Shown: piece by piece, positions 1 through 64,000 of the stretch
Layout of the letters: each line of letters starts with the position of its first letter
How positions within the stretch are numbered: position 1 is the first letter of the stretch
NCBI GenBank assembly: GCA_950295325.1
Contig: OX485805.1
Span: 30,615,501-30,679,500 of the forward strand
Length of the DNA stretch: 64,000 nt
Direction of reading: 5' to 3'
Source of the DNA: Polytrichum commune
Lineage: Eukaryota > Streptophyta > Polytrichopsida > Polytrichales > Polytrichaceae
Position numbers and translations under genes: made by a program
The notes under the pieces: model-generated
The model's input: the letters and a program-made list of their open reading frames with translations, nothing else
Told to the model about the DNA's origin: nothing
Databases searched by the model: none

Positions 1-58
1 TTTGATTACTGTTCATAACTGAAATTACTCCTGAGTTACCTGAATCTGTACTAACCAG

Positions 59-352
59 TATATATATATATATTTCTATATATATATTGTATTACCCGTT
101 TTACTAACCAATCTGTTTTATACTAATATATATATATTTCTGTTTCAATATATATTATATATATATATACTAACTTATAAATATATAAATATATATTTCT
201 GTTTATTATATATATATATATATTATACATTACTAACATTGCCTACTGTTTGTATTGTTAACCCATACATATATATATACAATTATATATATAATCTGTT
301 TACTGACATATACACATACATATATATATATCTATATATATGTGAGTCAAAG
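59..352. repeat. (TA)n-rich tracts in the retrotransposon leader
   Basis: Several runs of alternating TA, 8 to 20 bases each, are spread through the leader and separated by pieces rich in ACTAAC and CTGTTT. The whole stretch 1-578 is strongly AT-rich and has no credible coding frame. It lies between the expected primer-binding site and gag, so it is read as untranslated leader. Confidence 0.75.
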
Positions 353-578
353 TACGTCTGAATGATCTGTTAAACAAAAGACTGTACAAACTTCAATATC
401 TGTCTGTACTTCTCTAAACTGTTATGCTTTACTAACATCTAAAACAGTTCATACAACCAGTATATATATTAATATTTGTCTCTTTTAGGTCTATAGATTT
501 CTGTTTGAGTCCGTTCATACTAACAACCTTGTATAAAAACATTTTATCTATATTTTTACAAAGTCTGTTTATAAATGT

Positions 579-3500
579 ATGGCCAGAACAGTTTATGAAC
601 ATATGGCCCGCCAACCAGCTGTAGTTAAAACACTATCTACACAGCCTACATTCATTGAGAACAGAATGCAGTCATTAATGTTTGCCCCTTTAAATGCTGA
701 TGGATCAAACTTTTTAGAATGGATTAATGATGCTAAGACAGTCCTAAGTGCAGACGACTTAGCTAGAACCCTTACAGTTCAACCTTCTACATCAGCAGAC
801 CAAGTTCAACCCATTCCCCCTGCAGCTAGATGGCAAGCCTTATTGCAAATCAGAAGGCATTTAGATCACTCATTAAGATTACAATACCTTCAGATAGAGG
901 ATCCTGCAGAACTATGGGCATTATTACATTCTAGATTTAATCATCAACAAACATTATTCTTACCACAGGCCAAATCAGACTGGATTAATTTACGAGTATT
1001 AGACTATCCTGATTTCGCTACATTTAATTCGGAACTGCACCGAATTACGGCACAACTACGATTATGCGGGGAGATAATATCAGACGCAGAAATGATAGAG
1101 AAGACTCTATCCACTTTCCCACCTGCAACTGCCATCTTATCTCAACAGTATAGAAATATGAAATTTAAGAAACATTCTAACTTAATGTCACACATGTTAT
1201 TGGCAGAAAAACACCATCAGTTATTGTTAAGAAATGCAGATTCTAGACCGGTTCGCGAAATCCATCATACTGCAGCTCATGGACCTGCCGCATGGATGAG
1301 GGGTCCAGATGCAGCTGCTGCTTGGGTAAGGGGCCCTGATCCAACTCTTGCAGCCCACAGATCTGTAGCTGCTGATGCTGCATGGCGGGGACCAGCTGGA
1401 GCAGCTGCAGTCCAACATTCAGCTGCTGATTGGGGAGAACCTGTAGCTGCTGGACCCGCAACAATGACAGCAGAAACTTATGCTGCAGAGGCCTCTAGAC
1501 GCCTCCCTAGAGGTTCTTTCCGTAGAACCCAACCCCAACAGCAGAGAGGGATGCATAGAAATCAACAGAGAGGGATGCAAAGAGGGAATCAGAGAGAAAT
1601 GCAACATAGACCCAATTACCCACCCAGACCAGTCATTAATAAACCAGCAAAGGGTAATTGTCATAAATGTGGCAGAAGAGGTCATTTCTCAAAAGAATGT
1701 AGAGACCCTCCCTATTTGGTCAATATGTACAAAGAATTACAACAGTTACGAATCCAACCACGTCAGAATTATAACTTCCAAACAGAAAATCCTTCATCCT
1801 CTACCCATGACGTTGAGAGTTTCATGACTATCTGTGAGTCGCAAACATCGAACCCGGATGTTGCACTCTTAGATAGCGCCTCAACTCATACGATATTGAC
1901 CAAACCTGAATTCTTCCATTTCACTGAAAATGAGAAGTCCTGGCAGCATTGTAAGCTTATCACAATGGCCGGAAGCCGAAATATGAGATTTCGGGAGGGC
2001 CGGGCAACGGTAGTTTTGCCCGGGGGCTTCCCCCTCACTTGCGAGAAAGCAATGTACGCACCAGATGCGCCTCGTAGTCTGATCAGCTACAGGGATCTGA
2101 GAGCGAGGAAGATCCACGTTTCCACTGCGATGGAAAATGATGAAGAGGTTCTGGAGCTCAGGCAAGGGCATGAGATCCTTGCCACCGCAAATGCGGGAGA
2201 CGACGGCCTATATAAGATTGTCATAAAGCCCTTGACATGTAGCCCCATCTCTCTGATAGATGAGGAAGAGGTTTGTATGGCTGCTTGGGCTGGAGACCCT
2301 AAAGCAAAACGCCACAACCTGGCGCAGGGAGTATCTTTAGATACTATAGCCAAGCCTGATTTATGGCATATGAGATTAGGACATCCGGGAACTACATTAT
2401 TCCGCCGGATGCTTCCGATAATAACTGGGCATAATATGGTAACAGCTGAAGCTGAGAAAACCCATGCATGTGTTGCATGCATTCAAGGGAAATTCATAAA
2501 AAGACCCTCTAAATGGCATTTACCTAAAGAATTACCCCCTCCCCTTTTCAGACTTCATGGAGACATATGTGGACCAATTAATCCACCATCAGGAAATTTT
2601 AGATACTACCTGGTACTCGTGGATGCCTCAGGAAGCCATTTAGAAGTCTCCCTCCTTCCTACCAGAAATATGGCATTCCCCAGAATACTAGCCATCCTAC
2701 TAAGATACAGAAACCATTTCCCAGAAAATCCTATAAAATTCCTAAGGATGGACAATGCCCAGGAATTTAGGTCACATGCCTTTGAAGATTATTGTACAGC
2801 CATGGGAATTACATTAACACATTCTGTACCCTATGAGCACAGCCAAAATGGCTTAGCAGAAGCCTTTGTTAAGAAAATCCAGTTAATTACTAGACCCCTG
2901 TTACTACACTCTAACCTACCTTCTGATCTATGGGGTCATGCAGTACTACATTCAGCTGCACTACTAAGGTTGAGACCAACCTTATTAAACACCCAAACAC
3001 CCTATGAACTGGTTGCAGGAAGACCACCTGATGTGGCACATATTAGGGTATTTGGATGCCAGGTATGGATACCTGTTAGTGAACCCAGAAGACAAACCAT
3101 TGGACCTCATAGGCAGGAAGGCATTTATGTGGGATTTGACTCTAAATCTATCATCAGGTACTTAGATCCTACAACTGGAGTACTACTCAGGGCCAGATTT
3201 GATAACTGCAGATTCTTAGAATCTGTATTTCCAACCTTGAAGACTAAACATACATTCAAAAACCAAGATTTAACCTTTGTAGCACCTGAGACCTTAACCT
3301 TGAATCCTGATCCACCCACATCCCTCGCGAATACGGAAGTAACCAAACTTCTGAAACTAAAAGCCTTAGCTGAGAATACTCCTGATGGATTCTCAACTGA
3401 ACCTAGGATTATTAGACACCCTATTCCTGGTACCGGGACAACCTCAACCTTAACCAAACGCTATCCTGAAAACCCTATACCTATCCTTAGACCATCCAAA

Positions 3501-5285
3501 AAGCCTAAATCCCATTTTACAACTGAAGTCCAAGACCTGAAGACTGAAGAAGTCCAAGACCTGAAGACTGAAGATGTCCAAGACATGAAGATTGAAGACT
3601 GGGACAGGAACACAGAATTTTATAATGGGGAAACTTCAGAACCCAAACCAGATTTCAACCTAGAATCCAATCCAAACACCTTGAAACAAGCCATGAGCAG
3701 ACCTGATTGGCCAAAATGGCAACAAGCCATTCAAACAGAATACAATTCCCTAAGAAAACATCAAGTCTTTGGCCAACTATCCCTAGACCTTGACAAACCA
3801 CCTATAGGCCACAAATTAATTTTTACTAGGAAATCTAATGCTGAAGGCCAAATAATCAGATATAAAGTGAGGCTAGTGGCACAGGGGTTCACACAAAGGC
3901 CTGGTCTAGATTATGACCAAACCTACAGTCCAGTAATGGACACAACCTCATTTAGATACCTACTAGCTTTGAAAGTTCATCTATCCTTGCATATTTATTT
4001 ACTTGATGTTGTAATAGCCTACCTGCATGGCAAACTAGATTCAATTCTGTATTTATCTCCTCCACCTGGATTTCTGAAAAATAGTGCTAACCCCAAACCA
4101 GGAAAATTTGCAGGACTGAGAATTTATAAAGCACTTTATGGTCTGAAACAATCTGGTCGTACCTGGTACCACCACTTATGCAATTTCCTAATTGCACAAG
4201 GTTTTATATATAACCCTACCCTGCCTTGCATATTTACATTTACTAAAAATTCTGACTTTGTGATTTTGGCAGTTTATGTTGATGACCTGAATATTATTGG
4301 TACACCAGAACTTTGTAAGTATGCTCAAAACACCCTAACCCAGAAATTTGATATGAAATTTCTAGGACCTACTACATTCTGTCTAGGACTTCAAGTACAT
4401 CATATACCAGATGGGGGTATATTATTACATCAGGAAGCATACATAAATAAAGTACTTAAGGAATTTCAAATGGACAAAGCTAGCCCATTAGCATCACCTA
4501 TGATTGGGAAAAGTAAGACCAATGATGACCCCTACCAACCTCGTGAGGAGGAGGAGGAGATTGTAGATCAATCTAAATACCTCACTGCGGTTGGAACTTT
4601 CACGTATCTAACCACTCATACTAGACCTGATATAGCATTTGCAACTAGCATCTTAGCTAGACATAGTCAAAGTCCAACTATCAGACATTGGAATGGTGTT
4701 AAACACCTTTTTAGATACTTACGAGGAACTTCTGATTTAGGATTATGTTACAGAAAAACTAACAACCCTGAAATTTCAGGTTTTGCAGACTCTGGTTTCA
4801 GAACTGACATGGTTGCAGGCAAGTCTCAGACAGGCTATCTGTTTATGAAGAATGGTGCTCCCATTTCCTGGAAGTCAACCAAGCAGACAATCACAGCCAC
4901 CTCAACTAATCATGCAGAGTTATTAGCATTTCATGAAGCTGCAAGAGAATCTGTATGGCTTAGGACAATGGAGAAAATACTAATGGACCAGTGCAAAATC
5001 AAGACCAAGGACCTGCCCATAATTATATTTGAAGATAATGCAGCATGTATCCAGCAAATGTCATCTGGTTTCATCAAAGCTGATCGTACAAAACACATCA
5101 GCCCCCACATATTTACATTCAGCCAGGATTTAATAGAAAAAGGACAATTAGAAATCAGAAAAGTAGAATCTGAACATAACTTGGCTGATATGTTAACAAA
5201 GGCCTTGCCAGCCTATAAACATAGGAAATTAGTAGAAAAAGCAGGGATGAGAACACTCCACTCACTAACCTCTCCTGGATGTTAA
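579..5285 (+). CDS. Copia Gag-Pol polyprotein (1568 aa, intact)
   Basis: The frame encodes all proteins needed for copia retrotransposition. Residues 1-230 are a copia-type Gag. C361-x2-C-x4-H-x4-C374 is the CCHC zinc knuckle. The protease has its Asp at 432 in the context DSAS rather than the usual DSG. The integrase zinc module is H597/H602 and C631/C634, followed by a catalytic triad D662, D725, E761 with the classical 35-residue D-E gap. Reverse transcriptase has D1143 and the YVDD box (D1235, D1236). RNase H has D1404, E1447 and D1486. No stop or frameshift interrupts the frame. Oddities are an Ala/Trp/Pro/Gly-rich stretch before the zinc knuckle and a triplicated VQDLKTE-like unit near residues 984-1007, between integrase and reverse transcriptase. 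The ATG at 579 is the first in frame. Confidence 0.95.
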   Translation: MARTVYEHMARQPAVVKTLSTQPTFIENRMQSLMFAPLNADGSNFLEWINDAKTVLSADDLARTLTVQPSTSADQVQPIPPAARWQALLQIRRHLDHSLRLQYLQIEDPAELWALLHSRFNHQQTLFLPQAKSDWINLRVLDYPDFATFNSELHRITAQLRLCGEIISDAEMIEKTLSTFPPATAILSQQYRNMKFKKHSNLMSHMLLAEKHHQLLLRNADSRPVREIHHTAAHGPAAWMRGPDAAAAWVRGPDPTLAAHRSVAADAAWRGPAGAAAVQHSAADWGEPVAAGPATMTAETYAAEASRRLPRGSFRRTQPQQQRGMHRNQQRGMQRGNQREMQHRPNYPPRPVINKPAKGNCHKCGRRGHFSKECRDPPYLVNMYKELQQLRIQPRQNYNFQTENPSSSTHDVESFMTICESQTSNPDVALLDSASTHTILTKPEFFHFTENEKSWQHCKLITMAGSRNMRFREGRATVVLPGGFPLTCEKAMYAPDAPRSLISYRDLRARKIHVSTAMENDEEVLELRQGHEILATANAGDDGLYKIVIKPLTCSPISLIDEEEVCMAAWAGDPKAKRHNLAQGVSLDTIAKPDLWHMRLGHPGTTLFRRMLPIITGHNMVTAEAEKTHACVACIQGKFIKRPSKWHLPKELPPPLFRLHGDICGPINPPSGNFRYYLVLVDASGSHLEVSLLPTRNMAFPRILAILLRYRNHFPENPIKFLRMDNAQEFRSHAFEDYCTAMGITLTHSVPYEHSQNGLAEAFVKKIQLITRPLLLHSNLPSDLWGHAVLHSAALLRLRPTLLNTQTPYELVAGRPPDVAHIRVFGCQVWIPVSEPRRQTIGPHRQEGIYVGFDSKSIIRYLDPTTGVLLRARFDNCRFLESVFPTLKTKHTFKNQDLTFVAPETLTLNPDPPTSLANTEVTKLLKLKALAENTPDGFSTEPRIIRHPIPGTGTTSTLTKRYPENPIPILRPSKKPKSHFTTEVQDLKTEEVQDLKTEDVQDMKIEDWDRNTEFYNGETSEPKPDFNLESNPNTLKQAMSRPDWPKWQQAIQTEYNSLRKHQVFGQLSLDLDKPPIGHKLIFTRKSNAEGQIIRYKVRLVAQGFTQRPGLDYDQTYSPVMDTTSFRYLLALKVHLSLHIYLLDVVIAYLHGKLDSILYLSPPPGFLKNSANPKPGKFAGLRIYKALYGLKQSGRTWYHHLCNFLIAQGFIYNPTLPCIFTFTKNSDFVILAVYVDDLNIIGTPELCKYAQNTLTQKFDMKFLGPTTFCLGLQVHHIPDGGILLHQEAYINKVLKEFQMDKASPLASPMIGKSKTNDDPYQPREEEEEIVDQSKYLTAVGTFTYLTTHTRPDIAFATSILARHSQSPTIRHWNGVKHLFRYLRGTSDLGLCYRKTNNPEISGFADSGFRTDMVAGKSQTGYLFMKNGAPISWKSTKQTITATSTNHAELLAFHEAARESVWLRTMEKILMDQCKIKTKDLPIIIFEDNAACIQQMSSGFIKADRTKHISPHIFTFSQDLIEKGQLEIRKVESEHNLADMLTKALPAYKHRKLVEKAGMRTLHSLTSPGC

Positions 5286-5360
5286 TACTCTTTTCTCATC
5301 CAAGGTTTTATCCCACAGGGTTTTACTTGGAAGAGTTTTTAATGAGGTTAACACCAGGTT

Positions 5361-5369
5361 GAGGGGGAG
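5361..5369 (+). promoter_or_regulatory. Polypurine tract
   Basis: The purine run GAGGGGGAG lies directly before the TGTTA start of the 3' LTR. In LTR retrotransposons this is the primer site for plus-strand DNA synthesis. Confidence 0.85.
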
Positions 5370-5724
5370 TGTTAAGATAGCTAAGTAGCTATACAACCAG
5401 GTGTTAACTAGGCCTAGCCTTAGGACTGAGCTAAAGGGGTCCAGGGTACTAGCCTGGATACCCGACTGATATCCTAGCTATAATCAGTATTAGTAATGGG
5501 CTAACCAGGGCATCAGCCTGTCATGACCGGGTATAGACCCGTGTAGTATGAACTGAAGTGCTGACAGTATACGGGTGCAGTAGAGCAGCGACACCTGGCC
5601 TTCATACCCCCTGACTACCATATACAGTATATATACCCTGTGGCTCTCATTCTCACATAGAATTTACATTGAAGTATTCATGCACCAATACTCTGTCTAA
5701 ATCTCTACTTGTATACTTCCAACA
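5370..5724 (+). repeat. 3' LTR of the copia element (355 bp)
   Basis: The LTR starts TGTTAAG right after the polypurine tract and ends CCAACA at 5724, giving the TG...CA ends and short inverted termini usual for copia. A TATA-like run TATATATA sits at 5628-5635 and is the likely core promoter in the 5' copy. Flanking DNA begins AGGAG at 5725. The partner copy is outside the window, so the boundaries rest on the motifs. Confidence 0.85.
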
Positions 5725-7250
5725 AGGAGCATTGGTCGAACATCAATTGTGGGTGCAGCCGGGAAGAGGAGAATTTGGGGATCTCGGCTGGAGGGGATTG
5801 AAGGAAGGTGGATTCCGCGGGTAAGCTCACTTCAACTGAGTATTCAGGTTGTAAGGGTTGAGCGAATGCCTTCGTGTGCGTGGTCATCGAATGTGAAATA
5901 TTCAGGGGAGAACAATCAATGCGGAAGCGCTGCAGAAAATTAGACAGTGGGAAAACACAAGCATTCAGGGGTGTCCAAAAGCAAAACAGATTCAAAATCT
6001 GCTCGGTGCTTGAATGACGAAGTGGTACTGGAATGATAATGGAGACGCTGGGGGCTCTGAGCCTACAATTCTACTTGGATGGGTCGACAGTGGAGGTTGG
6101 CTTACTTATGATTCCGCCCCAAAGGATGGCGGCGTAGGAGCTGGAGTGGTCTGAATGTGACCTTCAGCAATGCTGGATCGAATTGCAAGGGCTGGGAAAA
6201 TCAGTTGGGTTCAAAGAGTGCCTGGTGGCAGTCTGTGGAAGTTTGGAAACATAGTGGCTAACTAACAGGGGGGTAATGCCTCGAGGCGGGAATCCATGCA
6301 TGGTCGGGTCCAAACTGCTGAACTGGGGTATCGATTGAGACTGCGGCTGGGACAGGGCCGAGGGTGGAGTAATTCAGAGCGGGGACCAGTGCCTAACAGC
6401 CAGCTCCAGTAGCTCTACACGGCTGCCAACAACCCATACCGTCACCAGCCAAGGATTGAAGGGATGACTTAACTTGCTAGGTTAGGAGGTTAAGTAGTGA
6501 TTAGATGGTAGAGCTAGACGTAAGGAGGGCCCAGTTACCAAGGGAGTTGGTACAATCACTTGTTGGGATGCCGGCCAGTAAGTAGCGGTAGTTAAAACTT
6601 AGTTAAGTCAATGTTGATTAACACTCCCAAGTATGGAGTGTAGTGTGGATGCACAAATTCTTGTTGGAGTTGCCTGAATAAAAGTGGTATTTTAAACTCC
6701 TTATGGATGAGAAAGGGGTAGAATTGATTTAGGCCATTCAACAAGGTGTTAACTCTGAACTACCACCTGGACTAGGACGCAATCAAAGGTGGGGGTTTAG
6801 GGCTGACAAAGGGCGAGGGTGAAAACGATGACTTTAATGTATAGTGTGATTATCTCTATTTTAAGAAAAGGAAACACTTAAATCACGGTCAAAACCCCCC
6901 AATTAGTTTTGTTCTATTAAATTAGGATAAATCAACATAAACCTATAGGGGGCAAGTTTTTAGTATGAACCCCATGGTAGGTGTTAGGAAAGAAAATCCA
7001 TTCTTCAGTCATAGTTAGTTTCATAATCTCCTTTGATCTTAATAAGTTAGTCATTCAAGTGGGGTGACTCCATCCGAAAAGTTACAAGACAAATGGGTCC
7101 TCAATACTCACATCGACAACAGAGCAAATGCCACGACTTATTTTATTTTCTATGTTTAATCTCCAATCTAAACCTAAGTCATAAATTTGATTGCATGGGT
7201 TCATTTTTCCTTGGCATTTTGGTATTTCCACACTAAAAAAAATTAAGAAA
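5725..7250. other. Non-coding stretch, unrecognised
   Basis: The first ~800 bases are less AT-rich than the surroundings and contain short frames on both strands without recognisable domains. From about 6900 the composition becomes AT-rich. No gene, terminal repeats or RNA gene is recognised. It may be an old non-coding retroelement. Some short phrases, such as GGACTAGGACGC, recur near 38370. Confidence 0.3.
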
Positions 7251-7281
7251 AATATTGTGGGTGCACATTACTTAACAACCC

Positions 7282-7426
7282 ACAATATTGAACAACATGA
7301 TTTCATGTTGTAGGTGACAATATTTGTACCAGATTGAATATGGCATGCAAAATATTGTTGTTTGCTCTATTCAATCTAATAGAAATATTGTCACCTACAA
7401 CATGAAATCATGTTGTTCAATATTGT
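7282..7426. repeat. Foldback repeat with perfect 43-bp inverted arms
   Basis: Bases 7282-7324 are the exact reverse complement of 7384-7426. Inside the loop a second 10-bp pair (7331-7340 with 7368-7377) extends the hairpin. Outside the left arm, 7251-7262 is complementary to 7278-7289 and offers an alternative small hairpin. The unit looks like a MITE or foldback element, or a hairpin locus that could give rise to small RNAs. No clear target duplication is seen. Confidence 0.85.
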
Positions 7427-7439
7427 CACCCCAAGCTCG

Positions 7440-8105
7440 GTCTTGTTCTTGAAGTCACTACCTTCGTAAGTAACAATTATTGCCTTAAAATGCTCAATTC
7501 AAGTACAGCTCCATTCATGTATACGTCATATGTAGTCATTCCATAAGGTCCAATATCACCAAGTGTCTTAACACATGAGTACATTGATTATACCATTTAG
7601 TGCGTGTGACTATTATGAGTTGTGTAGTGCTATAACTATTTCACGCGAATGTAATTTTTTACCAAGCAAAGTCATTAATGTTTTATAATGTCCAAACAAC
7701 CTATCGAACTTTTGTTAGTAAAGATTGAACTCCAGAGTAAGACGCTATTGTATTGCATAATTCCAAATAGTAACACACACTAAAATGTGATAATCCTTGT
7801 AGTTCTTCAATCATCTATCGGTGCACCCCTCTTTGAAACTCCATCTCCATCCACTTTTCTCCCACCCAAAGTAAGTCATCTTAATAAACACATCCACCAA
7901 AAATAGATTTTCATAGTCCGTTGTCCAATAGTTGGATTGTTATCAATACTTAATACTTGGCACCATCTCACATCTTGTTGACGTGTTACATCTTTATTGG
8001 ACACGAGCACGACACACATAAATCATAGTAAGCATTCTTCATGACATGATGAGCGCTACGCTTGATATTGTACATGTGGCACCTTGCTACAACTCATAGT
8101 AGGGC
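7440..8105. other. Non-coding stretch
   Basis: This AT-rich stretch holds only short, unconvincing frames. No repeat partner within the window was recognised and no structured RNA is seen. Confidence 0.3.
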
Positions 8106-8109
8106 TCGT

Positions 8110-8800
8110 CATCTACAATATTTAGTATATTTAACAAGTGTCTATGTTGAAGAGGAGGTTGGCATTGATGATGAGGGAGCTAAGACATGTGTCATGAGCA
8201 AGGAAGGACCACGTGCTTTATAAATAAGTGCATTTATTGCACACATTATTGCACTTGTGATTGATGGAGCAATTTGGGTTTGCCCTTAGGTAAGTTAGAC
8301 CCACAATAGAGGGCCAACTCTAATGCAAACCTTGCCACATTGATATCGGGCCCTACCACAGTGAATAATCTCATACCATTCTCTCACTAGTATTAGGGCA
8401 AAACTACAAATAAAAACTAACTCAAAACTCAAGCATAGTCCAAGATTCGAACTTGGAGAGAGGGAATTATCACATCCTCTCAACCATCCAACATGAAAGT
8501 TTGACCCCTTTATAGCTTTGTGTCCGATTAATCTCAAATGACTTGGACTGGACCAATAACAAGTCTTAAAAACTAATTCTGGTGTCAAAATCAACTAAAA
8601 ATAATTAAGTCCGAGTTCCATACTATTTTAGGGGTATTCATGTTGGAGCAATGAGATAATTCACTCCACTCAACATCTCGCAATCACACTTTCAATTGCG
8701 TGTTTCAAGTGTACATTAATCAACCTCAATAGGTCAACAATCAGATTGGTTCATGGCTTTCCATCAATGAGGAGTATCAATAATGGTCACGACTATACCA
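8110..8800 (+). repeat. Dispersed repeat C, copy 1
   Basis: This stretch matches the reverse complement of 62970-63640 over about 670 bp. Shared landmarks are the segment around ACAAGTGTCTATGTTGAAGA, a TTGCCCTTAGGTAA phrase and a CTTTCCATCAATGAGG phrase near the far end. It includes, on the minus strand near 8430-8500, a tRNA-like B-box context (GTTCGAATC-type), so part of it may derive from a SINE. No coding frame is supported. Confidence 0.7.
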
Positions 8801-8959
8801 ACATCCACATTTATGTTTACGATCTTCTGATTTTGGACACGTGGACAACTAAAATTTTGTGTGAACATATCCTAAGTTTGCAACACTTCCATTCGTATCA
8901 TCAAATTTCCTACAAGAGGTGCCAACTTTTGTTAATGAGCTTTTATACATGACCGAATT

Positions 8960-9240
8960 GTTTTCGACGGTTTTGCTTTGGCCTCTAGGGGCTGATTGAA
9001 TAAACATGTCCTTCCAATTGTGTTCACTATTGATTATGAAGTAGTTAATGAAATCTGAAGACACAATCCAATCTCTTGTGAGCATGTGTCTTCATGGTGC
9101 CTTTGATCCTCACCAGACCACCCACAAATAAAAAATAGGCGCCTAATTGAGATATGTAAGCATATAACACCCGCATACATACCTCATAAAGAAGATGAAT
9201 GTGCAGAACAATCATAACAATATTACTCACACATCCTTAT
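8960..9240 (-). repeat. R1 family fragment, reverse orientation
   Basis: Read on the minus strand, 9000-9095 aligns with 13280-13370. Both run from GATTGGATT or GATTAGATT to AATAGTGAACACAATTGG and then a GGAGGAC-like end. It is one of at least five recognisable pieces of this family in the window. Confidence 0.55.
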
Positions 9241-10990
9241 CTATATCCCCATCTACAACCGACAAAAATGTCACATCCAAGAATGGGAGATCAAGAGGAT
9301 GAGATTGCTATCTCAACGACACGAAGAACTACGGTGTGAATCCCATACTTGCCCGTGTTACGTAATACCATGCCCACATTAGAACCAGCGATTGGCCCAC
9401 ACAAATGGGAGAGTTTCCATCTAGATAGGAATTCTTGTCTTGTATGCACTGACGAAATTATAATACATTACATCCAATAAACTTGCTGTGAGTAAAACCA
9501 AAAATCTTTATTGGTAGCAGTAAATTTTGGAAAGAGATGCACTTTCGCTATCAAAAAGGAATCCTCCTCATGCTAAGAATCAGTGACTGGCCCTAATGTG
9601 GGGCATGGTATAAGTGTCAAGTTGAAAGGATAACCCTCACTTGCCGATCAAACCCCGTGAGAGTCTACCCAATACACATGAGTCCACATGTAAGTACTAC
9701 AATTAATGTCAGTTGGAACATGCCGCCTCTTGTGAGGAAAGCAACCGCAGTAACATTACCATGTGCTTTGGCAACCTTGCCTGAGCACCCTGGAGAGGAA
9801 AAATATTTAAAAAAGAGAAAAGAAAAAAGAAAAAAGCCTTTTAGGGAAGGGAAAGCTTACAAAGTTGGCGATATTGTATACAATTTCAAGTTGCCACGCA
9901 AGAAAGTACTCCGCCACCGAGAGTGATGGAGCTCTCAAGGCGTCACCTCGGCCGAGCTGTCCACGGCCAGGCTTGTAATTCTGGCAATAGGACATCCTTC
10001 AACCCTGGAACTTGAAATTGGAACTGAAATTGGAATTGAAATTGGAAATTGGAATTTGGAGTTGATCATATAATACTGATGAAGAAGGCGGTGCTGCTGC
10101 TGCTGCTGTTGAGTATCGCATTCTGCAATCACAACATTCACAGTCGAGAGTGGTTGTTGACATAAATCTTGAAAGATCGACTGCCGATCACCACAATCCC
10201 TGATGCGCAAGTTTGCCATCCACTCACAAGGCCAATAATTTACCCTTGTTGTACCTGAGGTTTCTCTTTCTAAGAAATGATTGAAAATGAAGTTAACATT
10301 AAGAAAATATCATGTTCTCTTGTCTTCAGAGTTTCATGGGGTCTCAGTGAGGCTGGTGTTTAGGAAAGAGGAGGATAATCTCTACAACATCAACTGGATT
10401 TTGTATTTGGTTTTCTTTAAAGAGCACAAATTGAGGATTATAATGCATTTCATTCTGAGCAACGATTAGAATAAGAGGACCTAATTCAGTTACTCATCTT
10501 GATTTGACATTTATATTTGAGTGGCGGGTGGTTAGGTATAGATCTAAGATTGGACATAAAAAAGAAGCGCGTTCAAAAGATATTGGACTACTTGCTAAAA
10601 AATTGTTCATTATTCTAGGTTGAATAGTCAAATTATTATATTCGTTACTTTGGGACTTTTTCAGCATTTTGAGACAGTTACAAATATAAGAACATGGATA
10701 AAATCACACAGATATTGGAGAATGTTGTAAGATGCAAATACTTTGAAGTGGGTGTTTATATCAACAACCCAATTAAGAACTCGTATCAAGATGGTTTAGG
10801 TAGGACGACCCAAACATTAGACCATGTTGTTGTGGTCCATATATTAATTTGAGACAAGAGAAAGTCTCAAATTAACGAATATAGTGATCAATGTATCTTG
10901 GGGAAGGGGGGGTGGGGGGCAAAACCCATGTGGCTTTTTATGGATCATTTTCGTGGATTTTGACATAACAAGTTGACATTAGTTCTAAAG
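9241..10990. other. Non-coding stretch with short simple repeats
   Basis: No gene is recognised. It contains an A/G-rich tract (9805-9840), a degenerate GGAATT/GAAATT minisatellite (10015-10058), a CTG run (10090-10112) and a G-rich tract (10903-10920). A weak R1-like piece lies near 10575-10660. The small frames here have no domain signature. Confidence 0.35.
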
Positions 10991-10992
10991 TT

Positions 10993-11912
10993 ATATGGAA
11001 TTGTGTCACCAAAAGTATTCCACCCTTCGATTTCGTCCTAGCCCGAGTGGAATAGTATTGATGACACTTAGCAAACTCCTTCCTTAGTAACTCAATGTAT
11101 CATTCCAATATGCCTTTGGAATATACACAACGTTAATGACTTATGATTTAACCCCCAAGGCTATATCTAGAACAAATTTCAGAATAGTGTAACTTTCCCA
11201 TTACTTCTCGGAATGTCCTAAAATTTTATCTGTAACTAAGGAGACAAAGAAAAAAACATCTCACCAATTTGTGAGCCTATCCCATTTTCTGTCCGACAGT
11301 TATGATCATTTTAGTGTGTCAGTCTACCCAGATTTCAGAATGTCATAACTTCCTCCCACGGGCTCCAAAAAACTTCAAATTTTAGGAGCAATCACAAGAA
11401 CTAATTGTTTATGATCCCCTGAAATTTCAAACTATTTTCATTTTCTGCCAAAACGTTATGGCCTTTTTAGTCCGCAACTCTTGAAAACACTTCAGAATGA
11501 TATATCTCCTTCTCATCTATTCGGAATGACTTGAAATTTGTACCACAACTAGGAAACCTAAGAACAAAACATCCCTCAAAATTTCATGAGTTTCCAAGCC
11601 TTTGTTCAGGATTTATGCCCATTTCAGCTTGAAAATGTAGGCAAAGTTCAGAATGTCATAACTGCTCCTTAGCATTCCAAACATCCTTAGATTTTGACCA
11701 TGTTCATATAAACAAGTTGTTTACTAATCCATTAAATTTCAACAAAGTATCTTCTTCTGCTCGGAAGTTATGCCCCTTACAACCTAGACTACTCAAAGGA
11801 CCCTCTCATTTACCAACTCGTATTCCGGCAACGTGTCACCAAAAGTACTCCACCCTTTGATTTCCTCCTAGCCCGAGTGGAATAGTTATAATGACACTTA
11901 GCAAACACATAT
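10993..11912. repeat. Unit bounded by ~78-bp direct repeats
   Basis: Bases 10993-11070 and 11836-11912 are near-identical direct repeats sharing GTGTCACCAAAAGTA and TCCTAGCCCGAGTGGAATAG. Between them lies a degenerate tandem array. The arrangement suggests an old retroelement piece or a duplication-bounded insertion. No coding sequence remains. Confidence 0.6.
11178..11800. repeat. Degenerate tandem repeat, period ~156 bp, four copies
   Basis: The phrase TTCAGAAT followed by a TCATAACT-like box recurs at about 11178, 11334, 11491 and 11647, spacings of 156-157 bp. Other blocks of the unit recur in order: a CTTCAAATTTT-like phrase, then a TTATGCCC/TTATGATC phrase. Copies are well diverged. 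The constant period argues for tandem amplification followed by decay. Confidence 0.65.
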
Positions 11913-12539
11913 ACTCAAGAAATATGAACTCAAGTACTACAACTTGAAGCCATAAATTATCTTAAAATTATTCACACCCAAATTAATGCTAATAAGAGGT
12001 CAAACCCTCTTCAAGGTCAACTAGCCTTGGCTCCTAACTTCAAAACCATGCACATACATGTGCTCCTATCTTGCTTCCATACACCCACACTTATAACACG
12101 TGGGGTGCTAATGAGCACGAAAGAAAGAGAGGATGAGTGAGGGAAGAATGAGGGATTATATAGTGAGTTTGAGGGGGTGAGCACCCTCAAGGCTCACGAT
12201 AAGCCTTCGAAATCTCCTCCTATTTTGTAGGCTCTCATCTTATCTCCTAAGCCTTCCTCCCTCAAATGATCAACAAAGATCCTAATTCAAACATTTAACT
12301 AACCTTGGCTTTTTACCTACCACACTTTACTAAGGTATGTCCTCATACTACTTAAATCCACTCCACACAAGCCTAATGCTTCAAATTTAGCTTTCTTCAA
12401 GCTTCACTCTTTTTATATTTTTGTGAATAATCATAAATCAACAAAACACCACTTGTAATGTTTTACAAGTGTTAACAACACATGTGGGCATCAATTTGGG
12501 CTCACAGATTGATCCTGACTTTTTTACACATATTTGAGG

Positions 12540-12820
12540 GTGCACAACAACATCAACATGCTATGATGAGATTGGACTATGTGTTCAAAATAAGGACACC
12601 ATTTTGGTGAAACATTCAGTAGTTAAGACAATTGGAAGGACCTATGTGATGGCTTAAAGTGAAAAATAAATCTGCACTTTGACCTCATAAAACGTTGTGC
12701 ATCTCAACTCCAATTCTAACACGTGAAAAAACAATCTTCACGTTTCACAATTGCTAACCGCATGAGACAATCTTCGATCCCATCTAACCGCCAAAAGTGC
12801 ATTTGGAGTTGGAAGTATCC
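12540..12820 (+). repeat. R1 family copy (matches CCD1 intron 2)
   Basis: Aligns in the same orientation with 57780-58045. Both begin TGATGAGATTGGACTATGTG and end around GCTAACCGCATGAGACAAT / GCTAACCGGATGAGACAAT. Identity is uneven, with clear indels. Confidence 0.65.
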
Positions 12821-13279
12821 AGTATAGGCCCGCATTTGTTATCAATGACAGGAGGTTGAAATATAACTTTGTTTCTGGAAAACCTCTCTTGGGTCTTAAT
12901 TGGGTTTGGTCTGGCCCAGTATTATTGTAATTTACTCAAATCATCCTTTTGGAAACCCAAGTCTGACTACCATAGAGTTTATGAACTTCGACAAAACTGT
13001 ACGACCCAAAAGGTGTGATAGGGATTTATGTACATCGACTCCGCTTTGGTTTCTTCAAAGGCATTACGGGTGTGAGAAATTTTCTTTGGCCATTGTATAG
13101 GGTACAACAAAGACACAGATGAAGGTCGAAAGAAAGGGCCACAACAATGAGCACCCTCCACATGGCTTGTAAGGAATGCAGGTGTTGTTTGGTCGTTTTT
13201 TTCTTGATCGGGCATCTGTAATTGATCAATGTGTGGTTTTGGCGATGATCAAAGTACAAACATCGCATTTACACATGTT

Positions 13280-13565
13280 TAGTTGGGATTAGATTACGTT
13301 TGCGAAATTTGTTAACTTTGTCACGTTCAATAGTGAACACAATTGGGAGGACCTATGTACTCAATTGAGAAATCAACAAATCTACACTTATGTTAACCAT
13401 GTTATTAAATGAAGGGAAGCCATATATTCGATCCAATTTTTGTTGGTGCTTCATCATAGATTTTGTAATGCAACATAAGTTTTGTGGTGTGAATCTAATC
13501 GGTAGAAGTTGGAGAACATGAATAACACCCACGTACCTTACACGACATTTGTGTCACTCTCATAC
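13280..13565 (+). repeat. R1 family copy
   Basis: Aligns with 15275-15545. Shared in order are a GATTAGATTA-like start, AATAGTGAACACAATTGGGA, AGAAATCAACAAA, a GATGCTTCATC-like box, a GTAGAAGT..GAGAACATGAA box and an ACACCCAC..TACCTTA end. The same end phrase recurs near 38600 and 63680. Confidence 0.65.
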
Positions 13566-13684
13566 GTCTACCATGGCGATCCAAGGCGGGGCCGATGACC
13601 AATTACTAGTTCCACCAAACTCGAATGTCCACTTAGAGCATAAATGTGAGGTAGAGTAGATAGACACTCGGTAGTTCTACACAC

Positions 13685-14110
13685 ACATCTTGTAAGATAT
13701 GAAACTTGTAAGTAGTGGAAGATGATTAGCAGATCCAAATCATGCCTTTACTCATTTTCGGAGCTCATATGCAAATCTTGTTCAATGTCAAAGTTAAACT
13801 TCGCTGTTTCACTGGAGGATCATAAAGATCGCAATTGAGAGTGGTTGAGATATCATGTCCACCACGGACTTCTGAAATTCCGGAGCGAGTTTGCCATCTA
13901 GTCACAAACTTAAGGCCGATAATCTACAGTTGGAGGTAAGGTGAGTGGGCCTTACCTGGACACTTTTAGCTTTGAACTTGCTTCTCATAGGATATGAAAC
14001 TTGCAATTAGTGCAAGATGATTATGATTACCAAATCAGTTCTGTGCCCGTAGTCGTTTTCTTCATGGATTTTGGAGTTCATATGAATACATTATCCATTG
14101 TCAACGTAGC
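13685..14110 (+). repeat. Two copies of a ~110-bp R1-associated module
   Basis: The phrase AGGATATGAAACTTGCAATT and the following AGATGATTA..CCAAATC box occur at 13690-13800 and 13985-14110, and again at 59840-59960 inside CCD1 intron 7. A downstream phrase around 14325-14370 (TTGAGCATGTAGTCCAATCT) also recurs at 60040-60085. This shows a longer shared unit. Confidence 0.55.
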
Positions 14111-15270
14111 AGTCATTATTGAAATCCAATAGATTTAATGTTGTATTCATTTGTCAACTTTGTGACACTAATTCTAAGATTCCATCAAGACAAAGTATCA
14201 TATTTGTGACATTATTGTGTTCAAAAAGTTGACATTAACACGGTCAAAATGTATTAGTGGGGTTCTAGATGATAAAGGGTCCCCCCAAATATGGTGACTA
14301 GTGAGCCTCGAGCAATTAACAAGTTTTGAGCATGTAGTCCAATCTCGTTTGAAGACCTGTTATTTAGGTGCTTGTTCTTGAATCCACACCTAACCACATA
14401 CCACTTTAATATAGGTGTCCTTTGAAGATGAGGAACCAAATTTGGCCCGCTTGCTTTAGGTCTCCTAGTGGTCTTTGTCTTCCAGTCGGATCCAACCAAA
14501 CTCTAGGTACTTCTATACACCATCTCGAAAAAGTCAAAAGAAAGTCTACTTTGCACAACGTGGATGTTTGTTGTCCGCCTTCATATTTACAGACCCCCAA
14601 GATGCAAGAGAGATATCAGTTTTCCTTAGTAAATCACAACGGTAATTAAGGTATGTGTGTGTTAATCAATTCGTTTTTCGTGTTCTGTAGTTTCTTCCGA
14701 TTAGATTTCCATGACAGAATTTGTGCTGCATTAGCAAACCTACAATGTAGCATGAACATAATCCAAACCTTCCATGATTTAGTTGTGATTATCATAACTG
14801 CCTATTTGTTGATTACACAAAAAGAATACACAAGTCTTCCCTATTGTCTTCACTACTACTGAGTGTGGAGTAGTTGATTTTTTTTAAGGTATAATTCAAT
14901 TTTTTTCAACTATGTGTCTTCATGATGTTTGTGAATTGATCCTCGCCGAACCACACCAATCAATTTACAGGGGGCCTGATCAAGAAAAGTAACCAAATAA
15001 CACCATGAGGTGAAGTTCAGGCTGATATCACAGTGAGGCTTTCCCTTTAATTCTTATCTCAAGCTACTCATTTGAGCTCAATTTGTGATTGAAACTCATC
15101 ATTGTAAGATAGCAATGCTAACAGAGTTCGCCTCTTGCATTTCAGCTCAGAGGACAGGAGGAAATAAGTTGGAAAATTTCTGGCCCACTTAAGGTATGTG
15201 GGTGTTATTCAGTTGCTTTTCTTAATCAGACTCTTACATTTAATTGGTGTGTAGTTTAGTGAGAACAAAG
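14111..15270. other. Non-coding stretch between R1 copies
   Basis: The small frames at 14254-14862 overlap on both strands and have no recognisable domain. The stretch 14400-14640 is slightly less AT-rich, but no splice-consistent gene could be read from it. Confidence 0.3.
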
Positions 15271-15274
15271 AGAG

Positions 15275-15545
15275 ATTATTGGACTGCATCTTCGAATTTT
15301 ATTAACTACTCCAAACTCAATATTGAACAAAGTTGGGAGGATCTCTATATTATGTTAAGAAATCAACAAACATGCACTTCCAGCAATCGTACCTAAATTA
15401 GGGGAGGCCTATTTTTCTATCTGATGTATTCTGATGCTTCATCGGAGATTTGCATCACAAGTTTTGTTGTGTAAATCTCATCTGTAGAAGTCAGAGAACA
15501 TGAAAAACAAACCGACTTACACCCACATTACCTTAGATGCCACTC
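15275..15545 (+). repeat. R1 family copy
   Basis: Direct-orientation partner of 13280-13565, sharing the same order of blocks with many substitutions and small indels. Confidence 0.6.
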
Positions 15546-15724
15546 TCAGACTCGAGCACAAGAAGTCGAAACGCGGGCAGAAATAACATTCCAGGGTTCT
15601 GTGGTTGAGGTTATAAGTAGCAGAAGACGAGAGAATGGGGACCAACACTGTGAAGCAGATACAATCAGTACTTCAAACTAAGAAATCCAATTTTCTTTTT
15701 GTAGCATATGTTTCACCTTGAGCC

Positions 15725-15940
15725 AGTGTCCCCGGAAATCCTTGAGCATAATCAATGGAGATTCTAGTGTTTCCAAGTCCAACCGGTCACATGGTATGAT
15801 TCGTTTGGTTTTTCTTTACTAATTTGAGAAATTTTCCATAGATTTTTTAAAAATGATCAGTAGTTGTCCTGAAGTGTTGACCTTCAACGCGTTAATTCTC
15901 AAACCCAACCGGTTCACCTGTAACTAGTGGTTTCACTTGC
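15725..15940 (+). repeat. Repeat B copy 1
   Basis: Begins at a TGTCC..GGA phrase and runs through CTAGTGTTTCCAAGTC and a CTGAAGT..TTGACCTTCAA box to a CACTAG-like end. The same blocks in the same order occur at 42700-42913 and 47672-47885, and inverted at 47072-47286. In the 47-kb pair they form the ends of one element. Confidence 0.65.
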
Positions 15941-15949
15941 TATTTCGTT

Positions 15950-17430
15950 TCAATATGAGATTTCGTTTCACAATCACCTTATCTTATTTATACGTAGTAG
16001 AAATTTTGTGTGTGAACAATCTGCACATACATTACGCATATAGTACACTATGCATACATAACACTACACAAATATTACTTTGCACATTACACACGTACAA
16101 CCATCATACTATAAACTTTAGCATACAACGTATGGTTTTGGACCCCCCTAGGAAACCCTAAATAAGTTAGCCAACCCTTTCATCACCGGATGATGGTGCT
16201 TTTCATCCAAAGGCAACCGTTTTAACAAATCCATCCTCATGTTCACATACATTCTGCTTATTTCTCATTTAATGCCACTAACGGCAGATGATTTATGTTG
16301 AACTTATAAATAAAATAATCTAAACTTAATTCTATTTATGCTACTTTACATCTAAATATAAAAAAATACCACACCGTACATTATATGTAACTCCCAAATT
16401 CACATTTAGAGGACGCTAGTGTAAATCTAAGAAGCATATAAAAATTCTATGTTTTGAATCAAATCTACCCTACATTTTCTCGCATGTGGTTTTCTACATT
16501 TTCACCAGTGCCCGCCCCTAGACAGCTCTTCAACATGTGTTTTGGAGTTTTGGTTACAACTTTATTTATTCATGCAATGACAAACATAACTTTATTCATC
16601 CATGTGGGCCGATTCCATGATCATAATATATGTCAATTATATTTTGTGGATCCCTCGAACAAATTGGGAATATTCATTTATTATTCATAAATTCAAGCTA
16701 AGCTTGGAAATTTGGGTGGAGTTGTACTCCCGGCACTATGCGCAAGAATTATTGTTCATTCTAATCTTATTTGATAATTTCTTGTGATCATAATTAATAA
16801 CAATGCTATCATTGAATATACCAGCCTTATCCATAATATTCTTACTGTTCAAACCGGCACTATTCATTATTCGTCCGACGTCAACTTCTTCCTATTTTTA
16901 CTAAGTTTCTTCCCATGAAGGTAAGATAGTGCAGGCCCATGTCATATGCTAAACATAGAATGAAACACAACCATGCAGCTAAATAATGTTATAAAGCCTC
17001 ATTTGTTCTAAATAATATAGCAAAAGACTGACACAAATTCTTAAAGCATAGCATCTGAGATTCTCCCCTAGCATATTATGAATTTGAATTTCCTACTTAA
17101 CAAGCCAGAAGGCAAGTTCACTAATTAAAAGTTTGTCTAGAGCATGATTTTGGTAGGTATAGCTTATAGAGCATGTATGCATGCCCTACGAAGTTACCGG
17201 CAAATTGCACTAAACAATGCAGAGCGATGAAAAATCATAACATCAAGTAGCAAGCCCGGAATGACCTTCTCAAAAGAGCACCAAACTGGTGCGTGCCGGT
17301 TTGATGCTCCTTCAAGAGCAAAGGTAACGCTACCTTTAAGTTTTACTTAAGCTACTTTTAATCTATTTGGGTAGTTACCTTTAATGCTTAGAGTTAATTA
17401 TGTCAGTCTCTAAGACAAAACTAATGCCAA
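15950..17430. other. Non-coding stretch, nothing recognised
   Basis: AT-rich DNA with short frames only. No inverted termini, RNA gene or conserved domain was seen. Confidence 0.3.
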
Positions 17431-17439
17431 GTGGTGGTA

Positions 17440-17690
17440 AAGGACCTGGGCTAGATCACATTTGCCCAGGACCCCCCCACGTCTCCTTCACTGCCTATGC
17501 CCATGCGAACAAGAGCCCGTTGGGAACATGGCCCGATACCAGGGCTGTCATGCTCCGCATGCAGCTCCCCACCTGAAGTAGCTTGGTCACAAAAGCCTCG
17601 ACGCCGAAGCTCCCCACCTCAAGAAGCTTGTGAGCTTGTCTTCGCACCAAGATTGTCGCTCCTGTTTGCATTTGTTGTGATTTGTATGTC
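17440..17690 (+). repeat. GC-richer repeat I, copy 1
   Basis: Bases 17440-17690 match the reverse complement of 31315-31560. Shared landmarks are a GGTAAAGG..GGCTAGATCACATTTGCCC-like start, AACGGGCTCTCG/GAGCCCGTTGG, and the phrase from AAGCTTCTTGAGGTGGGGAG to ATTTGTTGTGATT read on the minus strand. It is clearly GC-richer than its surroundings. Confidence 0.7.
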
Positions 17691-17699
17691 TTTACGTTT

Positions 17700-18112
17700 C
17701 CGCCCTTGTGCGTGTTAGGTTTGCGCTGAAACACCTCTCAACCCCGATTTCACTGGGTTTAAAATCTCTTCAAACCTCTGTCATCTTCGATGCACCCAAC
17801 AGCATCAACCCTGAAGCTCCCCATCTCAAGAAGCTTGCTCTGGCAATGGTTGCTGCTCTGGGGATTGTCAACCCATGTGGAGCCTTTCAGCTTGTGAAAT
17901 AAGATTCCTCGCGTGTGGGTATTTCTCCACAAGTTTCCTCCAGCGCTCTCCCCTCAGGTTAAGGATATGGTCTGGGGCGTGTGCATCGATCGATTGCACT
18001 CCGGACAAGCAGTTGTGAAGAACTCGACAAATGCATCGTAGACATGGTCAGACAGAAAGGATTGGAAGCTTCCTTTGACATATTCTACAACTCGGGTAAG
18101 TAAACTCAAGTT
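17700..18112 (+). other. Coding-like fragment, unidentified
   Basis: The composition is close to coding DNA, and short open frames follow each other (64 aa at 17708-17902, then a 30-codon stretch ending at a GTAAGT donor-like site at 18100-18105). I do not recognise the family, and no complete gene can be assembled. It may be a captured or decayed host gene fragment next to repeat I. Confidence 0.2.
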
Positions 18113-18114
18113 TC

Positions 18115-19508
18115 TTGATACCATTCTCCATTCTTGATTCCAGTATTTGCCATTTTTCCTTGAGAACTCGCAACTTGCTTTCTCGCGAGGGAGGGAGAAA
18201 GAAATGCAAGGTCAGCGGGCCGAAGAGGATTACAGATAAGTAGCTTGATCAGGCACCCATGAGCAGGGTATGAGCCAGGCTTTGAAGGTTTCCTCTGCTT
18301 GAGGCTCTGCAAAAAGCTCCGCATCCATGAGCTTGACCAATACTGCAGTACCAACCAAGAATTGTTACTAATCAAGTGGAAGACTACATGTTGAGACAAC
18401 TCATGTTATATTTGTTAATGACTTCTATGCGGAACTTCATATTTGGATGTTTGCGTCTTTTTCAGGTGTAGTCTCAAATACTAGGATGGAATTTTAGATC
18501 CATATTGCTCTTAAATATGGTAGAACAGATTGTGAATTATTCACATGCGGTTATTCAGATTGAGATTTTGTGGGCGTTGTTTTGAAGAGAGGAGATGATG
18601 GTCTTTATGTTTCAGGCACTTGAGTAAGTGATGAATAAATGATGAGTAATTCTTATATTTTGTAATGTCATTTTTTTCCTTTAGAAAATGAACAACTTTA
18701 TTCCCAATTTATGAACTCACTAAAGTTATTAGTCTTATTTATATATATATAAACCATTTAGTAAAGTTTTATAAGTTTGACCAGATTAGATTTATAGTTT
18801 TAGCTCAAATTAACCAATTTGAAACCAATATTGAATCACAATGTAGATGTTTGAATTAACAATATTCTGAAGAAATGAAGGAGCTCCAAGATATTCCTTA
18901 TGTAGTTCAAAATCCAGATTGTTCCATTTCCTATGATGTACTTCATTGGAAAAAATAGAATTAAAAAAAATGTAAACAAATTTATCAACATTCAAACTGC
19001 ATTTATTTTCTATGACAATATGGATGAGTTCATACAAGTTGAGGGTAATAACGTATTTGTCCCTACATTTCTTTTATCAATTTAAAATTGAAAATGACAT
19101 TGATATAGATAGTTCAAAGTTCAACAAGAACAACTCATCAAACACATATGGTATATGATAAATCAATAATGTGTTATACGAATTTTTGCATAGTTTTCAT
19201 GTTTTTCTTTCTAATTAATATTGATGTACAATATAGTAAACATTAATTTCATTCTTAAATTTAGTAATGTTTATATGGCGACAAAAATTATAGATCTATA
19301 AAAAAAATTGGTATTTGATAAATCCAATAAAACTAAGACTAGATAAGGGAATAGGATGGCACGACGAGATGGTGGACTAAATAGAAAAAAGAAAATGCCT
19401 AGTAATTTTCAGTCAAGCAACTTTATTTGTGACCTTTAATTACTTAGTTCACATACTATCAAATAAGACATACTAATAAGTGTAATTTGCCATACTATAA
19501 AATTGTTG
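18115..19508. other. AT-rich non-coding flank of the 8.5-kb transposon
   Basis: No gene or named repeat is seen. The sequence becomes very AT-rich after 18640. Confidence 0.35.
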
Positions 19509-19512
19509 ATAA
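19509..19512. repeat. Target-site duplication ATAA, left
   Basis: ATAA directly precedes the left terminus at 19513 and is repeated directly after the right terminus at 28021-28024. Confidence 0.75.
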
Positions 19513-19529
19513 GGGTAGAAGCACGCTAA
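19513..19529 (+). repeat. Left terminal inverted repeat
   Basis: GGGTAGAAGCACGCTAA, exact reverse complement of 28004-28020. About 950 bp of promoter-like DNA separates it from the transposase start. Confidence 0.85.
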
Positions 19530-20339
19530 ACTAGTACAAAAATGTTGTCACAGTGTACAGTTTCAGAGGAATGTTGCATTCAATTGGGTGTGGATTTCAA
19601 TGTAGCATCTCTTTGAGGGATAACATGGAATAATATGGTTGTGGATATAGATGAGCAATAATTACTCTAGTTTCTATCAAGAAACTCATCATGGTTTGAC
19701 CGTGGTGAGTATATTTGTATACCATTGGTTCCCTGTCACACAGTATATTTTTGATGAAAAAGGACTTTGTTTTGTGAGTTCCATGTTATATTTTTCTATG
19801 ACTCTTTTGTGACATGTGTAATATATATAAATGAAGCATACTTTGTTGAAGAATTGCAACATTTGCACTCCAGTCAACGGTTAATGAAAGAAATTGGGGT
19901 TATATTTGTAAGTGCTTGAATCATGGTAAAACAAAATGTTTTTGGGCATTTTAACTTCTGCCCGTATAAATCAGAGAGTACACTACGTGGGCTTAAGGGT
20001 TTTTTTGGGAACAAACGCTTTTTCTTTCCAGATATCTGATCTAAAAAAAAATGCGCACAGGCAGGGTGCATATACCATATGTACTGCCATAGTAGTTTAA
20101 CATACTTCGTCAAGGTCATTCGGCCAATGGCAGATGCCCACGTGGCATTCTCTATCTTACTATATCGTCTACAGTCCTGTCAATGCTATTGCAGGCAAAT
20201 GCTGCGTCGGATAAAAATGGAAAGCGCGTGGGTCTGTTGGGTGTCTATGTGGGGCCGTGTCATTCGACGTTAGGGTTGACAGGTGGTGGCTGAATGGGAC
20301 GTTACAATGGGCTTGTTGTTTTTCGTTAGGGTTTTGGGA

Positions 20340-20365
20340 CTTTGCTGCACGTCACGTGCGAGGTG
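20340..20365 (+). promoter_or_regulatory. ACGT-core motif cluster before the transposase gene
   Basis: CACGTCACGTGCGAG contains a G-box-like CACGTG core with a second ACGT next to it, about 110 bp before the start codon. Such cores bind plant bZIP and bHLH factors. No clear TATA box was fixed, so a promoter role is inferred. Confidence 0.35.
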
Positions 20366-20469
20366 AGCTTGCGTTTTGCTAGGGTTCGCAATTTTGTGGT
20401 CTCCGACGTCTGTGGCTAGTTGTTGTTGGAATTGACACCGACAGGGGGTTTAGGGGTCGTGCTTGCAAT

Positions 20470-23400
20470 ATGGGCAACACAAGAGCCCAAGATCGTCGTC
20501 GGGGTGTTAAACGGCCTGGACCTGCCCAGAGAGCGCACTTACAGTCACCTCTTCAACCTACCGCTTCTCTTGTAGCAGCAAGGGAGAATGCTGCAGAACG
20601 CCAACGACAATGTAGGGCAAGGAAGAGAAATCTGAATCTAAGGTCTGAGCAGATGGCATTATTGAGGGAGGGTGGAGAATTGATAAATACTGGTCGACGG
20701 GATGTCCTTAGAGTATCAACCAAAATTTGTTCTTTCATTGTAGCTGAGTTGGAGAACGATTGTGCTGGTCCGCGTTTTCGAGCGGCTGTTTTAGAAGCAG
20801 TTCTCAGGAACAATGCCATTGCTCCACATTTGCCGGAGTATTATAGCTCTGAATTGGAGGCCAAGGCTACTCATTCATTTATTCAGTCTTATAAGAAAGA
20901 GTTGCAAATGTTGAAAAATGCGAGCTCTGCAGAGAAGCTTGTGAGGAAGACGACCTTGCTGGAAGCCGCAGTGAATAGCGACGCCACTGGCGTCCGAGCC
21001 TTGTCGAGAGTGTTGGGGACGAATCCCCAAAATATTTCCTCTGCCATTCATAGACGAAGAACACTTGAATCAAGTGGATCCTCCATTTTCAGGTTGGCTG
21101 AGAGGAGAAGGAGGGATGGTGTTCTGAGGGGGACCAGAGAACTTGTGATCGCTTGGTGGACTTCAGAAACTCGTGTGAGTCCCAATAAGAAAGATGTGAC
21201 CAGAAAGCGGTTGGGGCCCAAAATGTACGATCAGCACGCTACCCACCTTCTATTGGAAAGTCAGGTATGCGATCTGAAGTTCTTCCTCAAGTGGACATGA
21301 AAATTCATGTCACCCTTTAACAACCATTGTTCTCTCATAATATTTTAAGCAGTTTCAAGAATTCATCTTGGGGTGTAAGGTTGTTTTTAAATCTGTTATC
21401 AGCTCTCCACATAGTACTCATAGTATTTGCTGGTTTGGTACATATCGTATGATAGGTGGTATTGCTAAAAAATTGTCACACCCAATAGTGTACGAGAACT
21501 ACCTTCAAAGTACTCTACTTATGGTGTCCATACAGTGCCATATACTTATGGTACTGCCAGTGCTGTGTAATTTACAATGCTAATATACACAATGATGATT
21601 ATTGTGTACCATAATGTATATTGCCTGCCTCATCTTAGTATACATTAGATACCTCGGTAGTGTCAGTAGTCTCTGTCTGAAGTCCTAGGAGTATGACTTC
21701 CTTATTCATACTTGCATTTTCATAGTACTACAATGTACTACTCAAAGCTTTCATTATACACCATACACAAAGGGTTAGTAATGTGTAGTCCTGGAAAGTC
21801 ATTGGACTACTTTTGGGTTCTGTATTTCTTCCCACATATCCCTTACCCATACTCCTTGTATAGTATGTGGTAGTACAAATTTAAAGTACAATGGACACAA
21901 ATATATTGTGTAGGCTTCATTCTATGAGCGTTTTCTTCAGTCTCACCCTGATGCTACCATTTCCATGCGTGCGTTCGAGTGCCTGAAGCCTTTTTTTGTC
22001 AAAAAGTGTAAAGACCGAAATGTCTGTTGCTGCAAGTACCATGTTGAGATTGACATGCTACGGGAGGCAGTCAACACAATGAGGGATGCTGTGAAGGGAG
22101 TACACTCTACCATTTCTTGTACTTGTTCATGTCCAGTTTGTTACAATTCCGATGATGATTCTTGTTGTGCGCATTTGGGCAAATGCGATGGAGTTACTAA
22201 ATTCTGGGAGCAGATTGTATGTCCAAAAGGGGAATCAGAGGAGTTCCATAAGCTAGAATGTTTGATGGGTGAATGTTCCAATTGCGGTGCACATACTCTC
22301 CAATTGTGCCCTTTAGAGGTATCATCTCCGTCTTTTGCTTTGAAGTGGAGGTGTTTCAGCTACGAGGTGGTTGGAGTAAACGATGATGGGGAACCCAGAA
22401 AACGAATTAGGGAGGTTTTCATGGAAACCTCTTGCCTTAGTTTTTTTGAGTATTTGAAGCCAAAGTTGCGGGAGTTTGTTAGTCACAACTTCATTGCAAG
22501 GTGGCAGGATGTCCACTGTAGGATTAGTATGAAGGAGTTACCTGCTGATGCTATCCTCTCCCATGTTGATTTTGCCGAGAACTATTCGTTTGAGATCCAA
22601 AACGAAATTCAATCCATGCATTGGCATTCTTCCCAGATTACAATTCTTGTTCACATAACTTATAGATTGGATGCATTGACTAATAGCATGGTGAAAGAGA
22701 GTCACTTCTATGTGTCAGACGATAAAACCCATGACACCTTATTTGTACAACATTGCTTCTTGCAGCATTGGGAGTGGTTGAAATTGCAAGGGGTCAATGT
22801 AGCTCGTCATTGGGTTTGGAGTGATGGTTGTGCCGGGCAATTTAAAGGTTCGAGGCCCATGTATTTTGTTAGCAGATACCCAGGCCTTACTGGAGGGTGT
22901 GTCATGTCGTGGAATTTTTTTGGTACAGGCCATGGGAAAGGCGAATGGGATGGAGCAGGCGCTGTTGTGAAGAGGGCTTTGCGTACAGAGCAACTGCACA
23001 ACCCCTGGCGGAAGCTACAAGATGCAAGAGATGCTGTTGATTTCTTGAAGGAGACTATGGAGGGCATTGTAGACAATTCGAGTGGTGGAAACAAAATAGC
23101 GTCTCATAGGTACTTTCACCTTATTGAGCCTGCCGATGTAGATCGTCGGCACCTTCATGGATGTGACACCATTGTCGGCTCTAGAAAATTGCACTCAATC
23201 CAAGGAGTGTCAATTTCTAATCCAACATTGCTAATGGTAAGGCAGTTGTCTTGTTTTTGTACTCCCTGCATGGACGGTGATTGGGCAGCTTGCGAGAAGA
23301 TGGCCCATGTCCAGCCTTGGAGGGTTATTAAACTTGTTCCAACAGATGTATCATTTGTAAGGGAGCAGATGATTTCATGTCAGGCTCAAGCTGGAGAATC

Positions 23401-23809
23401 AGAGCCATGGGATTACGTCACTGAAGAGACACTAGGAGACTTGGTGTCTGCTGGCGATAATTTTGCAGTTCCGGCGATTGAAGGTAATGCAGAAGGGGTG
23501 GACTTCTACATTCTTCAATGCCAAAGGAGAAAGCAGATCGTAAGGGAGAAATTTACATGTATTTGGGGTGGGCAATTCGATGTTGGAGAATATGTCATTG
23601 CAGGAACCTACTATCAGAAATGGGGGAGTAGCCCTAATTCATATGTGTACTTGAGGAATTCCAGAGTAGCTTATATCGATGCCTCCTTAGTTATTGCATG
23701 CAAATTTCAGATGGTCCCAGCTGCTCATAGAGTAAAGGGTGATGAGCCTGTTTACCAATTGTTAAGTGAGACAATTGATGTAATTACAACAAGCCTAGAG
23801 GCTCTATAA
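20470..23809 (+). CDS. Transposase-like protein, 896 aa, exons 20470-21264 and 21914-23809
   Basis: Exon 1 ends at a CAG|GTATGC donor (21264) and exon 2 begins after TGTAG (21914). The join is phase 0 and reads ...LLLESQ|ASFYERF..., adding 17 residues before the methionine at 21965. Residues 37-55 form a basic, bZIP-like stretch rich in Arg. Two Cys/His clusters follow: CCCKYH near 303, and a CTCSCPVC cluster with further Cys near 334-350. Three acidic motifs, DFAENY (~484), SDGCAGQFK (~568) and HGKGEWDGAG (~603), have the look of an RNase-H-fold DDD/E catalytic core. Similar motif sets occur in uncharacterised proteins of animals and algae. Its place between inverted termini supports a transposase role. 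It converges with the RING gene, with 484 bp between their stop codons. Confidence 0.78.
21265..21913 (+). other. Intron of the transposase-like gene (649 bp)
   Basis: Bounded by GTATGC and TTGTGTAG. It is AT-rich and full of short GTACTAC/ATAGTACT-like phrases. Small frames inside it have no support. Confidence 0.75.
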
Positions 23810-24293
23810 TATTATGAGGAAGTTTTTAAACTCCCCCCTTCATAATTTTTGCACTTCATTTGAAATATCATTGGCAATAGGCATACAATGACATAAGTAC
23901 GTCTTACACCTTCAAAATTCAGCTGGAGGATGCCACTGATGTGACACATGAATCAAACAAGCCTGTATTCATAACTCTATTCAGTAAATATCAATACAAT
24001 TGATCATGACTTGATATAATCCGAGTCAACGACTTTAAACCAAATTAGGGCATGCTATAATTTGAGTTGATATAATCTGAGTCAAGGACCCTAAAACTCT
24101 CTACATGCTTCAATCTGCATAAAACTACCCTATATGCTTCAATTTGCCTAAAACTACTCTAGATGCTCATATGTACTCTCAAATTATGCACAAACTCAAG
24201 TGAGTCACGGATACCCAATAAACCACCAAAAATTTGAGTTTATAAAGGGTTCTGGTACAGGGTAACTCCCTCAAAATTTCACCCTATCCTATC

Positions 24294-27282
24294 CTACTTC
24301 TTCTTCTTTTTTGTCTTCTTCGGTCCGCTTCCCATGACCTCCAGCGTTTCCGAAGGCCCATCTGCTCGGGTCCTAACCTTCTCGAATTTTGATTTGTTCC
24401 TCGTGGTTATGGAAGTAGGCTTGCCACTAGTTTCAACATCTACAGCGCTCCTAGTCTTCTGTGACGCTACTAGGGTCTTCCCCGGGTCTTCCACAAATGC
24501 TGGTGGCCTACATACTACTCCCTTGCTGGCTTGTTGCTTGGTGAGCTCTGCAATTGTGGCCTTCAATTTGGCCACCTCATCATCCTTGGACACGTCAAGT
24601 TTCGGGTTGTCCTCTGCACGGTCAATTTCTGCATCCTTTCCTCGAGGTCTGTCATTGACCTCTTCTTGCAAGGGCTCATCGTCAGCACTTGAAGCTTGAG
24701 AACCATGTTCTTGGGTTTTCCCCGGGGTGCTGACAATTGTGTCATTAACAGCCTGCAGTTGATTCACCTCTGTAGCAATCGCTTCAGATGATTGCCCCGG
24801 AGCATCTGCACCCTTTGAAATGCCTAAAACCAATGTCGTGAATAACGACTTCTGAGGAGACTTGGACGGCGACTTCGTCGGAGTAGTTACTCCATGTGGA
24901 GCCTCAGTAGATGTAAGTCGAGAGGACGTCGTCGGAGTAGTAGCTGATGGTGCAGCCTCAGTAGATGGGAGTCGAGAGGGTGGCAAAAGTACACTCTTTG
25001 TTCCTGAGGGTGGAACCTGTGCTTGACTAGTCTCCCCCAAGCTGTATGTCCCTGTGCAAACCTTTGTTCCTGAATGCGGTATCTGTGCTTGACTAGTCTC
25101 TCCCAAGCTGTATGTCCCTGTGCACACCGAAGCCTGCCCAGGAAATGGCTGTTGAGAGGACCCTGCAATTAATAAACCAAAGCATAAGAAACAATTCACT
25201 TATATGCGTGATTAAGTGTATAAGACTACAATATAGCAGTGAGTGGCATAATAACATAGTCTAATAATGAATCCTGAGTGCAAAACATATTCAAAATATG
25301 TGTATGTACTTATGAGTACACAAAGCATACAGGTAAAGTAATCTTGCAATGTATGCTGATAGACCCATTATTACACTGAAATGTACTAATCAGACTATAC
25401 CTGATTATAACTAGTGTATGAATCTTGAGTGCAAAACACATTGAGAATATGTGCATATACTTCTGAGTGCCCAAAGCATACAGGTAAAGTACTCTTGCAA
25501 TGTATGCTGATAGACCCATTATTACACTGAAATGTACTATTCAGACTATACTTGATTATAACTAGTGTATGCCTCATGAGTGCAAAACATACTCAGAATA
25601 TGTGCATATACTTCTGAGTGCCCAAAGCATACTGTAAAACTACTGTTATTATGTATGTTAATAGACTCAGTAGTACATTGACATATACTAAGTGTACTAT
25701 TTGCGAGTGTAACTAGTGTACTATGTTGAAGCGTTATAAACACTTCAATATACTACAATTCACAGAGCATGTGTACTACAAGTATATTCTAATACAGAAC
25801 ATGTCAAACCCTAAACCCAATATTGACATTGTGTACATTAAATGAGTCACAAAAACAAGATGCTCAAGTAGATGGAAGCATACCAATGTCTGCACCACTC
25901 AGCTTGGCAGCAGCTGTTCTCTCTGATAGAGCCAGCTTTCTTTGGAGGTCGCAATCCAGTGCATCGGCCTTCTCTTCAAGACTAATGGGAAGTTCCCCAA
26001 AGCCAAAACTTTTGTACCAGTCTGGATGAACAACTGAACATGATTTTTCTACACACTTTACTGATGTACTAAACCAGGACACAACACACCATGGGTGGTA
26101 TACATGGCGGCAGCTACACACTAGAATGTCATTGTAAGAAAATGGGCAATCACACAAAACGCAATTCGTTACCATTATAGAATCACTATCCATCAGCTCT
26201 AACTCTAGTGAGTTGCACATGGGGTGGGGGTGCAAAGCCAGTCCAGGCCGTCCACTTCGTAAATTGGACAACTGCTTGGCCATAATAGATTGTTGACTCA
26301 CGAGGAACGCTTCCCTCCGCACCAACTTCTCATGAAGAGAGGCTTGGAGTTGCTGGTCAGCAACAATGGCGTTGTACTCACCCTCTGTCCTCTTGAAAGT
26401 GGCTTCGTAGAAGTCAAAGGTCATCTGCATTGTCGGCAACTCGTTCAGCTCGGTACAACCCTCAAGCTTCTTCTTGTACTCCTTGCAGGTCGCATCCATG
26501 GAGTCCAGCATTATGCGGACGCCCTCCACCTTAGAGTCCAGGCGTTGCTTCTCTTTCACAGCCGTGTCCATATCAATCCTCAGAGCAAGCAGCTCCAATT
26601 CAACCAGACGTTGAAGGTCGTTGCTCTCTCGCTTTTTTTTCTCAATCCAGGAGGAACTTTGTCCACCCACCCCTCCACACGGCAACTCACCGGGCTCTCC
26701 CTTCACAAGGACGTCACCTTGCATTAAAGTGTCCATATCTTCTTCCTCCAAAATGTCACTGAAATTCCTTTCAGTGAGTGCCGCTTTCATCTCCAATGCG
26801 GCCTTCATTTTCTTTTGCCATGCACTACACTGATTTCGGTTTGTGATGTGAGCAAAAGATGCCCAATCAACATCTAAACCCTTCACTACATCAGCGACAA
26901 TACCAATTGCGAATTCTTTACCTATGAGCTTAGTTTTGATTAGAGAAGGTTTCTGGTAGACTATAGGATACAGTCTAGCAATGGCAGACTTAACCTTAGG
27001 ATTCTTGACATCCCCAAACCAAAACCCTGACTTGCCTCGCTGTGGCCCAAACACGGAGGTCAGATCGCTCTGGAGGATCTCTCTGGTGTCTCTGGACTTG
27101 TGAGGATTGATCCCTGTCCCATTCAACCCAAAACTATCCCTAAAATCCTCGAAAGACAATGCAGGAGGAGGTGCACCTCTCCGCAAAACAACAATTTTGT
27201 CATCTACGTCATCCACAGTGGTAAGGTGGAGCTGTTCATCATCGTCAGGAACAACGTCCTGTTTTTTCTCTTTTTTCCCCAT
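24294..27282 (-). CDS. RING-type zinc-finger protein of the transposon, 755 aa, exons 27282-25884 and 25162-24294
   Basis: The start is the ATG at 27282 (MGKKEKK); the frame stays open upstream but has no earlier ATG. Exon 1 ends ACATTG|GTATGC and exon 2 begins after TTGCAG, in matching phase. Residues 1-190 have no family I recognise. About 230-350 is rich in Glu, Lys and Leu and likely coiled coil. Residues ~373-420 carry C-x2-C-x11-C-x-C-R-H-x2-H-x2-C-x10-C-x4-C, a RING-like zinc module followed by HPDWYKSFGFG. Exon 2 is Ser/Thr/Pro-rich with duplicated CTGTYSLGETSQAQ and STEA..TTPT units, and ends in a Lys-rich tail that may be a nuclear signal. It may regulate or assist the transposase, or act as a ubiquitin ligase; neither is shown. 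Confidence 0.72.
25163..25883 (-). other. Intron of the RING gene, containing a tandem repeat
   Basis: Read on the minus strand it starts GTATGC and ends TTGCAG. It holds three ~151-bp tandem copies and no supported coding frame. Confidence 0.7.
25270..25725. repeat. Tandem repeat, ~151 bp x 3
   Basis: The phrase TGAGTGCAAAACATA recurs at a 151-bp step (from about 25275, 25426 and 25578), each followed by a TTCTGAGTGCCCAAAGCATA-like box and an AATGTA..CTAGTGTA end. Copies 1 and 2 are close and copy 3 is more diverged at its end. The array lies inside the intron of the RING gene. Confidence 0.85.
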
Positions 27283-28003
27283 TGCTAAACCCTGTGGCCT
27301 GTGTTTGAAACCTTGCCTAAACCCTAAAACCCTAATCCTCACTATGAAGACGTGAAATGAGTGAAGCCACCTGACAGTAAAACCCTAGCTAAAGCCCAGA
27401 GGACCGAAATTGCAACCTTGCTTGAGCAAAACCGTAAACCTCAACATGAATGGAATGAATGTAGAATGCGCGATATGAGTGAAGCCGAATCTACCTGAAC
27501 CCTAGCTAAACCCCAGAGGACCAGTTCTCATTGTGCTTCCCTCATACAACAAAAAACAAAAAAAACAAAACACAGATTTGCAACCAGGACCTCTGTTTCC
27601 CAACGCAACAGCTCCGCTCCGCCTTCCCAACGCCACAACTCCGCCTCACCAACGTCACAGCTCCGCCTCCCCAGCGGCACAAAAAAACGAAAAAGACGGA
27701 ATTCCACGACTCTACCCCAGGAGGATTCTCCGCCCAACTCACGAAGCGGGAGAATTTTGAATACGCGCTAAACCGGCGCGCGCCCAGGTTGCCGGGAGTC
27801 TAGCTTGCCCGAAATTGGAAACCTGACGCGTCAATATTAAAGTCCGAAACCCAGTCTGTCAACTCCCCATAAAGCCCGTACTCAACGGCCACGATTGCCC
27901 TGGCACAGAGAATCGATGGTGATGCTAGATTTAGAAATCTCAAAGAATTGCCCCAAACTGATGTACTAAACATACTTTGATTTTTGCCCAAAGTGTACCA
28001 ACC

Positions 28004-28024
28004 TTAGCGTGCTTCTACCCATAA
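28004..28024 (-). repeat. Right terminal inverted repeat and target duplication
   Basis: TTAGCGTGCTTCTACCC (28004-28020) mirrors the left end exactly. ATAA at 28021-28024 duplicates the left flank. Confidence 0.85.
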
Positions 28025-29515
28025 TACATCTATAAACTAAATTACTTTATAATAAAATTATCTATATTCTATGTTTGCTTAAGATTGATATAAGTAAATC
28101 CAAAAATACTTGACTGGTTGATTTGGATGCAGACTAAAGACCTTGTAGGACACTATTAATACATAGGTTTCTTGAAAATGTAAGGTCACATAAAAAAACA
28201 TTCGAAGATATAAATTCATTTGCAACATGATCCTTAGAAGTAACGTTATGAATATATATCATGTCGGATTTCCTACTTTAAAATTGAAGCCTATTATTGT
28301 TTCTCATAGAAATCATGGTCCAGATGTAAAATACTTGGTTCATCATCCGGATACAAAATTGACCTCTTGCACATATACTTAGATATCTTAGAAAAATATA
28401 TACAATCACATTTTACGTGCATTGCATATTATGGTAGGTTTGGATGATTCACAACTTCTCAAAATATGTGATTCATTCTATAATTTCCTAAATGATGGAA
28501 ATTGGTGTTTTCCTCCATCTCTTCAAAAAAATGGAAATATGATTTTTTTTTTTTTCTCCTTTAGATGATCGCACGTAGTATTTTGCATTAATCAACATTA
28601 GGGCCAAATTCTTGAATCAAGTGGGCACAATCTAGGGCAAAAATACTATTTGAGGAGTTAGAAATATTACAAAAATTGGTGATATCAAATCCAAAACCTG
28701 AAAAATATACCATATCAAATATTCAAAAGGTACATATTTAATTGTTAGAACTTAAAGAACGTTTGCAAAGTGAATTTCTAGATCCATTTGATCCCTTAAT
28801 AAAAGTCATTGATGATTGGAGTGTGTCAGTGAAAAGAAAAAAACCTTTGGTAGAGCGTATGTGAAAAAAGAATGAGTATTTTTATTTTATTTTTCATATA
28901 AGTTAATGAAGTTAGAAATACGGAATTTGATTGTACTATAGTTTGTTGATAGTTTGTTAAATGTGGTTTTAGAGGATGTATCCATTATCATTTCTCCATC
29001 TTATTTCATAAAATATTTATCCTTTGTAGTGATTCGCAATTGCTACCTGAGTGAGACAATTCCCAAGCCAATCCAACGGCAAGAACTAAACCCTAAACAT
29101 GGAAATGTTCCTCGAAAGACTTTGTTATTTGTTGCCATTGTGATAATTCTTGTTGATAAACATGCGTGTCTGTGGCCTGAATATGAGCTGGATTTTTATG
29201 GAGCGATGGGAAATTCTATACAGGAGCTCTTGGTGTCAGATGTGGACTCCGAAGTTCTTTTATCATGTCAGCAAAGTAGGAAATGTATAATCTGAAAGAC
29301 CAGAAGATTTGTGCTTAGTTGTGAATTATCTGTAGAGATGGTGAATTCCTTTCTGTACAGATTTGTATTCATGAATCTTATCTGTGGGAATGTAGAATCC
29401 ATTTTATAGGGATCTGAAAATTTGTTTGGAAGAATTTTGTAATGAACATTTTCAGTAGCCCATCAAGCAGAGAGACTTTCAGTGATGGTCAAATGATAAC
29501 TTGAACCTCCACTAC
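28025..29515. other. Non-coding stretch, one unexplained 113-aa frame
   Basis: AT-rich DNA. A frame at 28954-29295 is the longest and its second half (29035-29295) is less AT-rich, but it matches no domain I know and no splice partners were found. I treat it as unconfirmed. Confidence 0.25.
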
Positions 29516-29524
29516 AAGAACAGG

Positions 29525-29685
29525 TTGGGAATAGGCCCCGTAATTGCAACACTGTAAATCTATAATCCCCAAATGTTTTACAAGGAATGACAAATAATAT
29601 TGGGTGACACTATACCCCAGTTTATAAGTAGTATTGAGCGAGACAATGAGAACTGGTGACCCTAAATAGCATATTTAGTGTACTG
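29525..29685 (-). repeat. Dispersed repeat J, copy 1
   Basis: The reverse complement of this stretch aligns with 43975-44140. Shared blocks are GTCACC..AATATTATTTGTCATTCCTT, GGGATTATAGATTTACA and GTTGCAATTAC, with GCTCAATACTA and a TTTAGTGTCACC-like box on the other side. Confidence 0.6.
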
Positions 29686-29689
29686 CTCT

Positions 29690-31310
29690 TTTCAAGTTCC
29701 AACGGACTATTGTTATTGAATATTGAGAAAGAGGTCCTTCCAATTTCACCAACCAAACACCACTGTATTCATGGAAGTGTCCATTATGGTGGGAAAATGG
29801 TTTCCATCCACCCCATACAGGTCCACCGCATAAATTCCACAAGTTGAACTGTTGAGAGCAGCAGTTAAGATGGGCACCGATTTTACCAATGTATGAAAGT
29901 GCACATCCATTGTCATAAAAACTTGCAATGGCAATATCTCACAATAAACATTCCAATAGTCAAGAGACCTTCAACAATATGCAAAGTGAAACCCGGTTGC
30001 CTATACGTGTCGAATCTTCAGACCAGCACTATCAATTAATCAATGTCAGTAGCAATTAATCTCTGAAGGTTAAAGAACATCCATTTGAATTCCAAATGTA
30101 TGCAAGTCATAGTTAAGCCGGAGTATCAACACATCCATAGCTTGCACCAGCATTGTGACACAAATATGATGCAATAGATTCACCTCAACATCTGCTGATT
30201 GCATTTTTACAGGCTATCAATAAATTATCGTACATGTACTGAAACAGAAGGGTTATATCTTTCAGAAATATGGCTTGTGAGAGGCAGACAGGATACATCA
30301 CATGAATGAGGAAACCTTCCAGATTATCTGCTAAGAACCAGAATATTTTCTCCCTGTTGCAAATCATTCTGGCGTACATTTCTCCTTCACCTCATGACAA
30401 CCTTTCCCGAAGTGGGAAATGGAGATGGGATTCAAAACAATTGAAGGGATTCTAGAAAGAAGAAGGAGCTTCCAACATCCTTGCTAGGCTTGCTTGTCGT
30501 CGTCCAAGAGTAACAGCAACCCACAGCCAACTCACACACACCTGCACGAGATGCATCTTTTAATAAAACTCACAATATCCAAGTTCATAGAAGATGCAAA
30601 ATGAGGTATTCCAGAATCATAACATTCTTAAGTGGTATACTGGGAGTTCTCCCTAGATAAGCATCTTGGAGAGTATACACTTGGTGAGATTCTTGTTGGT
30701 AAGGTCTTCAAGTTGTGTCTTGGTAAATGGAAGAAGGCTTTGTCCGAAGATAGGTACCAACGAGTTGTTTGATTAATGAGAGCTTGCCACTTGACTATGC
30801 TTGGCATTCATGCATGTAACCAAGGACCTTGATTTGTTGGATTTATTCTTGAAGCTAGAATAGAAAGAGAATGTCCTTGCACATGCCTTTAAGAATGCTA
30901 TAGTTCCTCCCACTTTACAAGAAACTAGAATTTGACAGAAAAAGGACATGCACAATGTGATGATACTTTGTAAGTGACTATATGAGGTTCCAGAAAATAT
31001 TTTCTTGTTTTTTTAAACAGTTGATACGGTATGAAAAGGAATAATTTTAACTCAGAACTAGTGATGAGTGATCCCTAAAGCACTACAACAATTCCTTACA
31101 ACATGGGAGTATGAGATTACAATCTTTGCACAAACATGCTTACCGGTAATGCACACAGGGCAACATCTGAAGGACCGCTCACGAGCAAGCCCTCAATCAG
31201 CTTGTAAACGCATGCTGCAGCTGCATCTCCTAGCTTTTGAACAAAGGTATCAATTGTCACCTCACAAACATTCAAACAAACCTAAAGTTGAACTTCAAAA
31301 CAAGATTGAA
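29690..31310. other. Non-coding stretch, nothing recognised
   Basis: Short frames on both strands, no domains, no terminal repeats. Confidence 0.3.
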
Positions 31311-31314
31311 AAGA

Positions 31315-31560
31315 AATACGAATCACAACAAATGCAAGCAGGAGCGACAATCTTGGTGCGAAGACAAGCACACAAGCTTCTTGAGGTGGGGAGCTTCGGC
31401 GTTGGGGGCCTGTGTGGCCGGGCATGACAGCCCAGTATCAGGCCCTCTTCCCAACGGGCTCTCGTTCCCATGGGCACGGGCAATGAAGGAGATTCCGGGC
31501 AGTGAAGGAGACGTGCCCGGGGCAAGGCAGGGGGCCTGGGCAAATGTGATCTAGACCAGG
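31315..31560 (-). repeat. GC-richer repeat I, copy 2 (inverted)
   Basis: Inverted partner of 17440-17690, including the AAGCTTCTTGAGGTGGGGAG phrase and the run from CCCAACGGGCTCTCG to GGCAAATGTGATCTAG. Confidence 0.7.
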
Positions 31561-31749
31561 TTGTGGTAAAGGTTCTAATCTAAGCTAATTTATGATCTAA
31601 AAAAGTCTAAATAGTTATTAAGCAACATGAAAGTTGGTGAGGTAAAAAATGTAGTTGCACTTTTTGGAAAAGTCTCCTGACACCCGCATTCGAAACCTCT
31701 TTGATATTTTTTTGAAGCTAACATATTTGATTAAATATCCATTCATTCA

Positions 31750-32330
31750 TCATTGCCTTGCAAGCTTTTTCCTTCGGGGGACATTAGACCCCCCCCCATG
31801 AACTTTTCAGGGGAGGTAGATTTGGGCAGGGGTAGCCGCCCAGAAAGAAATTTAGATTTTTTGGACCCGACCAAAAACTTCTGCTCACCCGCCTGATTTC
31901 GAAAAAACCATTGCCCTTGTATTCTTGAAGGCCACTTATTCACAAATCCCATATTGAGTGCACTTCACCTTCAAGGTCCAAAATCCAATATATATGTTCA
32001 TCTCCTTTGAATTAATAAGCAACTGACTGGAATTTCATTATATAAGTGAAACCGTCGATAAAACATGTAATTAACTTGGAAGTAAAAAATATTACAAAAC
32101 CCTCACTGGCATTGAGGTTATAATTTTTGTGACTTGCCATTAAAAGGGTCTATGTCAATCTTAAAATGAAACTAAAGTATATATTTTTATTTTTTATAGG
32201 TTAAATATTATAATCTAGTTAATGCATTGTACTTTCACAAAGCATTCATATGCATTTAAACTAATTAAGTGTGATTGAATGTAATTAAGTCTAATTAATC
32301 CTAATCAAACCCAATTAAATCATAAAGTAT
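31750..32330 (-). repeat. Dispersed repeat E, copy 1
   Basis: Aligns over most of its length with the reverse complement of 53680-54260. Shared phrases include ATTGAGTGCACTTCACCTTC, CATTGAGGTTATAATTTTTG followed by TGACTTGCCATT, and the GC-richer segment around TCGGTCGGGTC. It continues into AT-rich DNA with many TAATTAAG-like phrases. Confidence 0.65.
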
Positions 32331-32339
32331 GTTTACCAA

Positions 32340-35300
32340 ATTAATTAAGCTTAATCAATTATAAAATAATTCTAATGGTATCAATTTATGAATTATTATA
32401 AATCATGTAAATAATATAAACGGAGATTTCATCAAAATTGACATTCACTTATATAAAATGTATTAAAATTTTCTTCAAGCCAACCAATTTGGCTTTGTTA
32501 ATTTGCTCCGTGATCGATTGTATTCCAAATGTATCTTCTCGGTAAGAAAAAAATGCCTCTTAAATCAGTTAAAATATCTACTATATTATTAAAAAATACG
32601 AAAGTATGATTTCAAATATTAATGAATTTCAAAATAATTTGGCAAAGTTCTTGCATCGCCACCTTTAAATTTTATTCTAAGACCTGAATAGGTTTGATAA
32701 GCTTTTCGTTGTTGTTCGTTCCAAGTTAGATTTTAAATACGTTCTCTAGCCTCTTGAACAAAGTACGTTCAACTAGTTGTTGTACAATTAGGTGGCCTTT
32801 TGCCTATATAAAAAATTATTCCATTCACATCTCACATTGCTCAAGCAATAATACAAAATACAAAGTTCAATTGTTCAATGGATATGTCAGAGATTATTAC
32901 CTCCACCGTTGGCCAACTTCCTCAACTTGCAAACTTTTTGACATAGCATGCTACTTATCATAGTATATAGACAAAAATTGTTTCATTGTCTTATAAATTG
33001 TTTTCTCATTTTTTTTCATAATGCTAGAATAATTTTTTTTTTAAACATTCCATCTGACATGTACATCCCTCAGATAATGACGCAATAATATCTTTACATG
33101 CGAGCAAAAAGTTTTAGAATTTTCATCTATTGAAACTTCAAAAATGTCTATATTTTGTTTGTTTTTCCTATAAGCTTTAGAGTTTTATTTTAGTTATGAA
33201 ATGGACCTCTGCAGTGGTTCATCCTTTGTAAATTCTCTACTATGAATTTAACTTGAAGATATCTCTATAAACATTGTATTTGGTGGAACGCTAAACCCAC
33301 TTTGAGCATCATCATATCTATCTTCTTCATAATATTCAGTTGTACATGCTTAGGTGATAATATCAGTGCTAACACTTGCATGTATGCTTATAGATATTGG
33401 GTTAAAATATGTTCTTAGCATTGGCATGTTTGGGTGTAGGGTATTTTATGGAGGACATAACAATGTTACCATTACTGAAATCAAAATATCAACAAGCCGA
33501 CCACTTATGTTTTGATTTTTTGCATCTTTTTTTGGTTTATTATGGTGTGCAAAAATAAATAAGTTAGTAGTCAAAATTTTAAGATATCAATTCTACATAT
33601 GCACATATGTGAAATCTCTAGCTTTCATAATAATAAAATTTTAAATAAAGGATTTGTTCATCTTCGAGGCATCCATCTCTCTCTAATCCTTGATTAATGA
33701 TCTTTTTGACCTAATGCTTCTTACAGATGTGGAAATAGACCTCAAAACAACTATATTAAAATCTGGTAATATTTAATAAATGACAACAATTATTAGGTCT
33801 CTTAAAATATCGGTAGACGACAACCAAAAGTTCCCAAAATAAGGCTAACCTTTGAGTTATAACTATTCTAATAAAGTACACATCACTCCACATACAATAC
33901 AACTTTCACCATACCCAAAGCTTACATCGGATTAGGAGCCAATCCAATTATCCATATGGAAATACATGCCTTGCAAAAAATTGTTTCCTTCGAAACTCAC
34001 ACTAAATATATTTAATAACATTTGCTTCCAACAAGAATTTTAGAGACTACTATATCAAAGCTTATTTGTATTCTTAAACCATGTAATACTTCCTAGATCC
34101 CACTTTGCCTCAACCTCTAGAAGCATTCTAGTTCTTATGCCAAAAAACTACCAATGCAAAATACTCTAGACTTTGTGGATTTTTCCAATGTAGCTACATC
34201 CAAAACAACAGAAATATGCATAAATTGCAAATGAAAAGGAACACATTTGTCCTTTTCAGAATTACACAAAAAAAACCTCTAGCTCCATTCCTCACATGAT
34301 TCCAAGAGTCTCTTCACAAGATTCAGCACATTCTAAATCCCTCCCAACAAAAATCATATGACTGTCAAATAACATTTTTCCACCATTGTTGTCTGTAACC
34401 TTCAATGTCTTACACCGGTTGACTAGGCCGAAATTAGCTATCAGTAGTGAGTACTCCATGCAACCTAGCACAAAAAAAACCTTGCAATATCTATGACTCT
34501 TTGAGACTGATATTGTAACTTAACCTTTCAACACCTTGTGTTGATGCAACATATGAACTTATCAAATTGGCAGTGGAACACCATTGGGTAAAACCCTAAA
34601 CCCTTGAAGATAGCGTATCATTGCAAAAACTATTGCTAAAGATTACTACATGCAAAATAGAACAATTAGACATCAATCTGAGACATGACTATCACATACT
34701 CTAAACAATCGTCATTTTCCCTGACACTAAACTTGTGAATTGCAAAACGAATATTTGGCATGAATGCTCTTCCCAACTCCCAAAACTTTGCCCTCACAAA
34801 CAGAAGAAACTAGGTTTCCATACAATCTATCTTATCCACACTTTTTTAGAGTTGTCATTTGATGTAGTTCTTTACAACCGAAGATTCCGAACAAGGGGAA
34901 TGGAAACACTAATTTAGAAGTGCATGAATTGCTTTCTAACTGGAAATTCAGTAACAATTATGGTCTCAACATTTTCAAATCAGAGAACATATCATATCTC
35001 TTTGCCGCCACACTGAAATAAGGCAGATTTTGCTCTAAAGTGGACCAAGGGGAACAAAGAAAAAAGAATCTAAAGTGCTTTGGCAACATAAAAAGGATCA
35101 TGTGTGGTGTTATGATTCATACTGTCTAATGCAAAGTTAGATGTGCGTGAGGCTACAATTGAGCCTACAAAGAACCACTTGAGTAACCCAACCAAATGTT
35201 TGGCATGCTTAATACTAGACATTCTATGTGTTAAAGGCAATCGCCCACTAATAATCCCTTGCTTTCTCCCTCCCCAACACTTATTATACAATTCATTGAC

Positions 35301-35790
35301 TAACACATTGTATCGACAAAATCTATGGAAATGCCACCACGTGTAAACACAAATCATATAATAACATGATTCCTTATTTCCAAAGACTTCATTGGAACAC
35401 CTTTCCTCCCATGATTATTATCACAAGCATCAAAGGTACCATATATCAATCATCCATTACACATATATTGGATATGGAAATCCATCAAACCAAAGTACAA
35501 ACTTTCATGGAAGCAATCTCTTTGAATGCCATTGAATACCTCACATACATTGTCCTTAACAAATTAAATATGGAAAAACGCCAAGTATATGTACCCCTTG
35601 ACTAGCTCTACCTTCGATCTCTCAATTCTAAGGTCACCTATTGAAATAGAGGAATTATCTCATCCTCCTCTTATATTCCCCTATGGAAATTTTATGAGAA
35701 AGATTAATCATTCTATTAAGTTGAATACTCAATATCAGGTAGAGAAACCGAAAACGATGAATGTCATTACTAGTGCACTAGACTAGGGGT
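32340..35790. other. Non-coding stretch, nothing recognised
   Basis: Very AT-rich. Overlapping frames of 60-95 aa on opposite strands (34735-35786) show no domain and no splice-consistent gene. Confidence 0.3.
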
Positions 35791-35794
35791 AGAA

Positions 35795-35950
35795 TGATTC
35801 TTGTGCACACCCAAAATGGCTAATTGTAAAAGTGGTTGCATGAAAAGAATGCAGTGATAGGTGGGATTGGAAAGATAGGTGTGGTTTTACACCACTTGTG
35901 ACCACTTTTGGGTGACATCGAATTAACCATTTTGTGTGCATTCATATGCA
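35795..35950. repeat. Small MITE candidate (~150 bp)
   Basis: The left end TGTGCACACCCAAAATGGCT is mirrored, with a 2-base gap, by AACCATTTTGTGTGCA near 35925-35945. Inner boxes around GTGGTTTTACACCAC are also palindromic. No convincing target duplication was found. Confidence 0.45.
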
Positions 35951-36336
35951 AAGTAGGATATTTTGATGCTCAAATTAAGGAGACTCTACTATGGAAGTAG
36001 GGATTGGACTTACTTTCCTCTTTGAGAAAATGTCACTAATTATTTACATGGGATAAAGGTATCAAACAACTTGGAATCCTCATCATTTCCTTTACTCCAT
36101 CTCTAGAAACATTGTACAAGCTTCAAGCCACTCTTTGCGGCATAATCAACTTATTTTCACCATATTTTGTATATCTACCTTAATTGGGAGGGTCTAAATA
36201 TAATGAAATGAAATCAATTTCAAAGTCCAAGAAGCCAAAAAGGCTAATGGGACTGAAAGTGCATCAAGATGGTTTCAAACTAATTAATTATCTAGAGTGG
36301 CAGAGTGTGGTAACCTCCATGAGATAGAGGCTAATG

Positions 36337-36363
36337 CAGGCCTCCTAAAAAGTGGCATATGCC
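36337..36363 (+). repeat. Left terminal repeat of the hAT-type MITE
   Basis: About 27 bp, mirrored at 36842-36868 with three mismatches. Confidence 0.75.
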
Positions 36364-36868
36364 ACCTTTTGCCACTTTTAGCTTAAAAGTGGCACACGAG
36401 GCAAATTATAAGTTGCATCGGTGAAATTAATGTTTTTGTTTGTGCTCTAATTTTGGGTAGGCAATCGTGTTGCTTGCTATAGAAGATACCCTCCGGAGCG
36501 AGGTTGGTGAGCGAAGTTTGATTCACATTCTTCTCCCATTTGAGAATGGAAACACTATTAGAAAACTTTGTCCAAAAAAACTACGGCCGAAATGGGTTGC
36601 GGTTCTTTTGATCAACATAATTTGTAGTCGCTAAATGACTACAATTTGTTTTTGTTCTACAACTTTATTTAGAAACATTTTAGGGCGTGTAATATATTGT
36701 TGGAAAGGTATTGAAATTAACTTTCAAGCGGTATATTACACACCCCCAAGTTTCTAAAATTGCAGTCGTTGTACCAAAACCAACAGCACACACACAACAA
36801 ATGCAATAAAGTTAAAAGTGGCACAAGGTGACACTATGACAGGCATTTGCCACTTTTTAAGAGGCATG
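36337..36868. mobile_element. hAT-type MITE, 532 bp, with 8-bp target duplication
   Basis: The left end CAGGCCTCCTAAAAAGTGGC is mirrored at 36849-36868 (CATGCCTCTTAAAAAGTGGC on the minus strand), and the similarity runs about 27 bp. GGCTAATG occurs at 36329-36336 and again at 36869-36876, an exact 8-bp duplication, which is typical for hAT. No transposase frame is inside. A second hairpin lies within (about 36670-36760, GTGTAATATA with TATATTACAC). Confidence 0.8.
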
Positions 36869-37259
36869 GGCTAATGTTAACTTGTTGGTCTAATTGAAAG
36901 AAAGACTTGAGGCTTCTTGGAACTATGTTCTCAAATAGTGATGAAAACTTATCTCTAGTGGGGTTGTATAGGGGACATTCCAACACGAAATGTGCCTCAT
37001 TTTAAACTGCATTACAAGAGCAAAAGTGGCATAGTCTAGTGTCTCTAGAGCTAGGGGTAATCGTTTGTCATCCAGTGTGAGCCCAAAAGTCGGGCCCACA
37101 CAGGTCCTTAAACCCGAAAAATCGCTAAAGCTTGTGTTTTGATTTTTATTGACTATTTCAAAAGGTAAAAAAGAGTGGAGAGTTAGTTGTGGTGTTGTTT
37201 TAGGCTTTAGGTGTGAGTGTTGTGTTCATTAGGTGGAAGTAGCGAAGTAATTGGTAGAG

Positions 37260-38140
37260 AGTGGGTTAAGAATAGGGAGTTGACGGGTGAGGTTAGGGAA
37301 CCGGGTTGGACCCGGTGGGGTTTAGACTAGGGGGTGTTCATTTAAGGATAGGGTGTTGTACCCCTAAATTTTCCCGGTTCGGTTCTGAGGAAGAGGCCTG
37401 GGCCGACGGGCTGGCTCTCTCTCTCCAGAGGAAGCTTGGCTGCGGCGGTGGCAAGGACGGAGCTAGGTTGCTGTCCAGCACACCCGCAGATTCAACGTGA
37501 ATGATGATTCAAGGGGGGGGGGGGAATGTGGCACAAGGGGCAGAGGCAAACGTATCAGAGGAGATGGATTGAGGCACACCAGGGCTGATGTAGCAGGAGG
37601 AGAGGAAGCCTCGGCAGACAGGCGAGAATTGTTGGCCAAATTCAAGCTGCATTAGGCAAAGAGGTGTAGATTTGGGCTGCACCCGAGCGCCCCGGGCCAG
37701 TGTGGGTGATTTCCCTGAGGTGAGCATGAAAAACCAACAATGCGGAGCAATTGGCTGGCCGAAGGGATCAAGAGAATTCGGGAGAGAATTGAATCTGGCA
37801 TTTGACTCTTCAGTGCAGCTTGCACTAAAATAAATGTTGATCAAAGAGTGGGCAGCATGGGTCGCTACTTGAGGAGGGGGCAGGTGAAAGAGGTAGGAAG
37901 AGAGTCCAGTGAGGAGGGCCTCGGAGTACCCTGGGCAGCCTCGAAGAAGGATTTCGAACAGGGGATGAGGGCTGGAAGCCAAGGCCGGTAGTTGGAGGTT
38001 GAAGGGCCGGAAGACAGTTGACCAGGGGGTCAGACATCAGACTCTGGCTGGGAAGAGTAGAGGCAACGGGCTGACGCCAGTAAGTAATTGTTTAATTCAA
38101 TACTGCTAAGCCAGTGGCTGATCCCAATACTTAAGGAAGT
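37260..38140. other. GC-richer island, unidentified
   Basis: This stretch is much richer in G and C than its surroundings, contains a run of G at 37515-37525, and holds overlapping frames on both strands (up to 157 aa on the minus strand at 37509-37982) without recognisable domains. It resembles 5725-6600 in composition and in a few short phrases. An old LTR-element internal region is possible but not shown. Confidence 0.3.
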
Positions 38141-39185
38141 AAACTGATTTAAGGAGGGTTGGTTAGGGCATTGTTATTAGAGCTAATTAGGATGGGAAAG
38201 TAGGGATTTGACCAAGTGTGAAAAGCATTTTTTAATGCTTGTGACCTTAAACCACAATGATTTAGTAAAGCAATATGTGTGTTACAATTGTGCTTGGGCA
38301 TGTGTTGGGAAGCATGAGTGCAAGTAATATTAAAATAATGTATTGGTGAGCCCTGAACCTTCATTTGGACTAGGACGCTTAAGGGTGAAGGTTTGGTGCT
38401 CACATCCAGTTTCAATGACAAGTCTATGGTTCGAGGTGCAGTAGGCAACAATGATATTATGTTGTGATGAAGTCAACAGTTGCTTCAAGTACAATTCACA
38501 TTCGTATTTATGAAAATCATTGAGGTGGAGGTAATCTAGTTTCTTCCCAAAGAGATGGAAAGAGTTCCACTCTTTAGCAAGAACAAAAAGTCAAATGATG
38601 AATAACACCCACACTACACCTTAGGGCCACTTCATACACGAGCCAAGAGCCATGACCATGAAATTGTGAGAGCCCAAAAGAAATTGTTCAAAGGCTGTCC
38701 CAAGACACCTCCAAAATCATGTAGTGTGGTCACGGACCCTCAAGTGCAGTGTGAAGTCATATGTGACTGGGTCCTCAACCAAATGCTATTTCAATGAATT
38801 TCTATTCCTCATGCATGATAAAATAGAATAAATCAAAGGTTGTGACTGTTTAGAGTGCCATGGTCTCCCCATTTGCGTTAGGCCTACCTCCAAATGGTGG
38901 TTTTTGAAAATAGTCCAAGTGACCATGAAACATGATCCATTTGATGCCATGTAGGAATCCATGTAGTCTTTACATCCATCTTGCATTCACATACTCCGTT
39001 GGTCCCTCAAGCGTGGTGTGAAGCAAACTTGAAATTGAATCTACCCACAAGGTCTTTGGACAAAATCCTATGATTGGGATCATGATTGTCGCAAATTTGA
39101 TTATTTGATTCAAAGTTGCAAAGGATGATGGTATCCAAGCTCTTTGAATTGCCTCATCATTAGATTCGGTCACTTTGTTTGTGCT
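38141..39185. other. Non-coding stretch with R1-like end phrase
   Basis: An ATGAATAACACCCACACTAC phrase near 38600 matches the end block of R1. Two related phrases with CCCTCAAG..GGTGTGAAG occur at 38730 and 39003. No gene is seen. Confidence 0.3.
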
Positions 39186-39190
39186 CGTGA

Positions 39191-39756
39191 GTGCAAGCAT
39201 GGTAAAGTGGACCAAAAAAGTGCTCCAGCAAAACATTGTTAAAATTGGACTTTCCTTCATGATGACATTTTTTGTTGTGTTGAATTTTCAAATGTAAATA
39301 ATCAAGTTGAGATTTTTAATACTTATCATAAAAAATGATCCTCAAAAGAAAATGATTGAGTATGGTTTTGGACATAGACTTCATGACCTTAACTATTTCG
39401 AAGTTGGAATTTTCTTTCATATTCCTTGAATTCAATATCTATTTGAGGGCATCATCACAAGACTTTGGGGAAAACCATCAATTTAATGGAATTTTATCGT
39501 ACTTTAAACAAATTTTAGATAGTCACTTGTTCAATATCACCTACTTGCACACCACTTGCACCGTCTTCTAAAATATGTAGACTTTTCTTGGAATTTTTTT
39601 GGTCATCATTATTTGTTTGGCTTTGTAAATCAATATGTTTTCAAAATGTCTATGATTTTTTTTCTTCACAAAATTCAAAGTTAGTGTATATCTTTGAATC
39701 ACTTTCAATGAACACGAGGCAGGGATTAGGAGTTGTCCACTTTACTATGCTTGCAA
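39191..39756 (+). mobile_element. R2 element copy 1 (non-autonomous, ~566 bp)
   Basis: The left end GTGCAAGCATGGTAAAGTGG is mirrored at the right by the phrase CCACTTTACTATGCTTGCA (39738-39756). The body aligns with 45379-45988 in the same orientation at high identity, and its right part aligns inverted with 42268-42515. CTCGT on both sides may be a 5-bp target duplication. Short frames of ~70 aa are shared with copy 2 but show no sign of coding constraint. Confidence 0.65.
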
Positions 39757-40455
39757 CCTCGTATGTTGTCACATGCAAGAAGAGTGAAGCTCAAAATTCA
39801 CCAACGCACCAAGCATCTTAATTTTCATTCTTCACCTTTTATCCAATGTACGGGTGTATGATATTCATCCTTTGGTATATTGGTTTCCAAAGATCGAGGA
39901 GGACATTTTTGTTCAGGTTGTCACCGTTGCCCCACTATATCATGGTACACGTTTGTATTATAATCTTTTTGATCTTGGAGACTTGGACAGTTGAAAATTT
40001 GTCTGAACACTTTTAGCTTTATGAAGATATCATCCATACGATCAAATTTATCATAAGAGGTGTCGCTTGCCTTTAATAAGTTGTAGAAGTGGACTGTAGA
40101 AGTATACAATTCTGGAAAAAAATTGAAAAGATTTTAGAGGATTAAAGAAAATCTTTTTGTCTTTGTAACAACAATGTTATGTTTGTGTGGGAACTCGTGC
40201 ATCATGGATGAAAGGGTTTCCAAAAAAGATTGTCATACATGGATTTCTTTGGAGCACACCCCTCCTTTGAACATGGAAACTTCAACAACACAGTTTTTTG
40301 AGGGGCCCCATATCATGTGAAGGAAGAGACAAAAGAATAGCCACTAAGATTTTGAGGCTTCACTAGTGCCTTCACTGTTGCCTGCATCCTCAAGTTTTGT
40401 GTAGTTTATGCAATTCTACTTTAAGTTGATGGAAAAAAAATCCAAATGGTTTTCT

Positions 40456-40660
40456 ACTTTTTTTTTTCTTTTTTTCTTTTTTTTTGAGATAGTAGGCCGA
40501 CATGCCAACGCCAAAGCACAAGAGGCAGTAGACCACCTGGCAAGTTTTTCTGTCAAGTAGAGAGGAGATTTCACAGTCGGAAATCGAACCGCCAACCTCT
40601 TCCTTAAGATTTGGGTATCTCTCCACCATCATCCAGTAGTTTAAGGTCATCTCGGACCTC
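40456..40660 (-). mobile_element. tRNA-derived SINE candidate
   Basis: Read on the minus strand it starts with a tRNA-like head. A box-A-like GAGATGACCTTAAA (40640-40653) is followed about 50 bases later by a box-B-like GGTTCGATTTC (40580-40590). A body and an A-rich tail interrupted by G follow (T-rich on the plus strand, 40456-40485). The spacing suits a Leu/Ser-type tRNA ancestor. The promoter boxes would drive RNA polymerase III transcription. The target duplication is unclear. Confidence 0.6.
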
Positions 40661-42260
40661 TACTAAATTTCCATTGAAGTATTGAAATTCTGGTAACCTC
40701 AATGTGGTCATCTCTCGGTCATCATTTGTGTCTTTTGATGATTTTTAAAACACATGCTGAACGGCACATAACACAATTGTAATGTCTAGTTCTAAAAAAC
40801 TTTCACTTGACAATTTGCAACTTAAAAAAGGAAGAAAAACATAAAATTGCCTCATAAATTTTAACCCATGGGTGCGATTATGTACAAACTATCCTTTGCA
40901 CCCTACTCCCAATTTAACCGGGAGGATGGATGGGACAATAAAACAAGGTTTGGAGTGACTTTGTCACCAGCGCTTGGCCCGTAGCTTTAATTCCACATGG
41001 ATGACTTGCTCACAACATACACACATGTTGTGGCGTTCCAATATGTAGAAGAGCTAGACATTATGATTCATATAGAGTAGTTATTTTGGAACATTCAATG
41101 AGAAAATTAAACTTCATTCATGGGATCACTGAGTCTAGTTGCACTTCAATTTAAATTTGAATTGTTTTTGTGTTGGAAATGGATACATCTTATGTTTTCC
41201 ATTAGATGTAGTGTTGTGTTAACCGCTAGTGCATGGCCTTGAAGGTAAACTTGTCTTAACTGGCTAATTTTTTAATGTTTGCAATGACTCTTGACTTAAA
41301 TTTTGTAGTCCTTTATTAAGGCACAATTTGAAGACTCAATTGCAAAAAGGAACTGAAAATAACCACCTTGAGAGAATCAACGCAACCCAAGGGGATATCA
41401 AGAAATAATGCCCAATTTCAGAGTTATGACTTTTTTTCCTAGCCACAAATGTCATGTGAGATTTTAGCAGTAATATATAAGAATATTTTTATCTCCCTTT
41501 GTTGTTGGTATGATTTTTCAAAGCTAGAAGTGTTGGATCCATAATGGACCAGGTAGACCCCCCGGCAGCCCCATTATGTTGACCCTTGAATCTAGAATGG
41601 TTGCAACACCCCTCTGTGGTGGGCTCTGACATGCTTCTATCTAAATTTTGAACGGGACCATATGTGACATGAGGCAAAACACTTGTCCCATAGCCCTGTT
41701 TGTAAACACATTGTGGGTTCACATATCAGGATGCACCTATGATCACCGGGGGGGGGGGGGGTGGATTCTTCTTACCATGTATGAATTAACATGAGTGTAA
41801 GAAGAGGTATATTATTTGAGGCACCAACGTACATAGTATACATAAGGGAGAGGTATTGTTTATTTCTAGTGTGTACATTTTAGAAAGGCTATTAATTTTT
41901 TGAAGCAAAGGTAGATGTACAAAATGGGACCGTAGGATTTAGAGAAAAAATTGACAATAGATGTGTTAGTTTCATCCAATTTACATTTTCATCCATTGTT
42001 GTCATATGCTCATAGTCCTCAATGACTATCATGTATGTTCATGTAGGGTTTGCATTTGAGTTCTAGGTCAATACAAACTAGAGGCTCTTGGAATGCTCAT
42101 GGGCGTCTCTACTTTGTGGCTAGGTTATTATGCTAGAGCTTGTCTTTCTTTGTTTGTTTGATACAATGATTGAGTTACAGTTACATACTATGGATCACAA
42201 CAACTTTTTCATTGGAAAGAGAAAAAAGATTTCATTTTCAAAGTAAGGGTCTTTAATTCA
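40661..42260. other. Non-coding stretch
   Basis: No gene or recognised repeat, apart from the G run at 41747-41761. Small frames such as the one at 41489-41722 on the minus strand have no domain. Confidence 0.3.
41747..41761 (+). repeat. Homopolymer G tract
   Basis: About 15 consecutive G, just after GATCACC. Such a tract may form G-quadruplex-like structure and is also prone to length error in sequencing. Confidence 0.8.
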
Positions 42261-42267
42261 TGATACA

Positions 42268-42515
42268 CGGGCGCAAGCATGGTCAAGTACACAACTTCAT
42301 TACCATGCATAGGTTTAACTGAAAGCGATCAAAAACTATGTACTAACTTTGAATTTTGCGAAGGAAAAATCTTGAACAGTTTAAAAACACTTTGATTTAC
42401 AAAGTGGAGAAAGTTATGCTGGCAAAAAGGAATTCAAGAAAAGTCTACATATTTTAGAAGACACTACGAGTAGTGTGCAAGTAGATATATTGAACATATA
42501 ATTGTCTAAAAACAT
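42268..42515 (-). mobile_element. R2 element copy 3, inverted and truncated
   Basis: Starts with a decayed terminal repeat (GGCGCAAGCATGGTCAAGT). On the minus strand it then matches the right part of the other R2 copies, including the phrase CAAGAAAAGTCTACATATTT read on the plus strand. It stops near 42515, so about half the element is missing. Confidence 0.55.
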
Positions 42516-42699
42516 CCACAGTCGAGAATGAATGTTGAGATATATCTTCAAAGACCAACTTCATGAGACAAAATTCTGGCCCAATTTAAGATTAGCTTTC
42601 AGCATTTTAGAAACATACAATATGGAATCTCAAAAGCTCGAGTTGTTTATGAGGGACCTAATGAACATATTAAAATGTTCAATCAGGCCCCTCAAATCA

Positions 42700-42913
42700 A
42701 TGTCCAGGGAGGTTTTTGAGCTTAAACAGTCGATATGTTAGTGTTTCCAAGTCTTTCCGGTTACATGTGGACATCTTTCGGTTTTTCTTTATTAAACTGG
42801 GGTATATTTCATAAATTCTTCTAGAATGATTGGTAATTTTTCTGAAGTCTTGAACTTCAACCAGCTATTTTCCAAATTCAACTGGTTCATTTTTCACTAG
42901 CAGTTGCTTCTCT
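42700..42913 (+). repeat. Repeat B copy 2
   Basis: Same block order as 15725-15940 and 47672-47885: TGTCCAGGGAG, TAGTGTTTCCAAGTC, GGTTTTTCTTTA, TCTGAAGTCTTGAACTTCAA, and a TTCACTAGC-like end. Confidence 0.65.
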
Positions 42914-43002
42914 TTCTTTATTATCTCATAGTTGTTGTGCTTGTATTTCTTCTTGAACAACTTTTAACCCTTAAATGCTCATGCAACCCGAAATGGGTCG
43001 CC

Positions 43003-43048
43003 ACCTAATATATTAATGGGGTTTGCAAACCATTAGGTGGCAAATCTA
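43003..43048. repeat. Short hairpin
   Basis: GCCACCTAAT pairs with ATTAGGTGGC. CCATTAGGTGG and CCACCTAATATATTAATGG extend the pairing partly. Isolated, with no terminator-like context. Confidence 0.5.
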
Positions 43049-43564
43049 CGTGGATGGAAGGTACGTACTAGTGTAGGGTGGTGCCCACTACCATGCGGGC
43101 CAAAATGACATAGAAAAACCTCATACTCCAAGCATTTAGGGTTTTTTGTTAGGTTGGCGTTGCTTGCTTTAGGAGGTGGTTTCATGTGTTGCCCAAATGT
43201 AGGACCCAATATCTTTCAAGATATGATGCGAATTTGGGGGTGGAGTTTTCTTGCCCTTACGACAAGGTGACAACTTGATTGGATGGATTTGGAAAAGAAA
43301 AGAAAAAAGTTCACACGTTGCTTGCTCCATGAAAAAGGCGAAATCTCCCAAAATGACCTCATGTGGCCCCTCCAACTCTGAGGTGATGGACTTCATCTAA
43401 ATTTGCCCAATAACCCAAAAGGGAGTGAGTCATTTGTCATCCACATAACAAAATGACAAAGTTGCCAACTTTCTAAAATTTGTGGCATGACCGAAATGGT
43501 CATGAAACCAAAAATAAATTTATATATATATATATAATTTCATAGCTGACCTATATAAACTCGC

Positions 43565-43860
43565 AAATTATTTAAAGAAATGAGCCTTTTAGGCAAGTCA
43601 AATGGCTTGAATAAATTCCAAAACAATTCCACATATTCAAAAACCTATAAAGAGTCCACAAAAATAATTCAAGACATAATAAATTCATATGCAACCTAAA
43701 GATTTCCCAAGGTTATTTTAAGAAATTAACCTTTTAGGTAGGCTAAATAGCTTGAAATAATTCCAAACACATTCCATAGATTTGAGAACCTATAAAGAGT
43801 CTACATAATTATGTTCAAAAAAATCATATGCAACGTATAGAAATTCACAAAGTAAACAAT
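43565..43860. repeat. Tandem duplication, unit ~145 bp
   Basis: The phrase CCTTTTAGG recurs 145 bp apart (43585 and 43730). Blocks ATTCCAAA..CATTCC, AACCTATAAAGAGTC and TCATATGCAAC follow in the same order in both units. The stretch just before contains a (TA)n run at 43521-43536. Confidence 0.75.
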
Positions 43861-43974
43861 AACTTCTATGTAGTAACTACACAATAACTATGTACAATAA
43901 CTATATAGAGTAAGCATGTGCAATAACTAGGTGAATAACTCCATTCCCCAATAACCACATTCCGTACTACAGTA

Positions 43975-44140
43975 AATATGATATTTAGTGTCACCAATTC
44001 TAATCACCTTGCTCAATACTAGTTGTAAACCGTGGTATGGTGTCACCAACACAAAATTTTAACCCAACATTATTTGTCATTCCTTAAAAATAATGTTGGG
44101 GGATTGTAGATTTACAATGTTGCAATTACTGTCACTTACC
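43975..44140 (+). repeat. Dispersed repeat J, copy 2
   Basis: Inverted partner of 29525-29685, see the block order given there. It has an inner short palindrome, AACATTATTT with AAATAATGTT. Confidence 0.6.
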
Positions 44141-44344
44141 AAGTGATTTTTCATCCAAATTCCAATCGTTCATGACAATATTTCATCACAAGTTGTTGAC
44201 AAGAGAAGGTAGGGTCTTGTCCAATGGATGAACCCATCCATCATCCATGACAATATTTGTTCACTTGTTCATAAGAAGTGTCACCCAAAAAGTTACCACA
44301 ACTGACATAATATACCATATGACACTCAATATCATATTTAGTGT

Positions 44345-44470
44345 GGTTACGTGTACATGTGATGTGAGTGGAGTTGATGGCTAAGGGCTTGATTTGGGTT
44401 CCATGAGGTCCCCCAGGTTCAAGACCCCTTGTCACCCACTTCTAGCGGGCTAGGACCCTAGGAACTTGGA
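44345..44470 (+). mobile_element. SINE head candidate
   Basis: A box-A-like TGGCTAAGGGCTTG (44377-44391) is followed at tRNA-like distance by a box-B-like GGTTCAAGACC (44415-44425). The downstream body and end could not be fixed and no A-rich tail is obvious, so only the head is called. Confidence 0.4.
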
Positions 44471-45375
44471 AATGCCATGTTGGGCCCTACTTATCAGTAG
44501 ATTGACTGCTTATGAGGTATGTATTTCAAATATTAAATAATCTATAGTTGTATTAAAATCAAAACAAGAAAATGGAAGTGGGTCCGTGGCACATGTTGTC
44601 GGAATATTTGTAATTTAATCAAACTTAGTAATGAAAGGAAGCGGGTCCTGCAAAACACAAGGGTGTCAAAATATTTACAATATAATATACTTACCACATA
44701 AAAAGTGTGAAAATGACCATGGTTATTGCGATATGACCCAAATAACAATGATTTGATTGGGGGTGTCAATTAATGGTTACTATATTGATTGTGGTCAGAT
44801 TAGCCATTTTCAATGTAATGGAGTTAGAATTGATGTTGCCTTGGTCCTAGTATCCTAACAATGCCCTTGGATGAAGGCCATGTTCATATGATAAAGTAAC
44901 CTAGCAAATGTGGTCCGATTGACTTCAAATTTTCTCAACAAGAATGTATGGTAGACTTATTCACATTGGCACAATTGAATTTCAGGAAAACAAAGTTTTT
45001 TTTTCTACATAATAATTTTTTTTTAGCACTAGTGTTGAAATCCTTGAAAATAGAATGTGAAGGCTTGAGCGTTTAGGGGTTAATGTACTTCAAGATTGGA
45101 CCCTTGGTATAAAAAGTAGGACCCCTAAATGACTTAGAGGGCATAAATGGATGACGAATTGGAAGAGATTCACATATTGAAGTTGTTTATGGGGCATAAT
45201 TGATAGAATCATAGTCACAACTTGGAACTACAAAATAGTGAGAAGTTTTACATTGTAAGCAAATAGTCTGATACATCTTAACCTCCGTAATGTCACTCCC
45301 TCTCTTATATCCTGAAACTTTAGGTATCAGATTTATTTACTAAGATTAAATATTCATCCTTGTTTTCATATTTCC
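44471..45375. other. Non-coding stretch
   Basis: AT-rich, without a recognised gene or repeat partner. Confidence 0.3.
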
Positions 45376-45378
45376 CTA

Positions 45379-45988
45379 GGTGCAAGCACGGTAAGGTGGA
45401 CCAAAAAAATGCTCCGGTATATTAAAACCATAATTTTTCTGGTCAAAGGCCTAAAAGTAGTAGCAAAACGTTGTTTAGATTGGATTTCTTTTGATGATGA
45501 CCTTTGTTGTTGTGTCGAATACTCAAATGTAGAAAATTAACTTGAGATCTTCAATACTTATCACTAAAAGTGATGCTCAAAAGCAAATGCTTGAGTCTAG
45601 TTTTAATCGTAGATTTCATGACCTTTACTATTTTGAAGTTGGAATTTTCTTTCATATTCCTTGAATTCATTATCTATTTGAGGGCATCATCACAAAACTT
45701 TGTGGAAAACAATCAATTTAATGGAATTTTATCGTACTTTAAACAAATTTTAGACAATCACTTGTTCAATGTCACCTACTTGCACACTAGTCATACCATC
45801 TTCTAAAATATGTAGACTTTTCTTGGATTTTTTTTCATCATAATTTTCTTGGTTTTGTAGATCAATATGTTTTACAAATGTCTATTATTTTTTTCTTTCA
45901 CAAAATTCAAAGTTAGTGTATATTTTTGAATCACTTTCACTGAACACTAGGTAGGGATCATGAGCTGTCCACTTTACCGTGCTTGCAC
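45379..45988 (+). mobile_element. R2 element copy 2 (~610 bp)
   Basis: The left end GGTGCAAGCACGGTAAGGTG is mirrored at 45966-45988 (CCACTTTACCGTGCTTGCACC), with one mismatch over about 23 bp. The body aligns with 39191-39756. A block of about 48 bp near 45420-45465 is absent from copy 1. No clear target duplication. Confidence 0.7.
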
Positions 45989-46539
45989 CCTCCTCCCATA
46001 TATTGCATGTTCTGACATTAAAATAATTCATCAAAGAATTGAAGCCACACGCTCACACACATCACGTTGTCATCATTGCCATTATTTTGGTGTTGACTTT
46101 GTGTTATTCCATAATGTCACATGCTACACCAATTCTCTATTATCATACATCTATGCCAACACTACATACCTCCTTAATGTCACATGCACTTTGGATGCCA
46201 CAAGCATGATAGTAGGGAGGTTACAGTGTATGTGTATTGAGAATCTCATGATGTATTCAAGTGTCCATTTATTTAACAATGTTACACCCTTTGAATGTTA
46301 ATATTGGGTACACAACCAGTGAGAGGAAAGTGGATGATGTATTAGATCATGACCATTGAGCGGCCCCAAGTATGGGTGCTCGGGTGGGTCCTCCCAATAG
46401 AATAATCTACTGCAAATGCGATTTCCATTGGGTAGAGATTATGCACACCAACAAAGAAGTTTGTAAATAATTTGTTGGACTAAATGGTTTCTTTTCTTGA
46501 ATGAGATGTATGTGATTGAAATTGCGATTCACCATAAAT

Positions 46540-47070
46540 AAAAAAAACTTAAGGTGACATTTATGGGGGCACGATCAGTTATTTCATGGACAAAACCCGA
46601 AGTTATTGTATGCAACATGCTATGTGCATGGATGTAAAGACGTAACAGAGTTGCTAGAAGTGCTCTGCACCTGAATGAGCAACCAATTATGAATTACATC
46701 ACCAACAAGAGGAAAGTGGATGATGAACTACAAAATATCCACTTCTTGAAAGCCATTTATGGGACATGATCACTCTGCTCAAGAATATAAACTAAAGATT
46801 ACGCAAATTGAAATGTTATCTGAATAATAATAATAATAATAACAAACTTGTTGGAAATGTTTTCACTTGGATGAGCAACTGTTTATAACAAAATATAACC
46901 AAAGAGAGGAAAGTGGATGATGAAAGTGGATGATGAACTTCAAAACATCCACCTGTTGAAAGTCATTCATGGGGCATAATTTCTCTGCTCATGAACAAAA
47001 ACCGGAGGTTATGTATGAAATGTTGTGGGCTTGATAGAAAAAGCAAAGTAGAGCGGAGTTCAATGAACGG
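46540..47070. repeat. Degenerate tandem units, ~190-220 bp
   Basis: The phrase GAGGAAAGTGGATGATGAAC, followed by a CATCCAC..TTGAAAG box and an ATTCATGGGGCA-like box, recurs at about 46710 and 46925, with a weaker first unit from 46330-46600. A short (AAT)n run sits at 46826-46845. No coding frame remains. Confidence 0.5.
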
Positions 47071-47071
47071 G

Positions 47072-47885
47072 GAGAACCAACTACTAGTGACAAATGAGTT
47101 GCTTGAGTTTGAGAAATAACCAGTTGAAGTTCAAGATTTCATGATATTACCAATCACTTTAGTGGAATTTATGGAATATACCTTGATTTAACAAAGAAAA
47201 GCCAAAAGATGTCAACATGTAATTGGTTGGACTTGGAAACACTAGGATATCTATTGATTATGCTCAAAAATCTCCCTGGACATTGGCGGAGTTGTTGGAA
47301 GTGCTTTCATGTTAAATAGAGTAGAGGGGCGTATTCTCGATAATAACCTTGTCAAGAATCTATAGGGTGCCATACTTTCAATTTAGTTGGGATTAAATTT
47401 TGATTAGGTTGGAACCAATAGTGCCATGATACATGTCTTAGGTTTGAGTGCTAAAGTAAGGAGGAATGAGCAGTTATGGCAAACTCTAGACATTGGTAAT
47501 ATGTTCGAGCCGGCTTTTGGCTTCAAAAAGTCATAGTAATTACAATCTAAGGAATAAAAATACCAAGTTTTTGTAGTCCTCCTGATTTTTATCCTCCTAC
47601 ATGGGGAAATTTTGCACCTCCTTATACTTCTCTAGATCTAGTGCATAATCTCTTAAGTGTTCGGTTATGGGTAGTGTCCAGGGAGATTTTTGGACTTAAT
47701 TGGATGAATTCCTAGTGTTTCCAAGTCTGACAAGTTATATATTGACATCTTTTGGTTTTCTTTACTAAATTGAGGTATATTCCATATATTCCACTTAAAT
47801 GATGGGTAAATTTCCTGAAGTCTTGGACTTGAACTGGTTATTTCTCAAGCTCAACCAGTTTGTCTGTCACTAGCAACCAATTCTC
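47072..47885. mobile_element. Element with ~215-bp terminal inverted repeats
   Basis: Bases 47072-47286 align with the reverse complement of 47672-47885. Both arms carry repeat B: GTTTCCAAGTC, the TCTTGGACTTGAACTGGTTA box, and the CACTAG end. The middle (~385 bp) has no transposase frame. Copies of single arms elsewhere (15725, 42700) suggest that arms persist after loss of the rest. Long inverted arms recall MULE or foldback elements; no target duplication was identified. Confidence 0.6.
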
Positions 47886-47889
47886 TTAG

Positions 47890-48460
47890 TTCATTGTCAT
47901 GGGCGCCTCTACTCCAACTTAGGGTGAGTTTCCATCTCGGCCACTTGCCCACTAGATTCTAGAAAATAGTGCGTCGGAGGTGTTCGCATGTACTTAAGTG
48001 CAAGCTACCATCCAACCACATTGAAGACCAATTTTAGAAGGGAGAGGAGGTTAGTAGGTGGGCCAAGATTTGAGAAGATGGGGGTAGCTAGTTCGCATAT
48101 ACGAACCTTACCCCACTAAATTCCCCCATGATTTTGAAGAGTTGAATAAATTGAATATCAAATTTCAATATGATATGGTTGATGTCACAACTATTAGTGC
48201 AACCATCAATATTGCTATTTCAACTTTATCGGGTTTCGTCGTACAAGTAAGGATTTGAGAAAATTCTTGAGAGAATCTGTAGGAAATCTTCAATTGAGTT
48301 ATGAAAACAATATTGGAGATCGTATTATTCATGCATTGGCAACAAATGGGCCCAATGAACTACAACAATGCATTATTGGGTGCATCTTATGTGCAAAGAG
48401 TTGTTCATACTTTGAATGATCATTTCTAGACCTTCTAGTATTCAATGCACCCAAACTTTT
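47890..48460. other. Non-coding stretch, possible upstream part of the hAT fossil
   Basis: Broken frames on the plus strand from about 48180 have a coding feel, but no domain can be assigned. Confidence 0.3.
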
Positions 48461-48464
48461 TAGC

Positions 48465-48930
48465 CCTTGTAATTATCCAAGTGATGATAGTGACCAAATC
48501 ACAAATGCCAAAGTTTGGCTCGAAAAGATATTGTTGAAGTTTCAATACACTAAAGAAGAAAGTGACATATGTAAGGAAGAACTCTTGGAATTTACGTAAA
48601 CACTTTGACATGAGTGTGAGACCAAAACGATATTTGAGGCTTGGCACATATGTGGTAGCAATTTGGAATGACACACAAATTGGCCTAAACTTATGCAACT
48701 TTGGTGAAAAAAAATTATACTCATTCCATCAAGTATAGCTATTTGTAAGTGAGGATTTTCCAAACAAAATGCAATCAAAAACCAATTGCGCAATAGGTTG
48801 AACTTGAAGACCCTTGATGCTCTTATGCGGGACACTCTTTGTGGGCTTGAAATGGATGCAATGGATTGGGCTAGCATCTTCAACATTTGGAGAAACATGC
48901 GAGACCGAAGGATACTTATGTTCGATTGAT
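48465..48930 (+). pseudogene. hAT-family transposase remnant (C-terminal dimerisation region)
   Basis: After allowing frameshifts, the plus strand reads a WPKLMQL box (~48680), a serine/isoleucine-rich box with a C-x-R/G-F-S core (~48740-48770), then RNRLNLKTLDALMR (~48800) and WASIFNIWRNMRDRR (~48870). This order is typical of hAT C-terminal dimerisation domains: a tryptophan-containing box, CERxFS, RNRL, then a WxxxxxRR end. Several stops and at least two frame changes disable it. Confidence 0.55.
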
Positions 48931-49039
48931 AGTTTTTTTTTTGGTTACAAAAAAAGATTGTATTTTGATATTCCAAAATATTAGTTTTTCTAAAATACTA
49001 TGTAACCCAAAATTGAGGTGACATTTAGAATAAAATGTA

Positions 49040-49225
49040 TATGTCAATTGACATTCATTTTTGTTTTTGAAAGCGTCACGACTCACGTGACAAAAGGGAT
49101 TTGAAGTTGAACGTGACTCAAATGAAATTTGTCAAATATGCATACTGGTTGAAAATTCTCTGGGTTAGCTTTCCATCACTTGTCAAGCTTTTTTGTCATT
49201 GTAATGTCACAATGACACATACATG
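49040..49225 (+). repeat. Repeat D copy 1
   Basis: Matches 53385-53580 in order: GTCAATTGAC, a TACTGGTTG/CACTGGTGG box, CTCTGGG, CCATCA..TTGTC, and the CATTGT..ATGTCACAATGACAC end. A 57-bp piece of the same end recurs at 49737-49796 on the far side of the MITE. Confidence 0.6.
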
Positions 49226-49228
49226 TAA
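49226..49228. repeat. Target-site duplication TAA (left)
   Basis: TAA precedes the MITE and is repeated at 49729-49731. Confidence 0.8.
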
Positions 49229-49728
49229 GGGGCGGTTTACACTATGGACCATGAAGTCGTCCCACGGCCGTCTAAGCGATGTGATTGGACGTTGAAGTCG
49301 TCCCGGGACGACTTGGGTTTACACCAAGGAAAAAATGGCAGAGTGACCACAAAGCTAGGTTGAGGTCCACAAATTTGTTTTTTTAAGCCTACTCTATCCA
49401 CTGCCATGGTCCAACGGGTTTTCCTTTGGGACAAGCAAAAGAGGTGGTCTAGGAAAAATAGCAAGGGCCCATGTTAGAAAAATGCCGTTTAAATGATTTT
49501 TTTGGATTTTTTTAATGATTTTTTTTCCAACTTAGTTAATGACTCCACTTTTTGGTGCATGGTCATTCTTCATGGTCCACATTCGGTTTACACCTAGTGA
49601 AGGGCCCATGAACCATGAAAACTAATATTTTAGTAACTCGGACCATGGAAGTCGTCCCATGAAGTCGTCCCACGCAAAATAGGCCTCTTACGTGGGACGA
49701 CTTCATGGTCCATAGTGTAAACCGCCCC
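49229..49728. mobile_element. Harbinger/Tourist-type MITE, 500 bp, perfect 38-bp termini
   Basis: Bases 49229-49266 are the exact reverse complement of 49691-49728. The end starts GGGGCGGTTTACACTATGGA. A TAA duplication on both sides and G-rich ends point to the PIF/Harbinger superfamily. The inside holds further copies of the GAAGTCGTCCC phrase in both orientations (49290-49310, 49640-49680) but no transposase. Undecayed ends suggest recent movement. It sits between two pieces of repeat D. Confidence 0.88.
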
Positions 49729-49736
49729 TAAGTCTG

Positions 49737-49796
49737 CCTTCCATCATTTGTCAGGCTTTTTTTTTGCCATTGTGATGTCACAATGACACATACCTT
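49737..49796 (+). repeat. Repeat D end piece, right of the MITE
   Basis: About 57 bp matching 49169-49225 in direct orientation (CTTCCATCA..TTGTC..GC..TTTTT then ATGTCACAATGACACATAC). Confidence 0.6.
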
Positions 49797-49846
49797 TCAG
49801 TTGAGGATTAGGTATCTAGTAAAAGTCTGTAGACTCTATACCAATA

Positions 49847-50675
49847 CAGTCCACCCTCTATAAATGTTACACCTATAAGTGTTAACCCTCTCTAAATGTT
49901 AACTTTCTTCTGCTCCCCACATATTGCACACTACAAATGTTAAACGTGTTAACTGTTAACAAAATGGTACTCCCTTCTTTGTAAATTTCACTCTATAAAT
50001 GTTAACGAATGAAATACAACCATAATATGGATGATAAAAACTACACATCCAGTTACATTCCTCTCTCTCTCACCATGCATTAGACTAAGTTTGGCTACTA
50101 ATAGTTCTAGTGATGGAAGTTCAAGAATGGAGGCACAAGAGTATGTGCAATACAAATTAGACTTTGATTTGAACAATCCATATGAGGTCACCGAAGAGGA
50201 TGTATGGGATGTTTTAGGCTCTATTGGTGGGACTTCTAATGTCTCAGATGATGATTGTGAGGGAGAGGAGTGTGAGGTGGAACCCATTCCATCTTATAGT
50301 GACTTGCAATCTAGTTGTGGTACCATTAGAAGGTACATGGAATCACGTTCATGTGATGTGTCCAAGTATGTGGGTTTGTTGGTGCAGATTGAGAAATATT
50401 TGCAAGTTGTGCATGCAGATGAATCTCACCAAAGAACCATTGATTTATACTTCACCCGTGATTTGTAAACTTAATATTGAATAAAGTTTTGATTGGGTTT
50501 GCAATTTTATGAATGGTATTCTCTCACAAGGACTCTTCACAATTGCTTATATTTATAAATGTTAAGATTTGTATATTGCTCAAAAAAGTAATTTTATAAT
50601 TGTTAATTGTTAACACCTCTATAAATGTTAACTTTGATCCACTCCCGAGGGTTAACATTTATAGAGGGTAGACTG
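49847..50675 (+). mobile_element. pogo/Lemi-like (Tc1/mariner group) element, internally deleted, 829 bp
   Basis: The left end CAGTCCACCCTCTATAAATG is mirrored at the right (50650-50675) with one mismatch over about 26 bp. Both ends are flanked by TA (49845-49846 and 50676-50677). CAGT starts and a CCTCTATAAA core are characteristic of plant pogo-like elements. Motifs of the type TAAATGTTAAC are repeated inside both ends. The element keeps only the last part of a transposase (50031-50468), so it is probably non-autonomous. Confidence 0.85.
50031..50468 (+). CDS. C-terminal piece of a pogo/Tigger-like transposase (145 aa)
   Basis: The open frame lies entirely between the termini of the pogo-like element. 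It has an acidic middle (residues ~50-90, with EEDVWDVLG and DDDCEGEECE) and a C-terminal tail with IRRYMESR, IEKYLQ and HQRTIDLYF. Such tails, with a short amphipathic region and a final Q-x-T-I-x-x-(Y/F)-F, are common at the C-terminus of pogo/Tigger and CENP-B-related transposases. The DNA-binding and DDE catalytic parts are missing, so it cannot transpose by itself. The ATG at 50031 may not be a native start, because the remaining N-terminal part is deleted. Confidence 0.6.
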   Translation: MIKTTHPVTFLSLSPCIRLSLATNSSSDGSSRMEAQEYVQYKLDFDLNNPYEVTEEDVWDVLGSIGGTSNVSDDDCEGEECEVEPIPSYSDLQSSCGTIRRYMESRSCDVSKYVGLLVQIEKYLQVVHADESHQRTIDLYFTRDL

Positions 50676-50677
50676 TA

Positions 50678-52118
50678 TGTGGAATGAGGTGCTCCTCCAA
50701 CACGGGTGACATGAATCATGAGCAAAAGTGCTCTTTGTGCTAGACCCTTGGCAAACACTAAATTCCCTCTGCATGTGGGCGAGCGGCTCACATGGAAACT
50801 CACCCTTAGGCTACTGATTGAAGCTCATCTTACTCACTACATTGTCGGAGGCAACGATCAACATGCTGACGTTCCACTCTCCCAACCATTGGTTGCATCA
50901 CACATCGCCAACTACACAACATAGGAGATTTCCTCATGCTAGACATTAAAAACACCCTTATCGAGCTCTGGCCGCCTAAGAATCCGCTGCCCTTGGTCCA
51001 TGAGTCAGTGCCCGTACCAAAATAAATTGGTCATGCCCATGTTGTTGCCCGTAGCTTGCTTGACCGGACGAAACTATGGACGGAGTTGGCTCCAATGACA
51101 TTGGTCACCTTTTGAGCCGCGGATCTTCCTTGGACATTGGTAATATTTTTTGCTCCCATTTCCTCAGTTCTGCACCACATCTATTAATGTATTATGCAAA
51201 CAAGATCTACTTGACGCAACCCTTGCAAACTCCCCTTAGCTTATCTTACGTTTTGCAACTCTAGCAAGTGTCACAAACGCTAACCTTGCACATCCCACAC
51301 ACATGCATTGTTAGCTCCCCATACCAACCTCCAAGCTAATAGTTTGTTACCAAAACCTCCTATACATGCATTCCGGACTCTTCCCTTAGTAGGTAGCTAA
51401 TGATTAGGTGCGGACTTCCATTCATGTTCATCCAATCTTGAGTTAATCATCGTATTGCCGGAGCAATACTACCACAATCCAAAGCATATTTGGCAACTTT
51501 GCCCCCACGTTGGGCCAACATCCATGGAGGCCGTGCTATTCAGCAACTGGCAGGGTCGGTTGGAAAGCCGCCTCCCCATATAAGCCTTTAAGACTTTGCG
51601 CATGGTCCCCACCCCACTGTCAAGTAACCTTTTGTCTCTTTCCTAAGAGTTGGGGCCATGTAGACATTATCCTTTAGCCGTTGGGGCTGGAGCCCCCCAA
51701 AAGCTTCAAACCTCCATAACTTTGTTGTCTGATCTCCGATTCTATCAAACGACCAATCCATTGACATTTATGCTTTGCATAACTGCCGATAGACTCCTTC
51801 ACTTGCCCCATTTGGGCAAGTATTGCGGGAGTTATGGTTGTCCTAACCTCGACAGTCTTGGGCGCCACTCATGGGTCATTGCTGTCCCATCAGAGCGCCC
51901 CCTTGAGTGCTGAATGATGTTCCTAGGCAACGCCCCACTCAAATTGCCACATCTCCTAGCGCACACCTCTGATTGGGAAGTTCTTAAGCATTCTAGAATC
52001 TGGATGCTACCCAATACTCATGGTCTTATCCTTGTGACTCCTAGTCTCTGTGGGTGGGAGGCATTCTCAATGCCCGAGGCTTTTACCCATGCTAGGATCA
52101 TTTAGGCCCTCTCACATA
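50678..52118 (+). repeat. Possible solo-like LTR followed by primer-binding-like site
   Basis: A ~1440-bp stretch starts TGTGGAATGAGG next to the pogo-like element, ends ...CTCTCACA, and is followed by TGGCGCC at 52119-52125, the first bases of primer sites seen in many plant LTR elements. A TATA-like CATATAAGCC lies at 51577-51586. No second copy and no gag-pol were found. The call rests on this arrangement only. Confidence 0.25.
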
Positions 52119-52129
52119 TGGCGCCAAAA

Positions 52130-53380
52130 GTCCCGGGTGTCATTCCGGGGTCCCTCTTGTGCCCATGGTGTTGTGGGCATTCTTCATGGAGAGGTGCGTG
52201 ATATTACTAATGTGTTATGCAAATGAGATATGCTAATGTGTTATGCACCGAAATACGTGAAATATGTTATATCACAATTATGATTCAAATTTGTTTTATC
52301 CACCAGTTCCAGATCCAAAAATGTGCTATACAATATAATTAACGGATTCAAACTTGTTAGTGCGCACAACTATTTTATACAAATAATGCTTGTAATCAAG
52401 TGGTCTTCCTCTCTAAGTATGCGATGTCAAGATTCTATAACTCAGTGCAGACACCCTCTTATTTTGTGCTTACACTCACATAATTTGTAGGTTATGCATG
52501 AGTATATTTCTGATCGTATTTAATTCGATTATTTGCTAGTAGTTGATGTGGTGTTAGAAACTTTGTTATGTCTGTTATGTTGATTCATTACAATCTACCG
52601 TTTATATTAATGTAGACCTATGATTGTTATGCACCCATTCGACTAGATCATCACTGATGAGTTTTGTGAGTCTCTAATCGGTTGGTTAATCCAATTAGTT
52701 TAAAAATACAAACTTGTTGATCTATTAACATATGTCTACATGCACATAACACATTGATATGTTGTAGTTTACGCAAAACACTTCCAATTCTTATAACATG
52801 AGCACGCATTCTAGCCGCTAGTCCTCTATGGTGTTCCATCATACTAGAATCCCCATGAGTGGCTAAAGCTACTTGGTTGAGAGGCATGCAATACATTTTC
52901 TCCAATAGTCTAGTGACAACCTCATACATAGATTTTGATGTACCATCTGCATTATGCAAAGTCTACCTCAAATCATCCCAGTGTCAAGCTGAGACGCCTT
53001 AGAATTAGCCCAAAGCATCACTCTTCGAGATCCGTTGGGGCAAATTGTTCATTCACATACCCGTACAAAACAATCGTGGAAATACATTTGCAATAGACCA
53101 GGGACAATGGTCTTGTCGGCCTTGTACTTAGCCTCCACCACCTCTCTTGTCACCGTCTCAGCTATAGAGCCTTCCCAGTTACAAAGGAAATTACAAGAAC
53201 AAGGCTAAACTGAAGTATGTAAGTGAGTGTAGAAAGTTCTCCTACTGTTATGGGTTATGTTCTCTCAATACTTGAGCTACAATTTATAATACTTAAGTTG
53301 CCTAGTAATACGTGTCGTTTCAATTTCTAGCTTGTCGATTGACTTGTGTTTTTTTTCCTTCACAAGTCACAATGTGTGTC
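52130..53380. other. Non-coding stretch
   Basis: No gene or repeat partner recognised. Confidence 0.3.
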
Positions 53381-53384
53381 AAAT

Positions 53385-53580
53385 TCTAAATTGTGTGTGT
53401 CAATTGACGTGCATTTTTTTGAGTGCGAGATTTTGTGTGTCAAAAGTGAAAAAGTTACAAAAACTTTGTCGGTCATACACACTGGTGGTGAGTTGTGGCC
53501 CTTCTCTGGGCCAGCCTTCCATCATTTGTTGGGCTTTTTTTTGTCATTGTTATGTGGCAATGACACAAAAGTGCAAAAGT
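53385..53580 (+). repeat. Repeat D copy 2
   Basis: Direct partner of 49040-49225. The CTGGG..CCATCATTTGTTGGGC and ATGTGGCAATGACAC blocks are conserved. Confidence 0.6.
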
Positions 53581-53679
53581 GAAAGGGCAAAGTGCTCTTT
53601 GCGTGATTCTAAATGTATTCAACACTCATTTGAGGCAAATAAGCATGATTAAGTGCAAGTAAGCACATTAAACCTAATT

Positions 53680-54260
53680 AAGCACAATGAAGCCTAAACA
53701 AGTGTAATTAAGCACAAATATTAATTCTCTATGAATTTATATCATAATTAATTCAAGTAAGAATATTGTTAAATTTATTAGGCCTGATTACATACAATCA
53801 TGCTTGGTTAATTTGAATGCGTATGAATACTTGTGAAAGTAGAAGTCATTACCTAAATTATTATAAAATATACATACTAAATCAATACACTAATTCAAGT
53901 TTCACTTTAGTATGACAAAAACACTTTCAAATGGTAAGTCACAAAAATTATAACCTCAATGTTAATGAGGATTTTGTAATGTTTTTGATCCCCAAGTCAC
54001 TTACATGTTTTATTGATGATTTCACTTCTGGAATGAAGTTCCAATCAATTTTTTATTTACTAATTGAAATATATATATATATGTGTCTTGAAGGTGAAGT
54101 GCACTCAATATGGGATTTGTGAATTAGTGGCCTTTAAAAATGCAAGAGAAATATTTATTTCAAAGTTGGGCAGGAGCGGGTAGTAGTCTTCGGTCGGGTC
54201 TAGAAAATCTCAAAAAACAAACTTTGGGGGTAGCCTCTCCCCTACAAGTTCGTAGATGTA
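53680..54260 (+). repeat. Dispersed repeat E, copy 2 (inverted relative to 31.8 kb)
   Basis: Contains GAAGGTGAAGTGCACTCAAT, CACAAAAATTATAACCTCAA and TCGGTCGGGTC, the mirror of copy 1. The right end, from about 54170, is GC-richer. Confidence 0.65.
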
Positions 54261-54264
54261 CTTT

Positions 54265-55503
54265 GCGTTTGCATTTAAGCAGGTCGGACTCCGATCGGAG
54301 GGCCGAGATTTGGCTGCTGGTGGAAGTGGCAGATGAGCATTGATTGATGTGCACCCAACGCTTCTTCATCCGATCTCTCAGGCCCTTCGACACTGGGTTG
54401 GGTTTCACGATTCGGTGAAATTTTCCTGCAAGCTTTCGGGATTTTTTATGTTTGGAATTGAAGCTTGGAGAGCTGCGGGAATGTTGTGCCATAAATTTGA
54501 TCCGGTGATGATTGGACGAGGTGGTGGCCACATCTCTGTGGGCATTCAATCAGGTGTTGATGAGCTTGAAGCAAATTTGCACATTGTTACAATTTTTCTG
54601 TTTTGTTTGGGAAGGTTTTGGTTATCGGTTGTGCATGCGGAGGCTAGTGATGGAACGTTTGCTGTCTGAGCGTTGGTGTGAGGAGTGGGAAGGTTTTTTG
54701 GGGGAGTGATGGGATGATATGGACTTGGATCGCATGTCAGGTTCAATGTGACCACACATTTGATGGAGTTTCAGATGTAAAATCGAAACTTCTTCCTGGA
54801 CCTAGTCATCTTGCATTGATTCGAGATAGAGCTTGAATTTCATGCTAGTATCCTGCAACAGATTGGTTCCTATGGCATTCAGCCATTTTCGAGTAGTTTT
54901 GTTGATAATTGCCATGCCGGGGTCGAGGTTTCACTTCATCGCTTTCTCGGGTAATCGCCTCTAATGATTTGAGTGGAACAGATCCGTTTTTGTATCTCTT
55001 CGCGTCATTCGTGTGGTTTTATTTATCTGTGGAGGAGCTCGAAGATTTGCATCTCTTAGTTTCATCGCAGAGTCGGGCTTGGCCTGGTAATAGGAGTGCA
55101 CCTGCTCCGCGTCTCTTCAGCTCCCCGAGCTGGACCGGAAAAGGTTGTTGTAATCGAATTGGGGTCCAGATCATGTGACCTTCTGTTTCGGCAATAGCAA
55201 CCGCTACATGTCGACATAGTTCTTAACGTCTCACGGTTACATATTTGACGAGTGAACAGAGGTCTGCGTGTTGTGCAATAGAATATAATTCATGCACAAG
55301 TTTAATATTAGTTTTGTAATTTATTTCTATATTCCTGGATTGACGTCTTGGATTTGATCTAGCGCTTCAACTGAAGAGCTGAAATTTGAGAGCCCTTCAA
55401 AATGAAACTCATATGAGGGCTTCAATCTTGAACACTGTTCTGCTGTTTCTGTTTCTGTCAATAAGTTCGCAGACAGAAAGGATGTGGTGGATCCTGGTGC
55501 ATC
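54265..55503. other. Upstream region of CCD1
   Basis: Composition is intermediate and frames of 60-130 aa overlap on both strands without domains. It should hold the CCD1 promoter and 5' UTR. TGACGTC, an ACGT-core motif, occurs at 55342-55348. No clear TATA box was fixed and the transcription start is unknown. Confidence 0.35.
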
Positions 55504-58500
55504 ATGGGGACTCTGCAGAGACCAGAGTGGGAGGCATTGCTGAAGAAAACCTACAAGCCCAAGAGCTCGAATGGGTTGGCAAGTGTGACCACGGGCTTGG
55601 CGGCCAAGTTTTGCGACGTTCTGGAGAGGGCCATCTTGTGGTACTTCGATGACAATAGCAGCAAGAAGGACATTTACTGGCTCAAGGGCAACTATGGCCC
55701 GGTTCCGGAGATGGCCCCGGCCGCTGACCTCCCCGTTTCTGGCGTCATTCCTGTAAGGCTAATTGTTTGATTTGTGCGCCATTCCTGGAATGTGACTTCG
55801 AGATTCGGTGCTTGCAAATTGGTGGGCAATGTGAAACTTGTGGGTGGGATGATGGGTATGGATTGCGGTGTGTTCAATTCAAGTGGTCTATTAGAATTCA
55901 GACGGATTTCATCAGGAAGAGGTTATGCCGGCCCTTCACCTGAAAGATTCGCAGGATGAATCACATACTGTTCTCCCTCTTTAGTATGACACGTTTGGGA
56001 AACACAAAAAAAGTCTTATTATCCAGGTGTCGTCTTCTCATTAATATGACAAATGGTGTAAAGTTGTCGTATTATTGACGGAATACAAAAATATAAGTAT
56101 TATGAGCTTAAATATATATACAATGAGTTTAAGCAATATAGATGGTATGAAATAATAACTCATAACTCCAAACAAATACAAATATTCTCAAGAACTTTTG
56201 AAATAGAAGTCCTAAGATCTTTGGTGTTACCTACTGTCATCTTATCTAACTTCCCTACTAACTTTTGAAAATTGATAATTTCATTAACACCAAAATATAA
56301 AGAGTTCTTTTATAAGAAACTAGACAATTTTGATGCATTACCTTTAGCATCAAGATACTATATCACAAGTGTACAAACCAACATAAGCCAAGAGGTCACA
56401 AGATATCTTGAGAATGTGATATCTGGAATCTCCGTTATGTCATATTCAAGAGGTAGTTAATGCTAAAATTCTTTTCATCTATGTTATGTACATCTAAAAT
56501 ACATCCATTTCACTTGAGAACTACTTAAGTAATTCAAAAGAAATCGGATTACATGCTCAAGATATGCTAATCATTCTAGGCGCAATAGTCAACATGGTTG
56601 AGTGGAACCTATATGACCACTTAATGAGCCGAGAATCTTCACTTTGATAATGAATGAAACCTTCAAATGAGCTCCAAAAATTACTAGGCAAATGACTATG
56701 GGCTCAATTTGGATTTACTAATCATCTTGTAGTGATTGAGTGTTCCATATCCTACAAGAAGTGGGTGCAAAGAGAAAACCTATCCGTCTAAGACACTTCT
56801 ACCTTATGTTACTAGATGGATTTGCTTGAATTGAATGTATGTTTCATTCTAAGAAACTTTCAGGTGGAGGGCACAATCTCTTCCTGATGAATCCCTGGAT
56901 TCTAATAAATCAACAGAAAACACATAAATGGAACACACCGCAATCCATACCCATCACTCCACCCACAAATTTCAAAATTCAAATTGGTGGTCATCCACCA
57001 GGAAAAGATTCTGCACATCATTTAGAAAAACTTTGTCAACAATCTATTACGTTAAACCACATGACATGTTCTAAGTTAGGTGGATACACTTGAAGTGAAT
57101 ACAATCTAACCTTGTTAATACGACAATCGTTTATACGACAGCCTTGATGTTACGACACATTTTTGCAAGAAAAAACTTTACGGTGGGATATTCTCTATGA
57201 GTACGTACGGTACGTATATTCTTTACGGTTTGATTTATCCGTACGGTTGGATATTCTCTATGAGATTTTCCACTTTTGAAAACATCATCATTAAACAAAC
57301 CTTGCACACTCCCCCAAATAAGTTGTCTTTTTTCAAAAAGAACCTCCAGTTGTGTGCTTAGGGGGTAGTGCCACCAAGCTTGAGAGCACAATGTGGTCTC
57401 GAATAACATTAGGGTTTAAGGAATGGCTATTGGGTGGACATGGCTATCGTCCAATACCTAACCGATGAGTACTTCTTGCTACAGTGCTTGGGGAAGTCCA
57501 ATTTAGGCGATCATGAAGCATTTTGAATCCCAAATACCACATGGCAACTGACAAGTTTGTCAACTTCTGGTTGTTGGCAGGATTGCTTAAATGGAGAGTT
57601 TGTGCGAGTTGGTCCAAACCCAAAGTTTGCACCCATCGCTTCATACCATTGGTGAGATTTCTTGGCCATTTCATGTAAGGTACATGTGGGTCTTATGTGG
57701 TCACTCATCTTGATTGGATGCCTATATTTAAGTGGTACATGGCAAGGTTTTCAGTAAAAAATGGATATCAGAAAGACATGTCTTATGATGAGATTGGACT
57801 ATGTGCTCAAAACATGGTCACTGTTCTAGGTTGGATATTGAACTTGATTCGGAAGGCCTATGATATCACTTAAAGAGAAAGAGACTCCTCAATTTGACCC
57901 CTGATAATTTTTACATTTCAACTCCGTTTGTGAAACCTGAAATGGTGGTCTTCATTATTTACAAAATTGCTAACCGGATGAGACAATACCCATTCCAATC
58001 CAATGGCTGAAATTGGTTGTGGAGTTCAAAGTGCCTACAACAGGGCTTATCTACCTGTGCTCTTTGATGTTGCTTCTCTGGTTCACTGAAATAGGTCAAG
58101 TTTAGTGTAGTAGCTTAGAGTGAACCAACATCAAATACGACACTGATGAGGATGTGTGTAACTTTTTTGCAGGTTTGATGGAGATGGGTGCGTGACAGAT
58201 CTCTTCCTTTTGTTTGTCCTTCAATTTCCATATTAAAGTCCTATGCAGCTACGTCCTGCAAGTTAGAAAAATCATAGATCAGGTCAGGATCAGTTTCTAA
58301 GCGAATCCCCAATTTGGACAACATTATAATCTCATGGCAAGGTAGGAAGCTGATAATTTTTCTGCCACAGAATGCTCCATGGATTAAGAATGAAGGATGG
58401 AAAAGCCACTTATGTGGCACGGTATGTGCGGACCAGCAGAATACAACAAGAGGAGAGGTTCGGCAGATCAATGTTTGTCAAGGTACTTCAATTCCTTTGA

Positions 58501-61500
58501 CCTTCTAGTTCTTCAAATTTTCCCACACATTCGAAGTATCTGGGTTTCAAAAAGAAAAAGAAAAAAGGACAGCATGAATCATAGTCTACTCGCTTGCAGG
58601 GTACTGCCTCAATTAAGTGGTGGACTCTTTCTAAGGGTGCAACTTGGTTGGTCATTATTCTTCCTCTACTAGGCTTTCAGGCCTTTGGTACCCACGACTT
58701 TTAAGATGACTGATTGCCTGGTGCCCCCACAATGTTTGGGTGGACCATAGCGGGTAACACTAGCATGACTAGCAGATTTCACATAAGGTCTGCCAGATGT
58801 GGATAATGGAACAAACCTTATTTTCCTGATTTTGAGTACATAAATTCTGCACAACCATGTCCAGAATAATCTAGATAAGTTTTCACAATATCTTGCGCTT
58901 CCAATTTGTGCCCAAATCCTTCTAAGAGCTGGGTTCAGTATCTGATCATCAGATGTTTTCACAATCACACATTGCAGAAGAAACACATACTTTGATTTGA
59001 TTTTCATTCTGACTTATTCCACAGTTTGGGAGAATGTTGTCAAGAATATATTTGCTTCCTGTTATGAGACAATTGCACCAAGTAAGATTGTTATGTTGTT
59101 TTCAACAATCGTATGTTGCAGATTGGAGATATGCGAGCAGTGTCAGGTATCTTGTACAGCATGCTCGAGATACTTCGGGTTAATCTTGGGGTTCTTGATG
59201 TTTCAAATGGCAAGCAAACAGGTGCATTGCTTGAAACCTTTTTCATTAATTGGACACGGGTTTGCCAATGTTCTAAAGGGTTCTGTGATGACGTTCTAGA
59301 ATATTTTTAGAATTTGAAACATGGTCTACACTCTGAATATTGAAAATAATCTTTAATTGTATCTTTGTGAATGCTTGATGCTTATGTTGATGACAAGACT
59401 TGTGGTTTTATAGGAAATACTGCTTTAAAATACCATCATAACCGATTTCTGGCACTCAATGACGGCGACAAACCTTGTGAGTTTACCTCACCCAAGAAAG
59501 GATCTTCGAATGTGATACAGGAAGTTCTGGTCTAGTGTATAAACCGTGAATCCTGAATTACTGAATTATTTTGCTGCTTGACATCAATGTAGATATCATC
59601 AAGGTCTTGGAAGATGGTGATTTGGAGACACTGGGACGCGAGGATTATGGGGGCCGATTGAACCATGCCTTGACTGCTCATCCCAAACTGGATCCCGTTA
59701 CAGGTCCAATCTTTATACGCTCAACATGTCTTGAAATATTTGAAGAGAAACATGAGTTTGTAGCAACTGGAGTTCCAGTAACATGAACAATAAGGTACAT
59801 GGGTCTTAAATGATTACTTTTTTCGACAAGCTCACTTCTCATAGGATATTAAAAACGCAATTATTAGTATGAGATGATTAGCAAATCCAAATGAAGGCCA
59901 TAGCCATTTTTGTCATGATTTTGGGACGTTATATGAATATTTAATTGATCTTCAATTTGAAGATTTTCTTTATTTCTTAAATGATCCCATAGTTTTTTAC
60001 AACTATGTTGATTATTGAACCTAGAATAGTTAACAAACTTAGAGCATGTAGTTCAATCTTTTTCTAATACATGTCTTTTTGGTATCCATTCTTAAATTCA
60101 CAGCTAATCATAGCTGTCCAATTAAGATAAGTAAATGATTTAGATCCCCTCACCTTGCTTACCTTATGAAGAAATTCATAGAAGAACAACCGAGCAATCT
60201 ACTCATACTTGTGTGTATTACCAAAATCTTGTGTGGGCATCTTAGAATTGTATGGCAATTGCATGTGTGGTTGTAGGAGAGTTGTTCATCTTTGGATTAA
60301 ACATAGAAAAGCCACCACATGTGCAATATCGTGTTATCTCCAAAGACGGAATCATCACCGACCCTGTCGTGATCACCATACCAAGAGGAGTTCTTATGCA
60401 TGACTTTGCCATCACTGAACACTATGCAATTTTCATGGACCTTCCTCTTGGCTTGGATGTACAGGTAGCCATTCCCCATTTTTCAACTTGATTGTGAGAG
60501 ATATCATTTTAAAACTTCAGCAGGATAAGATAATTAAGCATCTGACAAATATCTCAACTTCATCAACTCAAGTGAGTGATGTGATTTGTGTAGGGTATGG
60601 CGCAAGGAAAAATGGCTATAAAGTTTGATGATACTAAAGCATCAAGACTTGGAGTGCTCCCACGATATGCCCCAAACGAAGCTCAAATTAAGTGGTTCAC
60701 AATCCCAACTTGCTTCATTTTCCACAATGGTATAAAAGGATCACGCCTAGTGCTAACCACACATTTTCATTGACAATAGATCCAATGGCTTGGAGGTGTT
60801 CATCATAAATTCTCAGAGACAAAATGTTCATGTTGAAATAATCTAGTATTGAACTAGTATCATATACTACCAATTGATTTTCATATTACTCATTCTCATG
60901 AATTGTGTGTCACATTATACTACTACGTTAAATAATGTTTATGTAAGAATTATAAACGTTTTGTACCATAATCATGTTATACACCTGGAGGTGTAATTTC
61001 AATATAAACGTCACATATAGATTTCACACTTGGAAGTTTGTGATGTTACCAGTGAATGCTTGGGAAGAAGGCGATGAAGTCGTGTTGTATTCATGTCGAT
61101 TTCCTCGAGCAGAACTAACTCTACTCTTTGACGAATTTGAGGAGCCTGAACAAAGCTTGTAAGTTGAAGAGATTTCCATTGTTGTTTAACTTTGTTCCTT
61201 TTCACAAGTATTCATCAGTCTATAATTTGAATGAGATTCTTCTAATAGTTAGATTATTTCCATCTGTTTTTTGAGCTCTGAAATATATTATGATTACTGG
61301 TTGTGTAGATACGAGTTCAGGTTGAACCTCAAGACGGGTGAGGTGAAGCAAACACAACTCTCCAATCTCATCACAGACTTTCCGCGAATAAATGAGAAGT
61401 GTATTGGAAGGTATACTTAAACTGCATAGTTTGTATTGTGATTCTATGGATTTAAAAACTCAACCACAAAATTTCTTCTTATTTGAGCAATTAGTATGCA

Positions 61501-62637
61501 GTTGTTGATATGAGAATTGTACTTTTTATGCTGCATGTGCAGAAAGCATAGGTACACATACAATGGCGTCGTCAACAAGACGCACAAAATAGTGGGTCTT
61601 GCAAAATACAACCTCAGTAAAAAGCCGCACCTAGGCCAAGAGGTTTTAGAAGTTGGAGGGAATGTTGATGGTATATTTGTGCATGGACCGGGCCGGTTTG
61701 GGTCCGAAGCCGTTTTTGTGCCACGAGACCCCGATGCTGAAGGAGCAGAAGAAGATGACGGCTACTTGATTTGCTTTGTGCACAATGAAAACAATGGGTA
61801 GGTGCCAATCACCCCTAAACTTGTTTAACCCTTAAATGCATGGGGGTCAAGTTCAAATCAAAGAACTAGTCAATTACAAATGAGATCTGCAACTCATTTT
61901 TATTTTACAAGAGAGTTGCAACGAGGGAACTTTAGACTACATCTTACAGTTGTAGAAGGATCATCGTCATTGATTTCTCACTAAATCATACTGGAATCTC
62001 AACAATATTTTACGACATCAAATTATTAAGATTTCAAATATTAAATGTTTGTAACCAATAAAAACGTTTGACAATTTTAACCAGTTGAAGGTCCACCCAA
62101 AAAAAATGCAGATCATCAACAATCAGTTCATTCGAGGTGATGTAAAAGTTTACTAGCTCCAAGTGCAAGAATGTCTATGTTGAAAATGTCCGCATGCATT
62201 TTTGGTTTCTTAGGCATTTATGGGTTATTGAACTAAATTATGTAAATCCTTACCTTGGGGAAAATATTTGCAGGGAATCAGAGGTCGTGATTATTGATGC
62301 CAAGACCATGGCACCTGAACCAGTGGCAGTTGTTAAGTTGCCACAAAGAGTTCCTTATGGATTCCATGCCCTTTTTATGTCAGAGGTTTGTAAACCACTC
62401 AAAACCGCTCCCCAATGTTAATATGCACTAGATTTCATTCTAATTGATCTCATGTGAAGGATTGCCGCATGCTTAGTGATGTTGTATTTATAATCAGAAC
62501 ATTAGCTTATCATTATGTACCCCTTGAAATATCTTAAATACATGCATTTGGATCATTTCAAGGCATAAGTAATAGTGAATATGCGTGTCTTGCTTTGAAT
62601 TGTGCAGGAGCAATTGAGGACACAACATTACAAATAG
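55504..62637 (+). CDS. CCD1: Carotenoid 9,10(9',10')-cleavage dioxygenase 1, 549 aa, 14 exons
   Basis: CCD1 is a non-haem Fe(II) enzyme that cleaves carotenoids and apocarotenoids with O2 to give ionone-type volatiles, normally in the cytosol. Exons read by eye: 55504-55752, 57581-57651, 58173-58187, 58371-58482, 59122-59221, 59414-59476, 59593-59703, 60277-60464, 60594-60729, 61053-61158, 61309-61410, 61543-61797, 62274-62385, 62608-62637. All introns are GT-AG and all phases agree (1650 nt with stop). Landmarks are [49 protein letters not shown] and [10 protein letters not shown]. The four iron-binding His are 233, 282, 347 and 534. Length and 14 exons suit CCD1 (Arabidopsis: 538 aa); NCED and CCD4 are usually intronless or nearly so. 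No plastid transit peptide is visible. The ATG at 55504 gives a normal-length N-terminus. Confidence 0.93.
55753..57580 (+). other. CCD1 intron 1 (1828 bp)
   Basis: The largest early intron. Near 55970 and again near 57105 it carries similar phrases (CCT..TTAATA or TTAGTA followed by GACA; TTAATACGACAATCG at 57115), which look like decayed ends of a pogo-type element. A 20-bp phrase, GGATATTCTCTATGAG with its flank, is repeated at 57187 and 57248. Confidence 0.6.
57785..58045 (+). repeat. R1 family copy in CCD1 intron 2
   Basis: Same-orientation match to 12540-12820, starting TGATGAGATTGGACTATGTG. It lies between exon 2 and the 15-nt exon 3. Confidence 0.65.
59830..60190 (+). repeat. R1-associated module in CCD1 intron 7
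   Basis: Shares CTTCTCATAGGATAT, GAGATGATTAGCAAATCCAAA and, further on, GAGCATGTAGT.CAATCT with 13685-14370. The intron runs from 59704 to 60276. Confidence 0.55.
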
Positions 62638-62965
62638 AACATCTTAGTGTAGTGCAGAACCTGTATTTATACAACCAAAGTAGTAAGTGAAGATATAGTC
62701 TTCCGGTAAATGTTGTATGGTATTAGTTGCTATAAGTAATAGATCATGAATGTGTTTTTAACCTGCAAAGCACATGGGGATTTGACCTGAAATCAAAGAT
62801 GTAGTATAAAGATGTGTGGATGTGATCTAATTTGAAGTCACCAACAAAGTAAAGTTGTAAATTATGAATTGAAGACTAAGTCCGGACAAGCAATGGCGTC
62901 ATTGCTTTGCAGCATAAAATTTTAGAAGCATTTTCTTAAACATCAGCCATAGTCCAAGTTTATAT
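62638..62965. other. 3' flank of CCD1
   Basis: Holds the 3' UTR and probably the polyadenylation site. No single signal is convincing enough to place it. Confidence 0.3.
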
Positions 62966-62969
62966 TGAT

Positions 62970-63640
62970 GTCACTTTGGTTTGATTGACCATCATTGATA
63001 CTCCTCGTTGATGGAAAGCCATGAACAAGTTTGACTATTGACCTATTGAGGTTGATTAATGTACATTTGAAACACGCAATTGAAAGTGAGATTGTGAGAT
63101 GTTGAGTAGAGGGAATTATCGCATATGAGTGTACCTCTCAGTGCGCCAAGATAAATACCCATGGAACTCGGACTTTATTATTTTTAGTTGATTTTGATAT
63201 CAAAATTAGTTTTTAAGACTTGTAATTGTCCAGTCCAAGTCATTTGAGATGAATCGGCCACAAAGCTATAAGGGGGTCAAATTTTCATGTGGATGGATGA
63301 GAGGATGCAGTAATACCCTCTCTCCAAGTTCGAGTCTTGAACTATGCTTGAGTTTTGAATTGGTTTTATTTGTAGTTTTCCCCTAATACTAGTGGGAGAA
63401 TGGTATGAGATTATTCACTATGGTAGGGCCCGATATCAATGTGTCAAGGTTTGCATTAGAGTTGGCCCTCAATTGTGGATGTAACTCACCTAAGGGCAAA
63501 TCCAAATTGCTCCATCAATCACAAGTGCAATCATGTGTGCAATAAATGCGGTCCTTTGTTGCTCATGACACATGTCTTAGCTCCCTCATCATCAATGCCA
63601 ACTTCTTCTTCAAACATAGACACTTGTTAAATATAGCGGT
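62970..63640 (-). repeat. Dispersed repeat C, copy 2 (inverted relative to 8.1 kb)
   Basis: Reverse complement aligns with 8110-8800 along the whole length. On the plus strand it holds a tRNA-like pair of boxes, TGGATGGATGAGAGG (~63290) and AGTTCGAGTCT (63327-63337), at SINE-like spacing. The end phrase TAACACCTGCATACCTTA just beyond (63684) resembles the end of R1. Confidence 0.7.
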
Positions 63641-64000
63641 TAGAATGCATATAGAAGTTGGAAAACCTGAAAAATGAACTGAGTAACACCTGCATACCTT
63701 ATGAGAGATATCCGTCACAGTGCATTCATTGTTGTTCAAGTTTGCAGAATGATAAATTCGTTAGTGAGGAAGGAACTCAATAGAGTTATCCATTAATTCA
63801 ACCAGAGTTTTGGTAGGGAGTTGGCGAAGTTGGTTGGTTCGCCCAAGAGATGCCAAAATGAATTTGATCCTCAATGAACCAATATGGAATGTCCTTCGTT
63901 CAAACCTCCACATTGACTCCAAGCGTGCACCCAAAATTTACCGAACATGGAAAATTATACATGTGAAACAACCAACTCCCTACCAAAACTCCGGTTGAAT
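63641..64000. other. Window end, no gene supported
   Basis: A 62-aa frame at 63810-63998 has no domain. The phrase GAGTTTTGGTAGGGAGTTGG (63804-63823) is mirrored by CCAACTCCCTACCAAAACTC at 63972-63991, so the last ~190 bp form an inverted repeat, probably another small MITE. Confidence 0.45.

Follow-up and report, generated by a model that had tools for sequence, protein, structure and literature searches.

Organization of the element

An element of 8508 bp occupies positions 19513-28020 of the window, the whole 64,000-nucleotide stretch of Polytrichum commune DNA that was analysed. It bears terminal inverted repeats and contains two genes in convergent orientation, with the following features:

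19509..19512, no strand: left target site duplication ATAA, read from the sequence; a single copy (ATAG) at paralogous empty sites
19513..19529, plus strand: left 17-bp terminal inverted repeat, GGGTAGAAGCACGCTAA, an exact match to the inverted right end
20470..21264, plus strand: putative transposase exon 1, encoding 265 aa; its N-terminal part is basic, and SPNKKDVTRKR, a segment conserved between families, lies just before the splice site
21265..21913, plus strand: putative transposase intron, GT..AG, inferred from the sequence
21914..23809, plus strand: putative transposase exon 2, 631 aa, ending in a stop; Cys-rich part, D219/D304/D346 and a C-terminal Cys cluster
27282-25884, minus strand: second gene exon 1; the encoded part runs from a conserved N-terminal region over a coiled-coil-like middle to a RING-H2-like module
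25163..25883, minus strand: second gene intron, GT..AG, inferred from the sequence; three 151-bp tandem repeats at 25267-25719
25162-24294, minus strand: second gene exon 2, ending in a stop; the low-complexity tail contains in-frame repeats of 66 bp and 54 bp and ends in a lysine-rich stretch
28004..28020, minus strand: right 17-bp terminal inverted repeat, the exact inverse of the left end
28021..28024, no strand: right target site duplication ATAA, read from the sequence and by empty-site comparison

The plus-strand gene consists of two exons (265 + 631 = 896 aa), and the minus-strand gene of two open exons joined over a GT..AG intron, with a predicted product of 755 aa; splicing was deduced from the sequence for both. 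This organization agrees with the original prediction, which had described exact 17-bp inverted ends with ATAA on both sides, two spliced open genes and an 896-aa plus-strand protein. The three motifs it had listed (DFAENY, SDGCAGQFK and HGKGEWDGAG) are all present and are conserved between families.

Copies, target site duplications and empty sites

With up to three mismatches allowed, the 17-base end was found three times in the window, against 0.11 matches expected from shuffles. The third match, at 45974-45990, is one end of a short element. When a 16-base end with one mismatch was searched in the 408-Mb genome, 9 matches were obtained (3 for the reversed control pattern), and all 9 sit at the ends of the six copies of the family. 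Besides the copy in the window, the host genome contains five close copies, which are 89-99% identical to it in exon 2; four of them have both ends and a 4-bp duplication of their own. The window copy, L002 and L003 share 98.4-99.3% identity across 4.9 kb, and L022-L026 share 99.4-99.8% across 4.8 kb.

Of 12 copies from four families for which an end was examined, 10 have exact 4-bp duplications (ATAA, ATTC, ACTT, ATGT, ACAT, ATAT, GTAT, GTGG, AGGA and CTAT); for the other two, a single end was available for comparison. Ends with GGG and 4-bp duplications are common to all four autonomous families, and the same holds for a short derivative, of which there are about 2,250 candidate copies. Junctions were aligned at four paralogous empty sites, from six candidate places, and in all four a single copy of the target gave the best fit, without gaps across the junction.

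These results bear out the claim of an intact DNA transposon: the proposed search with the termini yielded additional copies that share these ends and differ in their 4-bp duplications, as well as paralogous empty sites, and the gene is not single-copy. The transposase region could instead be a domesticated host gene that lies between similar ends by chance, for which the intact open frames might speak. This explanation, to which we assign practically no probability, is refuted by the copies elsewhere that share the ends but have different duplications, and by the empty sites. The family is diverse and, judging from the identities between copies, has been recently active; in several families there are near-identical copies that are probably active.

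The plus-strand gene encodes a predicted transposase

A total of 79 matches to the plus-strand product were found in the genome and grouped into at least 61 loci. Homologues of exon 1 with an identical splice position occur in two other families (L024 and L007). In the alignment A3, which comprises 12 transposases 40-45% identical to that of the window and is more diverse than the 17-member alignment A1, residues D219, D304 and D346 (exon 2 numbering) are invariant; in A1 one copy, L019, has N at the position of D219. At the level of sequence, the three acidic residues of the original prediction are supported by these invariant aspartates. They are candidate catalytic-type residues of a putative RNase-H-like DDD centre, and the product is identified as a predicted transposase.

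Both genes evolve under purifying selection, as indicated by dN/dS ranges restricted to pairs in which changes were numerous enough and dS was not saturated. Exon 2 of the window transposase gave 0.15-0.17 against two 17%-diverged copies. Comparison with the two nearest copies gave 0.26 and 0.79, from few changes. For the second gene, dN/dS was 0.12 for exon 1 and 0.12-0.19 over the usable pairs.

No Pfam family matched the window transposase exon at E up to 10, and the 17 aligned members gave three weak names, each for 1 of the 17 (E 0.05-2.4), which were taken as chance. No PDB relatives were found. Relatives were likewise absent from viral contigs, as searched with peptide patterns and a degenerate HGKGxxDG DNA pattern, and from phages by tblastn; none of four pattern matches in other genome contigs was confirmed. 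AlphaFold2, run twice on the window sequence alone without relatives, gave mean pLDDT values of 30.1 and 32.2, too low for a comparison of folds.

DUF7869 proteins (PF25273) are very abundant in the same genome. By eye, their motif order (D.NC..(D/E)NK, GHTxxDxD, KR) can be set against that of the transposase (SDGC..QFK, GHGKGxxDG, KR). As a relative, DUF7869 was rejected: the hhalign probability was 0.1%, with a score below the shuffled median, and 29/100 and 9/100 column-shuffled controls scored as high as DUF7869 against A3. Kinship is not claimed, since the profile score does not exceed those of column-shuffled controls.

The minus-strand gene carries a RING-H2-like module

The main new result of this analysis is the minus-strand gene with its RING-H2-like module. 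The module was absent from the original prediction. The RING-H2 ligand order C C C H H C C C is found in the second protein, and C374, C377, C391, H393, H396, C399, C410 and C415 are invariant in all five aligned second proteins, the last ligand pair having a C-x4-C spacing. The best Pfam zf-RING_2 score was 20.9 bits, below the cut-off of 27.3, and three relatives scored weaker.

In 41 of the 61 transposase loci the second gene is a convergent 3' partner within 15 kb, and within 40 kb this number rises to 47; random placement gave a mean of 0.09 and a maximum of 2 in 2000 trials. It lies upstream at one of the 61 loci; a same-strand pair with this upstream arrangement is C7:39431271 and C7:39438977. 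At the sensitivity used, no second gene was found within 40 kb 3' of the other 14 loci, at least 6 of which have open frames of 579-580 aa and apparently form one subfamily without it. Conversely, for 13 of the 70 clusters of second genes the nearest listed transposase is more than 45 kb away.

Captured genes occur in some transposons, and the second gene might be such a host-derived cargo with no role in transposition; the 13 clusters standing alone and the subfamily that apparently lacks the gene are in line with this. Against it, the 41 loci share the convergent placement even though the second proteins of different families are only about 24-25% identical, and the gene is under purifying selection. 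We regard cargo as very unlikely. The convergent co-occurrence at 41 of 61 loci, together with purifying selection, indicates that the second gene is a component of the transposon and not cargo. Because its convergent place is the same in families with such diverged second proteins, and because of purifying selection, the two genes seem to have been inherited jointly for a long time. The second gene may be dispensable for some members, since at least one subfamily seems to be without it.

Classification

Several known systems were excluded. Tc1/mariner elements are expected to duplicate TA, and 4 bp are duplicated here. The target of piggyBac and Kolobok is TTAA, which is found in none of the ten duplications. 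The MuDR element has convergent mudrA and mudrB genes, and Mutator-like elements thus resemble the present one in having two convergent genes of which the second is not a transposase. No Mutator transposase match was found in Pfam. Mutator/MULE elements were rejected on their duplications of 7-12 bp, as given in the consulted part of the source, versus 4 bp here (PMC10741241).

The element is most likely Sola-like, a reading we hold with some reserve, since the DDD transposase and 4-bp duplications fit the published description of Sola; the comparison was made by description only, using parts of that source (PMC10741241). Sola was also the best guess of the original prediction; it is consistent with this definition and stays a best guess. 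As excerpted, the sources further describe variable ends with inverted repeats of at least 11 bp, as here, and sizes of 2-9 kb, with some above 15 kb, into which 8508 bp fits (PMC10741241, PMC9033089). They place Sola in the moss Physcomitrella (PMC10741241, PMC9033089), and in plants it is given as uncommon except in mosses (PMC10741241).

Alternatively, the element might represent a new superfamily whose transposase forms a separate lineage and whose RING partner is ancestral, the Sola hallmarks being convergent only. This is a serious possibility, which we hold to be the less probable. The HGKGxxDGxGG motif, which animal proteins share, would count against it. In its favour are the results from Pfam (nothing for the window exon, chance-level names for the 17 members) and PDB (none). 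The targets also differ from the AT-rich AWWT reported, in the available excerpt, for Sola2 elements of two amoebozoa: only 1 of 10 fits (ATAT), a rule that may not cover all Sola2 (PMC3627910). On the other side, the duplication length, the three aspartates, the size and the variable ends fit Sola as excerpted, and Sola is already known from a moss (PMC10741241, PMC9033089). A conserved convergent RING-H2 gene, as found here, is unmentioned in the consulted parts of the Sola descriptions (PMC10741241, PMC9033089, PMC3627910). Among the matches listed from the Sola, RING, anti-silencing and moss literature, no published description of this element was recognised.

Proposed mechanism and implications

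Taken together, the element is very probably an autonomous cut-and-paste DNA transposon with a putative DDD transposase and a putative RING partner. The 896-aa protein would bind the GGG-type ends, and its RNase-H-like DDD centre (D219, D304, D346) would cut the element ends and insert them into target DNA at a stagger of 4 bp. In this scheme the RING-H2/coiled-coil protein of 755 aa would be a required trans-acting partner, probably needed for transposition or for escape from silencing. Its RING could act on host proteins in the manner of a ubiquitin ligase, for example against silencing, or the protein could serve as an assembly factor at the element ends; we lean slightly towards the action on host proteins.

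A bolder and rather unlikely proposal is that the element belongs to an undescribed superfamily or a deep Sola branch, that its ancient RING-H2 partner is a ubiquitin ligase, and that it feeds some two thousand short non-autonomous copies. If true, this would be a ubiquitin ligase encoded by a transposon, which might, for example, remove host silencing or repair factors.

Sola-type transposons have been little studied. In this moss genome the present element has many related families, and a second gene has stayed next to the transposase throughout their deep divergence. The role of non-transposase genes in DNA transposons thereby becomes a testable question. VANDAL elements, according to the excerpts consulted, carry anti-silencing VANC genes (PMC5735166, PMC10398659), and a RING partner would, in parallel with these, link transposition with the ubiquitin system.

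Structure of the element and its copies

The complete two-gene DNA transposon of the original prediction was confirmed at positions 19513-28020: it is 8508 bp long, carries exact 17-bp inverted ends that begin with GGG, and has ATAA at either side.

Features of the window
19513-28020, autonomous element with a plus-strand transposase gene and a convergent minus-strand second gene
25267-25719, three 151-bp tandem repeats in the intron of the second gene (the other repeats 92% and 75% identical to the first)
39189-39758, short element, duplication TCGT, exact
42269-42511, partial piece related to the short elements
45378-45990, short element, duplication CCCT/TCCT
537-5285, plus strand, single 1582-aa open frame

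By eye, the 1582-aa frame looks like a Copia-type retrotransposon polyprotein; self-comparison of positions 1-6500 against the window revealed no long terminal repeats around it. With up to 3 mismatches, the 17-bp end pattern matched three times in the window (0.11 expected), and two of these matches are the ends of the element itself. When shortened to 16 bases and allowed one mismatch, the pattern had 9 matches in the host genome assembly, all at ends of copies of the window's family; its reversed form, used as a control, had 3.

A six-frame search of the 408-Mb assembly with transposase exon 2, in which 70 of 147 candidates were scored, gave at least 79 matches grouped into at least 61 loci. 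Five are close copies (L002 to L006; exon 2 identity 99, 98, 90, 89 and 89%), and beyond these the identity to the window was mostly 40-50%. The window element, L002 and L003 share 98.4-99.3% mutual identity across 4.9 kb, and five members of another family (L022 to L026) 99.4-99.8% across 4.8 kb; several families have thus been mobile recently. Loci L015 (C1:24064338-24069215) and L016 (C1:24142134-24147011) are 100% identical across 4878 bp, lie inverted to each other about 78 kb apart, and have equally distant second genes. Either the region was duplicated recently in inverted form, or the pair stems from the assembly.

Target duplications and empty sites

Further copies bear 4-bp duplications of their own. 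Both ends were present in four of the five other window-family copies; for L004 the 3' end was present and the 5' end fell outside the examined stretch.

Target duplications of further copies (window family in element orientation)
L002, window family: ATTC
L003, window family: ACTT
L005, window family: ATGT
L006, window family: ACAT
L024, 13.8-kb family: GTAT, element of 13,814 bp
L008 and L014: GTGG and AGGA, elements of 9.7 kb
L007 and L011: CTAT and ATAT, L011 about 9.2 kb

Exact duplications were thus seen in 10 of the 12 copies examined at an end, with no mismatching pair; L022 was covered at its left end alone. The ends of the four families all begin with GGG and look alike (GGGTAGAAGCACGC, GGGAGGAAGCATCC, GGGTGAATGCATGG and GGGCGATTGCAAGC).

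The window element sits in a dispersed repeat that extends over both flanks, and six other places in the genome match both flanks. Empty sites were also sought, and at all four junctions examined among these places the joined flanks with a single ATAA align gap-free across the junction. Alignment scores with one, two and no copies of ATAA were 132/124/120, 119/111/107, 113/105/101 and 118/110/110. Since one copy outscored two or none at every junction, these paralogous empty sites support insertion with duplication. The empty-site relatives are diverged from the window flanks, and the target there reads ATAG; a difference of about 1.3 kb from the window starts some tens of bases rightward of it and leaves the junction unaffected.

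Transposase

Exon 2 of the 896-aa transposase matched nothing in Pfam at E values up to 10, and no relative was found in PDB. The three acidic motifs recognized in the original prediction (DFAENY, SDGC..QFK and HGKG..DGAG) are borne out by a 12-sequence alignment, whose members are 40-45% identical to the window and in which D219, D304 and D346 (exon 2 numbering), located in these motifs, are invariant, as are D269, H273, D274 and several cysteines. In an earlier 17-sequence alignment, which took 16 of 29 loci besides the window's own, L019 has N in place of D219; both alignments were restricted to loci free of stop codons. Two other families have a matching exon 1 that is spliced at the same position. 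Single-sequence structure models were of too poor a quality for the fold to be read. The HGKGxxDGxGG signature also occurs in animal proteins, which offers a lead.

The dN/dS ratio of the transposase was 0.149 and 0.166 between the window and two tested copies diverged by 17%, 0.154 and 0.153 inside two other families, and 0.046 in one pair with saturated dS. Ratios against the nearest copies (0.26 and 0.79) are based on 8 and 12 changes.

Kinship of the transposase to DUF7869 (PF25273) was tested and found unsupported. DUF7869 is itself very abundant in the genome (1491 first-look candidates, loci L061 to L072 included); all 150 matches listed exceed the cut-off, many with an identical open frame of 692 or 502 aa, and this too looks to be a highly active mobile family.

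Second gene

The original prediction offered no explanation of the minus-strand gene. The product of exon 1 of this second gene gave at least 107 matches in 70 clusters (92 of 134 candidates scored), with identities of about 80-100% in the close family and about 23-41% elsewhere. At 47 of the 61 loci a cluster follows 3' of the transposase within 40 kb, and at 41 the nearest one is no more than 15 kb away; all of these clusters are on the opposite strand. A cluster 5' of the transposase was found at one locus. Random placement (n = 2000) gave a mean of 0.09 and a maximum of 2. The one exceptional arrangement (C7:39431271 / C7:39438977) has a second-gene match upstream of the transposase on the same strand. 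No second gene lies within 40 kb 3' at 14 of the 61 loci, and 13 of the 70 clusters stand alone, which argues against a universal role of this gene. At least six of the 14 loci have in common an open frame of 579-580 aa and are probably one subfamily.

Five aligned second-gene proteins, 24-25% identical to that of the window, all have a conserved N-terminal region. Eight ligands are invariant in five proteins, in a module spaced C-x2-C-x13-C-x-H-x2-H-x2-C-x10-C-x4-C in the window; a Pfam scan of it returned RING_2 at E 4e-4, under the Pfam cut-off. For this gene, dN/dS was 0.118 in the window's own family; a further pair gave 0.192. The 13.8-kb family (L024 with L041, L042 and L046; C1:72549640-72570481) encodes two proteins with this N-terminal region, of which one also bears the RING, and has an additional Cys-rich, RING-like open frame. 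Coding exon 2 of the window's second gene contains 66-bp and 54-bp tandem repeats.

Short derivatives

The short elements of the window have ends like GGGTGCAAGCAYGGTAA. The 45378-45990 element yielded 2249 first-look candidates in the genome, and all 40 that were scored matched at 87-100%. Among ten copies examined at their ends, both ends were readable by script in eight and unreadable in the other two; the 4-bp duplication was exact in seven of the eight and matched at three of four bases in one. Their ends (GGGTGCAAGCA) and the right-hand end of the 13.8-kb family (GGGTGTAAGCA) differ at one of the first 11 bases; the end of the window element differs from theirs at two. Under the filing rule quoted in PMC4455052, namely equal duplication length and first 11 bases with one mismatch, the short elements would fall in the superfamily of the 13.8-kb family. 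They are probably non-autonomous relatives.

Relation to known systems and proposed mechanism

Sola elements are described, in PMC10741241 and PMC9033089, as having a DDD transposase, 4-bp duplications, variable ends and lengths of 2-9 kb, at times above 15 kb, and as present in the moss Physcomitrella. These described hallmarks all fit the window element, a likeness by description, membership being defined by protein similarity; judged on them, we lean moderately towards a Sola-like element. The AWWT preference reported for Sola2 elements of two amoebozoa in PMC3627910 is absent here (1 of 10 duplications).

The predicted DDD transposase would cleave at the GGG ends and insert the element at target DNA cut with a stagger of 4 bp. 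The product of the second gene, the RING-H2 protein, may be a trans-acting partner: our leading guess is that it acts on host proteins in the manner of a ubiquitin ligase, for example against silencing, and it is almost equally likely that it helps assembly at the ends.

Taken together, the element has moved in the past with 4-bp duplication, and its two genes have been inherited jointly and under constraint. It is a genuine, well-preserved autonomous transposon from a large family; most of its relatives, though not all, have kept its accessory RING-H2 gene.
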